A stretch of DNA of 64,000 nt from Thermococcus stetteri (GTDB lineage: Archaea; Methanobacteriota_B; Thermococci; Thermococcales; Thermococcaceae), in the NCBI RefSeq assembly GCF_017873335.1, contig NZ_JAGGKB010000001.1:1-64000 (forward strand). Reading direction: 5' to 3'. A program made the position numbers and the translations under genes. Below the pieces are notes generated by a model. It made no database searches. It was not told where the DNA came from and saw nothing but the letters and a program-made list of their open reading frames with translations. This document shows, in pieces, positions 1-64,000 of the stretch (position 1 is the first letter of the stretch; each line of letters opens with the position of its first letter).

Positions 1-1131
1 ATTCTCCAAGAGTCTTATTGCAACACGGGGGTTTGGGATAGTGGAGAGTATACACTCGAACTGGGTTTCAATTCTCCAAGAGTCTTATTGCAACTTTTTG
101 CCAAATGCAGTGCTCAGCAAACGCCTTAGGACAAGTTTCAATTCTCCAAGAGTCTTATTGCAACTGCCGTCACTACCATCCTGAAACTCCATTTGGAAAA
201 TGTTTCAATTCTCCAAGAGTCTTATTGCAACACGGGGGTTTGGGATAGTGGAGAGTATACACTCGAACTGGGTTTCAATTCTCCAAGAGTCTTATTGCAA
301 CTCTGGAGTGAGAAGAGGAGCTGGAATGGGTGTTCTAGTTTCAATTCTCCAAGAGTCTTATTGCAACCGGTGATGTTGGACCAGCAAACCTGTTTGTCTC
401 GGGACTGATGTTTCAATTCTCCAAGAGTCTTATTGCAACCTACATCGTCGACCACTTTGGCTACGACTACCTCAAAGAAAACTACCCCGTTTCAATTCTC
501 CAAGAGTCTTATTGCAACATAACTGAATTCCAGTTAATCAAGAAAAAGGTCACTGCATTATGTTTCAATTCTCCAAGAGTCTTATTGCAACGAACTTCGA
601 CCAGCACGCAAAGGAGTTCCTCGAGCAAGTTTCAATTCTCCAAGAGTCTTATTGCAACCGTTTTAGAATATAAGCTTTACTTCCACTGCATCCACGTTTC
701 AATTCTCCAAGAGTCTTATTGCAACAGTTTACAGGATCGCAGACCTGGACAGTTGGGGGCTTGTTTCAATTCTCCAAGAGTCTTATTGCAACCTAACAGA
801 CCAGACAAAAGCACCAGAACCATTCAATTGTTTCAATTCTCCAAGAGTCTTATTGCAACCAGTTACATCCACATACGCTCTATTAGGGTCTACATTAGTT
901 TCAATTCTCCAAGAGTCTTATTGCAACCTCGTCCGTGAAGACGAGTTCGATGTGGTTGTTGTCAAGTTTCAATTCTCCAAGAGTCTTATTGCAACTTTTA
1001 TGAGCTCCCTCGCCTTCTCTTCCTTCTCTAGTTCGTTTCAATTCTCCAAGAGTCTTATTGCAACACTTTATAGTAAACTTATATTATAAGAATAAGTTCA
1101 TGTTTCAATTCTCCAAGAGTCTTATTGCAAC
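1..1131 (-). CRISPR. CRISPR array, 17 repeats and 16 spacers (left end cut by window)
   Basis: A 30-bp repeat beginning GTTTCAATTC and ending TTATTGCAAC recurs at 65, 135, 202, 272, 338, 410, 489, 562, 629, 696, 763, 830, 898, 966, 1035 and 1102; the copy at 1-24 lacks its first six bases because the window starts inside it. I saw no variation among copies. Spacers are 36-43 nt except one of 49 nt (440-488). On the minus strand the repeat ends in ATTGAAAC, the form of the crRNA 5' handle in Thermococcales, so transcription should run from the right end leftward and the newest spacer should be 1065-1101. Spacers 25-64 and 232-271 are identical. No cas gene is in the window, so the array must be served in trans or by genes to the left. 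Confidence 0.98.
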
Positions 1132-1500
1132 AGGGCGGTTATTTCCTTCTTTTGCCTTACAAACTATTAAGAACGCCCGAATCTTATAAGCTTTTCCACA
1201 AAGGGCACTCTGAAAAACCCTCAAAAACCTCGAACCCAGAGGCTATGGTGGGCCCTTTTCACCGGGGACAGCCTCTTATACCTCCCATGATAATATGAAC
1301 AAATATGTACACCAGGCTTCCCCGGAGTTTTGACAGCAGTAAATGGGAATTAAAAGGCCCATATAAGTCCTTTGCCAGAAATATCGTATTTGCATTAGGA
1401 GTGGATATCAAAAAAGCTCTGAAATATCTCCATTCAGAATTTCGAAAAATTTTCGTTACAAATTTCGACAAATTTACGACTTTTTGTTAGATGCTAACCA
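1132..1500 (-). other. CRISPR leader region, no gene
   Basis: This stretch abuts the last repeat and contains no believable gene. It is AT-rich with runs such as AAAAATTTTCG near 1444, as expected for a leader in Thermococcales, where leaders reach several hundred bases. The short open frames across it (1259-1471 minus, 1305-1490 plus) have no ribosome-binding site and no recognisable protein. The orientation follows from the repeat end facing it and from a minus-strand promoter inside it. The outer limit near 1500 is a guess; the next gene ends at 1589. Confidence 0.7.
1183..1196 (-). promoter_or_regulatory. Putative CRISPR leader promoter (BRE/TATA)
   Basis: Read on the minus strand the sequence is GAAAAG followed by CTTATAAG, a good archaeal BRE plus TATA box. 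A start about 25 nt downstream would fall near 1160, giving a short leader transcript before the first repeat at 1131. The assignment rests on motif and position only. Confidence 0.6.
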
Positions 1501-1588
1501 ACCGTTATTAAAGACTTCCAGGCCCGCATGATGACGTTGATTCTGATTTACGGGAATGAAAAAGGAAACTCGCGGTGTAAAACTCCTC

Positions 1589-2155
1589 TCAGCGTGATAG
1601 AACGTCAAAGCCCAGCTCTCTAAGCTTCCAGATTATCTCGATGGGAAAGCCGACGACGTTGTAGTAGTCGCCCCTTATCCACTCGACGAAGAGGCCACCC
1701 CTGCCCTGAATCCCGTAGGCACCGGCCTTGTCCATCGGCTCCCCAGTCTTGATGTAGGCCCAGATAAGGTCATCGTCCAGCTCCCTGAACTTCACTTCCG
1801 TAGCGACCGCGGCGCAGTGCTCTTCTCCGCGGTGGATTATGCAGTAGCCCGTCGTTACCAGGTGCACCCTCCCGCTCAGGGCCTTCAGCATCTGGTAGGC
1901 CTCTTCCTCGCTCCCCGGCTTGCCGAGTATTTTCCCGTCTATGCTGACGACCGTATCGGCCCCTATCACGGTCGCCGCTCCATTGAGCCTCTCGTAGACT
2001 TCCCTAGCCTTCCTCCGGGCGAGCTCAAGGGCGTGCTCCGCTGGATCGGTCAGAGAACAGCTCTCGTCGGCCCTGCTGGGTATTATCTGGAACTCCCGTA
2101 TGAACCTCGAAAGTATCTCCCTTCTCCTCGGCGATGCCGAAGCCAGAACGAGCAA
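1589..2155 (-). CDS. maf: Maf-like nucleoside triphosphate pyrophosphatase
   Basis: This 188-residue protein opens with the Maf signature LVLASASPRRREIL and carries the inner motifs GADTVV (about residue 65) and GKP (about 78), which bind the nucleotide and metal. Maf/YhdE enzymes hydrolyse non-canonical or modified NTPs to monophosphates and act in house-cleaning in the cytoplasm. The length is normal for the family. The start is an unusual TTG at 2155, chosen because GGTGA lies just upstream and the signature must begin within a few residues; no ATG fits. It is read toward the CRISPR leader and appears monocistronic. Confidence 0.93.
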   Translation of the reverse strand: MLVLASASPRRREILSRFIREFQIIPSRADESCSLTDPAEHALELARRKAREVYERLNGAATVIGADTVVSIDGKILGKPGSEEEAYQMLKALSGRVHLVTTGYCIIHRGEEHCAAVATEVKFRELDDDLIWAYIKTGEPMDKAGAYGIQGRGGLFVEWIRGDYYNVVGFPIEIIWKLRELGFDVLSR

Positions 2156-2199
2156 GCCTTCACCCCCAAGTGTTAAAAGGAAACCGCCCTAAGACCTAT

Positions 2200-2256
2200 G
2201 GGCGATGACGACAATTTCGCTAGCTGAGGAGTGATGACTACCCTCGCAGCCGAGCC
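2200..2256 (+). ncRNA. Candidate C/D box sRNA guiding 23S rRNA methylation
   Basis: In the gap between two minus-strand genes, plus-strand order is a C-like box GCGATGA (2202-2208, one mismatch to RTGATGA), a 15-nt guide, D' box CTGA (2224-2227), a 3-nt spacer, C' box GTGATGA (2231-2237), exactly 12 nt, then a D-like CCGA (2250-2253). The guide upstream of D' is complementary to TAGCGAAATT, a stretch of a highly conserved 23S rRNA segment as I recall it. Both outer boxes are imperfect and one guide is longer than the usual 12 nt, so this is weaker than the sRNA at 22886. Confidence 0.42.
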
Positions 2257-2621
2257 TAAGCGAGGCACTCCTCTATCTCCTTTATTATGCACTCGATGTC
2301 CCTGTCGAACTCGAGGATCGAACAGCGGTTACCGTCTATCGGCGGGCACTTTTTAAGGTCCCTCAGCCTGACGTGGAGGATGCCCTTTCTCCCGTCCTTC
2401 TCGAGGGAGTACTTCCTGTAGAGGATTTCGCACTCCTCCCCCTGAAGCTCCTCCACGCTCGCATTGAACCTCACCAGCACGACCCTGTGGATGCCGTTTG
2501 CTACCTCAATGGCCACGTCGTAGCTCCCCGCCTCTATAACGATGGGAGGGCATATGTGCTCGAGGTTGTGCTTGTCAAAGCGGTGGAAGGTCTCGGGAGT
2601 AACGACCACTTCGTATCTCAT
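2256..2621 (-). CDS. Conserved hypothetical protein
   Basis: This 121-residue soluble protein is not one I can assign. It is predicted to be mixed alpha/beta, with four cysteines in two parts of the chain (near the LEHICPP and KKCPP motifs and the C-terminal IECIIKEIEECLA helix), and no signal peptide or membrane segment. The ATG at 2621 is preferred over the upstream GTG codons because GGTGGTG there is better read as the ribosome-binding site. It lies just downstream of the PINA-like gene on the same strand with a 49-bp gap and may share its transcript. Codon use looks native. Confidence 0.75.
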   Translation of the reverse strand: MRYEVVVTPETFHRFDKHNLEHICPPIVIEAGSYDVAIEVANGIHRVVLVRFNASVEELQGEECEILYRKYSLEKDGRKGILHVRLRDLKKCPPIDGNRCSILEFDRDIECIIKEIEECLA

Positions 2622-2670
2622 CTGCACCACCGGGGAAAATAGGAGAGGGGAGTTTAAAAGCCTGCCCTTC

Positions 2671-4479
2671 TCAGGTGCTCGCCCATATCTCTATTCCCGC
2701 CTCCAAGAGCCTCTTAAGCTCTTTCCCTATCGGCGTGCTCTTGCTGACCTTGACGAGGCCCTTCCTGCTCGGAGTGGCGGTGAAGACGTACTGCTCGCCG
2801 CCGTAGAACTTGAGCGGCTTTTTGGCGTACTCCGGCGAGACCCTGAGGACTATCGTCTTCTTTTTCTCCTCGACTTCGACGGGAATTCTCTCCTTCGGCC
2901 TAGACTCTTCCCTCTCGGCGAAGCTCTTGACGTCGATGCTTATGCCGATCCTCTTTTCAAGCTCCGTGATGCGCTTCCCCTTCTTGCCGATTATCGCCGG
3001 GATATCAAACTCGTCGGCGTAGATCACAGCCTTGTGCGGGCTGACTATCTCAACCTCGGCGTTGACATCCGGCAGGAACTTCTTTATCTCCTGCTTGAGC
3101 CTCTTCTCGGCAAGCCTCAGAGCGGGAGCCTTATGCTCTTTCTTAACAGGGACGACGCTTACCTCTTCACCGTAGGTGTAGATCTCGTACTCCAGCTCGC
3201 CCGTTTCGAAGTCGCGAACCTCTATAACAGGCCTTGCAAGGTCTTCCTCCTTCATGCCGCTCGGGACTTTGACGAGATACTCGAGGGTCAGAACCTTGGC
3301 GACCCTTCCGGCCTTGATGAAGATCACCGTATCGACTATCTGCGGTATCATTCCGAGCTCGACCCTTCCGATGAAGCGCTGGATGGCATCTATCGGCTTC
3401 GTCGCGTGGACGACTCCAACCATGCCAACTCCCGCCAATCTGAGATCGGAGTATATCTTGAAGTCGCTGGTCTTCCTCATCTCGTCGAATATCGTGTAGT
3501 CGGGCCTAACCAGGAGGAGAACATCTCCAGTAAGCTCCATGCTCCCCTTCAGCGCCGTGTACTGCGTTATCTCCTCGCTGACCTGCAGGTCCCTGGGCTT
3601 CTCCATAGTTTTTACTATCCTGCCCATGCTCGCGTACCACTCTGCGAGGGCCTGGGCGAAGGTCGTCTTACCCTCACCGGGGGCACCCGCTATGAGTATT
3701 CCCGCCGCCTTGTCCCTGAGCCTCTCCAAAAGCCTCTCGCTCAGCTCGTAGTCCTCAATTGACAGCTTGGTTATCGGCCTGACGGCGGTTATCTCTATCC
3801 TGTCGGAAAACGGCGGCTTGGCTATGACGATACGGTAGTTCCTGAGCTGGACAACGGTAGCTCCAGGTTCGTCAAGCTCGATGAAGCTCTCTGGGTCGCG
3901 CTTTGCCCTCTCAACGATGTCGTCAGCTATGTCTTCAAGCTCGATGTCAGTTAAAGGTTCATCCCCTATGGGCACGAGCCTCCACTCGCCTGGCCTTCCC
4001 TTCTTCGCGAGCGGTCTCACGCCGGCCTTTAGGTGGACGCTCATCGTTTCCCCATCAAAGAAGTCCTCGAGGCGGTGCTTCACTTCTTTCCTCGCGGTTA
4101 GGTATATCACGTCTATGCCCTTGGCTATCGCTATGTCCCTCTGGACTTGATCGCCGGTCACAAGGGTTGCACTGAGCTCCTGGGCCACCTCTCTGACCAT
4201 GTTGTCTATCTCTCCCGCCTTGGCCCTTCTTATCTGCCAGAGCTCAGGCCTCTCGCCGTAGAACTCGAGGAGTATCTCACCCTTGTCCGCCATCTCGCGG
4301 AGCTTCTTAAGCTCCTCAAGACCGACATGACCGATCGCCTTCCCCTCGTTGGCCTGGTGTTCTATCTCAGCCACGACTGCCTCGGGAATAACTATTTTGA
4401 CCTTCTCACTGAGGGTTGATAGGAACTGCGTGAGCCTGCCGTCAACTATAACACTTGTATCCGGAACCAGTACTCTCAT
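2671..4479 (-). CDS. PINA-type PIN domain/VirB11-like ATPase with KH domain
   Basis: The 602-residue protein has an N-terminal PIN nuclease fold (VPDTSVIVDG at 6-15; acidic residues D7 and D110 in TLVTGD), a central PilT/VirB11-class ATPase with Walker A GAPGEGKTT (265-273) and a Walker B region around IFDEM, and a late KH motif IIGKKGKRI. This is the layout of PINA, studied in Sulfolobus islandicus as a hexameric ATPase that promotes Holliday-junction migration and partners with the resolvase Hjc. The same role here is inference from the domain order. A clear ribosome-binding site (GGTGAGAG) precedes ATG 4479. It is divergent from the MinD gene. Confidence 0.92.
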   Translation of the reverse strand: MRVLVPDTSVIVDGRLTQFLSTLSEKVKIVIPEAVVAEIEHQANEGKAIGHVGLEELKKLREMADKGEILLEFYGERPELWQIRRAKAGEIDNMVREVAQELSATLVTGDQVQRDIAIAKGIDVIYLTARKEVKHRLEDFFDGETMSVHLKAGVRPLAKKGRPGEWRLVPIGDEPLTDIELEDIADDIVERAKRDPESFIELDEPGATVVQLRNYRIVIAKPPFSDRIEITAVRPITKLSIEDYELSERLLERLRDKAAGILIAGAPGEGKTTFAQALAEWYASMGRIVKTMEKPRDLQVSEEITQYTALKGSMELTGDVLLLVRPDYTIFDEMRKTSDFKIYSDLRLAGVGMVGVVHATKPIDAIQRFIGRVELGMIPQIVDTVIFIKAGRVAKVLTLEYLVKVPSGMKEEDLARPVIEVRDFETGELEYEIYTYGEEVSVVPVKKEHKAPALRLAEKRLKQEIKKFLPDVNAEVEIVSPHKAVIYADEFDIPAIIGKKGKRITELEKRIGISIDVKSFAEREESRPKERIPVEVEEKKKTIVLRVSPEYAKKPLKFYGGEQYVFTATPSRKGLVKVSKSTPIGKELKRLLEAGIEIWAST

Positions 4480-4579
4480 TTTCTCTCACCTAACCAGGGG
4501 TGAAGCGTAGCCTTCATAAAGGTTAGCGTTGCCCCAAACTTCATAAGGGAAAGAAAACAAGAACATTGAGGTGACGCTT

Positions 4580-5317
4580 ATGGGACATCTCATCTCGATA
4601 GCCAGCGGTAAGGGTGGGACCGGGAAAACGACCACCACCGCCAACCTCTCTGTTGCCCTAGGGAAGATGGGCTATAAGGTTCTGGCCATTGATGCTGACC
4701 TCACCATGGCAAACCTCAGTCTGGTGATGGGAATAGACGATGCTGAAATTACAATACATGACGTTCTCGCTGGGGAGGCCGACATCAAGGACGCTATTTA
4801 CTCGACAAGCTATGAGAACGTTGATCTAATTCCAGCGGCCGTTGACTGGGAGCACGTCCTCAAAGCCGATCCAAGGAGGCTTCCATCGACGATAAAGCCG
4901 CTGAAATCTGACTACGACTTCGTGTTGATCGACTGTCCCGCTGGCCTCCAGATGGACGCGATGAACGCCATGATGAGCGGCGAGGAGGTAATCCTGGTCA
5001 CGAACCCGGAGATATCGTGCATAACCGACACGATGAAAGTGGGTATCGTGCTCAAAAAGGCAGGACTGGCGATCCTCGGCTTCGTCCTCAACCGCTATGG
5101 AAGGAGCGAAAACGACATACCGCCCGACGCAGCTGAGGAGGTCATGGAAGTCCCCCTGCTGGTTGTCATCCCCGAAGACCCGAAGGTCAGGGAGGCGACG
5201 CTGGAAGGCGTACCCGTTGTTGAGTATGCCCCCGACTCGAATGGTGCTAAGGCTTTCATGAAGCTGGCCGAAGAGGTAAGCAGGATAGCGGGCTTCAAGG
5301 CGAGGGTGATGGGATGA
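4580..5317 (+). CDS. MinD/ParA-family P-loop ATPase
   Basis: The protein (245 aa) begins with the deviant Walker A motif SGKGGTGKTTT, followed by the switch DADLTMANLS and the Walker B-like FVLIDCPAG, all diagnostic of the MinD/ParA group. Archaea carry several MinD paralogues with roles in positioning of proteins or DNA; the particular function here cannot be read from sequence. GAGGTGA at 4568-4574 places the start at ATG 4580 rather than at the in-frame GTG 4571, which sits inside that site. Its stop overlaps the next gene's ATG, so the two are translationally coupled. Confidence 0.9.
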   Translation: MGHLISIASGKGGTGKTTTTANLSVALGKMGYKVLAIDADLTMANLSLVMGIDDAEITIHDVLAGEADIKDAIYSTSYENVDLIPAAVDWEHVLKADPRRLPSTIKPLKSDYDFVLIDCPAGLQMDAMNAMMSGEEVILVTNPEISCITDTMKVGIVLKKAGLAILGFVLNRYGRSENDIPPDAAEEVMEVPLLVVIPEDPKVREATLEGVPVVEYAPDSNGAKAFMKLAEEVSRIAGFKARVMG

Positions 5318-6057
5318 TAGTGGCGTTCATAGGTACCGCTGGAAGCGGAAAGACGACTCTGACTGCCGAATTTGGAAAATACCTATCCGAGAACGGGCAG
5401 AAGGTAGCCTACGTTAACCTGGACACCGGAGTGAGGAGACTGCTATACACCCCCGACATCGACGTCAGGGAAAAGGTAACGGCATGGAGCCTCATGGATG
5501 AAGGCCTCGGGCCGAACGGGGCCATAGTGAAGAGCTACGACATCCTGGCGGAGTACACAAAGGAATACGCCGAGAGGATCAGGGCCCTTGAGAAAGACTC
5601 CGACTACGTCCTGATAGACACCCCTGGTCAGATGGAGACCTTCCTCTTCCACGAGTTTGGGGTCGAGCTGATGGAGGCCTTTCCGGATGCCCTCGGTGTC
5701 TATCTCTTCTCACCGGAGGTGCTCAGGAAGCCCTCCGACTTCTGCTTCGCTCTTTTCTTCGGCCTGATGATAGACCTGAGGCTGGGAATAACGACAGTAC
5801 CGGCCCTAAACAAGGTAGACACCGTCAAAGACCTCGAAGGGATACGGAAGTATCTCGACGACATAGAATACCTCACGGCGAGGCTGAAGTTTGAGCCCTC
5901 CACCCAGGGGCTCCTTGCTTACAAGCTCTGCTCCTCCCTCCCGGAGCTTGCACCACCTACGAGAGTCCTCTACCTCTCAGCCAAGACCGGTGAGGGGTTC
6001 GAGGATCTCGAAACTGTCGCCTATGAGCATTACTGCACCTGCGGGGACCTGACCTGA
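5314..6057 (+). CDS. GPN-loop GTPase (Pab0955 family)
   Basis: This 247-residue protein has a P-loop GTAGSGKTT (7-15), the defining GPN tripeptide within LGPNGA (66-68), and a G3-like DTPGQME. Homologues such as Pab0955 of Pyrococcus are homodimeric GTPases; the eukaryotic relatives Gpn1-3 assist assembly and nuclear import of RNA polymerase II. The archaeal role is not settled. The C-terminal EHYCTCGD has two cysteines. Its ATG overlaps the TGA of the MinD gene (ATGA), giving a two-gene operon. Confidence 0.93.
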   Translation: MIVAFIGTAGSGKTTLTAEFGKYLSENGQKVAYVNLDTGVRRLLYTPDIDVREKVTAWSLMDEGLGPNGAIVKSYDILAEYTKEYAERIRALEKDSDYVLIDTPGQMETFLFHEFGVELMEAFPDALGVYLFSPEVLRKPSDFCFALFFGLMIDLRLGITTVPALNKVDTVKDLEGIRKYLDDIEYLTARLKFEPSTQGLLAYKLCSSLPELAPPTRVLYLSAKTGEGFEDLETVAYEHYCTCGDLT

Positions 6058-6155
6058 ACAGCCGTTCAAACGGGAGAAACCAGGTAGAACACTCTTCCAC
6101 GTGGGAAGTGGGAAGGCTTATCTCTTCTGGCTTTTAAGGGGCCAGGGTGATGCTC

Positions 6156-7607
6156 ATGTGCCTCATCGCTGGAGGAAGGACCAGAGGACTCAGGGAAAAG
6201 CTCATCACGATGGCCGTAACAGGAAAGCATAGGGGACCGGACAGCTTTGGGGTCTGGACCGACGGAGGGGTGTTCAAATCGGACGACTTTTCAAACCTGG
6301 CCGAGATCCCTGACGGAAGGATCGGTCTTCTTCAGTGCAGGCTGGCTATGACCGGTTCAAAGGGCTTCACCCAGCCCTTCGTGAACGACCTCGCCCTTGT
6401 CCACAACGGTGAGATATACAACCACACGGCTCTGAGGGGCTACCTTGAGGGCAGAGGCGTCTCATTCGAGAGCGATGTTGACAGCGAGGTTATACTCCGC
6501 CTCATCGAGTTTTTAAGGGGAAAGCACATGAGCTACCCGGAGATCGTTAAAAAATTGTTCTGGATGCTTGAGGGGGACTACGCCGTTGCTTTCTCGGACG
6601 GAAGGCGCATCTACCTCTTCAGGGACCCGATGGGAGTGAGGCCGCTCTACTTCTCACGCAACGGCTTATTTGCAAGCGAGAAAAAAGTCCTCTGGGCGGT
6701 GGGCGAGAGGGAAGTTGAGCCCGTCCAGCCTGGAGAGCTCGTCGTCCTTGAGGAGAAGGGAGTGAGGAGGGCAAGGCTCTTCTCCCTAGAGAGCCTGAAA
6801 ACCAAGGCAAAATGCGAAAGGAAAGACCCAGTTAAAGGCGTTGGGAAGCTCCTCGGCTATGCCGTAAAGAACCGAGCCTCCAGAAAGACCGGCGTGTTGT
6901 TCTCTGGTGGCCTAGACAGCACTCTGGTTGCCTATCTGGCGTCGCAGTACTCCGAGGTAGTCCTGTACACTGCTGGAACAGAGGACAGTCCCGATATAGA
7001 GTGGGCCAGGAGGGTGGCCGACCACTTCGGCTGGAAGCTGAGGGAGAGGCTGTTTGGGGTTGAGGATGTTAAAGAAGCCGTAAGAAACGTAATGTACGCC
7101 ATTGAGGAGCCGAACCCGATGAACCTTGCCATAGGGCTCCCGCTCTACTTCGCCTCGGCCATAGCTTCCTCAGACGGCACGCGCGTCGTCCTCAGCGGAC
7201 AGGGTGCGGACGAGCTCTTCGGAGGCTACGCGAAGTACCTTGAGAGGCCAGAGCTTATGGAGGAGGATATAGCCCTCATCTCCGAGAGGAACCTCGCGAG
7301 GGACGACAAGATAACGATGCTGAACGGAGTTGAGGGGAGGTATCCTTTCCTCGCCCTTCCACTGGTGGGCTTTGCCCTCAGCCTGCCTCTCGAAGCGAAG
7401 ATAGCGGACGGAACCAGGAAAGTTGTCCTGAGGAAGCTTGCCCTCCGGCTTGGAATCCCAGATTGGATAGCCAAGAGGGAAAAGAAAGCGGCCCAGTACG
7501 GCAGCAGGGCCCAGAAGCTCCTAGAAAATGTCGCTAAGGAGGAAGGCTTAACCCTCAGGGAGTTCGCGGAGAGGCTCTTCAGGGAGACCTTCCCAAACGC
7601 TTTTTAA
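6156..7607 (+). CDS. AsnB-like glutamine-dependent asparagine synthetase
   Basis: An N-terminal class II glutaminase domain starts MCLIAGG, so Cys2 is the nucleophile once the methionine is removed; this fixes the start at ATG 6156 rather than the upstream GTG/ATG codons, and GGTGA lies at the right distance. HRGPDSFG and VHNGEIYNH follow. The C-terminal synthetase domain has the PP-loop SGGLDST near 250 and SGQGADELFGG. The total of 483 residues is typical. It may make asparagine or amidate another carboxylate; its neighbour is a glycosyltransferase, a pairing also seen in surface-glycan loci, so a role outside amino-acid synthesis is possible. Confidence 0.88.
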   Translation: MCLIAGGRTRGLREKLITMAVTGKHRGPDSFGVWTDGGVFKSDDFSNLAEIPDGRIGLLQCRLAMTGSKGFTQPFVNDLALVHNGEIYNHTALRGYLEGRGVSFESDVDSEVILRLIEFLRGKHMSYPEIVKKLFWMLEGDYAVAFSDGRRIYLFRDPMGVRPLYFSRNGLFASEKKVLWAVGEREVEPVQPGELVVLEEKGVRRARLFSLESLKTKAKCERKDPVKGVGKLLGYAVKNRASRKTGVLFSGGLDSTLVAYLASQYSEVVLYTAGTEDSPDIEWARRVADHFGWKLRERLFGVEDVKEAVRNVMYAIEEPNPMNLAIGLPLYFASAIASSDGTRVVLSGQGADELFGGYAKYLERPELMEEDIALISERNLARDDKITMLNGVEGRYPFLALPLVGFALSLPLEAKIADGTRKVVLRKLALRLGIPDWIAKREKKAAQYGSRAQKLLENVAKEEGLTLREFAERLFRETFPNAF

Positions 7608-7628
7608 CTCCGCCTTTAACTTCTCTCC

Positions 7629-8663
7629 ATGAGAATCCTCATGGTAGGACACTACCCCCCTCACGGCGGGGGCGTTGCAAGGCATCTCGACAACCTCGTA
7701 AGGGAGCTTAGGAAGCGCCACGAGGTTCACGTGCTCACCTACGGCCCGATTAAGGCCAGGGGGTTCGAAAGGGAGTTTGTCCACCAAGTTAGGGTTCCGC
7801 CGGTATATGGCCTGAGGGGGACTACCTTTGCCTTCGCCGGCGCAAAAAGGATAGTCCAGCTCCATAAGAAGTTCGATTTTGACATTATCCACTGCCACTT
7901 CGCCGGAACAACCTCTTTCTCCGGCGCGCTGGCCAAGGAGAAAACGAACCTGCCCCTCGTGGTAACCGCCCACGGGAGCGACCTCGAAAACACGCCCAAA
8001 TCCCACTTGGGCAGGTTCTACGTCACGAGGAGCCTGAGAAGGGCAGACTCTGTCATAACAGTCAGCCACCACTTAGCGAGGCTTGCGAGGTCTCTTGGAG
8101 CGGAAAACGTCGAGGTAATCCCTAATGGACTCCTCGAGTTTGAAGAACCCAGAAGGGAGAGGAGGAGGTACGTAACCTTCATAGGTGCCCTTCGGGACTA
8201 CAAGTCCCCGGAAACGTTTGTAAAACTGGCGAGGTTCTTCCCCAGCACAGAGTTCCTCGTAGTGGGTGACGGCCCCCTCAGGGGGAAGCTTGAGGCAGAA
8301 GCTCCGCCGAACGTCTGCTTCCTCGGCTACCGCACAGATGTTGACAGGATTTTGAGCAGAAGCCTTCTACTGGTTCTACCATCCAGAAGGGAGGGCTTCG
8401 GCCTTGTCGTCCTTGAGGCAAACTCCCTCGGTGTCCCCGCGGTTGGGAGGAGGGTCAGCGCAATTCCAGAGCTCATCAGGGAGGGGAAGAACGGCCTAAC
8501 CTTTACTAGCTTTGAGGAGCTCGTGGGGGAAGTTAAGGCCCTCCTGGAAAACCCAAAGAACACTAGAAAAATGGGTTCGACCGGCAGGCGCATTGCCGGG
8601 AAGTACTCTTGGAAGAAAGTTGCAAGAGAAGTTGAAAGGGTGTACTCCTCTCTCGTGGGATAG
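7629..8663 (+). CDS. GT4-family glycosyltransferase
   Basis: This 344-residue GT-B protein starts with the donor/acceptor loop HYPPHGGGVARHL and has AHGSDLE in the N-terminal half and the GT4 signature REGFGLVVLEANSLG with its EX7E glutamates at about 260. Enzymes of this type transfer sugars from nucleotide donors with retention, at the cytoplasmic side of the membrane. There is no ribosome-binding site; a TATA-like TTTTTAAC about 24 nt before ATG 7629 suggests a leaderless transcript of its own, despite only 21 bp to the preceding gene. Confidence 0.88.
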   Translation: MRILMVGHYPPHGGGVARHLDNLVRELRKRHEVHVLTYGPIKARGFEREFVHQVRVPPVYGLRGTTFAFAGAKRIVQLHKKFDFDIIHCHFAGTTSFSGALAKEKTNLPLVVTAHGSDLENTPKSHLGRFYVTRSLRRADSVITVSHHLARLARSLGAENVEVIPNGLLEFEEPRRERRRYVTFIGALRDYKSPETFVKLARFFPSTEFLVVGDGPLRGKLEAEAPPNVCFLGYRTDVDRILSRSLLLVLPSRREGFGLVVLEANSLGVPAVGRRVSAIPELIREGKNGLTFTSFEELVGEVKALLENPKNTRKMGSTGRRIAGKYSWKKVAREVERVYSSLVG

Positions 8664-8759
8664 CTTTTTAACCCGCTTTTTTCACCGAAGGTTAGGAGTG
8701 CAGTTCGCGATTATGAACTATGACCATTGAGCTTCTCAAATACAGGTGGGGTGAGGGTT

Positions 8760-9779
8760 GTGACGATAGTTATCAACATGCGAGAGGGTCTGGACGAGAG
8801 GAAGATAAAGGTAGCTGCGAGGCTAATCCTCGAGGGAAAGCTCGTGGCGTTTCCGACCGAGACCGTTTACGGCCTCGGCGCGGATGCCCTGAACGAGAAC
8901 GCCGTTAGGAGAATATTTGAGGCCAAAGGAAGACCAGCAGACAACCCTCTGATAATCCACATAGCCAGCATTAGCGATCTGGAGAAAGTTGCCAGGGAAG
9001 TACCGGAGAAGGCAAAGCTCCTCGCCGAGAAGTTCTGGCCGGGACCTCTAACCCTCGTCCTCCCAAAGAGGAGAGAAGTACCCCTGGTTACGACAGGAGG
9101 GCTCGACACGGTCGCCGTGAGGATGCCATCTCACCCGATAGCACTTGCCCTGATCAAGGCAAGCACTCCCCTCGCGGCCCCCTCAGCCAACATAAGCGGG
9201 AAGCCCAGCCCAACTTCTGCCGAACACGTGATAGATGACTTCTACGGAAAAATCGAGGGGATAATAGACGGCGGCGAGACCTGGATCGGCGTTGAATCAA
9301 CAGTCATTGACGTGACAGAAGAACCTCCAGTGCTACTGAGGCCTGGAGGTATTCCCGTAGAGGAGATAGAAAGGGTCATCGGGCCCGTCAGGATACACCC
9401 CGCGGTCAAGGGCAAGAACGCAGACCTCGCAAAGGCTCCTGGAATGAAGTACAAGCACTACGCCCCAAACGCGAGCGTGGTAGTTGTCGAAGGAGAACCA
9501 GAGAAGAGGAAAAAGAAGATCCGTGAGCTTGTGGAGGAGTACAGGGAAAGGGGCTACCGGGTCGGAGTAATGGCAACCGTTGAGGTTGAGGCCGACGAGT
9601 TCTACCCCCTCGGAAAAACTCCAGAGGAAGTAGCAAGGAACCTGTTTAAAGCACTCCGGGAACTTGACAGGCGGGGGGTAGACGTAATAATAGCCGAGGG
9701 GGTTGAAGAACGAGGGATCGGGCTTGCTGTGATGAACCGGCTGAGAAAAGCGGCGGGATATCGAGTTATTAGGGCATAG
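8760..9779 (+). CDS. sua5: Threonylcarbamoyl-AMP synthase, Sua5 type
   Basis: The protein has an N-terminal YrdC domain (FPTETVYGLGADA, KRREVPLVTTGG, APSANISGKPSPT) and a C-terminal Sua5 domain with the linker APGMKYKHYAP. The enzyme makes threonylcarbamoyl-adenylate from threonine, bicarbonate and ATP for t6A37 of ANN-decoding tRNAs. The 339-residue length is that of Sua5 and not of the short TsaC. The start is probably GTG 8760 (VTIVINM), with GGTGAGG just upstream; the frame is open further 5' to a TTG at 8727 with no site. Confidence 0.95.
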   Translation: MTIVINMREGLDERKIKVAARLILEGKLVAFPTETVYGLGADALNENAVRRIFEAKGRPADNPLIIHIASISDLEKVAREVPEKAKLLAEKFWPGPLTLVLPKRREVPLVTTGGLDTVAVRMPSHPIALALIKASTPLAAPSANISGKPSPTSAEHVIDDFYGKIEGIIDGGETWIGVESTVIDVTEEPPVLLRPGGIPVEEIERVIGPVRIHPAVKGKNADLAKAPGMKYKHYAPNASVVVVEGEPEKRKKKIRELVEEYRERGYRVGVMATVEVEADEFYPLGKTPEEVARNLFKALRELDRRGVDVIIAEGVEERGIGLAVMNRLRKAAGYRVIRA

Positions 9780-9857
9780 GCAACACTTAAATATTGGCTT
9801 GAAAAATACTTTACCAAGTATCAATTTACCAATACACGGTCACCTGAGGTGAGAGAG

Positions 9858-11030
9858 TTGGATTTACTAGGAAGCACTCCGCCCGAGGAGATAGAGGAGA
9901 TCGGGTTTAAATACGTGGAGTCTGGTAAGATAAAAGAGGGGCTAAAGTTAATCCTCCGAGCGGCCCAGAAGTACGAGGAAAAGGGGAACTACGAGGACGC
10001 TGCAAGACTTTTCAGATACATCGGGAGTTATCTAGCGAAAAAAGCCTCATCCGAAAAGGCCAGGCCCTATCTTCTCAAGGCCGCTTCGCTCTATATACGC
10101 CTAGTTGAGGAGGAGATCTCAAAGCCAGATGTAGACCTGGATGCCCTTGATCAGTACACCCTGAGCGTCCTTGAGGTATTCGCAACCACTGGGGACTCCC
10201 AGTTCTTAACAAAATACGGGATAAAGTTCGCCAGTATTTATGAAGAGCTCGGCTCCTCCTTTGAGAACATGTACGACTTAAAAGCAGCGTTGAGGGTGTA
10301 TGAATCAGCTTTTCACTACTACAAGATAGCAAACAGCATTGAAGACGCAAAACGGATTGCAAACAAACTGGTTGATGTATACAGCAAGTTAACCGAAGAG
10401 CTAATCGAGAATAAGCAGTTCGAAGAGGCCGGGGACGCCTTCTGGAACCTGGCCAAGTACATAAGGATACTCTTTGGCCATGACGAGCACTACATCGAGA
10501 TGATGGACACGGCCGCCAGCAACTACGAGAGAGCTAGCAAGATGGCATACTCAGAAGGAGACCTAGATCGCACCACAAGCAATTTGGTGAAGGCCCAGTA
10601 CGCCTACCTCCTGGCCGAGAACTCCGGAAGGGCAAAGCTTGTTGGCATCAACGCAATAAGAATGCTGAACCAGGTCATAGGCACTTATAGAACAGCGGGT
10701 GACGATAAGAACACTGCGCGGAAGCTTATGGAACTCACCAAAGCACTGCTGGGGATTGGAAAGTACGAGGAGGCTATAAACAGCTACAAGGAAGTTATTA
10801 ACCTAGACTCCGGCATCCTTTACAAGATCGACATACGGCATTCCCTCCTCCAGGTGTACATTGCCGAAAACGGGGTATATGACCTCCTCGACATTGTAGA
10901 GATCGTTGATTTCTACGTAAGCAGAAAGAGACCAGCCCACGCCTATGAGCTACTGATAAAAGTCCTTGAGAGCACTGAAATGCTGAGCAAGATAAACAGA
11001 AAAATATTGGAAGCAGAGGGGTACTACTAA
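9858..11030 (+). CDS. TPR/helical-repeat protein
   Basis: About 390 residues are almost entirely alpha-helical, with recurring TPR-like pairs such as AAQKYEEKGNYEDAARLF, YYKIANSIEDAKRIANKL, KALLGIGKYEEAINSYK. No enzyme motif, signal peptide or membrane span is visible, so it is probably a cytoplasmic scaffold; it loosely recalls SNAP-like helical solenoids. GAGGTGA at 9846-9852 points to TTG 9858 as the start, six codons into LDLLGS, and makes GTG 9849 unlikely. A TATA-like stretch lies in the AT-rich gap before it. I do not recognise a specific function. Confidence 0.78.
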   Translation: MDLLGSTPPEEIEEIGFKYVESGKIKEGLKLILRAAQKYEEKGNYEDAARLFRYIGSYLAKKASSEKARPYLLKAASLYIRLVEEEISKPDVDLDALDQYTLSVLEVFATTGDSQFLTKYGIKFASIYEELGSSFENMYDLKAALRVYESAFHYYKIANSIEDAKRIANKLVDVYSKLTEELIENKQFEEAGDAFWNLAKYIRILFGHDEHYIEMMDTAASNYERASKMAYSEGDLDRTTSNLVKAQYAYLLAENSGRAKLVGINAIRMLNQVIGTYRTAGDDKNTARKLMELTKALLGIGKYEEAINSYKEVINLDSGILYKIDIRHSLLQVYIAENGVYDLLDIVEIVDFYVSRKRPAHAYELLIKVLESTEMLSKINRKILEAEGYY

Positions 11031-11040
11031 GCCATCAAAA

Positions 11041-11457
11041 TCATCTAAGCTCTGCCCTCGGCAGTGGGATGTGGTACGGAATCCTCATTTCCTTTGCCAT
11101 TACCATCAAGAGCGGTGAAAACTCGCGGTTAAGGAAGTTGATGACCTCAACCACCATTGAACCGTCAAGCTTCTTCTCGTTCTCCCAGGCGTTGAGTATC
11201 TCATCTATCTTGCCCTTCTCGGGCGGAAGGTACAGCAGGGAGCCCTCTAAGGTAGCCTTTGCTATCTCCGGGTTGTATTCGACGACAAAGGAGAACAGGA
11301 CTTCCACGGCGTTGGTTTTGCCGGTGGGCATTCTGAGCTCACCGAGCCTGACTTCTCTTATCTGTGGAGTCAGCCTGACCTGGATTTCACCCTGGGGGAG
11401 GACATCAACGAGTTTTTCCATTCCAATCTTCTTCAGGTTGTAACCCAATATTGCCAT
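11041..11457 (-). CDS. Hypothetical protein, possibly SecB-like fold
   Basis: The 138-residue protein has several predicted beta strands (EIQVRLTPQIREVRLGEL, EVLFSFVVEYN, ATLEGSLLYL) followed by two helices and a C-terminal IPYHIPLP. That strand-then-helix order, with a hydrophobic segment before a proline-rich tail (NREFSPLLMVMAKEMRIP), is reminiscent of SecB chaperones, for which an archaeal homologue has been described in Methanocaldococcus. The similarity is pattern-level only. The gene is convergent with the TPR gene, 10 bp away, and has GAGGTGATAG before ATG 11457. Confidence 0.7.
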   Translation of the reverse strand: MAILGYNLKKIGMEKLVDVLPQGEIQVRLTPQIREVRLGELRMPTGKTNAVEVLFSFVVEYNPEIAKATLEGSLLYLPPEKGKIDEILNAWENEKKLDGSMVVEVINFLNREFSPLLMVMAKEMRIPYHIPLPRAELR

Positions 11458-11547
11458 TTTCTATCACCTCAAACATATCCAGAGTGGCAGTTTAAAACAT
11501 TATCGGTGAAAAGGCTCTTATACATGATCAATAACAGAGTTACAGTC

Positions 11548-12252
11548 ATGGCGAGGGAAAAAGTCGTCAGAATCTGGGACGAGAGAGAAGTTGTGTACTC
11601 CCCAAAGAGGTGGCGCTACCTCTGGGAGAAGCGCGAAAAGGCCTTAGAGATCATGGAGAGGCTGAGGGACTTTGACCCGCTCCTCTACGGGAGCGTGGCG
11701 AGGGGAGACGTCAGGAAGGACAGCGACATAGACATCTTCATCCCGATAAAGGTTCCGAGCTATCTCATCGAGCTGGCCCTTGAAGGCCTCGTGAGGAGGA
11801 GAAAGATAGTAATGGCCACTCCCTGGCACCTGATAAAGGGAGTTATCGAGATAGACGAGGAGACGACCGTCACATTCCCCCTGCTCGAGCCGACGGACAG
11901 GGAGCTTGAGTTCTACCGCTGGGGAGGGGCAATCGACCTCTGGGGCGTCAAGACGAAGGAGAGGGTTCCAGGGGTGAACAAGAAGCTCATCCTCATAATC
12001 CCGATGGAGAGGGGGCACATTGAGAGGGAAGTCGTCGGGAGGGAGCCGGAAGTTGCGAAAATCCTCGGGGTGAGTGTTGACATCGTCCTAGAAAGGGTTC
12101 ATGTCCTTACGAGGAGGGACAGCATTGGGAGGACTGGGATATACATCAACGAGGAAGTCCCGGACTGGATGAGCTTCGAGGAGGCCCTGAAGATCATAGC
12201 GGATAGAGACCCCAACGTGAGGAGAAAGGTGAGGGAGAGGGGAGGAGTCTAA
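11548..12252 (+). CDS. Nucleotidyltransferase-domain protein
   Basis: The 234-residue protein has the pol-beta-type nucleotidyltransferase signature YGSVARGDVRKDSDIDIF (about residues 48-65) with the GS and DXD metal-binding acids. The rest, with LIIPMERGHIEREVVGR, is a separate C-terminal region specific to archaeal homologues. The substrate is unknown; relatives modify nucleic acids, proteins or small molecules. A BRE/TATA-like AAAAGGCTCTTATAC at about 11509-11522 lies one promoter length before ATG 11548, so the mRNA is probably leaderless and the frame upstream is not coding. The last four bases overlap the convergent ATPase gene. Confidence 0.85.
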   Translation: MAREKVVRIWDEREVVYSPKRWRYLWEKREKALEIMERLRDFDPLLYGSVARGDVRKDSDIDIFIPIKVPSYLIELALEGLVRRRKIVMATPWHLIKGVIEIDEETTVTFPLLEPTDRELEFYRWGGAIDLWGVKTKERVPGVNKKLILIIPMERGHIEREVVGREPEVAKILGVSVDIVLERVHVLTRRDSIGRTGIYINEEVPDWMSFEEALKIIADRDPNVRRKVRERGGV

Positions 12253-13519
12253 AGAAGCCAGCGGGAAAGGGGGAGCACCTCTACCCTTCTCCCATCAACC
12301 TCAAAGGTCTCCCTCTGCCCGAAGGTTAGAACCTTCAGTTCGTCAATGCCGAGGGCTTTTCCGGCCTCAAGAAGCGGGCGGAGCTCCCTTTCCCTATTTA
12401 ATGGGTGGAGCTCGTAAGTTACCTGGATTGCCTCCCCACCTGCGAGGAAGTCCACCTCACCCCTATTACCTGGATAGTAAAAAAGATCTTCCCCCGGGAC
12501 AAACCCCCTTCTCAGAAGCTCCGTAAAGACGAGGTTCTCCATGAGCCTCCTCATGTCCGTGACACCGAGTATCCTGAGAAGCCCGTTGTCAACGAGGTAC
12601 GGCTTGAATCCGAGAAGCTCGGCCTTTTTGTAGGACTTCGTGTAGGGCGGGAGGCGGTAGAGCACGAAAGCGTCCGATAGGTACTCCAGGTAGTCGGCAA
12701 GGGTTCCCTTCCCAGTTTTCACTCCGAGGCTTTTGAGGGTGGAGTACGCCTTTGAGAGCGTCATGGGGCTCGAACGGGCGAGCATCTTGAGGAGCAACCT
12801 CAGTGCAGAGATGTTCCTGATCTCCCACCTTTCCACGATGTCCAGGTAAATGGCCAGATCCAGTATGCTCCTCAGCACCTCTGCCCTGATCCCAGGGTTG
12901 AAAACGGCCTCTGAGTAGCCTCCCCACTCGAGGTATTCCCTAAGGAGGGCCATCAGCTCTGCCTTTTCTGCCGTGGAAGAGTACTTCAGGGGTTTCTTTC
13001 CTCTCGCCCTGAGGAACTCCCCAAAGGAGAAGGGAAGCACCTTCACCGAAACAGACCTCCCCCTGAGCTGGGTGGCTATCTCCTTCGAGAGGAGCTTTGA
13101 GGAGGAGCCGGAGACGAAAACGCTGTTCCCAAAGTCAAGGAGGTAGCGAACGAACCTCTCCCAGCCAGGGGCGTTCTGGACTTCGTCGAGGAAGAAGTAC
13201 CTCCTCTCTTCTGCATCCTCGGGGTACATTTCGTTCAGTACCTCCAGAAAGACCATCAAATCGTCGAGGGTTGCCCCGGTAAGCCTCGGGTCTTCAAGGT
13301 TGATGTAGACTACCCTCCTCTCCGGAATCCCCGAGTCTACGAGTGCTTTCATCGTTTGAAACATTAAGAAGGTCTTACCGGCCCTCCGCGGCCCAATAAT
13401 GGCAACAGCTAACCCGGTCTCTGGAACCGGCACTTCAACGTCCCTCTTTATCCTCCTCCAATGAGCCTCCGGTAGTCGAGAACTACCTCGCCCCAGGTCT
13501 CCCTCTCTATCATCTTCAT
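12249..13519 (-). pseudogene. AAA/DUF4143 ATPase interrupted by a frameshift near its N terminus
   Basis: The main frame (12249-13433) encodes Walker A GPRRAGKTF, Walker B YFFLDEVQN, SGSSSKLLS and a C-terminal DUF4143 region with the nuclease-like EVDFLAGGEAIQVTYE; these ATPases are common accessory genes in Thermococcales. It lacks a proper start. Upstream, another frame from ATG 13519 reads MKMIERETWGEVVLDYRRLIGGG and stops at TAA 13448-13450. Shifting back one base there joins the two without loss (IGGG then IKRDVEVPVPE), which is the natural N terminus. A single base appears to be missing near 13450. A TATA-like ACTTATGTA sits upstream of 13519. It may be a real pseudogene or a sequencing error. 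Confidence 0.82.
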
Positions 13520-13667
13520 TACTTGTACCACATATAGAACGAGGCTACATAAGTCTTTGGATCGTGTATAGACCAAGGCTAGCTTCCATCACTACTCCAA
13601 GAGAAAGAGTAAATTTCCACGACAACTTCTCCGGAAGAACTGAAAAAAGAGCTTGAAAGGGAGTAGC

Positions 13668-15035
13668 TCACTCCCCACAGCACTTCTCCTTCATGTGGGC
13701 CGGCAGTATCTCCTTGAAGCCCGTGTACTTCCAGAGGGCCTTCGGGAGCTTTACAACTCCTTCTTCCGTCTGGTGGTTCTCGAGGATGGCCACGATTGCC
13801 CTCGAAGTGGCTATCGCCGTCGAGTTGAGCGTGTGCACGAACTTCGGCTTCTCGTGGGTCTTGTCGCGGAAGCGGATGTTAAGCCTCCTCGCCTGCCAGT
13901 CTGTACAGTTGCTGGCCGAAACAACCTCCCTGAACTTGCCCTGGCCGGCCATCCATGCCTCTATGTCGTACTTCTTGGCGGCGACGTAGCCCAGATCGCC
14001 GGTGCAGATGTTCACGACGCGGTAGGGTATCTCCAGTGCCTGGAAGAGCTCCTCAGCGTTGGCTATTATCTTCTCGTGCCAGTCCCAGCTCTCCTCCGGC
14101 CTCGAATAGACGAACTGCTCGACCTTGTGGAACTGGTGGACGCGGAAGATGCCTTTCGTGTCCTTTCCAGCGGTTCCGGCCTCCTTCCTGAAGCACGGGC
14201 TTACGCCGACGTAGAGGAGCGGTAGGTCCTTCCCGTCAAGGATTTCGTTGGCGTGCATACCTGCGAGCGGGTGTTCAGCGGTGGGGATGAGGTAGAGGTC
14301 TTCGCCCTCGACCTTGTAGATGACCTCCTCGAAGTCGTCGAAGGTCGTTGCTCCTTCCTCAACAAACCTGCGCACCATGTAGGGCGGGATAACAGGGGTG
14401 AAGCCCTTCTCGATGAGCCTGTCAAGGGCAAAGCGTATCAGCGCCAGATCAAGAATGACGAGCTCGTTGAGGAGGTAGTAGAACCTGGCACCGCTCACCT
14501 TTGCGGCCCTCTCGAGGTCAGCACCGCGGAGGAGTTCGAGCATGTCAACGTGGAGCCTCGGCCTCCAGCTGAGAACCTCGTACTCCATCTTCCCAAGGCT
14601 CTGCTCCTTGAAGGTTTCGAGGAAGCCTTCCCAGACTTTGGCCTTACCCCAGAACCTTATCGGGACGTTGTCCTCGTCGCTCTCACCAACGGGGACGCTC
14701 TCGTGGGTGATGTTTGGTAAGCGCCAGAGATAGTAGTCGATCTTCTTCTTCAGCTCCTCGTTCTCCTTCTCAAGCTCCTCTATCTGCTTAACTATCTCGT
14801 TGCTCCTCGCGAGAAGGTCGTCTATCGGCTCTCCAGCCTTCTTCCTCTTGCCTATCTGCACCGCCAGCTGGTTGCGCTCCTTCCTCAGCTGGTTGATCTT
14901 CTTCAGGTTCTCGCGCCACCTCTTGTCGAGTTCGAGGATCTCATCTATCCACTTCAGCTTTTCGGTTTCACCGCGCTTAATCAGGTCCTTTTTGACTATC
15001 TCCGGGTTTTCGCGGATGAGCTTTATATCAAGCAT
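13668..15035 (-). CDS. serS: Seryl-tRNA synthetase
   Basis: The 455-residue protein is a bacterial-type class II SerRS. The N-terminal coiled-coil arm (about 30-100, rich in KKINQLRKERN and IEELEKENEELKKK) holds the long variable arm of tRNA-Ser; motif 2 is FRKEAG with HQFHKVEQF, and motif 3 is NSTAIATSRAIVA. GAGGTGG upstream selects ATG 15035 (MLDIKLIREN); the GTG three codons earlier overlaps that site. The cysteine-containing tail KEKCCGE is unusual. The gene is monocistronic, with a TATA-like region in the short gap before it. Confidence 0.97.
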   Translation of the reverse strand: MLDIKLIRENPEIVKKDLIKRGETEKLKWIDEILELDKRWRENLKKINQLRKERNQLAVQIGKRKKAGEPIDDLLARSNEIVKQIEELEKENEELKKKIDYYLWRLPNITHESVPVGESDEDNVPIRFWGKAKVWEGFLETFKEQSLGKMEYEVLSWRPRLHVDMLELLRGADLERAAKVSGARFYYLLNELVILDLALIRFALDRLIEKGFTPVIPPYMVRRFVEEGATTFDDFEEVIYKVEGEDLYLIPTAEHPLAGMHANEILDGKDLPLLYVGVSPCFRKEAGTAGKDTKGIFRVHQFHKVEQFVYSRPEESWDWHEKIIANAEELFQALEIPYRVVNICTGDLGYVAAKKYDIEAWMAGQGKFREVVSASNCTDWQARRLNIRFRDKTHEKPKFVHTLNSTAIATSRAIVAILENHQTEEGVVKLPKALWKYTGFKEILPAHMKEKCCGE

Positions 15036-15106
15036 GTTCTCCACCTCAACTGAGAAGGGTCTACCTATAAAAAAGGTTTTTGGATAAAATTTTGAAAGGT
15101 AGACAA

Positions 15107-16309
15107 TCAGCCGAAGAGGGTAACCTCAACCTCTTCGCCAGGTTCGAGTATCTCCACCGTTTCTGGAACCTCTATGAATCCGTCAGCATCAACGAAGCTC
15201 GTAACCGCGCCGCTCCCCTTCAAGATGGGCACAGCTTTGTCTCCTTCTATCCTCACCGGGAGGAACTGTCTCCTCCCTTTGACGGAGAAGACCTTGTGGG
15301 CGAGTCTCTTTTTGACTTTCCTTACCTCGGTCTCCCTGCCTATCAGCCTCCTGAGGAGAGAGGCAACGAGGAGAGTGAAGTTCGTCAAACAGCTCGTCGG
15401 ATAGCCTGGAAGCCCGAAGATCGGCTTGCCGTTGATCTCTCCTATTATGGTGGGCTTCCCGGGCTGTATCGCTATCCCGTGGATATAGACCTTACCGAGC
15501 TCCTCTATTATCGAGCTTGTCAGGTCCCTTATCCCGCCGCTCGCACCCCCGCTGAGGAGGACGATATCACAGCACTCAAGTCCCTTGAGTATCAGGCTCT
15601 TTAAGCTCTCACGGTCGTCCCTTGCTATTCCAATGAAGACTGCCTTCCCTCCGAGCTCCCTGACGGCGTCGGTTATAGCTCTCCCGTTTATGTCGTAGAT
15701 TTTGCCAGGTTTAAGCTCTTCTCCGGGGGGAACTATCTCGTTCCCGGTGCTTATCACGGCGACTTTCGGTTTTCTGAACACAGGGACTTGAGAGATACCT
15801 ACAGCTGAGAGGAGAGCGGTCTCCTTGAAGCCCAGCCTCGTTCCACTCTTTAGGAGAAGTTTGCCCTTCGGAATGTCTGTTCCGGCCTTCATGACTCCGA
15901 GACCGGGATAGGCAGGCTTGTAAACGATTATTTCATCCCCTTCCCTATCCACGTCCTCGAACTGGATAACGGCATCGGCTCCCTCTGGAAGGGGTGCACC
16001 CGTGGAGATATAGACGGTCTCACCCTCTTTCAGCTGGATTGAAGGAGTATCTCCAGCGTTTATCTCGCCCACGACCTTCAGCTTAACCGGCTCGCTCTCG
16101 CTCGCCATGAATGTATCCTGGGCACGAACCGCGTAGCCATCAACGGTTGCCCTATCGAACGGGGGGACGTCTATCGGGGACACAACGTCCTCAGCCAGAA
16201 CCCTGCCGAGGGCCTCTCCAAGCGGAACCCTCTCAACCTTCGGCTCAAGATTGAAGGACTCGATGACTTTTATCGCCTCTTCCAGCGGGACAACTTTAAG
16301 GAACGCCAT
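15107..16309 (-). CDS. moeA: Molybdopterin molybdotransferase MoeA
   Basis: The 400-residue protein has the MoeA N-terminal block (PLGEALGRVLAEDV, PPFDRATVDGYAV), the central MoCF-like domain with STGNEIVPPGE, YDINGRAI and LSGGASGGIRD, and a C-terminal beta-barrel. MoeA inserts molybdate or tungstate into the pterin; in Thermococcales tungsten enzymes such as AOR are the main clients. The frame stays open to 16981, but residues before MAFLKVVPLEEA are low-quality and antisense to the next gene, so ATG 16309 with GGTG upstream is taken as the start. Confidence 0.95.
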   Translation of the reverse strand: MAFLKVVPLEEAIKVIESFNLEPKVERVPLGEALGRVLAEDVVSPIDVPPFDRATVDGYAVRAQDTFMASESEPVKLKVVGEINAGDTPSIQLKEGETVYISTGAPLPEGADAVIQFEDVDREGDEIIVYKPAYPGLGVMKAGTDIPKGKLLLKSGTRLGFKETALLSAVGISQVPVFRKPKVAVISTGNEIVPPGEELKPGKIYDINGRAITDAVRELGGKAVFIGIARDDRESLKSLILKGLECCDIVLLSGGASGGIRDLTSSIIEELGKVYIHGIAIQPGKPTIIGEINGKPIFGLPGYPTSCLTNFTLLVASLLRRLIGRETEVRKVKKRLAHKVFSVKGRRQFLPVRIEGDKAVPILKGSGAVTSFVDADGFIEVPETVEILEPGEEVEVTLFG

Positions 16310-16417
16310 TTTCACCACCGGGGTTAATGGTTCCACCGCATATAAATCAATTACGTAAGCAGAAAGGCTTAACAGAACCGCTAAAAAATGATGGCATAAC
16401 CAAAGGCAGGTGAGAGA

Positions 16418-17023
16418 ATGAGGGTCTACCACCTCTACTCGGGCGGCAAGGACTCCAGTCTGGCGGCGTGGATACTGACGAGGATGGGCTACGAGGTCAA
16501 GCTGGTTACGGCGACTTTCGGGACGTTCGATAACTGGAAGTACGCGAGGGAAACGGCCAGGAAGCTCGGCTTCGAGCACGAGGTCATGAAGCTCCCGCGC
16601 GAAATACTCGAACGGGCCACTGAAATGGCGGTTGAAGACGGAAGACCGGGAAGGGCTATCCAGTTCATCCACGAAAAGGCGCTTGAGGCCCTGGCTTCGA
16701 GACCAGAGGTCGAACGGGTGAGCGACGGGACGAGGAGAGATGATAGGGTTCCGTACCTCGACCTGCCAAAGGCACGCTCCCTTGAAGACAGGTTCAACGT
16801 GGCCTACATAAGGCCGCTCCTCGGCCTCGGCTACAGGACGATAAACGAGCTCGTTGAGAGCCTCTTTGAGGTCGAGATAAGGGAGAGCGAGGAGCTTGAG
16901 AAGAGCGACTACGAGGTCGAGCTTAGGCAACTCTTGAGGGAGAGGGGGATTGACCCGCTCTCGATATTCCCGAAAAGGCACTACCAGTCGAGGGTCATGG
17001 GGTGGAGAGAAAGGGCACGATAG
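16418..17023 (+). CDS. PP-loop ATP pyrophosphatase-family protein
   Basis: The N terminus VYHLYSGGKDSSLAAW is a PP-loop of the N-type ATP pyrophosphatase superfamily, which adenylates substrates for thiolation, amidation or ligation. The 201-residue length, with SDGTRRDDRVPYLDL in the second half and no zinc cysteines, fits a group of small archaeal homologues distantly related to asparagine synthetase; the substrate is unknown. GGTGAGAG precedes ATG 16418. It is divergent from moeA and there is no neighbour to suggest a pathway. Confidence 0.82.
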   Translation: MRVYHLYSGGKDSSLAAWILTRMGYEVKLVTATFGTFDNWKYARETARKLGFEHEVMKLPREILERATEMAVEDGRPGRAIQFIHEKALEALASRPEVERVSDGTRRDDRVPYLDLPKARSLEDRFNVAYIRPLLGLGYRTINELVESLFEVEIRESEELEKSDYEVELRQLLRERGIDPLSIFPKRHYQSRVMGWRERAR

Positions 17024-17149
17024 TGAACACGACAGTTGCGCGTCTTAATGGACGTAGAGTAACTCATTTGGCAGTTTGCACTAATCATTGAACCATCCGG
17101 TCCGAAACTCCTTTAATTTCTCCCCCCACATAAGTCCCCGGTGGTGAGA

Positions 17150-18001
17150 ATGAAGATCCACTACGAGTGCTTTGCCTGCGCCGCCAACCAGTGCCAGAGG
17201 ATAGTCGAGATGGGGACAGATGACCTCGAACTGCGGAAGAAGGGCGTCATCGAGGCGGCCAAGCTGATGGCGAACATCAGTGAAGACTCCGTTCCGGCGA
17301 TCTTCGGGAGTGAGGTCTTCCTCGGCGTTTATAAGGTAATAGGCAACGACGACCCGTTCAGAGAGTACAAGGAGCTCTCCAACAGGCTCGCGCAGAGAGT
17401 CGTGAGCGACCTCGAAAAGGAGAGAATAGACCTCAGAACGGCCCTAAAGCTCGCCATCATTGGGAACGTGATAGACTTCGCGGTCGGCTACTCTCCGGAA
17501 AAGATAGAGGATGACGTTAAGGAGATGCTTCAGGAAGAGCTTTACATCGACCATTCAGAGGAGCTTTTTGAGGCCCTCAAAAGCGCGGAGACTCTCCTCT
17601 ACCTAACGGACAACTGCGGGGAGATTTACTTTGACAGGCTGTTCCTGAAAAAGCTCAAAGAGGCCTTCCCGCACCTTGAAATCTACATAGCGGGCAAGGA
17701 AGGGCCGATAATAAACGACGCAACGGTCGAAGACCTGAAGAGGGCTGGCTTCGAGGAGATTGGAAAGGTCGTCTCGACGGGAACGAGGATCGTTGGGGTC
17801 CCGCTTGACAGGGTTTCAGATGAGTTCAGGTCGATCTTTGAGAACGTCGACGTGATAATCGCGAAGGGACAGGGGAACTTTGAGACGCTGAGCAAGATAG
17901 AGGACGAGAGGGTCTTCTACCTGCTCAAGGCGAAGTGCAGGCCGATAGCGAGGGAGCTGGGGGTGCCGCAGGGAGCTATGGTTTGCATAAGGGCTAGGTA
18001 G
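17150..18001 (+). CDS. DUF89/ARMT1-like metal-dependent phosphatase
   Basis: The 283-residue protein matches the archaeal DUF89 family (Pyrococcus PH1575 type): an N-terminal ECFACAANQC cysteine cluster, the motif LYLTDNCGEIYFDRL around 160 that binds the active-site metal, and AKGQGNFETL near 245. Members are metal-dependent phosphatases proposed to remove damaged or excess sugar phosphates. ATG 17150 follows GGTGGTGAGA; the GTG at 17141 lies within that site. The upstream gap holds a T-rich TTTAATTT promoter-like stretch. Confidence 0.88.
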   Translation: MKIHYECFACAANQCQRIVEMGTDDLELRKKGVIEAAKLMANISEDSVPAIFGSEVFLGVYKVIGNDDPFREYKELSNRLAQRVVSDLEKERIDLRTALKLAIIGNVIDFAVGYSPEKIEDDVKEMLQEELYIDHSEELFEALKSAETLLYLTDNCGEIYFDRLFLKKLKEAFPHLEIYIAGKEGPIINDATVEDLKRAGFEEIGKVVSTGTRIVGVPLDRVSDEFRSIFENVDVIIAKGQGNFETLSKIEDERVFYLLKAKCRPIARELGVPQGAMVCIRAR

Positions 18002-18215
18002 GCCGTTTCTCCTCTTTTGATCGACCACATCCGCGAGGGGGTCTTGATGGGACGGAGGAGTTCCTTAGGGGGTTTAGCATTTTCTTCCTGCACACTGGCG
18101 GATGTTGAATGCGATATTAAACGGCCTTCGGAATTGAATAATTCCCCGAGCTAAAGGGGACAAAACCCTAAGTCCTGGACTTCGGTACTTTCTTTAGGGG
18201 GATCATTGTGGCGAA

Positions 18216-18493
18216 GTTGAGATAGTCATAAGGGTGAAGGTGCCCGAAGAGTTCAAGGATGTTGTGACGAGGAGGATCGCCGTTGATGCCGCCAAGGAGG
18301 TGGAGAGGCGGGCAAGAATGACCAAGGAGTTCATGGAGGTGCTTAGCAGGGTCTCCGTTGATGAGAAGGCTGAAAAGCTCAGGGAGGAGTTCGGGAAGGC
18401 CCTTGCAAAACGCTACGGGACAAGAAGCTTATGGAATCCATCAAGGAGAAGATAAAAATTCTAACGCTGAAAGAAGCCCTGGAGCTTGTCTGA
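18216..18493 (+). pseudogene. Decayed VapB-like antitoxin
   Basis: The frame reads VEIVIRVKVPEEF and KDVVTRRIAVDAAKEVERRAR, resembling the N terminus of short archaeal VapB-type antitoxins (usually starting MEVVIRVKVPEEF). No ATG, GTG or TTG is present at the expected place; the nearest in-frame start, GTG 18234, removes the first strand. At about 18420 the frame runs into KRYGTRSLWNPSRRR and stops, while the next frame continues as KLMESIKEKIKILTLKEALELV to TGA 18493. Loss of the start and one shift suggest a dead gene. No PIN-domain toxin follows, and the 230 bp before it contain no intact gene. Confidence 0.6.
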
Positions 18494-18574
18494 CCTCGGC
18501 GGCAACCTAATAAGGGTTAAATTCGAATTCAAGCAATGAAACATCGATAAATGCAGGTTCGTGAGGGGGTAAAA

Positions 18575-19268
18575 ATGCTCATAAAGCCGACCAAATACAG
18601 GGATGACCCAAAGATGGAAGAATTCCTTGACGAATTCTTTATAACAGGCGAAGGCGCTGCAAAAATGTGGGGACAACTCCTAGAATATACTCACCCAGAA
18701 GGAAGAAAAGCACTCGAAAAATACGCTGGACGCTGATCCGCATGATATACTCAACATCTTGCTATGGGAAGATGTAGATAAACGTCTAATGTCGTGGAAG
18801 CACAACAGCGAAGATCCGCTTGGAATCAACTGGGATTCTATTAAAACGGCGCTCAAGGAGAGTGAAGATGCCGAAGAGCTTCTGGGAAGAAAGGTAACGG
18901 ACGAGGACCTGCAAAAGCTGGAGGAAATAGCGAAGGTCACGGCAAAACTCGTGGATGCGTGGGTACCAGACGACGAAGAGAGGGCAAAGGCATGGCTGGA
19001 TCTTGGAAAAAATTACAACGACCTAAAGGAGTTCATAGAAGAATGGGCAAAAGACCCTGAGAAGACGTTCCAGTACCTGAACGAGCTAAGGAATGTGATG
19101 TACAGGTACATAAAGAAGAAGGGGCTCCAGCCTGTGGGGAGCGTGCCACCTGAGATGGGGAACCTGAGCGAAATTAGAACTATGCTCGAGGAGATCCTCA
19201 GGAGGCTGGAGGGAATAGAGAGGAGAATAGAGGCTATAGAAGAGGCCCTGAGGGATAAACGCGGGTGA
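18575..19268 (+). pseudogene. Unrecognised coiled-coil protein split across two frames
   Basis: Frame one starts at ATG 18575 behind GAGGGGGT (MLIKPTKYRDDPKMEEF) and stops at 18734. Before that stop the second frame is already open (TLDADPHDILNILLWED) and runs to 19268; it has no start with a ribosome-binding site (TTG 18759 only). Joined, they make a plausible protein of about 230 residues: acidic, helical, ending in a coiled coil (EIRTMLEEILRRLEGIERR, IEAIEEALRDKR). I cannot name it. It lies between a dead antitoxin and an accessory ATPase, which fits a variable region. The shift could be a sequencing error, or the two frames could be separate genes. Confidence 0.55.
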
Positions 19269-19343
19269 AACATCCAGAGACTGGAACCCCAGAAGAGGGC
19301 TCGCGGGAAAAGGCTTAAATAGTTATAGGATGAGTATAATACC

Positions 19344-20711
19344 ATGCCAATAACTTTCATTGACAGGGAGAAAGAACTCGCCTTCATGGAGTCCCTCTGG
19401 CAAAAGGAGAACTCCTTCCTTCCAATCTACGGCAGGAGGAGGGTTGGAAAGACCCGCTTAGTTAAGGAGTTCATCAGAGGAAAGCCTTCAATCTACTATC
19501 TCGCAAGGAACAGCACCTACCGAGACAACCTGCTCGAGTTCTCAAGAGTGGCTCTTGAGGCCTATCCGGGTTCCTACCTTACACCCTCTTCCTTCTCAAG
19601 CTTCGTCGATGTCTTCAGGTATCTTAGCGAGAAGGGGAAGCTCATCGTGGTCATTGACGAGTTCCCCTACCTAATCCAGTCCGAGAAAAAGGTTCTGAGC
19701 GAGTTCCAGTACATAGTGGACGAAATCGTTAGGAACTCTAAGATTCACCTCATCCTCGTCGGTTCAAGCGTCGGCATGATGGAGGAGCACGTCCTGAGCC
19801 AGAAGAGCCCCCTCTACGGGCGGAGGGACGGCCAGATAAGGCTTCAGCCGCTGGACTTCTTCAGCTCCTGGAAGCTATTGGGCATCAACGTGGAGGAGGC
19901 CGTAAGGATATATGGGATAACGGGGGGAATTCCCGCCTACCTTCTTCTCTTCAACAGCTTTGAGGACGTTAAGAGGGTCGTCTTCACAAAGCAGGGCTTC
20001 CTCTACGCGGAGGGGGACTTCCTCCTGTCGAGCGAGCTGAGGGAGCCGAGGGTCTACAAGCTGATCCTCAAGGCCGTTGCCGAGGGGAGGAGGCGCTTCA
20101 ACGAGATAAGCACTTTCACAGGAATCCCGCGCTCGAACCTCTTCAAGTACGTAGAGATTCTTGAGAGGCTCGGCTTCCTTAGGCGGGAGGTTCCCGTAAC
20201 TGCCCGGCCGAAGACCAAGAACACACGCTATGCAATAGCGGACAACTACATGGCCTTCTACTTCCGCTTCGTCGAGAGGTACAGGAACGAAATCGAGCTT
20301 GAGAGTCTCGACTTCTGGGAGGAGTTCCTCGAGGATTACAACCGCTACCTTGGGGAGGTTTTCGAAGGGATTGCCAGGGAGTTCCTTCTGAGGCTGAACA
20401 AGAGGGGAGAGCTTCCCTTCAGGTTTACCAAGATCGGAAGATGGTGGCACAAGGGAGAGGAGATCGACCTCGTTTCTCTCAACGATCGAGAGAGGAAGGC
20501 GCTCTTCGTCGAGGTCAAGTGGAAAGGGCTGGAAGAGAGGGAAGCGCGGGGGATTCTGAAGGACGTGGAGAGGAAGGCGGAGCTGGTCGGGCTTGACGGC
20601 TGGGAGAAGCGTTACGGACTGGTCGCCAAAAAAGTCGAGAGGAAGGAAGGGCCAAGAAAGGAGGGCTGGCTGGTCTGGGACTTGGAGGACTTCGAGCGGT
20701 TGAGGGAGTAA
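19344..20711 (+). CDS. Archaeal ATPase with DUF234 C-terminal region
   Basis: The 455-residue protein has Walker A YGRRRVGKTRL at about 29-39, Walker B LIVVIDEFPYL and LVGSSVGMM (the ATPase_2 domain), then a winged-helix part (STFTGIPRSNLFKYVEILE) and a DUF234 C terminus with the restriction-nuclease-like core EEIDLVSLNDRERKALFVEVKW (acidic residues then E-V-K). These STAND-related ATPases are abundant in Thermococcales, often in variable regions, and their function is unknown. A strong AAAAGGCTTAAATAG promoter at about 19307-19321 sits close to ATG 19344, so the mRNA is nearly leaderless. The protein is intact, unlike the paralogous ATPase at 12249. Confidence 0.88.
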   Translation: MPITFIDREKELAFMESLWQKENSFLPIYGRRRVGKTRLVKEFIRGKPSIYYLARNSTYRDNLLEFSRVALEAYPGSYLTPSSFSSFVDVFRYLSEKGKLIVVIDEFPYLIQSEKKVLSEFQYIVDEIVRNSKIHLILVGSSVGMMEEHVLSQKSPLYGRRDGQIRLQPLDFFSSWKLLGINVEEAVRIYGITGGIPAYLLLFNSFEDVKRVVFTKQGFLYAEGDFLLSSELREPRVYKLILKAVAEGRRRFNEISTFTGIPRSNLFKYVEILERLGFLRREVPVTARPKTKNTRYAIADNYMAFYFRFVERYRNEIELESLDFWEEFLEDYNRYLGEVFEGIAREFLLRLNKRGELPFRFTKIGRWWHKGEEIDLVSLNDRERKALFVEVKWKGLEEREARGILKDVERKAELVGLDGWEKRYGLVAKKVERKEGPRKEGWLVWDLEDFERLRE

Positions 20712-20832
20712 TCACTCGTGTTGATGTGCACTTTGACAACTGATAGAGGGTTTTAGAATGGACATTAGGCCCTCTGCGAGAGCCCAATAGCCCAACACAC
20801 AATTGAACCAACCTCGTTCAACTACACCTTAC

Positions 20833-21978
20833 TTACGTCGCCCTCTTCTCATCCTCCGGGAACTTCCAGTTCTTCGTTATTTTCGTCACGTTCCTCACAA
20901 GGGCCTTTTCCTCTGGATACTTCGACACAAGCTCCTCAAGGAAGGAGATAAGCTCGTCGTAGGCTGGTTTGTCTATCGGGAACGGAACTCTGTCCTTCCC
21001 TCCCACCGCGTAGGCGAACTTGAACGGGTCGGGAGGGTGAGTGACCGGATCCTTCCAGCTCGGGTGCACATCGTACACCAGCTCAAGAACCAGCGAGAGG
21101 GCCCTGAGCGTGCTCGGCCCGAGGCCCTTCAAAAGCAGGAACTCCTCGTAGTTGCTGACGCTCAGCTCCCTGGCGAACTCCAAGGCCCGCTTGTTGAGCT
21201 CAAACCTTCCAAGGCTCTCGTAGCGCTTTATCAGGTCTTTCTCCCACGGCTCCCTCGGTTTGTAATAAATCAGTGGCCGGTAGCCCTTTGCGATGGCTTT
21301 TAGACTTTCGAGCTCCCGCTCTATCTTTACCGGACTCTCCTGGACAACGTCGAGGAGCGTCTTCTGATACTCTCTAGCTTCCCCTGAGACCGTGTTGAGG
21401 GCGAACTCCCTCTGCAGGCCGGCGATTGCCTTGTGGGGGTCGAGTGTGAATGTTTCGGCATCGAACCAGTGGAAGCGCCTCGCCATCCTCTCCCTCTCGT
21501 TCATCCCCTGCTGAATGACAGCCCAGTTGCCTTCCTCATCGAGAAAGAAGACGTGGTGGTAGAGCTGGTAGTCCGTCTGGAGTGCTACCGTATCGACCTT
21601 GGCAACCAGGCGGGAGGTTCTCACGTACGGCTCCGGGTCGAGTTCGTAAAGAGAGGCTATCCTCTTCAGCTCCTCCGGTGTTGCACGGCTCTTCTTTCCC
21701 TTTCCACCGGCCGCTTTAACTCCGAGCTCCTCCTTCCAGAGGGCATCCTTTATCATTCCCGCAGTTACAGTTGTCGAGCCGGAGGAGTCCCAGTCCATAC
21801 CTATGAGGTTGTTAAAGGCGTGGAACCACACAGGGTCGGAGAGCCTCTCTAGGAGGCCCTTCGTCCCGTACTCCTCCACCGCGAGAAGGAGGACTAACCT
21901 AGTGAGCTTCCTCATCCTCTGGGCAAGCCACGCTGGGACGTGCCCGCCGTGGAGGGGCAGGTCAGCAATGTTCCTCAT
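20833..21978 (-). CDS. DUF763 protein with helix-hairpin-helix
   Basis: The 381-residue protein starts MRNIADLPLHGGHVPAWL, the hallmark of DUF763, and contains HAFNNLIGMDWDSSGSTT and, near 290, a helix-hairpin-helix LLLKGLGPSTLRALSLV, which suggests DNA binding. Family members often sit near DNA metabolism genes and a nuclease role is plausible, but nothing here proves it. The frame extends upstream to 22218, but that part is antisense to the SerK gene and lacks the family signature, so ATG 21978 is used. Confidence 0.85.
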   Translation of the reverse strand: MRNIADLPLHGGHVPAWLAQRMRKLTRLVLLLAVEEYGTKGLLERLSDPVWFHAFNNLIGMDWDSSGSTTVTAGMIKDALWKEELGVKAAGGKGKKSRATPEELKRIASLYELDPEPYVRTSRLVAKVDTVALQTDYQLYHHVFFLDEEGNWAVIQQGMNERERMARRFHWFDAETFTLDPHKAIAGLQREFALNTVSGEAREYQKTLLDVVQESPVKIERELESLKAIAKGYRPLIYYKPREPWEKDLIKRYESLGRFELNKRALEFARELSVSNYEEFLLLKGLGPSTLRALSLVLELVYDVHPSWKDPVTHPPDPFKFAYAVGGKDRVPFPIDKPAYDELISFLEELVSKYPEEKALVRNVTKITKNWKFPEDEKRAT

Positions 21979-22131
21979 CGGTTCTGCTTTATACTTCCGG
22001 TGTTTTAACCTTTGCTGGAATGGACGGGAATGTTCTCCAATGACTTTTAATTTCCCCATGTCCTCGATGGAAAGCCTTTTATCCTCCTCGTTTCGATTCT
22101 CCTCGCAGGCTAATCCAATGGAGGGTTGAGG

Positions 22132-22860
22132 ATGGGAGTTGAAAAGGTCCCGAAGTACGACATTCCTGTCAAGAAGGTTGAGTACGTTTTCATCGAGCTC
22201 GACAAGATGAAGCCCCACGAACAGCTCGTCCAGAAGGAGCTTGAGGCTTTTATAGAGAGCGTTACCGGCTCAGGGATATTCTGGAAGCCCATGCTCCTCG
22301 CGAAGGTTCCCGGCGAGGACATGTACCTCATCGTTGACGGTCACCACCGCTGGGCCGGCCTCCAGAAGCTCGGGGCAAAGAGGGCCCCGTCGGTTATCCT
22401 GGACTACTTCAGCGACGACGTGAAGGTCTACACCTGGTACCCTGCCTTCAAGGGCGACCTCAACGAGGTGGTTGAGAGGCTCAAGGAGGAAGGCCTTGAG
22501 GTCATCGAGGATCCGGAGGCTGAGGAGAAGGCCGAGAGGGGAGAGATAGCCTTCGCCCTCGTCGGCGAGAAGAGCTTCGCCATACCCGGTTCCCTCGAGG
22601 AGCAGAAGAAGGTCAGCAAGGTTCTCGACGAGATGAGCGTTGAAGGCAGGATAGAGCTCATCTACTACGGCCTCAAGGAGGATGCGAGGGAGGACATGGC
22701 CAAGGGCGAGATAGACTACGTCTTCATCAGGAAAGCTCCAACGAAGGAAGAAGTCATGGAGCTCGTCAAGCGCGGCGAGGTTTATTCACCTAAGACCACG
22801 AGGCACGTCCTTCCATTCATCCCAGACATGATCGACGTTAAGCTAGAGGAGCTCTTCTGA
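22132..22860 (+). CDS. serK: ADP-dependent free serine kinase (SerK)
   Basis: The 242-residue ParB/Srx-fold protein matches the Thermococcus kodakarensis SerK, which phosphorylates free L-serine with ADP to give O-phosphoserine for cysteine and other syntheses. With ATG 22132 as start, the catalytic glutamate falls at position 30 (KMKPHE) and the aspartate of IVDGHHRW at position 69, the residue numbers I recall for the characterised enzyme; this supports both the identity and the start. GGAGG lies eight bases before the ATG. The ADP-dependent phosphofructokinase nearby is on the other strand. Confidence 0.95.
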   Translation: MGVEKVPKYDIPVKKVEYVFIELDKMKPHEQLVQKELEAFIESVTGSGIFWKPMLLAKVPGEDMYLIVDGHHRWAGLQKLGAKRAPSVILDYFSDDVKVYTWYPAFKGDLNEVVERLKEEGLEVIEDPEAEEKAERGEIAFALVGEKSFAIPGSLEEQKKVSKVLDEMSVEGRIELIYYGLKEDAREDMAKGEIDYVFIRKAPTKEEVMELVKRGEVYSPKTTRHVLPFIPDMIDVKLEELF

Positions 22861-22885
22861 TCTCTTTCATTTTTAAGCCGATACC

Positions 22886-22943
22886 TCCCGATGATGACGG
22901 ATCAACCGGCTGAACGGTGACGAAATCGGTCTTGTCTGAGGGT
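22886..22943 (+). ncRNA. C/D box sRNA; one guide matches the 16S rRNA 5' end
   Basis: All four boxes are present in canonical archaeal geometry: C box ATGATGA (22891-22897), a 12-nt guide, D' CTGA (22910-22913), a 4-nt spacer, C' GTGACGA (22917-22923), a second 12-nt guide, and D CTGA (22936-22939). The D' guide is complementary to CCGGTTGATCC, which is the start of archaeal 16S rRNA; the D+5 rule puts methylation on the first U after CCGG. The other guide would pair with ACAAGACCGATT, whose target I do not recognise. It sits in the 143-bp gap after serK and is too short for any protein. Confidence 0.88.
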
Positions 22944-22961
22944 ACCTACACAAGTACTTAC

Positions 22962-22978
22962 AAAAAAGAGATTTAAAA
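22962..22978 (+). promoter_or_regulatory. BRE/TATA promoter of the DUF835 gene
   Basis: AAAAAAGAG followed by ATTTAAAA forms a BRE plus TATA box; transcription should begin near 23000, just before the ATG codons at 23004 and 23010. Confidence 0.6.
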
Positions 22979-23003
22979 CTTCGTCACGGACACTATAACA
23001 GTG

Positions 23004-23444
23004 ATGTGTATGCTGAGGGTGTTTAGACCAATAATGAGGATGTCAAAGGAGGATAAATCCGATAATTTGTATCACTTTAAGATAGTTCACTCACTCGATG
23101 AAATCCCAGAGGAGAGAGCCGTGGTAATAGGGAGGGCGGGCATGAAAGTCCCAAGAAGATGGAAGCTAATACCAGTTAGCTCGGTTAAGGGATACTTTGG
23201 ACCCAGAGAACTTCACAGGATCCTTGAAGGCATTGTCGAGCACCTGAAGCATGACCCCGATGTGCCCATCGTCATCGCCTGCCCGGAGTACCTCGCGATT
23301 TACAACGGTTTCGAGAGCGTCCTTAAGTTCCTCCATCTCGTTAGGGACTACGCCATACTAACCGGCGGGCGGATCTACCTTGTAACAGATCCGATGGCCT
23401 GGGATCCAAGACAGATCGCCCTTCTCCGCGGGCTGGAAAGCTAA
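23004..23444 (+). CDS. DUF835-domain protein
   Basis: The protein of about 146 residues ends with GGRIYLVTDPMAWDPRQIALLRGLE, characteristic of DUF835, a compact alpha/beta domain found alone or attached to signalling modules in Thermococcales. The core strands (PIVIACPEYLAIYNGFES and the C-terminal block) are intact. The start is uncertain between ATG 23004, ATG 23010 and MRMSKED further in; the promoter upstream favours the first two with a very short leader. The function is unknown. Confidence 0.8.
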   Translation: MCMLRVFRPIMRMSKEDKSDNLYHFKIVHSLDEIPEERAVVIGRAGMKVPRRWKLIPVSSVKGYFGPRELHRILEGIVEHLKHDPDVPIVIACPEYLAIYNGFESVLKFLHLVRDYAILTGGRIYLVTDPMAWDPRQIALLRGLES

Positions 23445-23501
23445 AAACGTTTCTTTGGCTTTAACAACCTTTCCCTCAAAAGGCAAGAGAGGTAATGAGA
23501 A

Positions 23502-24887
23502 TCAAAGCTCACCCTTCTCCCTCAGCATCGCCAGATAGCTCGTGAAGGCTCCCGTAGAGATGGTATCACCAAGACCAACTGTTGACACCGGGTTCTGGAC
23601 GAGCCTCGTCGGGATTATTACGAGCTTGTACTCCCTTGTCCTCAGCTTCCTCTTTGCCTCTTCAAAGCGTAGCTTGACGTGCTCGCCGCGCTCGTTGTAG
23701 GGGACGTTCATGCCAACGCTTATCTGGTCGGGGGACATTATGTCGCCGAGGGAAGCCCTCGAAGCGGCGAGGGTCGTCGCGAGCTCGAGGCTCTGCCTCA
23801 GCTCCGCCTCGCTCAGCGGGTTGTCGGCGTGGGCGATGTACATGATGTAATATATCGTGTGTATCTGGAGCAACTCAAGGTTCATCTCGTCGATGAGAAT
23901 CTTCCCGCCAAGGGCGGCATCCTCGATGCGGTTGTAGGTGAATATCCTCTCGGCGAGCCTGTCGTAGCCCAGAGCGCTGAGAACGTAGGCTATCTCCGCC
24001 TCGTCCATCCCAACGCTGTCCACGAGCGGGAAGAGGTTGTATATCACCTTCTTCCTCAGCTCGCGGTTCTGAATTGAGGCGAACTCAAGGTGAACTTTGA
24101 CGTCCTTCTCTCGCTTGAGCAGGAGTATGTCCTTTTTCGCTTCCCTGAGGTAGTAGTTGGCGTCCTTTCCGTCGGAATATCTTAGTTTTATGCCCTGATA
24201 GCCCGACAGGATAGCACCGTCAACGCGCTGGCCGATCTCGGGAAGGAAGGGCTTCAGCTCCGGCTCGGTGTATATCCTTATGCTCTCGAAGCGCGCCGAA
24301 ACAATGAACCTGCCGGAGAATGGGACGGTTATCGTCTCGTTTCCGAGTCTGAAAGTCGTTCCGGCCCTGAACTCAAAAATCCTGTTCACCTTAACCGGAT
24401 CGTTCTCGCGGTATGCCTCCCAGGGGTGCTTGAGAACCAGCTTTCCGTCCTCGACAACAGGATAGAAAAGGTTTGGCTTCTTAACGAACATCTCTGCCTG
24501 CCTCTTGGCCAGGTGGGGGGTGTACACGAGAACTTCTTTGAAGTCGAGGTTGGCCAGAAGGTTTGCTATAATTCCCGCCTGGCCGCCCATCCTCTCAACG
24601 TCGTACTTAAAGTGGGAGTCAAACCACGCCTGTAGCTCCTCGTTTACAAGGGGCACTGCCATCGGCTTTCCAGTCTTGAGGGCGTGGACGAGCCTTGCAA
24701 CGAAGTCAAGGGGCTCGTTTATCTCCCTCGGGTACTCGTCAATCCTTTTCTTCACTGCCTCGGCACCGAACTCGTCTATCAGCCTCTGGACTGTCTCGCC
24801 GTTTAGATAGACTATCGTGTCAACGTTCGTGTTGTAAGCTGTGAACATCGAAAGTTTCCTAGCCTTCTCAAGGAGCTCCCTGACCAT
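23502..24887 (-). CDS. pfkC: ADP-dependent phosphofructokinase
   Basis: The 461-residue protein belongs to the ADP-dependent sugar kinase family. Its text (FTAYNTNVDTIVYLN, EYPREINEPLDFVARLVH, GGQAGIIANLLANL, AGTTFRLGNETI, VDSVGMDEAEIAYVLS, VGLGDTISTGAF) follows the Pyrococcus ADP-PFK more closely than the glucokinase. The catalytic aspartate is in GLGDT. It performs the fructose-6-phosphate step of the modified Embden-Meyerhof pathway of Thermococcales. GAGGGTGAT upstream selects ATG 24887 (MVRELLEKA). Residual glucokinase activity is possible. Confidence 0.95.
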   Translation of the reverse strand: MVRELLEKARKLSMFTAYNTNVDTIVYLNGETVQRLIDEFGAEAVKKRIDEYPREINEPLDFVARLVHALKTGKPMAVPLVNEELQAWFDSHFKYDVERMGGQAGIIANLLANLDFKEVLVYTPHLAKRQAEMFVKKPNLFYPVVEDGKLVLKHPWEAYRENDPVKVNRIFEFRAGTTFRLGNETITVPFSGRFIVSARFESIRIYTEPELKPFLPEIGQRVDGAILSGYQGIKLRYSDGKDANYYLREAKKDILLLKREKDVKVHLEFASIQNRELRKKVIYNLFPLVDSVGMDEAEIAYVLSALGYDRLAERIFTYNRIEDAALGGKILIDEMNLELLQIHTIYYIMYIAHADNPLSEAELRQSLELATTLAASRASLGDIMSPDQISVGMNVPYNERGEHVKLRFEEAKRKLRTREYKLVIIPTRLVQNPVSTVGLGDTISTGAFTSYLAMLREKGEL

Positions 24888-24972
24888 GTGTATCACCCTC
24901 AGTGACTAACGATGTTGAAACGGCAGCCAGTCTTAAAAGAGTTTCGGGAAGTTGAAGAAAGACATGGGAAGG

Positions 24973-25686
24973 TCAATACTCAGTAAAAAGCCTTCCCAGC
25001 TCTGGAATCCTCTCCATGATGTCCATCTCCCTCAGGGCGAGCCAGAGAGAGGCCTGGTTGCTCGTAACGACCGGGACGCTGAGGTCTTCCTCAAGGGCTT
25101 CAATTATCTCGAACGTCCTGAAGTTGGTGCAGCTGATGAAGATCGCATCGGCCTCATCTAAGAAGCTCGCCTTGGCCAAGCGGTAGGCCTCGTAGGGTTC
25201 GAGCCTGCCGATTTTGAGGTTGTCCTCTATGCCGAGGCCCCTAATATCTAGAACCTCGAACTCGTTGGCCTCAAGGAACTCCTTCTCGCGCTGGTTGATA
25301 TCGTCGGTGTAGGGGGTTATGACAAGCAGTGACTGAGCGTCGAGGATCTTGAGGGCCTCGATAACCGCAGTGCTCGTGCTTATGACTGGAACCTTAACCT
25401 CGTCCTCTATCTTCGCCTCCAGCTCCTTCTCGTAGTCCTTGCCGCCGATGAATGAGCCGCTCGTGCACCCGTAGAGGATGAGCTCGACGTCCGCATCCCG
25501 CAACAGCTTCGCGCTCTCCACAGCTAGGGAGCTCATCTTGACGAGTTCTTCCTCAGTAACGTTCCTCAGGGGCATCCTAGAGGTATGAAGGGAAACACCT
25601 TCGGGCAGGTAATTGTGAAGCTCCATCTCCATCGTCGTGTTGGAAGACGGAACTATAAGGCCGAGCCTTCCGCGCCATCCGTACAT
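24973..25686 (-). CDS. Maleate isomerase/Asp-Glu racemase-family protein
   Basis: This 237-residue protein has the two half-site cysteines of the superfamily, in LYGCTSGSFIGG (about residue 80) and ISCTNFRTFEI (about 194), and an N terminus RLGLIVPSSNTTME typical of maleate cis-trans isomerase and arylmalonate decarboxylase relatives. Both cysteines present argues for an isomerase or racemase rather than a decarboxylase. The substrate cannot be told. It follows pfkC on the same strand with an 85-bp gap and has its own GGTGAAAAAAC site before ATG 25686. Confidence 0.82.
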   Translation of the reverse strand: MYGWRGRLGLIVPSSNTTMEMELHNYLPEGVSLHTSRMPLRNVTEEELVKMSSLAVESAKLLRDADVELILYGCTSGSFIGGKDYEKELEAKIEDEVKVPVISTSTAVIEALKILDAQSLLVITPYTDDINQREKEFLEANEFEVLDIRGLGIEDNLKIGRLEPYEAYRLAKASFLDEADAIFISCTNFRTFEIIEALEEDLSVPVVTSNQASLWLALREMDIMERIPELGRLFTEY

Positions 25687-25872
25687 GTTTTTTCACCTTA
25701 GAGAGTTCAGAGAGGGGGCTATTAAACCTTTGGGATAAAGGCAAAATGATGGGGATTCAAATGAGCTGATCCTAGAAAACCAGGAGAATATTGAAGTTGG
25801 GGTTATGAAGATGCTCTAAGCGAGTAGCACAAACTTTTTTATTTCTCTCCCGTTAACTATCCCGGTGGAAGA

Positions 25873-26193
25873 ATGATAGAGTTCGTCATAGCCCTCGGCC
25901 TCGTCGGTAGCTGGCTAACAATGACATCCACGCTGTTCCTGATGCTCGGATTTGGGAAGATGTGGGGGTTAGCCGGCGTGCTGATTCTCGTGGGCTTCAT
26001 CTTGATAAATCAAGACCTGAAGAAAAAGTATATGCAAACCATCGTGAACGCCACGCCGAGGGCGAGGGAGCTGGCCAGACACATCTTTGAGATGAACGAG
26101 CTGATACTGCTCTCGTCTTATATTCTCAGCCTCGTCCTCTATGAGGTCATCCAGAAGTACGTTCAAATAGTGATAAGGACTCCGATGAGGTGA
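25873..26193 (+). CDS. Small membrane protein
   Basis: The 106-residue protein has about three hydrophobic segments (ALGLVGSWLTMTSTLFLML, WGLAGVLILVGFILI, LILLSSYILSLVLYEVI) separated by a basic cytoplasmic loop. I do not recognise the family. It ends four bases before thiI and probably shares its transcript; a T-rich TTTTTTATTTC promoter-like element lies upstream of the GGTGGAAG site. Confidence 0.75.
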   Translation: MIEFVIALGLVGSWLTMTSTLFLMLGFGKMWGLAGVLILVGFILINQDLKKKYMQTIVNATPRARELARHIFEMNELILLSSYILSLVLYEVIQKYVQIVIRTPMR

Positions 26194-26197
26194 TGTT

Positions 26198-27343
26198 ATG
26201 TTCAACGTGGTCATCGTGAGGTACGGCGAGATCGGGACTAAATCGAGGCAGACGAGAAGGTGGTTTGAGAACATACTCATGAACAACATCAGAGAGGCGC
26301 TGGTGAGCGAGGGGATTGACTTCAAGAAGGTAGAAGCGAAGCACGGAAGGGTCATCGTCAGGACTAACAGGGCCAAAGAAGCCCTCGAAGTTCTCACGAG
26401 GGTCTTCGGGATAGTCTCACTCTCGCCTGCTATGGAAGTCGATGCCGAGCTTGAGAAGATCAACAAGACCGCCCTCAAGCTCTTCCGGAAGAAAAAGCGG
26501 GAGTCGGGCCTGGAAAGGCCAAAGTTCAGGGTTACTGCCAGGAGGATAACCAAAGAGTTCCCGCTCAAAAGCCCGGAAATTCAGGCCAAGGTCGGTGAGT
26601 ACATCCTCGAGAACGAGGAGAGCGAGGTTGATCTTCACGACTATGACATAGAGGTCGGCGTTGAGCTGATGGAGGGAAAGGCCTACATCTTCACAGATAA
26701 GATCAGGGCCTGGGGAGGACTCCCGATAGGGACGCAGGGCAAGGTGGTGGCACTGCTCAGCGGGGGTATAGACTCACCGGTCGCGGCCTTCTTGATGATG
26801 AAGCGCGGCGTTGAGGTCATTCCCGTCCACATCTACATGGGCGAGAAGACCCTTGAAAAGGTGCGCAAAATATGGAACCAGCTCAAAAAGTACCACTACG
26901 GCGGAAAGGCCGAGCTGATCGTCGTAAAGCCGCAGAACAGGGAGGAGATGCTGAAGAAGATCAGGGAGCTCGGGAAGGAGAAGTACACCTGCGTCCTGTG
27001 CAAGTTCATGATGGTGAGGCACGCTGACAGGATAGCGAAGGAGTTCGGCGCGAAGGGAATAGTAATGGGTGATTCGCTCGGCCAGGTGGCTTCCCAAACC
27101 CTCGAGAACATGTACATCGTCAGCCAGGCGAGCGATCTGCCGATCTACCGTCCGCTCATAGGCCTCGACAAGGAGGAGATCGTCGAAATAGCGAAGAAGA
27201 TAGGTACGTTTGAACTTTCCACCCTTCCCGAGGATGAGATACCATTTATCCCGAAGCACCCTGTAATCAGGGGCTCATGGGAGGAATTTAAGAAGATATA
27301 CAAGGCGATATTCGGCGAAGAGCCGAAGAAAGTGGAATGTTGA
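26198..27343 (+). CDS. thiI: tRNA 4-thiouridine synthase ThiI
   Basis: Domains in order are an N-terminal ferredoxin-like part (VVIVRYGEIGTKS), a THUMP domain ending near residue 165, and a PP-loop ATPase (LLSGGIDSPVA). The 381-residue protein lacks the rhodanese domain of E. coli ThiI, as is normal in archaea, and instead has a CVLCK pair near 268 that could hold persulfide or a cluster. It adenylates and thiolates U8 of tRNAs. It sits in an apparent run of same-strand genes from 25873 to 28531. Confidence 0.95.
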   Translation: MFNVVIVRYGEIGTKSRQTRRWFENILMNNIREALVSEGIDFKKVEAKHGRVIVRTNRAKEALEVLTRVFGIVSLSPAMEVDAELEKINKTALKLFRKKKRESGLERPKFRVTARRITKEFPLKSPEIQAKVGEYILENEESEVDLHDYDIEVGVELMEGKAYIFTDKIRAWGGLPIGTQGKVVALLSGGIDSPVAAFLMMKRGVEVIPVHIYMGEKTLEKVRKIWNQLKKYHYGGKAELIVVKPQNREEMLKKIRELGKEKYTCVLCKFMMVRHADRIAKEFGAKGIVMGDSLGQVASQTLENMYIVSQASDLPIYRPLIGLDKEEIVEIAKKIGTFELSTLPEDEIPFIPKHPVIRGSWEEFKKIYKAIFGEEPKKVEC

Positions 27344-27352
27344 GGTGGTAGA

Positions 27353-27901
27353 ATGAAACTGGCAAAGCTCGGCGGTTATACTGCACTCTCGCTTCCCATA
27401 ATCTTTGTCATCGGGCTCGCCGTTGTGATACACCACAACAGCTGGTTTTCATTCACCAACAACGCCCTCAGCGATATGGGATCGCTTAAAAATCCCGCGA
27501 AATGGTGGTTCAACGTGTTCATAATGTTCTTTGCTATTGTATCGGCGATTCCAGCTGTAGCGGCCTTCAAAAACGGCCTGAGCTACCTGATGCCGGCGGC
27601 CGTAATATTCCTCTTCCTCGTGGGCCTCTTTCCGGAGGAGAAGGCACTGCACGGGCCATCGGCGGTGCTCTTCTACGCTCTGGCGCTGACAGACATAGCG
27701 ATAGTAGGGCTTAAGCTCTGGCGCTCTGGGGTGGAGCTCGCCTACCTGTGGAGCGTCCTCTCGGTGCTGACATTCGTCCTGATGCTCTACCTCGTGAGGG
27801 TCTTCAAGGGACTCGCGATTCCCGAGCTCGTTGGAGCGGCCACGATACTGGTCTGGTGGGTCTACGTTGGGACGCTGCTCCTAAAAGGTTTCAAACTTTA
27901 A
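27353..27901 (+). CDS. DUF998-family membrane protein
   Basis: The 182-residue protein has six hydrophobic segments and the DUF998 motif NNALSDMGSLKNP in the first loop, with LVGLFPEEKALHG further on. DUF998 proteins are integral membrane proteins of unknown role. GAGGTGGTAG precedes ATG 27353, 9 bp after thiI. Confidence 0.85.
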   Translation: MKLAKLGGYTALSLPIIFVIGLAVVIHHNSWFSFTNNALSDMGSLKNPAKWWFNVFIMFFAIVSAIPAVAAFKNGLSYLMPAAVIFLFLVGLFPEEKALHGPSAVLFYALALTDIAIVGLKLWRSGVELAYLWSVLSVLTFVLMLYLVRVFKGLAIPELVGAATILVWWVYVGTLLLKGFKL

Positions 27902-27943
27902 GTTTCGGAAAAATCCTTAATCCGAAAAGGTTTACTGGGGAAC

Positions 27944-28531
27944 ATGAAAGCCGTAGCCCTGCTCAGCTCCGGTATAGACTCACCGGTTGCGGTATACCTG
28001 ATGCTGAGGAAGGGGATTGAGATAACCCCCATCCACTTCAGGCAGGATCCTGTGAAGGAGGAGAAGGTTTTAGAGATACTCGAAGTTCTAAGGCGCTATG
28101 GAAAGCTCAACGATCCTATTGTCGTTGACTTCTCGGAAGAGCACGTTCTGGCCTTTGAGAAGCTGAAAGAACTCGGAAAAGGCAGATACACATGCGTCCT
28201 CTGTAAGTGGCTGATGATTAGGAAAGCCTGCAGAATCAGCCATAAAATCGGCGCAAGTGCTATAATAACTGGCGATTCCCTTGGACAGGTTGCCTCCCAG
28301 ACCCTTGACAACCTGATGGCCGTGAGCACGGCCAGCGACCTCCCTATCCTGAGGCCGCTCATAGGGTTTGATAAGGAGGAGATAGTGAGAATAGCAAGGG
28401 AGATAGGAACATTCGACATAAGCTCGAGGGAAGAGCCAACTTGCCCATTCACTCCAAAATACCCAATTATAAGGGCGTCGCCGGCGGAATTTCTGAAAAT
28501 CCTAAAAGAGATGGACGTGTTATCTATCTAA
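27944..28531 (+). CDS. Stand-alone PP-loop domain related to ThiI
   Basis: At 195 residues this is essentially the catalytic half of ThiI without the ferredoxin-like and THUMP domains: LLSSGIDSPVAVYLML, YTCVLCKWLMIRKA, ITGDSLGQVASQTLDNL, DLPILRPLIGFDKEE, all parallel to the neighbour at 26198. The PP-loop has SSGIDS instead of SGGIDS. Without a THUMP domain it must find its tRNA or other substrate through a partner or act on a small molecule. A third cysteine (PTCPFTPKYP) replaces the IPFIPKHP of ThiI and may make a three-cysteine centre. Gene duplication within this locus is the simplest origin. Confidence 0.88.
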   Translation: MKAVALLSSGIDSPVAVYLMLRKGIEITPIHFRQDPVKEEKVLEILEVLRRYGKLNDPIVVDFSEEHVLAFEKLKELGKGRYTCVLCKWLMIRKACRISHKIGASAIITGDSLGQVASQTLDNLMAVSTASDLPILRPLIGFDKEEIVRIAREIGTFDISSREEPTCPFTPKYPIIRASPAEFLKILKEMDVLSI

Positions 28532-28656
28532 ACGGCCGCCGTCCTCGATTGGGAGTCAAGCACCCATAAAAATCACGAAAAATTTTATAAGTTGAACTCC
28601 AAGAGCTAGGTGGGGGTACTCGCAGAAATTAAATCATTAACTCCTGGTGATGAGAA

Positions 28657-29481
28657 GTGAGAGACCGCCTGTACGAGAGCATCAGGTCAAGGATCACCAA
28701 AGACATCCTTGTGCGGCTAAATGCATTTCTCCTAAGTTACTTTGGGTGGATGTTTTTCACTATCCTGTACGGCTACATCGGGAAATGGAGCGTTGACGTG
28801 ACGAGCGAGTTCCTAAAGCTCCCATTCACTTCCAAGGACTTCATACTAAGCGTGATGGCAACGACAAAAAGCATTCCAATTCTATACAATACCATGCAGG
28901 CCGTTTACTACATTGGGTTCTCTGGCTCAATAGCGTTTATGGTCTTCTACCTGCTGATCTACCTGAAGGACTTCCAGACTTCCGACGAACTCCTTGCAAG
29001 GTATTTTATGGCATATGCAGCGGCGGGTGCAATGTACTTAACGTTCCACATATACGCACCTCACTACGTCTACCATATCCCCGGGTACAACACGAATACC
29101 CTCTTAACAAGGCAGGAGTTCGTGTTGCCATCACTCCACAACACCTTCGCGGCAATCCATATAATCACAGTATGGAAATACCGGAAAAGGCTAGGGGGGA
29201 AGATCCTTTTAGCCATTAACACCCTTATTCCGTTCGTAACAGTGCTGTTAATCCATCACTGGATATACGATGTCCTCGCGGGCTTCCTTCTCGCGGGGGT
29301 TATCTCCTCCCTAACCGATGGATGGATTGCGAAAATACCCAAGACCCTCTATCAGCTTGAGTTAAAGTCTCTAAGCATGGTGACTATGGTAAACATCCTG
29401 TTGGCGGCATTTCTGCTACTCTTCGCCTTACAGCCTCAGCGGTGGCTTCTCCTATTAAGAACCGTACTAAGCCAACCATGA
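28657..29481 (+). CDS. PAP2-superfamily membrane phosphatase/phosphotransferase
   Basis: The 274-residue protein has six to seven membrane segments. Phosphatase motif C2 is LPSLHNTFAAIH and C3 is HHWIYDVLAGF, the PAP2 histidines and aspartate; C1 is poorly conserved, as in PAP2_3 members that transfer phospho-alcohol head groups. A lipid phosphate phosphatase or inositol-phospholipid-type transferase is plausible. The start is GTG 28657 after GGTGATGAG. The gene is somewhat richer in A and T than its neighbours. Confidence 0.85.
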   Translation: MRDRLYESIRSRITKDILVRLNAFLLSYFGWMFFTILYGYIGKWSVDVTSEFLKLPFTSKDFILSVMATTKSIPILYNTMQAVYYIGFSGSIAFMVFYLLIYLKDFQTSDELLARYFMAYAAAGAMYLTFHIYAPHYVYHIPGYNTNTLLTRQEFVLPSLHNTFAAIHIITVWKYRKRLGGKILLAINTLIPFVTVLLIHHWIYDVLAGFLLAGVISSLTDGWIAKIPKTLYQLELKSLSMVTMVNILLAAFLLLFALQPQRWLLLLRTVLSQP

Positions 29482-29500
29482 GGAAAAAGCTTATAAATTG
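29482..29500 (+). promoter_or_regulatory. tRNA-Thr promoter
   Basis: GGAAAAAGC then TTATAAA forms a BRE plus TATA box placed about 26 bp before the mature tRNA 5' end at 29523. Confidence 0.75.
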
Positions 29501-29522
29501 CCCCTCCCCCACTCTTAAACGT

Positions 29523-29599
29523 GCCGGGGTAGCCTAGCTCGGCAGGGCGGCGGACTCGTAATCCGCAGGTCCCGGGTTCAAATCCCGGTCCCGGCTCCA
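29523..29599 (+). tRNA. tRNA-Thr (anticodon CGT)
   Basis: A full cloverleaf can be drawn: acceptor GCCGGGG pairing with TCCCGGC, D arm AGCTCGGCAGG, anticodon stem GCGGA/TCCGC around loop CTCGTAA (anticodon CGT), T arm CCGGG/CCCGG around TTCAAAT, discriminator T and an encoded CCA. There is no intron. Confidence 0.97.
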
Positions 29600-30016
29600 T
29601 CATATTACCAGAAGACCGCTTCTTACGTCGATCTCAACTTCCGCCTTTTCATCTCCACTAATTATGACCAAGTAGAACTTTCCTTTGTGTGGCTGCCTCC
29701 ACACTATTCGCTCTTCCGTTACACCCCTAGAATAGTAGTAGCAAAGCGCATTTTCACCTGATTCAAGAAGCCTGAGTCCTGTGGAATCAGTTATACACAC
29801 ATCAACGGGGGCCTCAGCATTGATCCTGGCGACTGTTGTTCCGAAGCCAGACAGTTCTAGAATGTAAATCTCGTCTTCGTCCAAGATTGCAGATTTTCTA
29901 ACAGCACTAAAAGTTAGTAGGAAAGCCACTGCAAACACTGAAATGACCACTATGCCCGAGAGACCCACTGCAACAAGCCGCTTGTGGCCACTGAGACCCA
30001 TGGATACATTGAACAT
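29600..30016 (-). CDS. Small signal-anchored extracytoplasmic protein
   Basis: The 138-residue protein has a positively charged start, one hydrophobic segment (LVAVGLSGIVVISVFAVAFLL) and a beta-rich outer domain with CITDSTGLRL and ALCYYYSRGV, whose two cysteines could form a disulfide. It resembles the small beta-sandwich domains that follow a signal anchor but I cannot name the family. It abuts the tRNA-Thr 3' end on the opposite strand. A TTTATAAAG TATA box lies about 35 bp upstream of the start (near 30055). Confidence 0.75.
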   Translation of the reverse strand: MFNVSMGLSGHKRLVAVGLSGIVVISVFAVAFLLTFSAVRKSAILDEDEIYILELSGFGTTVARINAEAPVDVCITDSTGLRLLESGENALCYYYSRGVTEERIVWRQPHKGKFYLVIISGDEKAEVEIDVRSGLLVI

Positions 30017-30108
30017 TATGCAACCCTCATTGTAAATTTGCTGGAAACACTTTATAAACGTTGAAGTTTAATTAGCTTAAAACTTTATAGAATTTTTGAT
30101 ACATTAAG

Positions 30109-30142
30109 AAATCGGCAATTGTGATACAAAATCACACGATTT
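30109..30142. other. AT-rich imperfect hairpin in a 200-bp gap
   Basis: AAATCG and CGATTT bracket an inner GTGAT/ATCAC stem with loop ACAAA. The gap 30017-30217 has no gene; this is the only structure I see in it besides the promoter of the 29600 gene. It could be an operator or a terminator-like hairpin. Confidence 0.3.
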
Positions 30143-30217
30143 AAAAACAATACTAAACTAAACAAGCCAAAAAGAGCCAGATTTTGCCAATTAGAACATC
30201 TCTATCTCCTTTTGTTT

Positions 30218-30871
30218 TTACCATTTAATCAGAGCCACCAAGAATCGCACAACATCCTCAAATTTAAAGTGGCCGGTCTCAACGCCATATATCATGCTTA
30301 CCGGTACTTCAACTATCCTCGCCCCCATTTTAGCTGCCTTTATAAGCATCTCGGTTTCTACCTCGTAGCGGTCGCCCTCTATCTCCGGCAGAAACTCCCT
30401 CCTGTAAGCCCTGAAACCGCTCTGGGTGTCGTAAACGTAGGTTCCCAGTTTCAGCCTGATGAGTCTCGTCGTTATTATATTGCTCAGCCGCCTGTGGAGC
30501 GGCCTCTTACCCTGCACCTCTACCTTTCTTGCGCCGATTACGAGGTCTGCCCTACCCTCAACTATTGGCTTCACGAGCTTTTTTATTTCCTCTGGAAGGT
30601 GCTGGCCGTCAGCGTCCATAAAGACAACGACATCCCCAAGGGCATGTTTAACGCCCTCCCTCATGGCACAGCCCTTGCCGCAGTTCCTTTTAAGCCTGAA
30701 AGCCCTAACCCTAGGATCTTTCTCCGAAAAGGAGAGAGCAGAGAGATAAGTGGCATCGGAGGAACCGTCGTCGACCACAATAACCTCATCAACGAAGTCC
30801 GGAATTCTCTCAAGCACCCTGGGTAGCCGTTTCTCTTCGTTGTATGCCGGGATCACTACGCTTATCCTCAT
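30218..30871 (-). CDS. GT2-family glycosyltransferase (dolichyl-phosphate sugar synthase type)
   Basis: The 217-residue GT-A domain starts ISVVIPAYNEEKRLP and has VVDDGSSDAT and FMDADGQHLPEEI (the DXD metal site), then the QSGFRAYRRE motif of dolichol-phosphate mannose/glucose synthases. No membrane segments follow, as in soluble DPM1-type enzymes. It probably transfers a sugar from a nucleotide donor to a lipid phosphate for N-glycosylation or glycolipids. ATG 30871 begins the fold; an ATG four codons earlier (30883) is also possible. Confidence 0.88.
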   Translation of the reverse strand: MRISVVIPAYNEEKRLPRVLERIPDFVDEVIVVDDGSSDATYLSALSFSEKDPRVRAFRLKRNCGKGCAMREGVKHALGDVVVFMDADGQHLPEEIKKLVKPIVEGRADLVIGARKVEVQGKRPLHRRLSNIITTRLIRLKLGTYVYDTQSGFRAYRREFLPEIEGDRYEVETEMLIKAAKMGARIVEVPVSMIYGVETGHFKFEDVVRFLVALIKW

Positions 30872-31045
30872 GTTACCCATCATACCAACATCCTAAAAAC
30901 TCCTCTGTTGGATGCAATATTAAAGTTTCGAACTGCTGAGTCTAAACCTACAAAACAGGAGCAGTTTATAGCTCTCCTTGACACATACGAGTAAACTTTT
31001 ACGAGAGCATCCTTAGAAGGCGGAGTGCATGAGAGTGGTTCTAAA

Positions 31046-31122
<77 letters not shown>

Positions 31123-31164
31123 TCGGGAGAGAACTTGAGGGGTGCTCTTATAAAAGTTACGGTA

Positions 31165-31172
31165 GAGGGAAT
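31165..31172. repeat. Left target-site duplication GAGGGAAT
   Basis: An exact copy of this octamer stands at 34453-34460, each directly outside a 16-bp terminal repeat. IS6-family elements make 8-bp duplications. Confidence 0.8.
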
Positions 31173-31792
31173 CATACTGTTAGGATAACTTGGGTATCAC
31201 CCCCTGAATCCATTCAGCGATGTTTCCAGGCGGAGCATTAAACCGAGAATGAATCCTGACAAAATTATACCAGAAGGCAAACAGAAAAACAAACCTCTGA
31301 ACCTTCTTCCAACCACTACTCCTGAGATTATTCCAGAAACGCTTTGTCCACTCCTTCACAGTCCTAAACCAACGCTCAATACTATTCCTTGGCCCGAAAC
31401 TTGTACCCTAGCATTATCAACCAGAAAAACAGGCCGCCCTTCACAGGACTTTAAAACAACCAGAATGAAACCTCCAGCAACCCACCAGTTTCTGGTGGCT
31501 GTAATCCAGACTGCGAGGATTTTTGGCTTGTAAATCGCTTCCGCTAGTTTTTGAACTGTTTCGGCTCTTGTGTGGCTGATTTCCAGTATCTTGAAGACTT
31601 GCCGGTAACTGAGGCCCTGCAATAATTCTACTGCCCTGATTTTCTTCTCTGCTGGGATTTTGTTCCGGCGAAAAGGCTTTAAAGCTGAAACCACCCAGTA
31701 AATAATGGTTTCGGCCTTCACGTTCCCCTCCTTTTCCTGAAGTATTGCTGATAACTTAAATCTGACGCCCCACAGCTTATCCTAACAGTATC
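31173..31792 (-). mobile_element. Defective IS6-family (ISPfu-like) insertion sequence
   Basis: This 620-bp element has 16-bp ends at 31173-31188 and 31777-31792. A full element of this kind should be roughly 780 bp. The reduction comes from deletions inside the transposase gene, while both ends look functional, so it could move only with a transposase supplied in trans. The transposase is on the minus strand. It has no flanking duplication of its own. Confidence 0.82.
31180..31721 (-). pseudogene. Internally deleted IS6-family transposase
   Basis: From GTG 31721 the frame has the N-terminal helix-turn-helix of ISPfu-type transposases (FRRNKIPAEKKIRAVELL, GLSYRQVFKILEISH) and then jumps from YKPKILA to AVWITATRNWWVAG, skipping the segment with the first catalytic aspartate (AVDET type). 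It continues to SCEGRPVFLVDNA (second aspartate), after which a second deletion shifts the frame; the other frame then reads FGPRNSIERWFRTVKEW (catalytic glutamate) to FAFWYNFVRIHSRF and IQGVIPKLS, stopping inside the end repeat at 31180. Two of three catalytic acids remain but the enzyme cannot be active. Confidence 0.85.
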
Positions 31793-31793
31793 G

Positions 31794-31902
31794 TTTGCTT
31801 TCCGGTATAATTTTGTTAGGGTTCATTCTAGGTTTGGTCGGCCGCCTGGAAATATAACTGAATGGCTTCAGGAGGTGATACCCAAGTTATCCTAACAGCA
31901 TG
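31794..31902 (+). mobile_element. Truncated 3' end of a second IS6-family copy
   Basis: The plus strand reads FAFRYNFVRVHSRFGRPPGN and ITEWLQEVIPKLS, the transposase C terminus, and ends with TTATCCTAACAGCAT, a one-mismatch copy of the terminal repeat. It is in opposite orientation to the element at 31173 and begins right after that element's end, as if the latter had inserted in or recombined with it. Confidence 0.8.
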
Positions 31903-32011
31903 CCTTAACACTTTTTATAGTATAAATAACATTCTACGTCTTTAAACAGAACTCTAAAATTACTTTAGCTCTCTATTGAAGCGAGAGAGTCTAAATACAT
32001 ATCAGAAGCTA

Positions 32012-33451
32012 TTATTTGCTTTTTCTTAGGAAAACCAGCAAGAAAACTACTATAACCACAGCCACAAGACTACCCAAAATATCCATGATTAAAGAATTGT
32101 TGCTCTTTGGTCTCTCAGACAATACTGAAATCATTTCTGGGGTTATGTCGCTAAATTTGTCATTTTTAAAGAAATATATCTTGTTCTCATCAAATACAAT
32201 CCATCCCCCACAACAAAGCGCTACCCTGTATCCATGGTTTTTAAGGGCATCCGGAAGCTCAATGCTATCTCTTGAGGTAAGGTCAAATATATGGCTAGAG
32301 TTAAACAGAAAAACTGAATTTTCCCCAGAAGCTACAAGCATGCTTCCAGGCTCAACTTTTGGTGCTGAAAACCCTTTCGATTCCTTCATGTTGATCACTC
32401 TAAGGTAGTTGTTTCTGACTTTTAGGGAACTAACTTGAACAAGTGAAAAACCCCTGAGTTCAAATAGATTGAGCAAGATGTAGGTTCCCATGTTGATGGG
32501 AATTCTTGAAAGAATGTAACTCCTATTCGAGGTAGTTAGCGGATAAAGCATCGCATAGTCTTCAAATGCATGTATCTTAATGAAATCGGTGCCGTTAAAC
32601 AGCCATACAATGAATCTCAAATCGTTATGTGAATCTCTACCAAGAAGCATCGGCTTTCCAATCCACACCTTTGGGGGATATGGCCCTTCTCCCAACTCTC
32701 TTTTTTCTAGTCTCCGATTGTAGATTAAAACCAGTGAAGAGTTCCTGATAGTGAATACTCGAACCCATCCTCCATCTGAAGATACCACGAGAAAAGTTTT
32801 ACCGTCATCAACAGCTAATCCCACCGAATATATACCGGTTTTACTGAAGTTGTACTCTCCGAGCACTTTTCCATTCTCGTCAACTAAAGATTCCCCAATG
32901 AGCCAAGCGTTAAGCGCAGGGATCCAGACTTCCCGCCCAGTGACATTAAGGGGTACTAGGTTTTCATCTTTCAGGATGTAGTCTTTAAACTTGAAAGTGC
33001 ATTCTCCAGTGTTGGGATCATTATGGGGACCCGCTTCTATAAAAGTTAGAAGATACTCTCTGCCATTCCACTTAATCTCTAAGTCATTATCCGTGCATAA
33101 GCTACCTCCATTAAAAGTTTTAATAAGCTTAAGGACACCATTCTGGTATGTGTAAAGACTAACAGTTCCCCGCCTTTCTTTTTGGAGGAGCCAGTACTTG
33201 CCGTTCCAGTGTCTCACTAAATATGATGTAGTGAAATTAAGTGGCTCCACTTCAAAGGAGTGACCGTTGTAAGTTAGAGCATAAAGTTTATTCGATGTTG
33301 TGTTGAGAACCACGAATGCTACCTTGTCTCCAATAGAATAGGCGTTTATGATTTTCAAATTGTCAGTATAACCAGTCAATACTGGAATAGAGTCGATAAG
33401 CAGAAGGAAAAGAATAGAAACAAAGACAGTGCCTTTTACCACTCGGGACAT
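32012..33451 (-). CDS. Surface protein with signal peptide and C-terminal anchor (transposon cargo)
   Basis: The 479-residue protein starts MSRVVKGTVFVSILFLLLIDS (signal peptide) and ends with a membrane segment LVAVVIVVFLLVFL followed by RKSK, so the bulk should face outward. The outer part consists of many beta-strand repeats of the type SNKLYALTYNGHSF, NGKYWLLQKE, WNGREYLLTF and DDGKTFLVVSSDGG, which suggests a beta-propeller. I cannot name a family. It lacks the CGP-CTERM tail of the host's own surface proteins nearby, and codon use (many ATA, TTA, AAA, AAT) differs from the neighbours. Its start overlaps the end of the upstream cargo gene by 16 bp, so the two are coupled. Confidence 0.75.
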   Translation of the reverse strand: MSRVVKGTVFVSILFLLLIDSIPVLTGYTDNLKIINAYSIGDKVAFVVLNTTSNKLYALTYNGHSFEVEPLNFTTSYLVRHWNGKYWLLQKERRGTVSLYTYQNGVLKLIKTFNGGSLCTDNDLEIKWNGREYLLTFIEAGPHNDPNTGECTFKFKDYILKDENLVPLNVTGREVWIPALNAWLIGESLVDENGKVLGEYNFSKTGIYSVGLAVDDGKTFLVVSSDGGWVRVFTIRNSSLVLIYNRRLEKRELGEGPYPPKVWIGKPMLLGRDSHNDLRFIVWLFNGTDFIKIHAFEDYAMLYPLTTSNRSYILSRIPINMGTYILLNLFELRGFSLVQVSSLKVRNNYLRVINMKESKGFSAPKVEPGSMLVASGENSVFLFNSSHIFDLTSRDSIELPDALKNHGYRVALCCGGWIVFDENKIYFFKNDKFSDITPEMISVLSERPKSNNSLIMDILGSLVAVVIVVFLLVFLRKSK

Positions 33452-34320
33452 TGATTCCTCACCTCATCAACATTGTTTATATTAGCATTGTAGTAATATG
33501 CTCTCTGTGGCCAAATATTTCCAACCACCGAATTCTTTTGTGCTGTAACATAGTCACATGCTTTATTTATTAAGTCTGGATATGAGTTGATAGTCCCATC
33601 CACTTCCATTTCTATATATCCGTTAGGAATACTCCATACCCAATTCAAAATCTCAACTAGTGCATCAACGCCCTTTGTTAAATAGGGATACTCATTAGGG
33701 GCACCCTCCAAAGTTCCAGTGTAATATTCCTTCCATCTCTGATAATAATGTGGCTGAACAAAGACATAAGTGAAGTATTTTGACAAGAGTTTTATGTCAG
33801 TGTTATTTAGGTTTATTCTATCATGGACATAGGGTATCCAAATTAACTGTTGCCATTTATTTTTAATGTAGTTTGAGATTTCTTGAATGTCTTCCTCATA
33901 AACAACTCCATCACTAACTTGCCATGGATTTTCAAGATACCAATAGAAGCCTATTTGATAACCACTTGTGTTATCGTATACTCCGTCAACCCACCCTTTC
34001 CAATATTGTATTCCTCTAACTCCTCTGGTTTTACTCTCGTCAATGAGAACTGGAACCACAACAAGATAATCGATTCCTTTCAGTATCGAATCTATCCATC
34101 TTCCAAGAGATGCTCCATCTTGGTATCCATCGTTGTAGGAATATCCACTAAACGGAATATTCCCATATAATAAGTTTCCATTTTCATCTTTTGCAGCAGA
34201 ATGCAGAGCTATTGCATAGGTAAATCCTCTGTCTTTCAGCTGAGATGGTGTTCCTGCGGAGGAAAATGTTTCATAATTCCCATCTTGAGCTTTAAAGTAC
34301 CACAATCCATATGTGGCCAC
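33436..34320 (-). CDS. DUF4855-like protein, putative TIM-barrel hydrolase (transposon cargo)
   Basis: The 294-residue protein has motifs in the order of DUF4855: GYQIGFYWYLENPW, WIPYVHDRINLN, YVFVQPHYYQRW and NGYIEMEVDG. The pattern of strand-end acids (E in YWYLEN and E/D in IEMEVDG) resembles glycoside-hydrolase TIM barrels, but no activity is established for the family as far as I know. There is no signal peptide in this reading (start GTG 34320 after GAGGTGAT), so either it acts in the cytoplasm or the true start is lost. The promoter (TTTTTAAAG near 34352-34360) sits directly beside the MITE end. It is AT-rich, unlike its chromosomal neighbours. Confidence 0.65.
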   Translation of the reverse strand: MATYGLWYFKAQDGNYETFSSAGTPSQLKDRGFTYAIALHSAAKDENGNLLYGNIPFSGYSYNDGYQDGASLGRWIDSILKGIDYLVVVPVLIDESKTRGVRGIQYWKGWVDGVYDNTSGYQIGFYWYLENPWQVSDGVVYEEDIQEISNYIKNKWQQLIWIPYVHDRINLNNTDIKLLSKYFTYVFVQPHYYQRWKEYYTGTLEGAPNEYPYLTKGVDALVEILNWVWSIPNGYIEMEVDGTINSYPDLINKACDYVTAQKNSVVGNIWPQRAYYYNANINNVDEVRNQCPEW

Positions 34321-34363
34321 AATATCACCTCAATAAGTAGTTATATGATAGTACTTTAAAAAT

Positions 34364-34452
34364 GATACTGTTAGGATAAGCAGTGGGACATCAGGTTTAA
34401 GTTTCTGACACTACTTCAGAAAAAGAAGGACCGTAGTTATCCTAACAGTATC
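34364..34452. mobile_element. MITE-like 89-bp deletion derivative of the IS6-family element
   Basis: The ends are GATACTGTTAGGATAA and its exact inverse. The first ~66 bp follow the 5' end of the element at 31173 (including TTTAAGTT and TACTTCAG at equal spacing) with scattered changes, then it jumps to the 3' terminal ~20 bp (AGTTATCCTAACAGTATC). It contains no coding sequence. Confidence 0.85.
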
Positions 34453-34460
34453 GAGGGAAT
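34453..34460. repeat. Right target-site duplication GAGGGAAT
   Basis: This is identical to 31165-31172 and immediately follows the right terminal repeat. Confidence 0.8.
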
Positions 34461-34477
34461 AAAAGAAGGGAAAGAAG

Positions 34478-36490
34478 TCACTCCCTCCTCCTGAGGAGGA
34501 GCGGCACGACGGCAAGGCCAACGAGGGCCGCTGGCCCACAGGTGCTCTTACCCTCAGAGGACGTCTGCTTGGCTGTGGTAGTCTTAGCGGCCTTTGAAGT
34601 GCTGGCGACAGTGATCTCCTTGGTAACAGTTCCCTTGTTACCGTAGAAGTCCTCCGCGACTATCTCTATCTTGTACTTACCCTCCTTAAGGCCAGGAAGC
34701 TGGACGATGTAGAAGGTGTCTCCCGGCTTCCCGCTTGAGGGTTCGCCCGGGAACTTGTCAACCTTACCGTACTTGACAGGGTTTCCGTTCTCATCGTATA
34801 TGACGGCGTAGAGGTCCCTTATGCCGAGGTTGTCCTGGGCCGTGAAGTAGGCCATAAAGTTAGCGTTCGGCTTCGGGTGGCTGGGCTGGAGGTAGGCTAT
34901 CTGAACCACGGGCTTCTCGGTATCAGCGGCAGTGTCAATGACAAGCTGGGAAACACCCTGCGGAATCGTTACGTTCAGCATTATGTAGTACTGGTCGGCG
35001 ATCTGCCTCTCGCCGATAATGGTATAGGTTATGTTTGTGACCTTTGGATCGATCTTCGCATCCTTGGGTATCGGGAGAACTATCGGGCCGCTAACGCTTT
35101 CATCGAGCTCGTTAATGAACTTGACCGCAGTCCCTTCCTTCGAGATGTGCCTGAAGGCCATAAACCTCTGTGGAACCGGAACGCTCATGAAGTCGCTCTG
35201 AACCTTGTCGTCCTTGATCTCAACGTTTACATAGGGCATCTCAACTGTTCCGTCCTCTTTGATAACAACGAGGTTGCTTCCGTACCAGGTCGGGCTGTAC
35301 TCTGGGTGTGTCGGTGGGTTGCTCTCCTTGTCCGGAGCGCCGGTTGAGGTCAGGGTAAGGAAGTAGTGCTTGTTGCCGTCCTTGTCGATATAGAGCCAGT
35401 ACATGTCGTGGTGGATGTGCCCGCTCATGGTAAGCGGCACGTTGTACTTGACTATATCTTCAAGGAAGCGCTTGGAGATCTCCTCCTGTGCTGACCAGCT
35501 CCTGCGGAGGTGCTTCTTAATCTGATCCCAGTCAGCATTCGGGTCAAGGCCCTTGAGAATACCGCCGAGGTAGTTCCAGCCTGGGTCAAAGAAGTACGGG
35601 TGGTGGTAGAGGATTATCGGTGTGTAGCCCTTGTGCTCATCGAGAACCTTCTCCATCCACTCGATCTGATCCATTGTCGGGTATCCCTGATCACCACCGG
35701 TATCGAGCCCTATTATGATGAACTTGCCGATGGTCACATAGAAGTACTTCGGCCCGAGGAGCTGGGTGTAAACGGTTGGTGGATCGTCGTGGTTGCCCTT
35801 GATCCCAACAACGGGAAGGTCAGCAGCGGAGGTGTCCTTGGTTATGTCGAACATTATCTTGTAACCGACCATGTCACCGCTGGTATCAACTTCATCTCCC
35901 GTGTTTATCATGAGCGTGGCTCCCTTCATTCCCCAGTAGAGGTAGGCGCTGTAAGTGGCGACGACGCTGTGGAGCGGGATTGGGTTCGGGCACATCTTTT
36001 CAAGCTTGTAGATGTTGTTCTGGAAGTAGTCGCCGCAGACGTAGCCGATCTTTGCACCTGTAGTGACGTGGGTGTCGCTCGTCCAGGCAAGCCTAAGTTC
36101 CTTCGGCCATTCTTTGAACACCTTCAGGCCGTTGGGGAGGACGAGGGTGCCCTTGTTGGTCTTTATGAGCAGGAAGTAAGTGTCTGGGACTATATCGTCC
36201 GGAGTCTTGACTTTCACAGTAGTTATTCCATCTTCTCCCGGTGACGTTCCCTGGATCTCCAGCTGGTACGGGCCATGAAGCACTGAAACAGCTTCAATTG
36301 AGCTTATTGTAACTCCGTCCTTCACATAAAGCTCAAAGCTCTCTCCTGGAAGTGCAAATGCCGGAACAACTGGTGCCGGTTGGTATAGGTAGTCGCTGTA
36401 GGTGTAGGAGTACTCCTCTGCCGAGACATAGCCTGCAGCGGCCAAAACAGCAGTCAGGGCAAGCAGCATGGAGAGGACTTTCCTCAGCAT
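34478..36490 (-). CDS. Secreted metallophosphoesterase with CGP-CTERM anchor
   Basis: The 670-residue protein has a signal peptide (LSMLLALTAVLAAAGYVSA), an N-terminal beta domain, then calcineurin-like motifs AWTSDTHVT, NTGDEVD, KGNHDDPP, LYHHPYFF and SGHIHHD, a C-terminal beta-sandwich region, a Thr/Ser stalk, and the tripartite CGP-CTERM tail TCGPAALVGLAVVPLLLRRR. It should be a phosphatase or nuclease tethered outside the cell after processing and lipid attachment at the CGP cysteine. It lies at the end of a minus-strand block with an ABC importer and may release the importer's substrate. The IS unit inserted just past its stop. Confidence 0.92.
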   Translation of the reverse strand: MLRKVLSMLLALTAVLAAAGYVSAEEYSYTYSDYLYQPAPVVPAFALPGESFELYVKDGVTISSIEAVSVLHGPYQLEIQGTSPGEDGITTVKVKTPDDIVPDTYFLLIKTNKGTLVLPNGLKVFKEWPKELRLAWTSDTHVTTGAKIGYVCGDYFQNNIYKLEKMCPNPIPLHSVVATYSAYLYWGMKGATLMINTGDEVDTSGDMVGYKIMFDITKDTSAADLPVVGIKGNHDDPPTVYTQLLGPKYFYVTIGKFIIIGLDTGGDQGYPTMDQIEWMEKVLDEHKGYTPIILYHHPYFFDPGWNYLGGILKGLDPNADWDQIKKHLRRSWSAQEEISKRFLEDIVKYNVPLTMSGHIHHDMYWLYIDKDGNKHYFLTLTSTGAPDKESNPPTHPEYSPTWYGSNLVVIKEDGTVEMPYVNVEIKDDKVQSDFMSVPVPQRFMAFRHISKEGTAVKFINELDESVSGPIVLPIPKDAKIDPKVTNITYTIIGERQIADQYYIMLNVTIPQGVSQLVIDTAADTEKPVVQIAYLQPSHPKPNANFMAYFTAQDNLGIRDLYAVIYDENGNPVKYGKVDKFPGEPSSGKPGDTFYIVQLPGLKEGKYKIEIVAEDFYGNKGTVTKEITVASTSKAAKTTTAKQTSSEGKSTCGPAALVGLAVVPLLLRRRE

Positions 36491-36607
36491 GGTATCACCG
36501 AGTAATAAAAAACCCGCACCTCTTAAAACGTTTCCTCCAGATACTATTTTCGAACCATAGGAAGGTAAAACACTGACTCCGCCCGTTTGATCCCTCCGGA
36601 TTCAGAG

Positions 36608-37165
36608 TTAATCAATATGTTCAACAATGTATTCTGCCGCCTCTGAGCTTCCACCGAGATGCCTGTAGAGGGAGTAAAGGTCGAGAATCTTGTCCCGAAG
36701 CTCAGATGTGGGCCTAACCAGATGCCTGGTGAAGAGAACCGCCATTTCAACAAGGATGCAATCGGCCCTGCTAAAAGGAGTGGGCCTTACATCGCCGGCA
36801 ATCTCCTTTTCCGGAAGGAATTCACATTTGAGTACTTCAGTAGTCCCAAGCTTGTCCGCCCATACATCTCTCCTGCACCGGGCTTCCCCCAGCCAGCCTG
36901 GAAGACCGGATATCCACCTATATTGGCCATCAGACTCAAAGGAGAGCTTCACATCGAGGTTTAGAGCAGTTTTCACCAGGAGCTCAGCATCCCACGTCAT
37001 CTGGAGAGCAACTCGATTGTGCTCTAAGAGATCCCTAAAGCTCCTCCCGGGAAAGAGCTTGAAGTGAAGCGTTTCTCTCATCCTCACGACGCCGATTGGA
37101 GTAACGTTGGACTTTGAGACCAGAATAAGCTCGTAAACTTGGCCCTCTCTCATTGACTCCAGCAT
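36608..37165 (-). CDS. DUF447-family protein
   Basis: The 185-residue protein resembles DUF447, archaeal proteins with a flavin-reductase-like split beta-barrel (EGQVYELILVSKSNVTPIGVVRM, then HFKLFPGRSFRDLL). A flavin-binding role is known structurally for relatives, but the reaction is not. GAGGTGG upstream places the start at ATG 37165. It follows the ABC ATPase gene by 29 bp and could be cotranscribed. Confidence 0.75.
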   Translation of the reverse strand: MLESMREGQVYELILVSKSNVTPIGVVRMRETLHFKLFPGRSFRDLLEHNRVALQMTWDAELLVKTALNLDVKLSFESDGQYRWISGLPGWLGEARCRRDVWADKLGTTEVLKCEFLPEKEIAGDVRPTPFSRADCILVEMAVLFTRHLVRPTSELRDKILDLYSLYRHLGGSSEAAEYIVEHID

Positions 37166-37194
37166 GCAGGTCCACCTCAAAAAAGGAGGAGAGA

Positions 37195-38256
37195 TCAGAG
37201 CTGCTTGGGAAGGACGATTATGTCCTCGCGGTCGATGTAGAACTTGACCGGCTGGGTCGGGCGGAGGCCATGGACTTCCCTGTCGCTGATGGTCCTCGCG
37301 ATGATCCTCGTCTCCCCGAAGAGGCCGACGACCTCTGTGAAGAAGCCGTAGTACTCGACGAGGTCAACGGTGCCCTCGATGGAAACGGCGTTCTCCACTG
37401 GGTGGAGCTTTATCCTCTCCGGCCTTATGACGAGGACAACGTCGTCCTTCTTGCCGTCGTAGTGGAGGCCGTCGAGGCGGAAGCTCTCGAACTCGACAGT
37501 GACCTTGTCCCCGCTCCTCTCAACGACTTTGGCGGGGATGACGTTGGTCTTGCCCATGAAGCTGGCGACGAACTCGCTTTTCGGCCTCTCGTAGATGTCC
37601 CTAGGTGTTCCCACCTGCTCCACCGTTCCGACGTTCATGACGGCTATCCTGTCGCTTATCGCCATTGCCTCTTCCTGGTCGTGGGTGACGTAGATGACGG
37701 TTATTCCCAGCTCGCGCTGGATTCTCCTTATCTCGGAGCGCATCTCAAGCCTGAGCTTTGCGTCGAGGTTGCTGAGGGGCTCATCGAGGAGTAGAACCTT
37801 CGGCTCAACCACCAGGGCCCTGGCTATCGCAACGCGCTGCTGCTGACCGCCGGAGAGCTGGGTTGGGTAGCGGTTCTCGAAGCCCTTGAGCTTGACTAGC
37901 TCAAGCGCCCACTCGACCTTCTTCTTTATTTCCTCCTTGGGGAGCTTCTTGAGCTTTAGACCGTAGGCGACGTTGTCGAAGACCGTCATGTGCGGCCATA
38001 GGGCGTAGTTCTGGAACACGAGGACGGCACCGCGCTCGTAGGATGGGAGATACGTGACTTCCTGGTCGTCGAAGTATATCTTCCCGCTCGTTGGATAGTC
38101 CAGGCCGGCTATCATTCTCAGCGTCGTCGTCTTTCCACAGCCGCTCGGACCGAGGAGTGTGAACAGCTCTCCGTGCTTTATGTGGAGGTCTATCCCCTTA
38201 ACGGCCTGAAAGCCGTCGAATTCTTTAACAACGTTCTCAAGCCTGACGTCAACCAT
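37195..38256 (-). CDS. ABC transporter ATP-binding protein (PotA/FbpC type)
   Basis: The 353-residue protein has Walker A GPSGCGKTT, Q-loop FQNYALWPHM, signature LSGGQQQRVAIARAL, Walker B VLLLDEPLSNLDAKL and H-loop VIYVTHDQEEA, then a C-terminal TOBE/MOP domain (from about 235). It powers the importer encoded just upstream. GAGGTGA points to ATG 38256 and the stop of the permease lies 11 bp before it, so the genes are coupled. Iron(III), thiamine, spermidine and 2-aminoethylphosphonate importers share this type. Confidence 0.93.
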   Translation of the reverse strand: MVDVRLENVVKEFDGFQAVKGIDLHIKHGELFTLLGPSGCGKTTTLRMIAGLDYPTSGKIYFDDQEVTYLPSYERGAVLVFQNYALWPHMTVFDNVAYGLKLKKLPKEEIKKKVEWALELVKLKGFENRYPTQLSGGQQQRVAIARALVVEPKVLLLDEPLSNLDAKLRLEMRSEIRRIQRELGITVIYVTHDQEEAMAISDRIAVMNVGTVEQVGTPRDIYERPKSEFVASFMGKTNVIPAKVVERSGDKVTVEFESFRLDGLHYDGKKDDVVLVIRPERIKLHPVENAVSIEGTVDLVEYYGFFTEVVGLFGETRIIARTISDREVHGLRPTQPVKFYIDREDIIVLPKQL

Positions 38257-38266
38257 TATCATCACC

Positions 38267-40114
38267 TCATGTAAGGCCTATGAAGGAGTACCTCTGCTTG
38301 GTTATCACGTTGGCTATGACTATGGCCGTTATCTGGACTGCCATGAGGAACACACCCAAGGCGGCGGCGAGGTTGGCGCTTCCAACCGCTCCGATGATTA
38401 GCTCCTTCATCTTCGCAGTTATCGGATACCATGTCGAGTTTATCGAACCCAAGGTGATGCCGACGCTGGTCTCGCTCATACAGTAGACGAAGCTGAGCAT
38501 TGCACCTCCGAAGAGGTTGAGGTATATCATCGGTATTATGACGCTCACGAGCGCTTTCCACCTTCCTGCTCCGAGGTTCATGGCCGCTTCCTCAAGGGAG
38601 ACGTGAACCTGCTGCAGGCCGGCTGAGATCGAACGGGCCGCGAAGGGCAGACGCCTTATCGAGTAGGCCAGTATCAGCGCCGCTCCCGGGAAGAACTCCA
38701 GCAGGTTGGTGGGGTCGAGTGTGCTTCCCTTGAAGGGCGGAACCGTCGAAAAGAAGAAGAAATAGCTCATTGCTATAACTATTCCCGGAACGGCTATCGG
38801 TATTGTGGCGAGGCTGTCTATCACCGGGGCGAGCCTGGCCTTCTTGAACCTGTTTGAAGCGTAGGCGGAGGTGAGCGAGAGGAGGATTATGATGAGGACT
38901 GCGGCGGTCGAGTACATGAGGCTGTTGATGATGACCCTCTCGATGTCCGGCTGGGTTACGATGGCCTTTATGTTGTCAAGCGTGAAGCCGCTGGGCCACG
39001 TCCCGTACCAGCTCTTGGAAAAGGCCAGCAGGAGAACTCCTATCTGCGGGAACACCGTTATGAGGAGAACCGGAACGGCGACGAAGGCTATCAGGAGGGC
39101 CTGCCACCACCTGGGCTTCGCCACCCTTGGGTTCCACCTTCCGCCCTTGCTGAGCATGGCGTACTGCCTCAGGCCGACGTACCACCTGACGGCCAGGAAC
39201 ATTATGATCGCCAGCGTCAGCATGACGAGGGCCAAAGCGGCCATCTGCGGGTTGCCTATTGCGAATCCCGAAACAAAGGAGCTGTAAATCTGGTAGGACA
39301 TGAGCTTCTTGGCTATTGGGCTTCCCTGGAAGACTATCGGAGCGGCGAGGTCTTCGAGGCTGAAGATTCCAACGAGTATCGCACCGCTCATGATTCCCGG
39401 AAGTGCAAGCGGGAAGGTAACAGTCCTGAAGAGGTGGAAGCTCCTGCTCCCGAGGTTCTCGGCCTGCTCCTCGAGGGAGGGGTCGATGTTGATGAAGCTC
39501 GCGTAGGCGTTGAGATAAACGATTGGGTAGTAGGTTATCGTCTGGGCGATAATAACGCCAACTAGGCCATCTATCCAGATGGGCTTCGGGAGAAGATGGA
39601 GGTGGTCATGAAGAATCCAGTTTATTATCCCATCGGGCAGGAACATCTTCTTAACGACGACGACGTTGACGAACGGCGTGACGAGGAGCGGAATGAAGAG
39701 GAGCACCCTCATGACGTTCTTGCCGGGGAAGTCGTAGCGGGCCATTATAAAGGCAAACACTGTTCCAAGGATCGTCGTTAGGATCATCACTGAGATTGAG
39801 ACTAGTATGGAGTTAATGACAACACCGAAGTCCCAGCCGTAGAAGTGATAGACCTCCCGCCCTCCATAAGTTAGAGTCTTTACTAGGTACCCGTCAGGGT
39901 GAAGTGGGTTGAAGTAGTATGCAGATCTGAAGATGCTACTGAACCAGTGGGCTGATAAGTGTCCGTTGTACTCAAACGCTGTCGCTAGCATTACAAACAC
40001 GGGGATGATTAGAAACGCCACGAGGTAGAGCAGGGGAAACAGGAACGACGTCATGACAACGCCGTCCGGTAGCGGCGTTCCGAACAACCTTTCGCTCCAC
40101 TTACTGACCTTCAT
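38267..40114 (-). CDS. ABC transporter permease, two fused FbpB-like halves
   Basis: The 615-residue protein has about 12 membrane segments and two EAA loops: EEQAENLGSRSFHLFRTV in the first half and EEAAMNLGAGRWKALVSV in the second. Fused permeases of this kind belong with periplasmic-binding-protein importers of ferric iron, thiamine or aminoethylphosphonate type. It sits between the binding protein and the ATPase. Confidence 0.92.
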   Translation of the reverse strand: MKVSKWSERLFGTPLPDGVVMTSFLFPLLYLVAFLIIPVFVMLATAFEYNGHLSAHWFSSIFRSAYYFNPLHPDGYLVKTLTYGGREVYHFYGWDFGVVINSILVSISVMILTTILGTVFAFIMARYDFPGKNVMRVLLFIPLLVTPFVNVVVVKKMFLPDGIINWILHDHLHLLPKPIWIDGLVGVIIAQTITYYPIVYLNAYASFINIDPSLEEQAENLGSRSFHLFRTVTFPLALPGIMSGAILVGIFSLEDLAAPIVFQGSPIAKKLMSYQIYSSFVSGFAIGNPQMAALALVMLTLAIIMFLAVRWYVGLRQYAMLSKGGRWNPRVAKPRWWQALLIAFVAVPVLLITVFPQIGVLLLAFSKSWYGTWPSGFTLDNIKAIVTQPDIERVIINSLMYSTAAVLIIILLSLTSAYASNRFKKARLAPVIDSLATIPIAVPGIVIAMSYFFFFSTVPPFKGSTLDPTNLLEFFPGAALILAYSIRRLPFAARSISAGLQQVHVSLEEAAMNLGAGRWKALVSVIIPMIYLNLFGGAMLSFVYCMSETSVGITLGSINSTWYPITAKMKELIIGAVGSANLAAALGVFLMAVQITAIVIANVITKQRYSFIGLT

Positions 40115-40323
40115 TGGGCAACCACCTCTCGCTAAGTTACACTACGTCCCAACAGAATGGGGTCTATAAGCGTGTTTTAAATGTTTCTGGTCGTGATCTT
40201 AGGAATACTCAGCACTCCAAGCACCAAAATTAGACGTTCAAGTGAAACAGTGGGGAACGCTAATCGGAGTGGTTCAAAAAAGCAAAAGCCGAGCCAAAAC
40301 AGGAGAAAAGGAAGTAAAGGGCT

Positions 40324-41784
40324 TCAGCCGGTAATCTTGTTAAGCTCTTCGAGAACTTTGTTGTACTTCTCCTGGGCGGCGGTGCGCCACTCGTCCATGA
40401 GCTGGCCCTGGAATCCCGCATCGGTGGCTATCCTGTCGTTGATCTTCGCGGCATAGTCCTCGGTGAAGGTAACCATCTGGCCGGTTTCGGGGTCCTTGAA
40501 CTCTATTGGTGCAGTAAGCTCGTCCTTGAGCTTCTCAAACTGCTCCTGGGTGATCTTCCCTTCCTTGTAAGCGTTGACTAGCGCCATCCAGGCCTGGTGG
40601 AGAGGACCGTTCACATCGACGAGGGTCGCCTTGAAGTAGTACTGGAGGGAGTTAACGGTCTTAAGTGCCCTAGCGTCATCGAACGGGATTCCCTTGCTGG
40701 CTATTGAGAGCTGGTAGGCCTTGTAGAGTGCGGGAGCGGCTTGAACGTAGGTCTCACCCGCGTGCTGGCCCTTGAAGAGTATCTTGGCCTCTTTCTCAGT
40801 TATGGTCATGTTGAAGACCTCTGGGTTGATCGGGAGCCTATTGATGTCGGGGCTCATCCAGACCTTCTGGCCCTCGGTGAGAACCCAGTAGATAAAGGCC
40901 TGGGCCGCCTCGGGGTGCTTGCTGTACTTGAGAAGTGCTATCGGATCACCGTTTATGATGCTCTCCTCCTCAGGGATAACGTAGACACAGTTCGGGTTCT
41001 GCTCCATAGCGGTGTAGCCGTAGAAGTCAATCGTGTTTCCAGCCGCTATCTCACCGTTGATGACTGCATCCCTGACGGCATCGCTGGCCTCGTAGACCTT
41101 GGAGTTGGCCGCTATGAGGGTCATTATCCTCCATCCCTCGTCCCAGCCAAAGGCCTGGAGGATGATCTGGTAAATCCTGGTGTTGGAGGTGCTCCTCGTC
41201 GGGTCCGCTATGCCGTACATCTGCGGATCCCTAGCCCACTCCGGGGAAGCTATGTCCTCCCACTTCCTCGGGAACGGAAGCCCCTGCTTGTTGAGAATGT
41301 CCTTGTTAACGGTGAAGCCGAAGGACGAGAGGGCCGCCGCTATCCAGTAGACCTGGCTCCCGTTCTTCCTCACCATTGCCATCCCAGCTAACTCCTCTGG
41401 AATCTGCTTGCCGATCAGGGCCAGTATCCTCTGGTCGGTGATCGGGGAGAGGTAGCCCATCCTGTACATGTCGTCGAAGAGTGTTGGACCTCCACCCCAG
41501 CCGACGTCGGCTCCCTTCTTGATATAGCTCGGCCATAGGGACTCAGGCACACCGATGAACTTGAGATCCTTGATGTTGTACTGCTTCGCTATGTCGCTCT
41601 GGAGAAAGAGCTGCTTGACCTTGTACTGGATAGTTGCATCATGCCTTGTAACGATAACAAGGGTTATTCCCTGACCTCCTGAGGTTGCCGTCCCACTGCT
41701 GGTGCCTCCGCCACTGATACAGCCGCTTGCAACTACACTTAAGCCAAGAACGAGTATCAATAGGGCACCTATAAAGCGTTTCAT
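40324..41784 (-). CDS. ABC transporter substrate-binding lipoprotein
   Basis: The 486-residue protein starts with a lipoprotein signal (ILVLGLSVVASGCISGGG, cysteine near 22), a Ser/Gly/Thr linker, then a type II binding protein of the Fe3+/thiamine group (ITLVIVTRHDATIQYKVKQL, GADVGWGGGPTLFDDMY, PEAAQAFIYWVLTEG). The substrate is not evident: the fused permease type suggests iron or a phosphonate-like anion, and the neighbouring secreted phosphoesterase makes a phospho-compound attractive, but that is inference. The gap to the permease (209 bp) contains a TATA-like TTTAAAACACGC on the minus strand, so the permease may have its own promoter. Confidence 0.88.
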   Translation of the reverse strand: MKRFIGALLILVLGLSVVASGCISGGGTSSGTATSGGQGITLVIVTRHDATIQYKVKQLFLQSDIAKQYNIKDLKFIGVPESLWPSYIKKGADVGWGGGPTLFDDMYRMGYLSPITDQRILALIGKQIPEELAGMAMVRKNGSQVYWIAAALSSFGFTVNKDILNKQGLPFPRKWEDIASPEWARDPQMYGIADPTRSTSNTRIYQIILQAFGWDEGWRIMTLIAANSKVYEASDAVRDAVINGEIAAGNTIDFYGYTAMEQNPNCVYVIPEEESIINGDPIALLKYSKHPEAAQAFIYWVLTEGQKVWMSPDINRLPINPEVFNMTITEKEAKILFKGQHAGETYVQAAPALYKAYQLSIASKGIPFDDARALKTVNSLQYYFKATLVDVNGPLHQAWMALVNAYKEGKITQEQFEKLKDELTAPIEFKDPETGQMVTFTEDYAAKINDRIATDAGFQGQLMDEWRTAAQEKYNKVLEELNKITG

Positions 41785-41861
41785 GGCAACATCCCCGTTA
41801 GAAGTTTAACGAACCCAATAAAAGGATGTCGGTTGAATGAAACAAAAAGAAGGGGAGGAAA

Positions 41862-42950
41862 TCACTTCCTCCTCCTGAGGAGGAGCGGAACCACTGCGAG
41901 ACCGACGAGGAACGCCGGACCGCAGGTGCTCTTTGAGCCGCCGGCATTCTCCTCCACTCCCTTGGTCATCTCAATGCTCCACTTGAAGATGTTTGAGACA
42001 ACCTTGGGTCCATCGAGTTGCCTGTCGTAGTACACACTGCTCCACATAGGCTCGTAGCCGCCGATTGGGGTCTCGCCGCTAACGATGATCACGCTTGGAT
42101 TCTTGCCCTCGAGCTTGATAATCTGGGCAGCCGCGATGGGGAACTCACCCTGCTCACCAGCAGTGTAAGCGTTTGCAGCGGGGTCGGTGTTCTCTTTTAT
42201 GACAGAGTCACCGGTACTGTGAATGAGAACGTAAGTGTTCTCAGGCTTCTCCCCCGGTGTAAGCTTGTGCCAGTCACCACTGCCATCCACACCGTCAACC
42301 CAGGCAACAACACCGGGACCGTGGGCGAGGACGGCCCCATCGTTTTCGAAGCCCTGGACGAGGATGTCCCTCTTGGGGGTGTCGTTCCAGGGGTCGAGAT
42401 AGGCTATGACACGGTAGGGAGCTCCGGCGTTACTGACGGGGTCTTCAACCGAAGCCTGGTCAACCCTGAGGTTGGTGAGTCCAAGCTGGTCGATGAAGCT
42501 GTCAACGAACTGCTGGGTCTTTGCACCGTTACCATAGTCAGAATCGCCTGCAATCCAGAGGACGTGGCCGCCTTCCTCAAGCCACTTCTTAATGGCTTCA
42601 GCCTCGTCCGGGTAGAGCGGGCTTGAGGGCTGGCCAATTATGAGAATCTTAACGTTGTTGGCCTTAAGGGCGTCGTAGGTTATATTGTCGCCGATGTGCT
42701 TAATGCCGAGATCAGCCTCGTACTTCGCATCGCCGAAGTAGACTAAGGTGTAGTCGGTCAGAACCTTGAGCATTCCCTCGGTCAGGGTCTTGTTCTTATA
42801 GGTGACATCGGTCAGTCCCTTGGGGTTCTCGCCGTGGGCGAGGTCAACGGCTATAACGACCTCTCCCTCGGCGCTGACCTTTGGTGTCGCCACAGTCCCA
42901 AAAAGGGACAGCAAAACAACAGCCGCTAGTATTATTGCAGCCTTCCTCAT
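41862..42950 (-). CDS. Secreted GATase-like (DUF4350-type) protein with CGP-CTERM anchor
   Basis: The 362-residue protein has a signal peptide (AAIILAAVVLLSLFGTVATP), a Rossmann-like domain with ILIIGQPSSPLYPDEAEAIK and KWLEEGGHVLWIAGDSDYG (as in DUF4350/glutamine-amidotransferase-like sensors), and the tail STCGPAFLVGLAVVPLLLRRR, nearly identical to the tail at 34478. It is the first gene of the minus-strand block with the importer. A periplasm-side accessory that handles or senses the substrate is plausible. A GATTTATAACTTC promoter lies upstream near 42985. Confidence 0.88.
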   Translation of the reverse strand: MRKAAIILAAVVLLSLFGTVATPKVSAEGEVVIAVDLAHGENPKGLTDVTYKNKTLTEGMLKVLTDYTLVYFGDAKYEADLGIKHIGDNITYDALKANNVKILIIGQPSSPLYPDEAEAIKKWLEEGGHVLWIAGDSDYGNGAKTQQFVDSFIDQLGLTNLRVDQASVEDPVSNAGAPYRVIAYLDPWNDTPKRDILVQGFENDGAVLAHGPGVVAWVDGVDGSGDWHKLTPGEKPENTYVLIHSTGDSVIKENTDPAANAYTAGEQGEFPIAAAQIIKLEGKNPSVIIVSGETPIGGYEPMWSSVYYDRQLDGPKVVSNIFKWSIEMTKGVEENAGGSKSTCGPAFLVGLAVVPLLLRRRK

Positions 42951-43072
42951 GGTATCACCGTTTGATTTAATTACAATGAAGTTATAAATCTTATCGATCG
43001 AACTTTAACAGCCCTGAAAAACTTCCGCAAAGCCCTTAAAGGCTCCCGCCGTTTCAGGGTTGGGTGAAAGGT

Positions 43073-44200
43073 ATGGACATAGAGAGCAGGATAGAGCTCA
43101 TCAAGAGAAAACCGACCGAGGAACTGCTGACCGAGGAAAACCTGAGGCACATCCTTGAGGTCGGTGCCCCGCTTCAGCACTACATAGGCTTCGAGATAAG
43201 CGGTTACATTCACCTCGGGACTGGCTTAATGGCAGGGGCCAAGATAGCCGACCTCCAGAAGGCCGGCGTGAAGACGAGGGTCTTCCTTGCTGACTGGCAC
43301 AGCTGGATAAACGACAAGCTAGGCGGAGACCTCGAGACAATCCAGAAGGTCGCGCTCACCTACTTCAAAGAAGGTATGAAGCAGAGCATCAAGGTCATGG
43401 GCGGCGATCCCGATAAGGTGGAGTTTGTCTTAGCAAGCGAGATACTCGAGAACGGTGACTACTGGCAGACGGTCATAGACATCTCAAAGAACGTCACCCT
43501 CAGCAGGGTCATGCGCTCGATAACGATAATGGGAAGGCAGATGGGAGAGGCCATAGACTTCGCCAAGCTTATTTACCCGATGATGCAGGTAGCTGATATA
43601 TTCTACCAGGGCGTTACGATAGCCCACGCCGGAATGGATCAGAGGAAGGCGCACGTTATTGCCATAGAGGTCGCCCAGAAGCTCAAGTACCACCCGCTCC
43701 TCCACAACGGCGAAAAGTTAAAGCCGGTAGCGTTACACCACCACCTTCTCCTCGGCCTGCAGGAGCCGCCGGTCTGGCCGATAGAGAGCGAGGAGCAGTT
43801 CAAAGAGTTAAAGACCCAGATGAAGATGAGCAAGAGCAAGCCCTATTCAGCTGTATTCATCCACGACAGCCCGGAGGAAATAAGGCAGAAGCTCAGGAAG
43901 GCTTTCTGCCCGGCTAAAGAGGTCAACTACAACCCAGTCCTCGACTGGGCAGAGTACATCATCTTCAGGGAAGAACCGACGGAGTTCACCATCCACAGAC
44001 CGGCAAAGTTCGGCGGCGACATAACCTACACCACCTTCGAGGAGCTCAAGAAGGACTTCGCGGAAGGGAAGCTACACCCACTCGACCTCAAGAACGCCGT
44101 TGCCGAGTACCTAATCGATCTCCTAAAGCCGGTCAGGGACTACTTCGAGAGACATCCAGAGCCCCTCGAGCTTATGAGGGAGATAAAGATAACCAGGTGA
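43073..44200 (+). CDS. tyrS: Tyrosyl-tRNA synthetase
   Basis: The 375-residue class I synthetase is of archaeal/eukaryotic TyrRS type: the HIGH-equivalent is HLGTG in SGYIHLGTGLMAG, the KMSKS loop is MKMSKSKPY, and the tyrosine pocket QVADIFYQGVTIAHAGMDQRK is present. GGGTGAAAG puts the start at ATG 43073. It is followed by a T-rich tract. Confidence 0.97.
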   Translation: MDIESRIELIKRKPTEELLTEENLRHILEVGAPLQHYIGFEISGYIHLGTGLMAGAKIADLQKAGVKTRVFLADWHSWINDKLGGDLETIQKVALTYFKEGMKQSIKVMGGDPDKVEFVLASEILENGDYWQTVIDISKNVTLSRVMRSITIMGRQMGEAIDFAKLIYPMMQVADIFYQGVTIAHAGMDQRKAHVIAIEVAQKLKYHPLLHNGEKLKPVALHHHLLLGLQEPPVWPIESEEQFKELKTQMKMSKSKPYSAVFIHDSPEEIRQKLRKAFCPAKEVNYNPVLDWAEYIIFREEPTEFTIHRPAKFGGDITYTTFEELKKDFAEGKLHPLDLKNAVAEYLIDLLKPVRDYFERHPEPLELMREIKITR

Positions 44201-44220
44201 TTTCTTTTCTTTCTGTTTTT
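44201..44220 (+). terminator. T-rich terminator after tyrS
   Basis: Immediately after the stop, 15 of 20 bases are T in clusters of three to five, the usual archaeal termination signal. Confidence 0.5.
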
Positions 44221-44238
44221 AGTTCCCGGTGAAGAAAA

Positions 44239-44739
44239 ATGGCGGGCATAGATGAAAAGGACAGGGAAATTCTCAGGATACTCCGCAAAGAGGGGCGGAT
44301 TACTCTCACCGAACTTGGAAAACGGGTAAACTTATCCCCGGCTAGCGTGAAGAACAGGGTGGACAAGCTGGAGCGCCTCGGCGCGATAAAGGGCTACTCC
44401 GCCCTCGTTGACCACGCGTTTCTTGATGAGTTCGTGTCCGCAATCTTGGAGCTCCACTTCAAAGAGTTTGACGATTCCCTGAGGCCATACCTTTCACGAC
44501 TTTCCAAGATGGAGAACGTCGAATTTCTATACGTGAGAACCGGGGAGAGTCAGGTCATTATGAAGGTAAACGTAGCAGATACCGACGAACTCAGGCGTTT
44601 TATCGAGAGGCTAAAGGCCATTTTTGGAGTAAACTTAGCGTTTGTTGAAGCGACGCTCGTCCTAGAAGAACTTAAAAACTGCTGGGTGTCACCCGCTGAT
44701 GGGAGAAGGGCGGGAGAAAACTTCCCTGCGAGGCGGTGA
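44239..44739 (+). CDS. Lrp/AsnC-family transcriptional regulator
   Basis: The 166-residue protein has an N-terminal helix-turn-helix (DEKDREILRILRKEGRITLTE followed by NLSPASVKNRVDKLERLG) and a RAM/ligand domain with VEFLYVRTGESQVIMKV. The extended C terminus (VSPADGRRAGENFPARR) is atypical. The next gene starts 3 bp after it, so it is probably cotranscribed with the helicase. Confidence 0.9.
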   Translation: MAGIDEKDREILRILRKEGRITLTELGKRVNLSPASVKNRVDKLERLGAIKGYSALVDHAFLDEFVSAILELHFKEFDDSLRPYLSRLSKMENVEFLYVRTGESQVIMKVNVADTDELRRFIERLKAIFGVNLAFVEATLVLEELKNCWVSPADGRRAGENFPARR

Positions 44740-44742
44740 AAG

Positions 44743-47241
44743 ATGCTCTTCGTCGTGAGACCAGGGAGGAAGAAAAACGAGCTAGAGGCGTTCTTCATCG
44801 AGAACGAACCCGAAAAACTCTCCCAAATGCAGAACCTTAAAGCTGACCGGATTTATCGTTTGATAATGCGGGAGGGGAGGCTCTTTAAAGTCCTTGAGGG
44901 AAGCCAGTACCGGAACCCGAAGGAGATAGAGAAACTCCTCCGCCAGTCCAGGATTGTTCTCGTCAACGCCGACGAGTGGGAGGACTACTTCAAGAGGCGG
45001 CTCCAGAACAAGAGAGTTGAAAAGGCCGAGCTGTGCCGCCTCTGTCTGCTGGAGGGTAAAATCACTGTTCTGACAGAGGGCAACAGGATAAAGTACCACA
45101 ACGAGTACATCTGCGAGCGCTGTGCTGAGGACGAGCTGAAGAGGGAGCTCCGCTTCCGCTTCAAGAGCATAGCCATGTTCGACCAGGCCAAAAAGCTTCT
45201 TGACCACTTCCGCGACCTTGATAAAGTCCTCTACGCCTTCGACCCGCGCTTCGACCCGACCAAACATCCAGAGATAACCAAGTGGGACGAGCTCAAGGCC
45301 AAGCACGTTAAAGTCGAGAAGATCAAGATGGACGAGCTTCCAGTCCCGGAGAATTTCAAAGAAGTCCTGAAGGCGGAGGGAGTGAACGAGCTCCTCCCAG
45401 TCCAGAGCCTTGCAGTCAAGAACGGCCTCCTCGAGGGAGGAAACCTTCTCGTTGTCTCCGCAACGGCCAGCGGGAAGACCCTGATAGGCGAGCTGGCGGG
45501 AATACCGAAGGCGATGAAGGGCAAAAAGCTCCTCTTTCTAGTTCCTCTGGTGGCACTGGCAAACCAGAAATACGAGGACTTCAAGAGGCGCTACTCCAAG
45601 CTCGGCCTCAGGGTGGCGATAAGGGTCGGCATGAGCAGGATAAAGACTAAGGACGAGCTGGTGGTCGTTGATACCGGCATAGATGCAGACATCATCGTCG
45701 GAACCTACGAGGGCATAGACTACCTCCTCAGAGCTGGGAGGAAGATAGGAAACGTCGGGACGATAGTGATAGACGAGATACACACCCTCGACGACGAGGA
45801 GCGCGGGCCAAGATTAGACGGCCTCATAGCGAGGCTGAGGAAGCTCTACCCGAAGGCCCAGTTCATAGGGCTTTCAGCTACAGTCGGCAACCCTGAGGAA
45901 CTGGCGAAGGAGCTCGGGCTTAAGCTAGTTCTCTACGACGAGAGGCCCGTTGACCTCGAGAGGCACATAATCATAGTGAGGAACGAGAGCGAGAAGTGGA
46001 GGCACATAGCTAACCTGTGCAGGGCCGAGGCCATGAGGAAGTCGAAGCAGGGCTACAAGGGGCAGAGTATAGTTTTCACGTTCTCCAGGAAGAGGACGCA
46101 CGAGCTGGCCGCTTACCTGACGAGCAAGGGGCTGAAGGCCAAGCCCTATCACTCTGGCCTTCCCTACAGGCAGAGAAAGCTTACGGAGATGGAGTTCTTG
46201 GCTCAGATGCTCGATGTGGTTGTTACGACGGCGGCCCTCGGGGCTGGTGTGGACTTCCCAGCGAGCCAGGTCATCTTCGAGAGCCTCGCGATGGGCAACA
46301 AGTGGCTCAGCGTTAGGGAGTTCCACCAGATGCTCGGGAGGGCGGGAAGGCCTCTCTACCACGAGAAGGGGAAGGTCTACCTTCTCGTTGAGCCGGGGAG
46401 AAAGTACTCCGCCCAGATGGAAGGCACCGAGGACGAAGTAGCCTTCAAGCTCCTGACTGCACCAATTGAGCCCGTTCAAGTGGAGTGGAGCGATGAGCTT
46501 GAGCAGGACAACGTTCTAGCTCATTCCTGCGTGTTCAACAGGCTGGATATCATCGAGGAAGTCCAGTCAAAATGTCTTGGAGCAAACCAGAGTGCAGAAA
46601 AAGTCCTCGAAAAGCTTGAGGAATTCGACTTCGTGAGGATAAAAAGACCGATCGTTGAGGTTACCCCCTACGGAAGGGCCGTCAGCATGAGCTTCCTCCT
46701 GCCAAAGGAGGCAACGTTCATCAGGGAGAACCTCGGAAAGAAGGAGGCGAGATGGATAGCGGTTAAGCTCCTTCCCTTTGAGAACCTATACCTGAGTGGA
46801 ACCCTCCAGAGGGAGCTTGAGGGGGCTGTTAGAGGAAGGTTAAGTGCCAACGTCTTCTCACCGAGCTTCGCCTCGATCCTCGATGAACTCGATAAGGTGA
46901 TTCCAGAACTGAGTCCTAACGCCGCCGAGAGGCTCTTCACGATCTATCAGGAATTCTTCATGTGTCCTGAGGAAGACTGCACCGAGTACGCGATGGAGAG
47001 GGTGAGCAACCTGATAATCGAGCTCAGGAGAAGTGGAAAGCATCCGACCCAGATAGCGGAGCACTTCAGAAAGGTCTACGCGCTGATAGTCTATCCGGGC
47101 GACGTCTTTACGTGGCTCGATGGAATAGTCAGGAAGCTCGAGGCCATCGAGAGGATAGCGAGTGTCTTCCACGCGAGGAGAACAGAGGAAGAAGCGAAGA
47201 TACTGAAGAGGGAGATAGAAGAAGGAAGGACGATACGCTAA
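44743..47241 (+). CDS. Ski2-like RNA helicase, ASH-Ski2 type
   Basis: The 832-residue protein has an N-terminal region with a zinc-finger CRLC/CERC (about residues 99-125), two RecA domains (Walker A SATASGKTLIG, DEIHTLDDEE, LSATVGN, QMLGRAGRP) and a C-terminal helical part. This is the layout of archaeal ASH-Ski2, shown in Pyrococcus to associate with the 5'-3' exonuclease aRNase J. It is therefore likely part of an RNA-decay complex. It overlaps the convergent PPC gene by 4 bp. Confidence 0.9.
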   Translation: MLFVVRPGRKKNELEAFFIENEPEKLSQMQNLKADRIYRLIMREGRLFKVLEGSQYRNPKEIEKLLRQSRIVLVNADEWEDYFKRRLQNKRVEKAELCRLCLLEGKITVLTEGNRIKYHNEYICERCAEDELKRELRFRFKSIAMFDQAKKLLDHFRDLDKVLYAFDPRFDPTKHPEITKWDELKAKHVKVEKIKMDELPVPENFKEVLKAEGVNELLPVQSLAVKNGLLEGGNLLVVSATASGKTLIGELAGIPKAMKGKKLLFLVPLVALANQKYEDFKRRYSKLGLRVAIRVGMSRIKTKDELVVVDTGIDADIIVGTYEGIDYLLRAGRKIGNVGTIVIDEIHTLDDEERGPRLDGLIARLRKLYPKAQFIGLSATVGNPEELAKELGLKLVLYDERPVDLERHIIIVRNESEKWRHIANLCRAEAMRKSKQGYKGQSIVFTFSRKRTHELAAYLTSKGLKAKPYHSGLPYRQRKLTEMEFLAQMLDVVVTTAALGAGVDFPASQVIFESLAMGNKWLSVREFHQMLGRAGRPLYHEKGKVYLLVEPGRKYSAQMEGTEDEVAFKLLTAPIEPVQVEWSDELEQDNVLAHSCVFNRLDIIEEVQSKCLGANQSAEKVLEKLEEFDFVRIKRPIVEVTPYGRAVSMSFLLPKEATFIRENLGKKEARWIAVKLLPFENLYLSGTLQRELEGAVRGRLSANVFSPSFASILDELDKVIPELSPNAAERLFTIYQEFFMCPEEDCTEYAMERVSNLIIELRRSGKHPTQIAEHFRKVYALIVYPGDVFTWLDGIVRKLEAIERIASVFHARRTEEEAKILKREIEEGRTIR

Positions 47242-47657
47242 CGCTCTGCCTCCCAGAGCCAGAGGTTGTTTCCCATATCTTTTCTTTCCAGCGGTTCCCC
47301 AACCAGTTCACCTATGTAGACCTCTGAGACGAAGACTTCTCCCCTGATGAGATGGCCGCCAAAGACCCTGCCCTTATCGTCACCGAGGGTCACGTGGAGG
47401 TGCGCGAACGGCTTTCCCTCCTTGAGGCTTATGTTACCGTTCAGGGAGAGAAGCTCGAAAGTGCCGCTGAGCTCGATACTCTTATACCTTTTCTCGTCCT
47501 CAGAATAGTATCCCACCACAGGGTTTCTCAGGGAGCCTATGCCCATGACGACTCCGGCCTTAATCCCCTTACTCTCAACAAAGCGGCTTATAGCCTCCAG
47601 AAGATCCTCCCCCTCAGGAACCCTGAAGAGGAACATTCGTCCGGGTTTGAACTCCAT
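47238..47657 (-). CDS. PPC/DUF296-domain protein
   Basis: The 139-residue protein has the PPC domain pattern: FRVPEGEDLLEAISRFVESKG, GVVMGIGSLRNPVVGYY, PFAHLHVTLGD with conserved histidines, and FGGHLIRGEVFVSEVYI. Archaeal and bacterial members are trimers with histidines that may bind a metal; the plant relatives bind AT-rich DNA. The function here is unknown. Confidence 0.9.
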   Translation of the reverse strand: MEFKPGRMFLFRVPEGEDLLEAISRFVESKGIKAGVVMGIGSLRNPVVGYYSEDEKRYKSIELSGTFELLSLNGNISLKEGKPFAHLHVTLGDDKGRVFGGHLIRGEVFVSEVYIGELVGEPLERKDMGNNLWLWEAER

Positions 47658-47714
47658 ACTCTCACCTCAACCCTAATAAACCCAGGAAGCTTTAAACGCT
47701 TTGGGTGTGAGAGA

Positions 47715-48281
47715 ATGAAAGCTGAAACCCTCATGAAAATCCTGCCGCAGATCGAGGAAATAGAAGGCGTTGACTTCTCCCAGTTCAATCCACCCTATCC
47801 TGGAGTGATAGATGCATTCAAGAAGTCTGGAAGGAAGGGCCTAGTTGAGTTCCAGAGGTTCGTTGAAGAGATTGGCCTTGGAAAGGAAGTAGTCAGGAGT
47901 TTCCTGGTGTCGCTCTTTCAGTACCTGCTCATCCGCTACCGCCGCTTCAATGAGTACACCGTCGTCAAGCCCGCAGTTAAGGTCTTCATAACCCTGAAGG
48001 GGTGGCTCAACGAGAACGGCTTTGAGAGGGACTGGGAAAAGCTCCTCTCGTCCTTCGTTGGATACCTCGTGAGCATGTTGCCGATGATAGTGGAGAACGA
48101 GGACTGCGAGACCGCCGGGGCGTACGCGGTTCTCATAGCGAAACTGGCCAAGGAAGCAATGGAGAAGTTCAACGATGAATACTACGACGAACTGTTTAAG
48201 GCCACGAATGAGATACTTAATGAGCTGAAGGAAAAATGCGGGACTGACGTCTCAGCAGTAGAAAAAGAAAAGGTCTGTTAG
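47715..48281 (+). CDS. Hypothetical helical protein
   Basis: The 188-residue protein is largely alpha-helical (VRSFLVSLFQYLLIRYRRF, WEKLLSSFVGYLVSMLP, AYAVLIAKLAKEAMEKF) with two cysteines near the end. No family comes to mind. GTGAGAG before ATG 47715 marks the start; the open frame further 5' is antisense to the PPC gene. Its last 4 bp overlap the convergent PTPS gene. Confidence 0.78.
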   Translation: MKAETLMKILPQIEEIEGVDFSQFNPPYPGVIDAFKKSGRKGLVEFQRFVEEIGLGKEVVRSFLVSLFQYLLIRYRRFNEYTVVKPAVKVFITLKGWLNENGFERDWEKLLSSFVGYLVSMLPMIVENEDCETAGAYAVLIAKLAKEAMEKFNDEYYDELFKATNEILNELKEKCGTDVSAVEKEKVC

Positions 48282-48742
48282 CGTTCGAGAGTTACCTCGG
48301 CGTAGCTCCTTGGATCTTCCCATATTCTTACCATTATCTTCCTCACGTTGGCTCCTGCCTTTTCTGCAATCCTCTCGGCGAACCATTCGGCGATGTACTC
48401 CGCCGTCACGTTGGGCTTATCAAGAATTACCACTTCATTCTCGGGCAGTTCGAGCCGCTTATTGTTTTTCTCAATGATGACAACTCCATCCCTGCGCTCT
48501 TTTACCCAGTCCTCACTTACCAGGATTCGGTGATCGAGGAGCTTGACGAGGTTGCTCAGGTGGTTGAAGTCGAATATCATGCCGCTTTCATTTAACTCGC
48601 CCCATACCTTGACGTCAACGTGGTAGGTGTGGCCGTGAATCCTAAGGCACTTGCTCTCGTAGGGCAGTGCGAGGAAGTGGGAGCTGTCGAAGTCCTTCTT
48701 CCAGCTTATCTTTCTCTCCACTATTCTGAAGTTCTCACTCAT
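48278..48742 (-). CDS. 6-pyruvoyltetrahydropterin/6-carboxytetrahydropterin synthase family (QueD-like)
   Basis: The 154-residue protein has zinc ligands in SSHFLALP and CLRIHGHTYHVDV; the CxxxHGH form includes the catalytic cysteine of PTPS-I/QueD. DHRILVSEDW and KPNVTAEYIAEWFAERI complete the site. In archaea the product may enter archaeosine synthesis (QueD) or the tetrahydromethanopterin-type pterin pathway; the sequence alone does not separate them. ATG 48742 (MSENFRIVERK) is the likely start. Confidence 0.88.
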   Translation of the reverse strand: MSENFRIVERKISWKKDFDSSHFLALPYESKCLRIHGHTYHVDVKVWGELNESGMIFDFNHLSNLVKLLDHRILVSEDWVKERRDGVVIIEKNNKRLELPENEVVILDKPNVTAEYIAEWFAERIAEKAGANVRKIMVRIWEDPRSYAEVTLER

Positions 48743-48812
48743 TTTCCCACCGTAAGCTAGAGGAGGCAATAAAGTTATAACCCTTGCTGACCAAAGCTGG
48801 GAAGGTGTTGAG

Positions 48813-49154
48813 ATGCCGAGGGGTATGGGCTGGGGAAGAGGGCGAGGAAGAAGACGAAAGATGAGAATGATAGGGTTTATCCCGCAGGTTAGGCACTTCT
48901 ATCCCGCTCATCCACCGGTATTCCAGCCTAAACCTCCGATTTTCATGACTTACGAGGAATTTGAGGCACTAAGGCTCGTCGATTACGAGAGACTAACCCA
49001 AGAAGAGGCCGGTCAGAGAATGGGCGTCTCAAGGGGCACGGTATGGAGGGCATTGACGTCGGCAAGGAAAAAGGTCGCACAGATGCTCGTCGAGGGCAGG
49101 GAGCTTATAATCCTCCCTGGGGGGAATGAGGTTCCAAGGGGAGCCGATGAGTAA
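48813..49154 (+). CDS. DUF134 (UPF0251) helix-turn-helix protein
   Basis: The 113-residue protein has a Gly/Arg-rich N terminus (MPRGMGWGRGRGRRRK), the DUF134 core MTYEEFEALRLVDYERL and a sigma-70-region-4-like helix-turn-helix (TQEEAGQRMGVSRGTVWRAL). Members are predicted DNA-binding proteins, often beside iron-sulfur or radical-SAM genes, which is not the case here. GTGTTGAG precedes ATG 48813. Confidence 0.9.
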   Translation: MPRGMGWGRGRGRRRKMRMIGFIPQVRHFYPAHPPVFQPKPPIFMTYEEFEALRLVDYERLTQEEAGQRMGVSRGTVWRALTSARKKVAQMLVEGRELIILPGGNEVPRGADE

Positions 49155-50223
49155 AGCCTGTAACAAGCTTGTGTTGACTAGATTTAACCTTCCGCGTCTT
49201 CTCTTGAGTATTCATGGCATTTAATTGCACTTTAGATCTTATTAGGGCAACCTAAAATTCCCTTGCAGATTCATCTCTCAGATTTTTAGGTGAGATGTTA
49301 CGTAAGTTATTTGTTAATACTTTGAATTGATTAGAATTTTGTTGAATTTGTTAAAAATTCGATTATATATTTCTCAAATTTATAAAGTAAAAATTATCTT
49401 TATATAAAAGGATAAAAATTACTTTTAATATAAATTACAAAACCAAGAATTTTTACCATATTAAATTGTTCAAATAAGAATAACTAACAGTTGTAGAGAA
49501 CTATTGGGGAAGGAATGGAAGACCAAGGCAAAAACAACGACTAATTTAGTGCACTCTCCAAAATTCGGGAAGTTGACTAAATAAGCCCCGGCTATTATAC
49601 AATCAATTTTTAGTTACAATTAAAAGTAGTCATAAAGACAGGAGAAGTTGATGCGAAGGGCATCACTAATGCAACAATACTCTACATCTTCAAAAAACAA
49701 CACAGCACAGCTCATTGTCGGGATGTGATTTGAATTGGGGGCATTGGGAAAAGAAACATGCTTCTCAGGTCAAAGAGGGGATTAACCTGACTACGGAAAT
49801 CGCCCACACCAGCTTAGAGAGCTAAATCTTGGAGCATATACGAATCCGAATTCTTTATGAAAACCCGAGAAGACGAGACAACAGACCGCAGACCAGTGCG
49901 GCATGTGCGTCATCGACTACACTTTTATTGACTACGCGAGGGATAACATCTGCCTCCCAATGTCACCAAGTTCTCCACGTTTCTTCTCTCTTCTCTATCT
50001 ATCTAATGGTGTATTTTATTGATCATCAGTTTGTCATATAAGGTACATTATATGACAAGTTAAGGCACAAAAATGAGCACCCAACGGAGCACCCAAGCAT
50101 CTAAGAGAATAGAAAGGAAACAAAGCTTATTAGATTTTGGAAGAAATCCCGCAGAAAGCTCTCACGGAATTAAACAGGGAGTAGTGGATAGAAGGCCTGC
50201 CCTCATCATCCCGGGCTGTAGCT
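49155..50223. other. AT-rich gene-free stretch, start of a degraded island
   Basis: Just past the DUF134 gene the base composition changes sharply, with long A/T runs (for example 49300-49460). I find no intact gene: the open frames at 49829-50041 and 50073-50318 have no family resemblance and no good start. No copy of the IS terminal repeat seen at 31173 is present. The only regular structure is the palindrome at 50031-50058. Confidence 0.7.
50031..50058. promoter_or_regulatory. Perfect 11-bp inverted repeat, operator-like
   Basis: TTGTCATATAA and TTATATGACAA are exact inverses with a 6-bp centre (GGTACA). It lies about 170 bp before the broken MFS gene. The size and symmetry fit a dimeric repressor site. 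Confidence 0.5.
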
Positions 50224-51076
50224 ATGGAATCTACAAACTCCACCTCCAAAAAGAACCTCCTTACACAGCGGGATTTCTTGTATCTCCTGCTCAGCCAGTC
50301 AATTTCAAAAATCGCTGAATACCTCTTTTTTGTTGGTGTAGTCTTCTATGTCTACAACCACTCATCCACCGCAGACACTTCAGGGATATTCATGGCAAAA
50401 ACGCTGTCGCTTTTACGGCTCTCGCGTCCATTAAGAAGCTCAATGAAGTCGAAACGCCTATTTTAGGCAGAATTACAGATTAATAGAAGATATAAAAGTG
50501 GGACTAGTATTTGTGAGAGCATCTAGTTACGTGTTGGCGCTCCTTCTGATCTCAGGGGGCTTATGGTAGGGGGAGGAATAATAAACGTGCTTTTAGTTCC
50601 TTATTCGGCAAGCTTATCGGCTTCAGCTGAGGTTGGGTACGGTGTCCTGCTTACGGCCATGGGGCTGGGTTCTTTATCGGGAGCTTTCTAATGGGTCTTG
50701 TAGGCGACAGGTTCTCCAATGAGACAACGTTCATCGCTAGCCTCTTTATGGCGGCACTCGCTCCAATAATGTGGAACCAGGTGAGCTATCTGCCCAGGCG
50801 GCGGTTATAGAGGTCTTCAACGGCGTTGCAAACAGCATGTTTAACATCTCCCTTCAGACGCTGTTCCAAAAGACCGTCCCATCTAACCTGCTGGGAAGAG
50901 TTTTATCGCTCGATTATTTCATAACCTCAGCTTTCTTGCTCATCTCCATAGGGGTTGGAGGAGTGCTTGCGGACAAAATTGGAGTGAGCACAATGCTTCT
51001 CATAGCAGGTATCCTGGAGATTATTACAGTCCTTATTGCATTTTGGGTTATTGAGTATCTCGGGAGAGACCAATAA
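50224..51076 (+). pseudogene. Decayed MFS transporter
   Basis: The start MESTNSTSKKNLLTQRDFLY and LLLSQSISKIAEYLFFVGVVFYVY is a normal MFS first helix. After GIFMAKTL the frame shifts, and pieces of later helices (AFTALAS; NVLLVPYSASLSASAEVGYGV; GSLSGAFLMGLVGDRFSNETTF) appear in other frames up to a final intact block (VIEVFNGVANSMFNISLQTLF to VIEYLGRDQ). Several shifts and an internal deletion mean no functional carrier. The surrounding DNA is AT-rich and otherwise empty. Confidence 0.85.
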
Positions 51077-51479
51077 CTACCTTTCATTGTAATGGAAAAC
51101 TGGTCGTGTAATAGCCGGCTTCCCATGCAAATAGTTGGTATTATCTGCATCCAACTATTTCCCGAAACTAAACGCACACTTTTGTTTATTTAATATCGAG
51201 GAGTAGTATAAATTTGCCATTTTTTACTACTAACAATACTTATTAAAAACTTTTGATTATTTTAATATATTAGAGAATTTTAAATCTTAATTTGAATTAA
51301 ATGTTTTATAGTGATATTATGGACTAATGCTTATATCAATGAAAATAAACAAAAGTAAATTTTTAAATTTAAGAATATAACGCGTAACAATTCACCGGAA
51401 AATCTGAGAGATAGATTGTAGCAAGAACCGCAAGAGGACACTCAAAGAAAAGGACAGCAAAAGGGTCAAAAAAAATAAA
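51077..51479. other. AT-rich gene-free end of the island
   Basis: Between the MFS remnant and purB, A/T tracts dominate (51180-51380). No open frame here looks like a gene and I see no terminal repeat or tRNA at the boundary. Confidence 0.7.
51468..51479 (-). terminator. Poly-T terminator after purB
   Basis: On the minus strand the stop codon is followed at once by ATTTA and eight T residues. Confidence 0.6.
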
Positions 51480-52844
51480 TTACTGGTCTTTAGAGGCTTC
51501 TTCCCTTTCTTTCTCCTCTATAAATGCTATTACGTTGTCCACTATCTGCGGCGCAAGTCCAATGTAATTCTCCGGCTTGAGGGACTCCACGTCCTCTTCA
51601 CTCAGGTACTTCATGGCCTCTTCGCTCTCCCTGACGACCTCAAGGAGATCCCTCTTCTCATAGAACGCTTTCATGGCCAGCTGTCTAACGAGTTCATGGG
51701 CCTCTTGTCGCCCCATACCCTTCTCAGTCAGCTTCAGCATCAGCGGCTCGGCCATTATGAGGTTGTTGGTGAGGTATAAGTTCCTCTCAATGTTCTCTGG
51801 GAAGAACTCAAGGCCCGAGAGAACCTTTATCATGCTCTTCAGCATCTCGTCGAGGAGGACAAAGCTCTCCGGTAGAATAACGCGCTCTACTGAAGAATTT
51901 GTCAGATCCCTCTCATGCCAGAGCGGGTTGTTTAGGAGAGCCGGAATCACGTTGGAGTAGAGAACCCTAGCTAAACCGCTCACCTTCTCGCTCCTTATCG
52001 GGTTCCTCTTGTGCGGCATGGTTGAAGAGCCCACCTGCTTCTTTCCAAAGGGTTCGCTGACCTCAAGTATTTCTGTCCTCTGGAGGTTTCTGATTTCGAG
52101 GGCTATCTTGTCGAGGGTTGAGGCTATGAGGGCGAGAACCATCATGAGCTCGGCGTAAACGTCCCTCTGGATTATCTGGTTGCTTATCCTGGCGGGCTTG
52201 AGTCCAAGGTCTTCCATGACCAACTTCTGTATTTCAAGGCCCTTCTCCCCAAAGCTGGCCATCGTTCCGACTGCACCGCTCATCTGACCAACAAGGACCC
52301 TCTCCTTGAGCTGGTTGATCCTGTCTATGTGCCTCTGCACCTCGTCCAGCCATATGGCGAACTTCATGCCATAGGTTGTGGGTACTGCATGCTGGCCGTG
52401 CGTCCTTCCAATGCAGACAGTGTACTTGTGCTCCCTCGCGAGCTTCTTGAGTATTGAGCGGAGCGTCTTCAGGTCTCTCTCGACTATCGCGAGGCTCTCC
52501 CTTATTAGAAGAGCGTTTGCGGTGTCTATTATGTCGTTTGAGGTTGCCCCAAGGTGGACGTACTTTCCGTGCTCGCCGCAGACTTCGCTCAAGGCCTTTA
52601 CGACGGCCATGATATCGTGGTGTATCTCTGATTCAATCTCTTTGACCCTCTCAAGCTTCACCCACTTTGTGTTAGCCCTTTCAGAGATTACGCGTGCGCT
52701 CTCCTCTGGGATGTTCCCGACCTTCGCGTGTGCCCTCGAGAGGGCGGCCTCAACGTCTAGGAGCTTCTGGAGTTTGTTCTCTTCGTCCCAAATGCGCCTC
52801 ATCTCCTCGCTCCCATAGCGGTAGTCAATCGGATGAACGGCCAT
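51480..52844 (-). CDS. purB: Adenylosuccinate lyase
   Basis: The 454-residue fumarase-superfamily enzyme has the signature SSTMPHKRNPIRSE and active-site segments HLGATSNDIIDTAN and GRTHGQHAVPTTYG. It splits SAICAR and adenylosuccinate to release fumarate in purine synthesis. GGTGATAAA precedes ATG 52844. No other purine gene is adjacent. Confidence 0.97.
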   Translation of the reverse strand: MAVHPIDYRYGSEEMRRIWDEENKLQKLLDVEAALSRAHAKVGNIPEESARVISERANTKWVKLERVKEIESEIHHDIMAVVKALSEVCGEHGKYVHLGATSNDIIDTANALLIRESLAIVERDLKTLRSILKKLAREHKYTVCIGRTHGQHAVPTTYGMKFAIWLDEVQRHIDRINQLKERVLVGQMSGAVGTMASFGEKGLEIQKLVMEDLGLKPARISNQIIQRDVYAELMMVLALIASTLDKIALEIRNLQRTEILEVSEPFGKKQVGSSTMPHKRNPIRSEKVSGLARVLYSNVIPALLNNPLWHERDLTNSSVERVILPESFVLLDEMLKSMIKVLSGLEFFPENIERNLYLTNNLIMAEPLMLKLTEKGMGRQEAHELVRQLAMKAFYEKRDLLEVVRESEEAMKYLSEEDVESLKPENYIGLAPQIVDNVIAFIEEKEREEASKDQ

Positions 52845-52975
52845 TTTATCACCATGTTCAAGTCAATTTTTCCTTCTTAAAATGTTTATGTTGTCACAAT
52901 TTTGTAAATCCCGAGTTGGGAGATTACTCAGAGCCTCTTGGAGGTGTCAATTTTGTTTCCCGCTGAGTGAAAACG

Positions 52976-52992
52976 ACCGAAAAGTATTTAAC
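52976..52992 (+). promoter_or_regulatory. BRE/TATA promoter of alba
   Basis: ACCGAAAAG then TATTTAA forms a strong BRE plus TATA; a start near 53012-53015 leaves a short leader that contains GGAGGTG before ATG 53040. Confidence 0.7.
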
Positions 52993-53039
52993 CCCATCTC
53001 GGCGATAGCCTAACGACAAAACTTCCGGAGGTGCCAGAA

Positions 53040-53315
53040 ATGGCTGAGGAGCACGTTGTCTACATTGGAAAGAAGCCGGTTATGAACTACGTCCTCGCCG
53101 TGATAACCCAGTTCAACGAGGGCGCCAAGGAGGTCAGCGTTAAGGCTCGCGGTAGGGCTATCAGCAGGGCCGTTGACGTCGCCGAGATCGTCAGGAACAG
53201 GTTCCTCCCAGAGGTCAGGGTTAAGGAGATCAAGATCGGTACCGAGGAGCTTCCGACTGCCGACGGCAGGACCGCCAACACCTCAACCATCGAGATCGTT
53301 CTCGAGAAGCCGTGA
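53040..53315 (+). CDS. albA: Chromatin protein Alba
   Basis: The 91-residue protein has the Alba loop [16 protein letters not shown] with the two lysines that contact nucleic acid and are acetylated in Sulfolobus, [17 protein letters not shown] and the C-terminal hairpin [19 protein letters not shown]. It coats DNA and RNA as a dimer. GGAGGTG gives ATG 53040; the upstream in-frame codons are within the leader. The strong promoter fits an abundant protein. Confidence 0.97.
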
Positions 53316-53401
53316 ATTTGATCCCTTTCCTTTTCCTTAAACGCTTCAGTTTTTCTTGAAGTTCTGGAAATTCTTATAACCATCTGCTCGAATTCTCCAC
53401 G

Positions 53402-53959
53402 GTGAACCTTTTGGACTACGAGGTCATTGACATTCATGACGAGCGCACTAAGGAGCTAGCTCAGATACTCTCAAACGAGAAGGCACTTTCGATATTAAGG
53501 CTGATTGAGGAGAAACCTCGTTCAATTAGCGAGATTTCCCAGGAGCTTGGGATTCCCATATCAACGGTCTCTTATCACATAGACCGAATGCTTAAGGTCG
53601 GGCTCGTAGAAGTAGCCGGTAAGAAGTACGGAAGGCGCCTTCAGGAGGTAAAGCTGTACAGGGCTTCAAGCAAACCGATACTGATTCTCCCGGGAGGGAA
53701 AAAGGAGCACAGGACGTGGGAGAAGCTCCGCGTCATAAACCTCGCCGTGAGTGCCGCTGTCTCTATGGGTGTGTACCTTGCGGCCAAGCTCCTGAGGGAG
53801 GGGAGCAAAGGGCAGTCCGAGACCGTTAGAACCCTTACAGTGAAAACTGCCCCGGAGGTATCAAAAACTTCTACCGACTGGGCCGCTATTCTTATTTCAG
53901 TCTTAACGTTCATCCTCGTATTTGGTGTTTTAGAGTACCGTTTCCGGAAACTTTTTTAA
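53402..53959 (+). CDS. Membrane-anchored ArsR-type winged-helix regulator
   Basis: The 185-residue protein has a winged helix (LSNEKALSILRLIEEKPRSIS, ELGIPISTVSYHIDRML) at about residues 25-75 and hydrophobic stretches near the end (AAILISVLTFILVFGVLEY at about 160-178, plus a weaker one near 115). A DNA-binding head tethered to the membrane suggests a sensor of envelope or ion stress. It starts at GTG 53402; CTTATAA about 27 bp before it implies a leaderless mRNA. Confidence 0.82.
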   Translation: MNLLDYEVIDIHDERTKELAQILSNEKALSILRLIEEKPRSISEISQELGIPISTVSYHIDRMLKVGLVEVAGKKYGRRLQEVKLYRASSKPILILPGGKKEHRTWEKLRVINLAVSAAVSMGVYLAAKLLREGSKGQSETVRTLTVKTAPEVSKTSTDWAAILISVLTFILVFGVLEYRFRKLF

Positions 53960-53994
53960 GAGACCGTGAGGATTTTCGCTTGAGAGGTGGTAAC

Positions 53995-54528
53995 ATGGCA
54001 GAGATCACCGTGGGACAGGTTGTCAAAAGGAAGGCAGTGCTCGTTAGGCCGGACGATACCATACACAAGGTTGCCAAGATACTCGCCCGCAACAAGGTGG
54101 GCAGTGCTGTGGTCGTTGATGAGAACGAGGAGATAGTTGGAATAATAACCGACCGCGACATCCTCGACAAGGTCGTTGCCAAGGGTAAGGATCCAAAGAA
54201 GGTTCTCGTCAAGGAAGTTATGACGAAGAAGCCGGTTACGATAGAGGACGACTACACGATCCAGGATGCCATAGACAAGATGATGGACAAGGGCATAAGG
54301 AGGCTCCTTGTCACTAGGGTCGGGAAGCCGATAGGCTTCGTTACCGCCGCTGACCTTCTGGCCGCGCTCAACAGCATGAACAGCGAAGAGGAAGAAGAGA
54401 CCGAGGAAGAAACGGAAGTCTACGGTATCTGTGAGATATGCGGCCAGTACGGGCCGCTCTACAAGGTGTACATCGAAGGGCAGGAAAAGTGGGTCTGCGA
54501 GAGCTGTAAGGATGAGCTCAACCTCTGA
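53995..54528 (+). CDS. CBS-pair protein with C-terminal zinc ribbon
   Basis: The 177-residue protein has two CBS motifs (TVGQVVKRKAVLVRPDDTI with GSAVVVDENEEIVGIITDRD; VKEVMTKKPVTIEDDYTI with RRLLVTRVGKPIGFVTAAD), an acidic linker, and a zinc ribbon CEIC...CESC. CBS pairs bind adenine nucleotides; the zinc ribbon suggests contact with another macromolecule. GAGGTGG precedes ATG 53995. The end overlaps the convergent NTPase gene by 11 bp. Confidence 0.9.
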   Translation: MAEITVGQVVKRKAVLVRPDDTIHKVAKILARNKVGSAVVVDENEEIVGIITDRDILDKVVAKGKDPKKVLVKEVMTKKPVTIEDDYTIQDAIDKMMDKGIRRLLVTRVGKPIGFVTAADLLAALNSMNSEEEEETEEETEVYGICEICGQYGPLYKVYIEGQEKWVCESCKDELNL

Positions 54529-55060
54529 TCCCCTTCAGCTCTTTCATTACCCTGTCCAGGATTATCCCGAATTCCGCGTTCCTGTTCTCAAAGCTCAGAG
54601 TGTGGACTTCTCCCAGGGGCCTGAACCTGTCAACGAACTTTCTGTGAACCACCGCCAGGAGCGGTTTCTCTGACTTCAGGACTTCCCCAACTGCCCTGAT
54701 GAACTCATCGCTTTTGTATTCCATCGGGCCGATTTCGTCTATGACTATCAGGTCCGCTTCGACGATCGCCCTCCTTATGGCTGGAACCGCCACCCGGTCT
54801 ATCTCGTCAACGTGGACGACGTACTTTCCGAAGGGAACTCCTGGAAGGTGTGAAGTTCCCCTGATGCTCGCCAGCGTTCCCTCTTCACCGAGGTCGAGGG
54901 CGGTTATCTTGAATCCTATGCGTCTTCCACCCCTCCTTACTTCCCTCGTTATCATCCCGCCTACGATGTAGCCCCAGCGGTCAACTTCTTTAGCCACCCT
55001 CTCAACGTGTGTTGTTTTGCCGACTCCTGCAGGACCGGTAACGAATATTCTCAAGGCCAT
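54518..55060 (-). CDS. THEP1-family nucleoside-triphosphatase
   Basis: The 180-residue protein has Walker A FVTGPAGVGKTT, GMITREVRRGGRRIGFKI and the Walker B IVIDEIGPMEY, the pattern of THEP1 NTPases (Aquifex, human NTPCR), which hydrolyse all NTPs slowly. The family's cellular role is uncertain. The start is ATG 55060 (MALRIF); the frame further 5' is antisense to mtnA. Confidence 0.92.
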   Translation of the reverse strand: MALRIFVTGPAGVGKTTHVERVAKEVDRWGYIVGGMITREVRRGGRRIGFKITALDLGEEGTLASIRGTSHLPGVPFGKYVVHVDEIDRVAVPAIRRAIVEADLIVIDEIGPMEYKSDEFIRAVGEVLKSEKPLLAVVHRKFVDRFRPLGEVHTLSFENRNAEFGIILDRVMKELKGIRG

Positions 55061-55115
55061 TTCACTCACCGAAGGAGCTTTAAGTTCCTCCCTTAAACCC
55101 TTTGGGGTGGTGCTC

Positions 55116-56186
55116 ATGGAGATAAGGTACAGGCCAGAGGAACTCACGAGGCTTCCCCGGAGCGTTAGGTACGAGAAATGGAAGGTCATAATGATAGACC
55201 AGACCCTCCTCCCGAGGGAGTTCAAGGAGATAGAGCTTAGAACAGTTGATGAGGTCGCAGATGCCATAATTACCATGAAGGTGCGCGGTGCTCCGGCTAT
55301 AGGTGCAGCTGCCGCCTTTGGTTTAGCTCTCTACGCTGACACCTCCAAGGCCAAGACCAAGGACGAGTTCATAGACGGCTTCTACACGGCCTACGACAGG
55401 CTTAAGAACACAAGGCCAACCGCCGTTAACCTCTTCTGGGCGCTCAACAGGGTGAAGAACCTCGTGGAGGAGCACATGGAGGACAGCCCAGATGAGATAA
55501 GAAAACTAATCGTTGCCGAGGCGCAGAAGATAGCGGACGAAGACGTTGAGGCCAACTTGAGGATGGGTCACTACGGTGCCGAGGTTCTTCCAGAGGGGAA
55601 CGTCCTAACCCACTGCAACGCGGGAAGCCTGGCCACCGTTCAGCTTGGAACCGTTGGCGCCGTTTTGAGGGTCATGCACAGGGATGGGACGCTAAAGCTC
55701 CTCTGGGTGGACGAGACGAGGCCCGTTTTGCAGGGCGCGAGGCTTTCAGCATGGGAGTACCACTACGACGGAATCCCCCTCAAGCTCATAACCGACAACA
55801 TGGCGGGCTTCGTGATGCAGCAGGGCAGGGTCGATGCGATAATCGTCGGAGCCGACAGGATAGTCGCCAACGGGGACTTCGCCAACAAAATAGGAACCTA
55901 CAGCCTGGCAGTCCTCGCAAAGGAGCATGGGATACCTTTCTTCACTGTTGCGCCGCTCTCGACGATAGACATGAGCCTGAAGAGCGGCGAAGAGATACCC
56001 ATTGAGGAGAGGAAGCCTGAGGAAGTCCTCACTTGCGGTGGCTGTAAGATAGCTCCGGATGTGGACGTCTACAACCCGGCTTTCGACGTGACGCCCCACA
56101 AGTACCTGACCGGAATAATCACGGACAAGGGAGTAGTCTGGCCGCCCTTTGAGAGGAACCTCAAGAAGCTCTTCAAGAAGGACTGA
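55116..56186 (+). CDS. mtnA: S-methyl-5-thioribose-1-phosphate isomerase MtnA
   Basis: The 356-residue eIF2B-alpha-like protein has MKVRGAPAIGAAAAFG, the catalytic cysteine in LTHCNAGSLATVQLGT and the aspartate in IVGADRIVANGD, with TCGGCKIAPDVDVYNPAFD near the end, all standard for MtnA. It converts MTR-1-P to MTRu-1-P in methionine salvage. In Thermococcales a related protein is ribose-1,5-bisphosphate isomerase; the FALYA...TVGAVLR context here fits MtnA better. It is divergent from the NTPase gene. Confidence 0.92.
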   Translation: MEIRYRPEELTRLPRSVRYEKWKVIMIDQTLLPREFKEIELRTVDEVADAIITMKVRGAPAIGAAAAFGLALYADTSKAKTKDEFIDGFYTAYDRLKNTRPTAVNLFWALNRVKNLVEEHMEDSPDEIRKLIVAEAQKIADEDVEANLRMGHYGAEVLPEGNVLTHCNAGSLATVQLGTVGAVLRVMHRDGTLKLLWVDETRPVLQGARLSAWEYHYDGIPLKLITDNMAGFVMQQGRVDAIIVGADRIVANGDFANKIGTYSLAVLAKEHGIPFFTVAPLSTIDMSLKSGEEIPIEERKPEEVLTCGGCKIAPDVDVYNPAFDVTPHKYLTGIITDKGVVWPPFERNLKKLFKKD

Positions 56187-56201
56187 ATTTTTCGTTTCTT
56201 T

Positions 56202-56798
56202 TCACATCCCGTCCAGCCAGATGTTCACGAAGGAAACAACATGAGAGGCCAAATAGCTCTTCCGACCCACTCTTACTTTCTCCGCTATGTCCTCAAGGAA
56301 GCGCTCGTCCTCTTTGCTGAGGCCAAGGTGATCTCCGAGGACGAAGGCAGGATTCTGCGGGAACTCGACTTCCGTTATTGGCCTCCCATACTCGACGAGG
56401 TAGTAGAGCTTCGAGTCCTTCATGACCTTCCTCACGACGTCCTCGAACGTCATGTTGCTGACGTAGATGCCGGGAAGGACTTCGACTTCCTTCGAGGGTT
56501 CCCTGAGGTCTTTCCCAACTTCAAAGGCTTTCCTCAGAATCAAAGCTGTGCTCCTCTCGTCCGGGTTGAGACGAACCTTCAGCCTCGGCCCTTCAAAGTG
56601 GATCGTCTTCGGCGGATTTGGTTTTCCGTAGAGCGTCATGAAGACCCTGACATCTTTCCTTATCCCATGGGAGAGGAGGAAAGCGCTGTTTAGGAACCTG
56701 CAGAGCAGGTCGATCCTTCCCCCGGTTCCTGGTAGGTCTTTGAGCGAAAAGTCCGGTGAAGTCACGGCAGTGTTGGCCTTGAGTATGAACGTCCGCAT
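56202..56798 (-). CDS. trmY: tRNA pseudouridine(54) N1-methyltransferase TrmY
   Basis: The 198-residue SPOUT enzyme (DUF358) begins [24 protein letters not shown] and has [14 protein letters not shown], the AdoMet-binding knot, near the C terminus. It makes m1-pseudouridine at position 54 of archaeal tRNAs. ATG 56798 is the family start; the longer frame to 56906 runs into the GNAT gene. The GNAT gene lies 44 bp upstream on the same strand. Confidence 0.94.
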
Positions 56799-56842
56799 GG
56801 GAAGAAATAGGGCCCAAGGATAGAAAAAGCCTTCGGAGAGGC

Positions 56843-57349
56843 CTAATCTGTAAGGGTTTTCTCCATTATCACGGCCCTCTCCCTGAAGCCCTTCTTTTTG
56901 TACCACTCCCTGGCCGGGTTGCCCAGTTCAACGCGCAGTGCAACCTTTCTGGCCCCGTTTTCCCTGGCCCACTCCTCAGCCCTCTCAAGGAGTGCCGTGC
57001 CTATCCCAATCCCCGGAAACAGGGTTTCTATGTCGTAAATGTAGGCAGATGGCACGAAGTCAACCGTGTCAACCTTGATGCAGACCCACACATGCCCGAG
57101 GTAGCGGCCGTATCTGTCCAGGGCAACGAAGAACTTGTGTCCACCTGTAGCCAGGAGCTCTTCTATCACCTTCGCGTAGTTCTCGCCGTATTCCTCGTCA
57201 CTCAGCTGAAAGCGCGAAAAGGACCTGCTGATCCGCCTGTCGTTCTCAAATATCTCGTCGAGGTAGTCCTCGCCGTCGGTTACCGTAAAGTACCTGGCGG
57301 TCTCCTCAATCGGGGGGAGATTAATCTGCTTTTTCTTCAACAGCGCCAT
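56843..57349 (-). CDS. GNAT-family N-acetyltransferase
   Basis: The 168-residue protein has the acetyl-CoA motif A ([20 protein letters not shown]) and motif B-like [17 protein letters not shown]. The substrate is unknown. Its first 29 bp overlap the end of the PP-loop gene upstream, so it belongs to the same operon as the DUF1611 enzyme. Confidence 0.88.
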
Positions 57350-58760
57350 TCAGGGCATCCTCCCTCGTTATTCTCACCCATCTGTCGTCCTTTAGGTAAA
57401 CGTAGCCCTTCGTGTACTCCTCAAAAATCCGGTAAAGCTTCTCTCTGAACTCCGGCGGGATGTTGTCGAAGTGAGAGTTCCTGTCATCGAAGTGGAGCAT
57501 CTCAACGTGCCAGTGCGGCTTTCCTTCCAGAGGAAAGTCAGGATTTCTCTTTATCAGGTAAAGAGAGTGCTCCAGCTCGTCTCTGTCGAGCCTAACCAGA
57601 CCTTTTTTCAACCTCTCGGGTAGGGTTTCGATGTGTTCGGGCTTGTACTTTATAATGGTTGGATCAATCCCGTTGGCAAGAAGGAAGGTCAGGATTCCGT
57701 TGCACTTGAAGCACTGGCCGCAGGGGACGTAGTCGTCGCCCTCCTTGTGGACTGAGTGGCAACTCCTCTGAAGTCTAAAGAGTTCGGGATAGCGGTTGTA
57801 GAGGATGCGCTCGACGATGAGGCCGGTTATGGGTCTCACAGCCGACCACTGCCTTATACCAAGGCCCCTCTCCTCGAACCAGGACGTCATGTACTTCTCA
57901 AAGGCCTGGCTCTGGTCGTAGGTGGCGTAGTAGTGAGGAATCCCGTGAAACTCGTAGGTGAGCCCGCGCGGGTCGTCGTACTCGTTGCCGAAGATTATGT
58001 TACCTGTCCCGTACCTGTGAATGAGGGGCAGGAAGGCGAAGGCATAGCCCTCAAAGAAGAAGAGCCTTATCGGATAGACCTCGGCCCTTGGCTTCCCGAC
58101 GTTCTGGAGTATCTTCATGTTCTTCTCTATGAAGGTGTAGAGCCTGTCGGCATTGCTCCAGACGCGCTTTGTCTTCGGCTCGTTCTCCCTAAACCAGCGG
58201 TAGGCTGGGAGGGCAACGTGCCAGTGGGCACCGGATTCGTTGTAGAAGAAGGGATAGACCTCACAGCCGAGCTCCTTCATCAGGCCGTAGGTCAAGAGGC
58301 TCTCCTTTCCGCCAGAGAGCATCACGGCGCATCTGTTGTAGTCCGGCTCGAACTCGACCGGCTCCTCCTCTATTCCCTCCGGTATTACCTCGGCTAGCGG
58401 CTGTGGCTTAATCTCCTTCGGGATGAACTCCTCGCGGACGAAGCCAGTCCTCGTGTAGATTCTGTTCACGAGGATGTCGTTCGCGGTAATCTGCATCATA
58501 TCTCTGAAGAACTTCAGGTCGCGGGGGTCGAGGGGGAAGTCGAAGCGTATCTCCCTCGTGAAGAGGCCGTAGTTTATGGCCGGAACTATGCTCATGAGCT
58601 TGGCGTAAACCTCTATCTCTTGAATCCTCTCCTCGTAGCTGTGGACGAGGTCGTAGGAGAGTTCTTATCCATCCACACCCAAGACGTAGCGCGCTTTTAT
58701 GCTCCTTGAACTGATCTTGGGCCTCTCGATGAGGATGTAATCAAAGCACAGAAGGCTCAT
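57321..58760 (-). pseudogene. MurL-like PP-loop protein interrupted by an in-frame stop codon
   Basis: The main frame (from 58595) has a PP-loop AVMLSGGKESLLTYG, HWHVALPAYRWF and a cysteine group QRSCHSVH/CGQCFKC near 300. This resembles the family of MurL, which in Xanthomonas epimerises the terminal L-Glu of UDP-MurNAc-L-Ala-L-Glu; archaeal members have no proven role. Upstream in the same frame the coding continues (ELSYDLVHSYEERIQEIEVY) to a TAA at 58665-58667 and beyond it (MSLLCFDYILIERPK to RYVLGVDG) back to ATG 58760, which overlaps the DUF1611 stop. A single stop thus splits an otherwise intact 479-codon gene. It may be a nonsense mutation or a base error. Confidence 0.8.
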
Positions 58761-59838
58761 TCTCGGGGACCTCCCTCGGGACGAAGGCCTTTCTCTCCAT
58801 TGAGAGCCTGACAATCTCCCTAGCTATGTCATATACTCCCTCGTAGAACGGAACGCGGGTTAGGATTCCCGTTCTCTCCTCTATATTTCTTGCCTCTTCG
58901 AGCGCCTCTTTCCTTGTGAGGTTCTCCGTGTTTATCGTTATTGCCACGGGTTTCTTTCCCGAGAGCAGTTCTATGAGCCGGATGTAGTTTTCGAGCGGCG
59001 GTATCCTGTACTGCGGGAAGTCGTCGAAGGTCTTCCTGCCCGGTGCGTGCTGGAGAACGATGAAGTCAGGTCTGGTAGCACCTATCAGCTCGAAGCCGCC
59101 CGGAAACGCCGGGTGGAGGAGTGAGCCCTCACCGTGGGTCACAATGATGTCCGGCTTCTCCTCGATCCACGCCCTGTAGAAGACATCCTCTATGGCACCA
59201 GCAACGAAGTCGTTGATTATCGAGTCCATCACTATGCAGTACTTGAAGCCCTGCATCCAGCCTGTCTGTCCCATCGCTATGAACTCGCTCTTGAGGCCGA
59301 GGTTCTTGAAGGCCTCGTGGAGCATTATCGCGGTTGTCCTCTTGCCTATGGCAGCGTCAGTCCCGAGAACGGCGACCTTTACGGCCTTCACTTCCTCTAT
59401 CTTGCCGGTGAAGGGTATCCTCATGTTGTAGAATATCTTCCTGACGTCGATTATCTCGACGCCGTACCTCTTGGCGAGCCTCTTAAGGTAGAAGTCGTCG
59501 CTCAGGAAGTGGTGAAGGCCGTTCACTATTCCAAGGCCGTTCTTTATGGCCTTAATGACTATCTTGCGATAGCTCTCGGGAAGGAAGCCTCCAGGCGTTG
59601 CTACCCCAATGATGAGCCACTTCGCGTCCGGGTGTTCCCTAAGGGCGTCCTCCAGCGTGCCGTATATCGGGATGTTCCGTCTTTTGCCGTCGAGCACTTC
59701 ACCGGCGTCCTTGCCGGCGAGGGTCGAGTCTATGAGTCCAGCTATCTCAAACCTTTTCGAGTAGCGCACAAGCCCGTGCGCGGTTTTCCCATCTGACGTA
59801 AGATAGCGCCCCTCCGTAAGCACCAAGGCCTTCTCCAC
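58741..59838 (-). CDS. DUF1611 (DgcN-like) protein
   Basis: The 365-residue protein has an N-terminal Rossmann domain (ALVLTEGRYLTSDGKTAHGLV; WLIIGVATPGGFLP) and a C-terminal P-loop domain (VLGTDAAIGKRTTAIML, MGQTGWMQGF, THGEGSLLHPAFPG), which is DUF1611. The bacterial member DgcN was shown to N-acetylate D-glutamate. Next to a MurL-like gene this hints at D-glutamate chemistry. GGAGGTG six bases upstream favours GTG 59838 over GTG 59847. It overlaps the frame of the PLP gene by about 90 bp, which is unusual. Confidence 0.85.
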   Translation of the reverse strand: MEKALVLTEGRYLTSDGKTAHGLVRYSKRFEIAGLIDSTLAGKDAGEVLDGKRRNIPIYGTLEDALREHPDAKWLIIGVATPGGFLPESYRKIVIKAIKNGLGIVNGLHHFLSDDFYLKRLAKRYGVEIIDVRKIFYNMRIPFTGKIEEVKAVKVAVLGTDAAIGKRTTAIMLHEAFKNLGLKSEFIAMGQTGWMQGFKYCIVMDSIINDFVAGAIEDVFYRAWIEEKPDIIVTHGEGSLLHPAFPGGFELIGATRPDFIVLQHAPGRKTFDDFPQYRIPPLENYIRLIELLSGKKPVAITINTENLTRKEALEEARNIEERTGILTRVPFYEGVYDIAREIVRLSMERKAFVPREVPENEPSVL

Positions 59839-60738
59839 CGTGGACACCTCCGGTCAATACCAACACGAAGTTTCCTCTCCACGTCCCAAACTTCCGGGCG
59901 AACTTCACAAGCCCCGCTATGGTCAGGGCCGATGCCGGCAGAGCAGAGATCCCCTCCGTTTTTTCGAGCAAAAGAGCGTACTGAACTGCGTCATCATCGG
60001 CGAAGCCAAAGATGTAGCCGCTGGACTCGTAAACAGCCTTGAAGGCCTCTAGAGCATCAAAGGATATCATCGACACAAGCGGCTCGTTCACGGGAGTTTC
60101 GACGAACTCGTTCGTTTCGACACCGTAGAACTGCCAGAGCACCTGGTTGCCGAGGCTCGTCGTTACGCCCACCATCCTCGGGTTCTCACCCCGCTTCCTG
60201 AAGCCGTGCCATATCCCAGCCAGTGTCGTTCCGTTCCCAACCGGAACAAAGACTGCATCGGGCCTTACTTCCCTCAGGATGTCGTCTGCTATCTTAGAGT
60301 AGCCCTCGTAGTCGATTTCCGGGTTGCTTCCAGGGTTTGCATCGTAGGCGCCGTTCTCAACTGCGAACTTCCTGCTCTCAAAGACGACTTTCTCGTAGGG
60401 GCCGGGTATGGGTATAACCTCGGCACCGTAAGCGAGCATCTCGCCGGCCCTTTCGAGGGTGTAGCCCGCTGGGACGAAGATGTAGGCTTTGAGGCCGTAG
60501 ACCTTGGCGTAGTACGCCACCGCCACGCCGTAGTTGCCGCAGGTGCCCACGGTGATGGCAGAATAGCCCTCTTCCGCGGCCCGCTTTGCGTGGGCTTCGG
60601 CGATCCTGTCCTTGTGGGTTTCCGTCGGGTTCTTCCCTCGAAGTCAAGGTATATTCTCCTTATGCCGAGGATTCTCTCGAGGTTCTTGGCCCTTATGAGC
60701 GGGCCGCCATCGTCATCGGAGTCGTTTTGGCCCCCCAT
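59747..60738 (-). pseudogene. Threonine-synthase-like PLP enzyme broken by a frameshift
   Basis: From ATG 60738 (after GGTGAC) the frame reads GGPLIRAKNLERILGIRR and IYLDFEG, then goes wrong. One base later the next frame gives KNPTETHKDRIAEAHAKRAA, with the PLP lysine in HKDR, and continues in the main frame with VGTCGNYGVAVAYYAK (phosphate loop region), PVGNGTTLAGIW and VLTGGVHGGEG. A missing G in the GGG at 60635-60637 explains it. The family includes threonine synthase and cysteate or 2-amino-acid enzymes. The gene heads the operon, with a TATA box AATTTATATACC near 60859-60870. Confidence 0.85.
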
Positions 60739-60956
60739 TTCGGGTCACCAGAGGCGTTATTTTTCAAGTATCAACCTTTCCAGACTGTTTTTCGAGCGTT
60801 CTCTTTCTAGTTTCAATTCTTTTTTGAAGGGAAGCATTGTCGAGTAGCATAAGGGTATATAAATTTTTCTCCCAGGTAAGGCCGTTATTCTTGCTTAAAA
60901 TGGATAATGTAGCCTAAATCCCTTAGAAACTCTAACATTTACCGTTAATCAGTGGA

Positions 60957-60970
60957 GCAAAGTTTATAAA
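60957..60970 (+). promoter_or_regulatory. Promoter of the acidic small-protein gene
   Basis: GCAAA then GTTTATAAA is a BRE plus TATA box; a start near 60993 leaves a 27-nt leader with GGGAGGGGAGGTGG. Confidence 0.65.
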
Positions 60971-61019
60971 CCCTTTAGCTCCACCCCCGACGCCCCTCAT
61001 GGGAGGGGAGGTGGTCGGT

Positions 61020-61232
61020 ATGTACTACCCGCCCAAGAAGAAAGTCCAGCCCAAGAAGGTTGAGGAAGAAGAGGAAGAGGAGTTCGAGCCACTCGATGCA
61101 GTCGAAGAAGCCTACGAAAACTGGGACGAAGAAGAGGAATTCGAGGAAGAGTGGGAAGAGGACGAGTGGGACGAAGACTGGGAAGACGAAGAAGACTGGG
61201 ATGAGGACTGGGAGGAGAATGAAGAGCACTGA
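61020..61232 (+). CDS. Extremely acidic tryptophan-rich small protein
   Basis: After a basic start (MYYPPKKKVQPKKV) the 70-residue protein is nearly all Glu/Asp with regularly spaced tryptophans (ENWDEEEEF, EEEWEEDEWDEDWED, EEDWDEDWEE). Such a chain cannot form a normal core; it may mimic nucleic acid, bind cations or chaperone a basic protein. GGAGGTGG puts the start at ATG 61020. It has a good promoter and is 27 bp from the MFS gene, so it is real and probably cotranscribed. No family is known to me. Confidence 0.8.
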   Translation: MYYPPKKKVQPKKVEEEEEEEFEPLDAVEEAYENWDEEEEFEEEWEEDEWDEDWEDEEDWDEDWEENEEH

Positions 61233-61259
61233 ACTCCTCTTCCTTTTTGAGGTGCTCCC

Positions 61260-62549
61260 ATGAAGGGCCGGCCGGTAAAGAGACAGAAGACCACCCTCAA
61301 GACCCTTGAAAAGCGCCGCCAGATGCGGCACCGGCCGGATCCCGGCAGGTGGTTCTATTCTTTTATCCCGTTTAAGGTCGCCATGGGCGGAGCTGCACCT
61401 TTGATTCCTCTCCTCACTCTCAACGTCGGCGGCGGGCCGGCTGATGTCGGTATAGTCAACGCAGTGGGCAGTACCTTCTCAATGCTGGGCGGCCTTTTCT
61501 GGGGGAAGCTCAGCGACAGGCTCAACCGGAGAAAGGCATTCCTCCTTCTGGGGTTCATCGGGACTGCAATAACAACGATGGTCTTTGCTTTTGCCCACAG
61601 CGTCTCCCAAGTTATTGCCATAAACGCGGCCTACACCTTCTTCATAGCCGCGGCGATCCCAATTCCAATCCTTATAATAACTAAGGTATTCCGTCTCGAG
61701 GACTGGGACTACGCAATAGGGAAGTTCAACGAGATAGGTGGCTGGGCATGGGTTCTCGGTCTCATAGTGGGACTCCTTCTAACGCCCGTGCTGGGGATTA
61801 AGGGCACTTTCATAGCACTCGGAGTTATCGGGCTCCTCTCGTTTCCATGGGGCAAGAGGACAATACGAGAAGTCCCACTCCACATCGACAGAAAAATCCT
61901 TGGCGTTTACGCCGGCTACGTCGTTGAGAAGTTCAGATACCTTCCCAACATGATAACCCACCTGCCGAGGTTCTCCACCAAGGGCTTTGGGCGGCTCTAC
62001 TTCTCCTCCTTCCTGTTCTGGGTAGGCGCAATGCTGTACTTTACCCAGTTTCCGGTTCTCCTTAAGTCGAGAGGCTTTGGTGCCACTCACCTCTACCTCA
62101 TGAGCATAGGGAACTCCACCATATCGGCCTTCATGTACACCCGGGTCGGTGTAAAACTCAAAAAGAGCGGGGGCTATCCAGCCCTCATCAGGGGGCTCTC
62201 AGTTAGATCCTTCGCCTTTTCCCTCCTGGCTATCTCTACACTGATTGAAGGACATGTCTTTGAAGTCCTCGCCTTCATCTCGTACTTCCTGGCGGGTTAC
62301 ACGTGGGCATACATAGGAATCTCGACGACCTCGATAATCTCCCGCTTCGCCCCGCCTAAAGAGAGGGGTGCGCTGATAGGGACGTACAACATGATAAGCT
62401 CACTGGGTGCGATAGCGGGGAACTTCCTGAGCGGCTTTCTAACGGAAGAGCTTGTTTTTACTGTGGATTTCACAGCCGCAACTGCTCTCCTCCTGGTTTC
62501 GGTACTCCCCCTCCTCGACGAGAGGGTTAAAAGCAAAAACTCCAACTAA
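61260..62549 (+). CDS. MFS transporter
   Basis: The 429-residue protein has about 12 membrane segments and the MFS loop motif GKLSDRLNRRKAF after helix 2; a cationic N-terminal tail of some 28 residues precedes helix 1. The substrate is unknown; drug or sugar efflux are options. GAGGTGCTCCC precedes ATG 61260. It is followed within 15 bp by the alcohol dehydrogenase gene. Confidence 0.9.
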   Translation: MKGRPVKRQKTTLKTLEKRRQMRHRPDPGRWFYSFIPFKVAMGGAAPLIPLLTLNVGGGPADVGIVNAVGSTFSMLGGLFWGKLSDRLNRRKAFLLLGFIGTAITTMVFAFAHSVSQVIAINAAYTFFIAAAIPIPILIITKVFRLEDWDYAIGKFNEIGGWAWVLGLIVGLLLTPVLGIKGTFIALGVIGLLSFPWGKRTIREVPLHIDRKILGVYAGYVVEKFRYLPNMITHLPRFSTKGFGRLYFSSFLFWVGAMLYFTQFPVLLKSRGFGATHLYLMSIGNSTISAFMYTRVGVKLKKSGGYPALIRGLSVRSFAFSLLAISTLIEGHVFEVLAFISYFLAGYTWAYIGISTTSIISRFAPPKERGALIGTYNMISSLGAIAGNFLSGFLTEELVFTVDFTAATALLLVSVLPLLDERVKSKNSN

Positions 62550-62563
62550 CTCTGGTGGCGACC

Positions 62564-63703
62564 ATGTTCTGGCTCAAGACGAGGATAATTGAGGGTGAGG
62601 GCTCCCTTGAGAGCCTCAAGAACGAGACCAAGGGGCACGAGCGGGTTCTCATACTGGCCTCCGGTTCTATGAAGAGACACGGCTTCCTGAGCGAGGCAGA
62701 GGACTACGTGAAGGAAGCCGGTGCTGAGGTTATGAGCATAGCAGACCTTCCATCGGAGCCGAGTGTCGAGGTCATCGAGGAGTTCCTGCCAAAACTGAGG
62801 GAGGAGTTCCAGCCAGATCTTCTCGTGGCTATGGGAGGCGGTAGCGTCATCGACACTACCAAAGCCCTCAAAGTCTTCTACGATGCCCCCGAACTAGTGT
62901 TTGAAGAAATAGCCTTCATCGACCGCTTTTCCAAGCCGAAGCCAGTGCCGAAACTCAGGACACCCATCATAGCGATTCCCTCAACGAGCGGTGCCGGAAG
63001 CGAGGTTTCCGCTGCCAGCGTCCTGAAGAAGAACGGGATAAAGTACAACATAGTAACGCCGGAGATAGCGCCCGACGCGGCAATCCTCGACCCGAGGCTC
63101 CCGAGGACGATGCCGAGGGAAGTCGCTAGAAACTCTGGCCTCGACGTTCTCGTCCACGGCATAGAGGCATACACCACTAAGGTCGCCGGACCATTCAGCG
63201 ACGCAATGGCGATCAGGGCGATAAAGACCGTCTTTGAGTGGCTTCCGAAGTCGGTTGAAGGCGACCCTGAAGCGAGGGCAAGAATGCACTACGCGGCTAC
63301 GATGGCCGGGATAGCCTTCCTCAACGCGAGACTGGGCCTAGCCCACGCGATGAGCCACAAGGCGGCATGGATAGGGCCTCACGGCTTGCTAAACGCGATA
63401 TTCATACCCTATGTTATGGAGTTCAATGCCGAGAGGAGCGAGTACGCGAGAAGGAGGTACGAAGAGATAGCGCGCGAACTTGGCCTCAAGAGCGCGGAGG
63501 AGCTGATAAAAGCCGTCAGGAAGCTCAACGAGCGCCTTGGGGTTCCAAAGCTTAACGAGCTTGTTGACGAAGAGACCTTTATAGCAAGGCTTGACGAGAT
63601 GGCGGAGAAGGCCTACCGCGACGGATTGATGGCCTTCAACCCGGTGGAGCCAAAGCCAGAGGAGATAAGGGAGCTGTACCTCCGGATATTCCGGGGTGAG
63701 TGA
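62564..63703 (+). CDS. Iron-containing alcohol dehydrogenase
   Basis: The 379-residue group III dehydrogenase has the dinucleotide site AMGGGSVIDTTKAL, STSGAGSEVSAASVL and the metal-binding stretch LGLAHAMSHKAAWIGPHG, with the ligand aspartate in GLDVLVHGIEAY. Thermococcal homologues reduce aldehydes with NADPH. GGTGGCGACC places the start at ATG 62564. Confidence 0.93.
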   Translation: MFWLKTRIIEGEGSLESLKNETKGHERVLILASGSMKRHGFLSEAEDYVKEAGAEVMSIADLPSEPSVEVIEEFLPKLREEFQPDLLVAMGGGSVIDTTKALKVFYDAPELVFEEIAFIDRFSKPKPVPKLRTPIIAIPSTSGAGSEVSAASVLKKNGIKYNIVTPEIAPDAAILDPRLPRTMPREVARNSGLDVLVHGIEAYTTKVAGPFSDAMAIRAIKTVFEWLPKSVEGDPEARARMHYAATMAGIAFLNARLGLAHAMSHKAAWIGPHGLLNAIFIPYVMEFNAERSEYARRRYEEIARELGLKSAEELIKAVRKLNERLGVPKLNELVDEETFIARLDEMAEKAYRDGLMAFNPVEPKPEEIRELYLRIFRGE

Positions 63704-63739
63704 GGAAGAGAAAGAACGGGGATAAAGAAAAGGGAGCCC

Positions 63740-64000
63740 TTACTCAACAACCACTTCTTTTTCTCTCCCTTCTTCAACCTCGCGTATTTTTCCACCCTTC
63801 ATTACCTCCACTATGGCGAGGATTAGGAGGGCCAGGAAGAGGTATATCCCAGCAGCCGTTCCGAAGAGCACCTCGTAGGCCTTCTCGGTCGGGAGCTTTA
63901 TTTTGAAGAAGGGTGGCGCTCCAGGTGGGTGGAAGAGGATATAGTAAGTGCTCATCACTGTTCCGGCTATCGCTGGCCCCCAAGTCGAGCCGAAGTTCCT
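63740..64000 (-). CDS. C-terminal part of a membrane protein (runs off window)
   Basis: The frame is open through the window edge (RNFGSTWGPAIAGTVMSTYY), so the ATG near 63953 is unlikely to be the true start. It has one clear membrane segment (GTAAGIYLFLALLILAIVEVM) and a charged tail GGKIREVEEGREKEVVVE. It looks like the last helices of a multi-span transporter, but not enough is visible to name it. It is convergent with the dehydrogenase gene. Confidence 0.6.
   Translation of the reverse strand, partial: RNFGSTWGPAIAGTVMSTYYILFHPPGAPPFFKIKLPTEKAYEVLFGTAAGIYLFLALLILAIVEVMKGGKIREVEEGREKEVVVE

Follow-up and report, generated by a model that had tools for sequence, protein, structure and literature searches.

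A block with IS6-type ends upstream of tRNA-Arg

The window, i.e. the whole 64,000-nucleotide stretch of Thermococcus stetteri DNA that was analysed, contains between a tRNA-Arg gene and a metallophosphoesterase gene a block of 3,280 bp (31173-34452) that is bounded by IS6-type ends and has GAGGGAAT on both sides. The features of the block and its flanks are as follows:

31046..31122, minus strand: tRNA-Arg, anticodon TCT; its 5' end lies 51 bp from the unit, the insertion being upstream of the gene
31149..31154, minus strand: TTTATA, the TATA element belonging to the tRNA-Arg promoter, which begins at +10 counted outward from the left duplication
31165..31172, no strand: left copy of the 8-bp target duplication, GAGGGAAT, abutting the outermost IS end at 31173
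31173..31792, minus strand: IS-A, an IS6 element with an internal deletion (620 of 781 bp), as seen by BLASTN and by aligning it with L037, the intact copy
31793..31902, plus strand: IS-B, what is left of a second IS6 copy (its last 110 bp), with 86% identity to the intact one
32012..33451, minus strand: cargo gene 2, encoding a 479-aa protein with no Pfam family above cut-off
33436..34320, minus strand: cargo gene 1, encoding a 294-aa DUF4855-like protein (E 6e-5, under the Pfam gathering score)
34355..34360, minus strand: TTTAAA, a TATA-like element of cargo gene 1, located 3 bp beyond the inner end of the 89-bp element
34364..34452, plus strand: right boundary piece, 89 bp, a fusion of IS positions 1-66 with about 23 bp from the 3' end of the IS
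34453..34460, no strand: right copy of the 8-bp target duplication, GAGGGAAT, abutting the outermost IS end at 34452
34478..36490, minus strand: flanking metallophosphoesterase gene, which adjoins tRNA-Arg in close relatives

The block is an inserted, IS6-bounded unit with two genes. An earlier note on this DNA had described an exact 8-bp duplication next to the block ends and inner elements devoid of duplications of their own, and both observations are borne out: when the left-facing ends (31173, 34364) are combined with the right-facing ones (31792, 31902, 34452), all eight octamer bases agree in only one of the six pairings, 31173/34452, and the remaining five share merely 1-3 bases. The chance that one end pair matches at 8/8 is about 1.5e-5 (4^-8, by simple arithmetic). 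The matching 16-bp terminal repeats that had also been described are present at both ends, but with only 15 of the 16 bases in agreement: the outermost is C at the left end and G at the right one. If at most 2 mismatches are tolerated, the 15-bp IS-end pattern occurs 6 times forward and 9 times in reverse in the own genome, as opposed to 0 and 2 times for a reversed-pattern control.

In none of the 29 relatives read (out of 60 other genomes of the genus) does an IS end lie as near as 300 bp to the tRNA-Arg anchor, and in 23 of these 29 the tail of the downstream gene lies 59-75 bp from the anchor. An empty site with one GAGGGAAT had been proposed as a check; the closest relative, G011, does have a single octamer-like GCGGGAAT, which is one base off rather than identical, and the corresponding region of G021 is more diverged (GAAGAGGAAATA). 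Could the octamer match then be coincidental, with the cargo ancestral at this site and lost in relatives? The imperfect octamers of G011 and G021 would suit such a reading, which is nonetheless scarcely credible given that the full match is confined to the outermost end pair, that none of the relatives read has an IS end at the site and that relatives of the cargo are located elsewhere, beside the gene for ribosomal protein L15e. The genomes searched yielded no further copy of the complete unit, and its movement as a block is thus deduced from one site.

As the earlier note had it, the cargo is AT-rich and comprises two genes (38.2% GC versus 52% for the window). Cargo gene 1 starts with GTG, preceded by GAGGTGAT, and the product of cargo gene 2 appears by eye to have an N-terminal signal and a C-terminal membrane segment. 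Four cargo-type proteins had no PADLOC match at E 0.01, the two cargo proteins and two relatives had no NCBIfam match at E 0.1, a PDB sequence search returned a single, insignificant match (E 0.58), AlphaFold gave no usable fold for the DUF4855 cargo protein from a two-row alignment (mean pLDDT 36.7), and no relative of cargo gene 1 was found in viral contigs. Cargo relatives adjoin L15e without IS ends in G012 and G016 (76-79% DNA identity), as does a more distant one in G022, and this makes the cargo look captured. Relatives with the cargo but without IS ends had been named beforehand as a refutation of transposition; such relatives exist, so that the objection applies in part, but we read them as pointing to capture and not to an absence of transposition.

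Pieces of IS6 and the origin of the block

The block was previously thought to have used transposase supplied from elsewhere, and a candidate source is indeed present: the own genome holds an intact IS6 transposase (G000:C2:274686-275384) that could act in trans, the only full-length uninterrupted one among the matches listed for the 61 genomes of the genus, while the IS copy of the window is broken, its 121-aa open frame having no Pfam match. The intact copy scores 183.4 bits against NCBIfam NF033587 (cut-off 125) and 49.6 bits against PF13610, DDE_Tnp_IS240 (cut-off 27), and stays with 12.2 bits below the cut-off of 21 for Transposase_mut by which Mutator-superfamily members are recognised. 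It measures 781 bp and has its own 8-bp duplication, GATCAAAG; duplications of 7-10 bp were seen in 29 copies, 8 bp being the most frequent length. Transposase domain, a length of about 800 bp, short inverted repeats and an 8-bp duplication are all as in the IS6 family. A plasmid search retrieved only IS6 relatives of less than 60% identity.

The single defective IS originally described at the left boundary turned out to be two pieces. IS-A, which is defective as stated, has the 5' end of its transposase at the right and the 3' end outward at the left, whereas IS-B, placed between IS-A and the cargo, is oriented oppositely, with its outer end (31902) facing the cargo. Relative to the 89-bp right piece, whose inverted ends are perfect over 16 bp, IS-B is direct and IS-A inverted. 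The internal deletions of the boundary pieces could postdate the movement of the block. The 89-bp piece was also considered as a multi-copy miniature element and rejected as such, no second junction-spanning match being listed among the 61 genomes of the genus (14 of 36 candidates from G016 were scored).

In functional IS6 compound transposons, as they are described in PMC7986276, the IS copies are always direct repeats. The view of the earlier note that the cargo moved as a block between two dead elements thus has to be modified: the duplication and the empty sites fit one insertion, but a simple composite of IS-A and the right piece, which are inverted, is disfavoured, and since IS-B is direct with the right piece, a nested history fits better. 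IS-B itself is about equally similar to two IS subgroups and so lends the nested model no independent support. The outer ends of the block are both 3'-type, an arrangement that the standard IS6 route can resolve only given a nested history, which is itself not directly visible.

We consider it likely that the block is a relic of an IS6-family pseudo-compound transposon, integrated by IS6 upstream of the tRNA-Arg promoter at a non-random, promoter-spaced target. Two IS6 copies would have flanked the two-gene operon at a donor site, and IS6 transposase would then have integrated the block, with its outward-facing IS6 ends, immediately before the tRNA-Arg promoter, a step that duplicated GAGGGAAT. 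On the left, the first partner was probably IS-B; IS-A may later have inserted into it, and recombination between the two short terminal repeats at the left edge may have removed the rest of IS-B. The integration step has its basis in the duplication, the empty sites and the intact transposase in the genome.

It is conceivable, if doubtful, that the block arose by stepwise capture instead, whereby a single IS6, from which the 89-bp piece descends, generated the duplication on inserting at the tRNA-Arg promoter, and a circular translocatable unit with an IS and the cargo was later joined at the 5' terminus of that IS6. The targeted, IS26-type joining of translocatable units is not known to create a new duplication. 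Joining by targeted conservative insertion of IS6, or by recombination between short repeats, would hence keep the original octamers, and the inner junction at 34364 has neither a duplication nor the canonical promoter spacing; the movement of DNA by IS26 as translocatable units is discussed in PMC7986276. On the other hand, capture requires a junction exactly at the IS terminus, and a left copy in direct orientation is visible only as the IS-B fragment. Capture and insertion as a block lead to an identical end state. Junction 34364 was also considered as a primary insertion before the cargo promoter, an idea that was dropped, as there is no duplication and the spacing from it to the TTTAAA at 34355..34360 differs from that of canonical insertions.

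Spacing of IS6 insertions to promoters

What is canonical about the spacing emerged from 42 duplication-bearing insertions, 29 in a first set (27 from G092, one from G093 and one from the own genome) and 13 in a second, mostly 56-88-bp miniatures of G016. A site was scored as a promoter match when TTTAWA, with at most one mismatch, began at +10..+13 on either side, one side being sufficient. A TATA starting 10-13 bp beyond the duplication was found in 32 of the 42, namely in 20/29 of the first set, after viewing which the spacing window had been picked, and in 12/13 of the second, which together with the IS982 control constitutes the real test. That control comes from the same genome: IS982 matched in 0/20 insertions versus 19/27 for IS6 (Fisher p 3e-7), at a similar AT content of the flanks (0.62 and 0.63). 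Counted per flank, 38 of 83 match at +10..+13, compared with 6.35 on average and 13 at most when the spacing window is set at 71 other positions. Before the TATA, an A-rich, BRE-like stretch that played no part in site selection has A at +5..+7 in 23, 25 and 28 of the 32 sites, and the duplication itself shows no clear consensus. Among the 42 sites, L266 and L268 have one flank in common at 98%, and two other pairs reach 65-68%.

Either IS end may face the promoter (in the first set, only the 3' end does so in 9 insertions and only the 5' end in 6), and 6 insertions over both sets have a match beyond both ends. Among ends without a detected duplication, 29/69 match at +8..+14 (a hand count from the list). 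The unit in the window obeys the rule at its outer left end, 31173, with the tRNA-Arg TATA at +10, unlike the inner ends at 31792 and 34364; no TATA match was seen at the right outer end, 34452, and the outer end of IS-B, 31902, has a TATA-like match at +10 but also at +1 and +3, in an AT-rich region. In the own genome, 7 of 16 ends match at +10..+13; the intact copy (I37) has no match on either side, just CATATA at about the expected place, and I36, C5 and C6:97405 fail as well.

Might selection alone explain the proximity to promoters, insertions within genes being lost and those upstream of promoters surviving? Many matches do lie in upstream regions, some at tRNA genes; yet a peak only 4 bp wide, with a BRE-like stretch in register, is not readily produced in this way, and the 0/20 of IS982 in the same genome also speaks against this quite improbable account. 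A fixed distance and a position-specific enrichment, the marks of promoter targeting, are both found here for archaeal BRE/TATA promoters, and the spacing data suggest that promoters are what this transposon family recognises in choosing its targets. On these statistics, the duplication ends some 4 bp short of the BRE of an existing promoter and at 10-13 bp from its TATA, and the likely cause would be that the transposase recognises the promoter, directly or via TBP/TFB bound to it, and cleaves the DNA at the upstream edge. We lean slightly towards regarding this Thermococcales IS6 clade as promoter-targeting, its transposase engaging either TBP/TFB-bound promoters or the BRE/TATA DNA so that the duplication falls about 4 bp upstream of the BRE, and as bringing operons, the DUF4855 pair being an example, to new promoters and from one genus to another.

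Relation to known elements and significance

The elements studied here resemble the archaeal IS6 clade with Thermococcales members described in PMC7986276 in having an IS6 transposase (by NCBIfam), a length of about 781 bp, mostly 8-bp duplications and ends of 15-16 bp; they differ from it in the two passenger genes between end remnants, and their fixed promoter spacing does not appear in the family description consulted there. With the IS6 pseudo-compound transposons Tn610, Tn4003 and Tn2680, as presented in the same source, the block shares passenger DNA between IS6 copies, here remnants, whereas its own IS copies are degenerate, seem to be nested and include an inverted one, the surviving left IS, and the octamers flank the whole block. 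To call a passenger-carrying form unusual in an archaeon, as was done before, is overstated: an IS-flanked 16-kb gene block has a precedent in the Thermococcales, the Pyrococcus furiosus region between two IS elements, which was proposed to have passed recently between P. furiosus and T. litoralis by means of a transposon (DiRuggiero et al. 2000, via PMC6640164), even though that region, compared by its description, carries trehalose/maltose transporter genes, unlike the present operon.

Targets upstream of promoters are on record for TnGBS, ISLre2 and some elements of the ISKra4 group, with TnGBS and related IS inserting upstream of sigma-A promoters, 15-17 bp from the -35; according to that account, however, TnGBS/ISLre2-type elements have Mutator-superfamily transposases and keep the same IS end turned to the promoter, in contrast to the IS6 transposase, the archaeal BRE/TATA promoters and the either-end orientation seen here (PMC3942029). 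Promoter or TATA targeting by archaeal IS6 was not reported earlier in the literature searched, which mostly lay outside subscription journals. The yeast retroelements Ty3 and Ty1 tie their integration to the promoter machinery of tRNA genes, using Pol III factors. A promoter-targeting IS6 clade would, if true, be an archaeal counterpart of Ty3 and its tRNA-gene targets, the contact with a factor being putative here.

If the spacing rule holds, the landing site in the window would be explained and a real IS6 integration of the cargo block supported. More generally, an ordinary archaeal insertion sequence would then read the basal promoter, insertion sites could mark promoters, and the clade would offer a simple system for probing contacts between transposases and transcription factors in archaea. 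The rule would also explain how such elements spare genes while setting their cargo beside promoters, for example those of tRNA genes.

The 3,280-bp unit and its insertion

The octamer GAGGGAAT occurs at 31165-31172 and 34453-34460, each copy touching an IS end (31173 and 34452, respectively), and the interval of 3,280 bp between the two octamers is made up as follows:

31173-31792, minus strand: IS-A, an IS piece of 620 bp
31793-31902, plus strand: IS-B, the final 110 bp of an IS
between IS-B and the 89-bp piece: cargo, 2,461 bp, AT-rich, with two overlapping genes
right boundary, ending at 34452, plus strand: 89-bp piece, IS positions 1-66 followed by ~23 bp from the 3' end

Of the six ways to pair the ends, the outermost alone shares 8/8 flank bases (1-3 in the others), which bears out the earlier note in its claim of an exact duplication adjoining the outer IS ends. 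Two main internal stretches are missing from IS-A; these losses may predate or postdate the insertion of the unit.

In close relatives, the tRNA-Arg promoter adjoins the end of the following gene. Across the 29 relatives read, out of 60 other genus genomes, no IS end lies ≤300 bp from the tRNA anchor, and in 23 of them the tail of the downstream gene is found 59-75 bp from it, a pattern not found in the remaining six. An empty site with a single octamer, as foreseen by the earlier note, is approached in G011, a relative whose flanking protein is 92% identical to the window's: its site reads GTTACGGTAGGCGGGAATAAAAGAAGGGAA, i.e. one octamer-like copy that differs from GAGGGAAT by one base, whereas a second relative, G021, is more diverged at this spot. 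The insert-free relatives, together with the single octamer-like copy in G011, support one insertion of the whole block.

At another place in the genome (around G000:C2:274677-275455) there is an intact IS copy of 781 bp, flanked by the 8-bp duplication GATCAAAG; NCBIfam places its transposase in IS6 (183 bits, cut-off 125). It is therefore possible that transposase was supplied in trans, as had been proposed. Any transposase match at all is seen in 10/61 genus genomes, and the intact copy has the sole full-length, uninterrupted transposase among the matches listed.

By what route did the block arise? Functional IS6 compound transposons are described, in passages of PMC7986276, as always having direct repeats, their resolution requiring recombination between the copies. 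Relative to the right 89-bp piece, IS-A is inverted and IS-B is direct, and a starting transposon composed of IS-B, cargo and right copy is therefore favoured. IS-A would have inserted later, into IS-B, the left part of which would have been lost via recombination between like-oriented terminal repeats. We favour this nested history, which would account for the IS-A/IS-B junction, over its main rival, in which a circular unit was captured beside a resident IS.

Cargo genes and related operons

Cargo gene 1 is DUF4855-like, by a weak match below the cut-off, and gene 2 received no family assignment. Cargo relatives with 76-79% DNA identity adjoin the L15e gene (Pfam) in G016 and, with gene 1 split, in G012; more distant ones lie likewise beside L15e in G022. 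The own-genome L15e locus is occupied by another gene. Cargo found in relatives without the IS ends had been named as evidence against a composite unit. Such cargo does exist beside L15e, inasmuch as no IS end with ≤2 mismatches occurs in the cargo-relative loci read (L043-L047, L161-L163); 3-mismatch matches number two at the G016 locus, where one falls within cargo gene 1, and one at the G022 locus, with none at the other loci.

Within gene 2, three 100-bp windows (32164-32463, ~300 bp) are 99-100% identical to G016, whereas the other cargo windows show 58-90% identity. Judged from this identity profile the cargo is a mosaic and probably took part in a recent exchange with a G016-like lineage.

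Contig C6 of the window's genome carries a second DUF4855 operon, whose promoter is closely preceded by an IS 5' end. Over 3,327 bp, IS6 5' end included, this stretch (L041 4791-8116) matches L324 8262-11556 of G096, a genome of another genus, at 98.2% identity, and has apparently undergone recent inter-genus transfer together with its IS end. In G042 (contig C50, L214 4899), an IS6 end stands at canonical promoter spacing upstream of another DUF4855 gene. Members of the DUF4855 operon family thus recur in company with these IS, either moving with them or lying next to them. IS982 fragments lie near the L214 end.

Spacing between IS6 ends and promoters

A TATA-like element at near-constant distance was first noticed while reading the outward flanks of IS ends, and the +10..+13 window (bp beyond the target duplication) was fixed after those flanks had been seen. 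The TATA motif scored was TTTAWA, with ≤1 mismatch, on either side of the insertion. Set 1 comprised 29 full-length, duplication-bearing copies (27 from G092, one from G093, one own); the G092 loci stem from 30 matches listed, three of which, without an intact 5' end, were left out before counting, and L293 was counted in set 2. A match at +10..+13 was found in 20/29; at +8..+14 the count was likewise 20/29, where 29 shifted controls averaged 5.5 and never exceeded 10; with no mismatch allowed it was 13/29, the controls averaging 0.86 and reaching 3 at most. Set 2, i.e. 13 duplication-bearing elements obtained by scanning 49 other loci and mostly 56-88-bp miniatures of G016, gave 12/13 at +10..+13. 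Counted per flank, both sets yielded 38/83 versus a mean of 6.35 and a maximum of 13 at 71 other positions, two sites (L266 and L268) having a flank in common. An A-rich, BRE-like run, which played no part in site choice, occupies +5..+7, and no clear consensus is seen within the duplication itself.

IS982 served as the control (its partial protein scores 59.7 bits against NF033520, short of the cut-off of 130) and was sampled as 20 copies with 6-9-bp duplications out of at least 41 in G092; within this genome, IS982 scored 0/20 versus 19/27 for IS6 (p 3e-7). Counting against the rule, ends without a detected duplication matched at +8..+14 in only 29/69 cases, own-genome ends matched at +10..+13 in 7/16, and the intact own copy has no match under TTTAWA. 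We assume that the signal is weakened where ends are degenerate or rearranged.

As for the window unit, the flank outward of 31173 reads attccctc TACCGTAACTTTTATAAGAG, with the TTTATA of the tRNA-Arg promoter at +10, and the unit lies 51 bp upstream of tRNA-Arg. End 31902 has a TATA-like match at +10, although +1 and +3 match as well. Neither inner end (31792, 34364) follows the rule, as expected of rearranged junctions.

Other IS6 sites may be mentioned here. A tRNA-Val gene is preceded, at a distance of 53 bp, by a 21-bp IS 3' end relic that is 100% identical to the intact copy (L159 2866-2886, G000:C4). In L279 (G092:C4), an IS6 copy has inserted immediately in front of an IS982 element and seems to have targeted that element's own promoter. 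G016 holds 109 IS6-end matches with ≤1 mismatch (53+56; L231, L232, L295-L314), together with duplication-flanked miniatures of 56-88 bp, but transposase fragments only, among the matches listed; passages of PMC7986276 mention IS6 miniatures 227 and 336 bp long.

Precedents and the new aspect

Insertion 15-17 bp upstream of the sigma-A promoter -35 is described for TnGBS and related bacterial elements, and ISLre2 and some ISKra4-group elements target promoters too (PMC3942029, in part); promoter targeting as such is therefore already known. The same source credits archaeal ISH6 with a preference for an AT-rich target motif. The literature searched held no report of promoter targeting for IS6, nor of archaeal BRE/TATA at fixed spacing. 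Since gene transfer of IS-flanked regions is known in Thermococcales (passages of PMC6640164), the window composite is a new member of the same known kind, not new in kind. What is new is IS6 targeting at fixed spacing to archaeal BRE/TATA, as a variant of known promoter targeting.

Follow-up and report, generated by a model that had tools for sequence, protein, structure and literature searches.

A conserved archaeal operon joins a DUF1611 protein to a predicted PP-loop ATPase of the MurL/QueC superfamily and may invert N-acylated amino acids

What would an archaeon without peptidoglycan do with relatives of MurL and DgcN, two enzymes which are linked to D-glutamate in bacteria? This question is raised by the first 64,000 nucleotides of contig NZ_JAGGKB010000001.1 (hereafter the window) from the draft genome of Thermococcus stetteri (GCF_017873335.1; 2.03 Mb, 7 contigs). 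The original prediction described here an operon containing both relatives together with a PLP enzyme and a GNAT, and suggested a D-amino-acid or N-acyl-amino-acid pathway in Thermococcales. The reading we prefer, at a probability of roughly 45%, is that the operon encodes an ATP-driven archaeal module for the stereoinversion of N-acyl-amino acids. Nothing in the module points to glutamate specifically.

Organisation of the operon

All four genes which had been predicted to form an operon were found on the minus strand, in the order PLP enzyme, DUF1611 protein, PP-loop protein (PPL) and GNAT, with neighbouring genes overlapping or abutting. The features are as follows:

59747–60738, minus strand: PLP fold-type II enzyme of the PRK06381 “threonine synthase” family; first gene, in two frames
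58741–59847, minus strand: DUF1611 protein of the DgcN family, with Rossmann-like and P-loop domains (PF07755, PF17396)
57321–58760, minus strand: PPL, predicted PP-loop ATPase with a Cys4 motif, MurL/QueC superfamily (hhalign to MurL; AlphaFold2 model)
56843–57349, minus strand: GNAT acetyltransferase (PF00583, E = 6e−10); last operon gene in Thermococcales
61260–62549, plus strand: divergent MFS transporter, upstream of the operon (PF07690, matched on the L033 orthologue)

The GNAT lies mostly beyond 57321–60738, the interval originally given for the operon, and its best PDB match was 1vkc, a putative acetyl transferase (E = 3e−52). The MFS gene was missing from that account, even though it co-occurs with PPL across genomes. 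The stretch separating the divergent PLP and MFS genes also contains an ORF of 77 amino acids (60999–61232, plus strand) with very acidic Glu/Asp/Trp repeats.

We used the closest relative, L086 (83% DNA identity over 4.4 kb aligned), as the reference for lesions in the window genome. Compared to this locus a single base is missing from the PLP gene near 60632, which shifts the reading frame, and PPL has an in-frame TAA at 58667–58665 where L086 has a sense codon; the 424-aa ORF of PPL starts at an internal ATG (58595). Because of the deletion and the early TAA the operon in the window genome is probably inactive, unless these lesions are assembly errors.

Distribution in Thermococcales and Thermoplasmatota

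Our sensitive survey covered Thermococcales (94 genomes) and Thermoplasmatota (390 genomes). PPL matches were found in 28 of the Thermococcales genomes, 25 of them substantial, and the PLP-DUF1611-PPL-GNAT order was kept in 22 loci, these being the loci long enough for order to be judged, in differing chromosomal contexts and with gene overlaps of about 4–100 nt (by longest ORF). This retention argues that the four-gene arrangement is not due to chance. The MFS gene adjoins the operon in nearly all Thermococcales loci and was present in 23/25 PPL-positive genomes vs 7/69 PPL-negative genomes (Fisher: P = 1e−13, a value which overstates independence as relatives share ancestry). Decay was also seen: in G029 all five genes are fragmented, the MFS gene decaying with the operon, G027 and G089 carry operon lesions as well and mere scraps of PPL are left in G010 and G011. 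The operon therefore looks like a dispensable trait in Thermococcales, under intermittent selection. In six loci from one Thermococcales genus (L036, L039–L042 and L050) a threonine-synthase homologue lies a few genes from the module.

A scan of genome contigs gave two Thermoplasmatota loci, and a targeted search then identified PPL in 68/390 Thermoplasmatota genomes. PLP, DUF1611 and PPL genes were contiguous in 31 of the 38 loci inspected and DUF1611-PPL in 36, while no GNAT or MFS gene was found at any of these 38 loci; at least 5 loci have DUF1611-PPL with no adjoining PLP gene. The core of the module is therefore DUF1611-PPL, to which the PLP enzyme is usually added, and placing the pathway in Thermococcales was too narrow in scope. 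Thermococcales PPL proteins form one clade (SH-aLRT 99), and pairwise distances of the PLP, DUF1611 and PPL genes correlate at 0.82–0.87, showing that the three genes are a conserved unit. A search of plasmids with an archaeal PPL protein gave no match. One DUF1611 protein which adjoins PPL (L124:6682–8259) has approximately 215 extra N-terminal residues with no Pfam match, and no PLP enzyme is found at this locus.

In 25 Thermoplasmatota loci the module adjoins a D-aminoacyl-tRNA deacylase (Dtd), and it often lies between Dtd and Tsr3 (L091, L092 and others). We considered this adjacency as independent support for D-amino-acid chemistry and rejected it, as it is accounted for by local synteny: the ancestral ValS-141-Dtd-Tsr3 order persists in loci with no module (L269, L270 and L283 being similar in this respect; in L269, from genome G573, the same site is empty), and Dtd is near-universal in the order (108/117). 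It should also be noted that Dtd-PLP gaps are 58–334 nt, whereas module genes overlap or abut.

The PP-loop protein is closer in sequence to MurL than to QueC

MurL, reported in 2021, was presented as the first epimerase with ATP as co-substrate. Its reaction depends on ATP and Mg, yields AMP and proceeds from L to D only; its authors propose that the alpha-carboxylate is adenylated (PMC5808125, PMC8788868). Reviews list it as having no known conserved domain and a mechanism which is not settled.

At the sequence level PPL matched nothing in Pfam, NCBIfam or the PDB, the NCBIfam QueC family (TIGR00364) included, apart from a weak Pfam hit to DUF6395 (E = 0.08–0.41), which MurL did not match. 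PDB sequence searches with the PPL profile or with MurL returned nothing meaningful. We compared PPL to a MurL profile made from five sequences: a RefSeq-named murL, which adjoins murD on a replicon of Xanthomonas sacchari, and four other homologues of MurL. The ATPase core of PPL aligned to this profile over 191 columns (hhalign: Prob 96%, E = 6e−9), compared to Prob 79% and E = 1.5e−5 for PPL against the QueC profile and 61% and 8e−5 for MurL against the QueC profile. Control comparisons to PPL scored as follows: TilS, AsnB, GuaA and NadE (single sequences) 4% or less; reversed and column-shuffled MurL under 1%; and a PAPS-reductase-like protein 78%, but across the 39-column PP-loop alone. 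The motifs GGK[ED]S, SC[HN] and CxxCxKC, picked after seeing the alignment, occur in 56–57 of 57 PPL proteins, 5/5 MurL and 0/28 QueC, and the SGGLDS motif of QueC occurs in 0/57 PPL proteins. When the N- and C-terminal domains of PPL were taken by themselves there was no detectable similarity to MurL (Prob 0.1% or less).

The AlphaFold2 model of PPL, from 8 sequences (pLDDT 87, pTM 0.89), had QueC and then Cap9 as its best PDB matches by Foldseek (against 2pg3: E = 2.3e−5, prob 1.00, target TM about 0.65), there being no MurL structure to compare against. The predicted fold is thus QueC-like. Like PPL, these two closest solved structures have a PP-loop fold and a C-terminal Cys cluster; unlike them, PPL has approximately 140 extra N-terminal and 120 extra C-terminal residues and sits in an amino-acid operon. 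MurL shares with PPL the PP-loop ATPase core, a similar length (451 vs 484 aa), N- and C-terminal extensions and the three motifs above, and it is the best profile match. However, the archaeal loci lack MurD2 or any peptidoglycan context, being linked to DUF1611 instead, and we saw no Mur ligase among the module neighbours (PLP, DUF1611, GNAT and MFS).

Taken on sequence and predicted structure, PPL is a PP-loop ATPase of the MurL/QueC superfamily, and its profile scores put it closer to MurL than to QueC. The kinship with MurL which had been claimed for it thus held in the ATPase core but did not extend to the flanking domains; the proposed refutation, a phylogeny with PPL far from MurL, was approached through these profile scores.

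DUF1611 is paired with racemases elsewhere

Both domains of DgcN (DUF1611_N and DUF1611) are present in the archaeal protein (PF07755, E = 3e−64; PF17396, E = 2.5e−30), and its relatives in the PDB are 2g0t, 2obn and 7xrj. Against the DgcN equivalog model NF041892 it scored 158 bits (155 in Thermoplasmatota), the cut-off being 480. Its sequence therefore marks it as DgcN-related at the family level, as originally suggested, but with a score far under the DgcN cut-off.

In bacteria, DgcN and DgcA convert D-Glu to L-Glu through an N-acetyl intermediate (PMC10845958). We opened five bacterial or haloarchaeal loci and in 5/5 the next gene after DUF1611 belonged to a racemase or epimerase family: DgcA in Klebsiella, a dipeptide epimerase in Haloprofundus and an alanine-racemase fold in Vibrio, Aliiroseovarius and Phaeobacter. 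Two racemase folds thus fill this slot elsewhere, and in the archaeal module it is filled by a third fold, that of PPL, which stands in the place of DgcA, which was not adjacent to DUF1611 at the module loci. The archaeal operon resembles the DgcN-DgcA pathway in having a DUF1611-family enzyme in a tight operon with a putative racemase or epimerase; it differs in that the partner is a predicted PP-loop ATPase rather than an enolase-superfamily racemase, in the added PLP enzyme and in the distance from Klebsiella DgcN (28–32% identity, with the archaeal score under the DgcN cut-off). DUF1611 proteins on Vibrio and roseobacter plasmids are nearer to the archaeal ones (about 36–39%) than DgcN is, and most residues which are invariant in the module proteins recur in these bacterial, alanine-racemase-linked members; their downstream, overlapping partner is, however, a fold-type III PLP racemase rather than PPL, and no fold-type II PLP enzyme was seen beside them. 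We did not find the archaeal operon described in the open-access literature (subscription journals being mostly outside coverage), in which mentions of DUF1611 concerned Dickeya or its phages. On the plasmids in question (L166–L168) DUF1611 overlaps the alanine-racemase-fold gene, and in the two roseobacter plasmids it is preceded by three small hypothetical proteins.

The PLP enzyme

The PLP enzyme matches PF00291 and scores 291 bits against NF004996 from the fragment in the window and 365 and 412 bits in intact copies (cut-off 266). The nearest solved structures are threonine synthases, not known racemases. GN in the asparagine loop is preceded by Cys in 51/51 copies (TCGNYG or SCGNYG), while the separate threonine-synthase homologue near the module in several genomes has STGNMA, with Thr before GN. 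In serine racemase a Ser near the asparagine-loop position acts as the second acid/base; by analogy, a racemase role for the PLP enzyme is possible.

Proposed function and alternatives

When the chemistry of MurL is combined with the DgcN-DgcA route, the likeliest sequence is that DUF1611 first acylates the substrate and PPL then inverts it at the expense of ATP. An amino acid would be acylated, probably acetylated, at its amino group by the DUF1611 enzyme. In the next step PPL would turn the carboxylate of this product into an acyl-adenylate, with ATP going to AMP and PPi; the alpha proton would become more acidic and the centre could be inverted one way only, along the lines suggested for MurL. 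PPL would thereby replace DgcA, the enolase-type N-acetyl-amino-acid racemase of the bacterial pair. The fold-type II PLP enzyme may make or process the free amino acid and, in Thermococcales, the MFS transporter may move substrate or product and the GNAT may be a further acyltransferase. The D-amino-acid or N-acyl-amino-acid role which had been suggested for the operon is thus favoured, through the pairing of DUF1611 with racemases elsewhere, and the focus on glutamate is not.

The main alternative is that PPL works as QueC and Cap9 do, adenylating a carboxylate which is then captured by ammonia or another nucleophile, so that the operon product would be an amide or conjugate of an N-acylated amino acid (an osmolyte or a small secreted metabolite which leaves the cell through the MFS transporter) with no stereoinversion. 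Carboxylate activation does lead to products other than inversion in QueC and Cap9, and these two were the best structure matches to PPL (QueC: E = 2e−5, target TM about 0.65), PPL is matched by the QueC profile as well (E = 1.5e−5), the C-terminal Cys motif is common to all three and in Thermococcales the operon is accompanied by an MFS transporter and includes a GNAT. The sequence match to MurL is nonetheless several orders of magnitude stronger and extends to motifs which are absent from QueC, and DUF1611 is paired with racemases elsewhere; we regard the amide or conjugate route as rather unlikely, though a serious competitor. That the flow runs from D to L, with the MFS transporter taking up the D-amino acids of bacterial debris, which DUF1611 and its partners convert to L for fermentation, would agree with the direction of DgcN-DgcA in bacteria, and the patchy distribution and relics suit a dispensable nutrient pathway. 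As MurL runs from L to D only, and the MFS protein resembles efflux families, if only weakly, such scavenging seems improbable. We give still less weight to a pathway defined by the PLP enzyme, in which beta/gamma-replacement of the threonine-synthase kind makes a non-protein amino acid that is modified by DUF1611 and PPL with no stereochemistry involved: the nearest solved structures and the NCBIfam name (“threonine synthase”) speak for it, but the PLP enzyme does not look like part of the core, because of the Thermoplasmatota loci which keep DUF1611-PPL without it.

Returning to N-acyl-amino-acid stereoinversion, we suggest, as a more tentative extension, that the PPL family as a whole may drive one-way, ATP-dependent inversion of N-acylated amino acids, with D-amino acids or their N-acyl derivatives as the products in both Thermococcales and Thermoplasmatota. 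On this view ATP-dependent stereo-inverters would form a wider superfamily, with MurL as one of its branches. If this is true, amino-acid handedness is flipped at the expense of ATP in archaea which have no peptidoglycan, and the family offers a testable route to such chemistry. The comparison also assigns MurL to the PP-loop (QueC-like) class and connects it with a large family in archaea whose operon partner is clear and whose homologues could provide thermostable proteins for solving the mechanism.

A search of viral contigs with MurL gave no match. MurL homologues were seen on three Pseudonocardia plasmids (L171, L172 and L173), with no MurD-like gene annotated nearby, and on an unverified phage contig from human faeces (L175).
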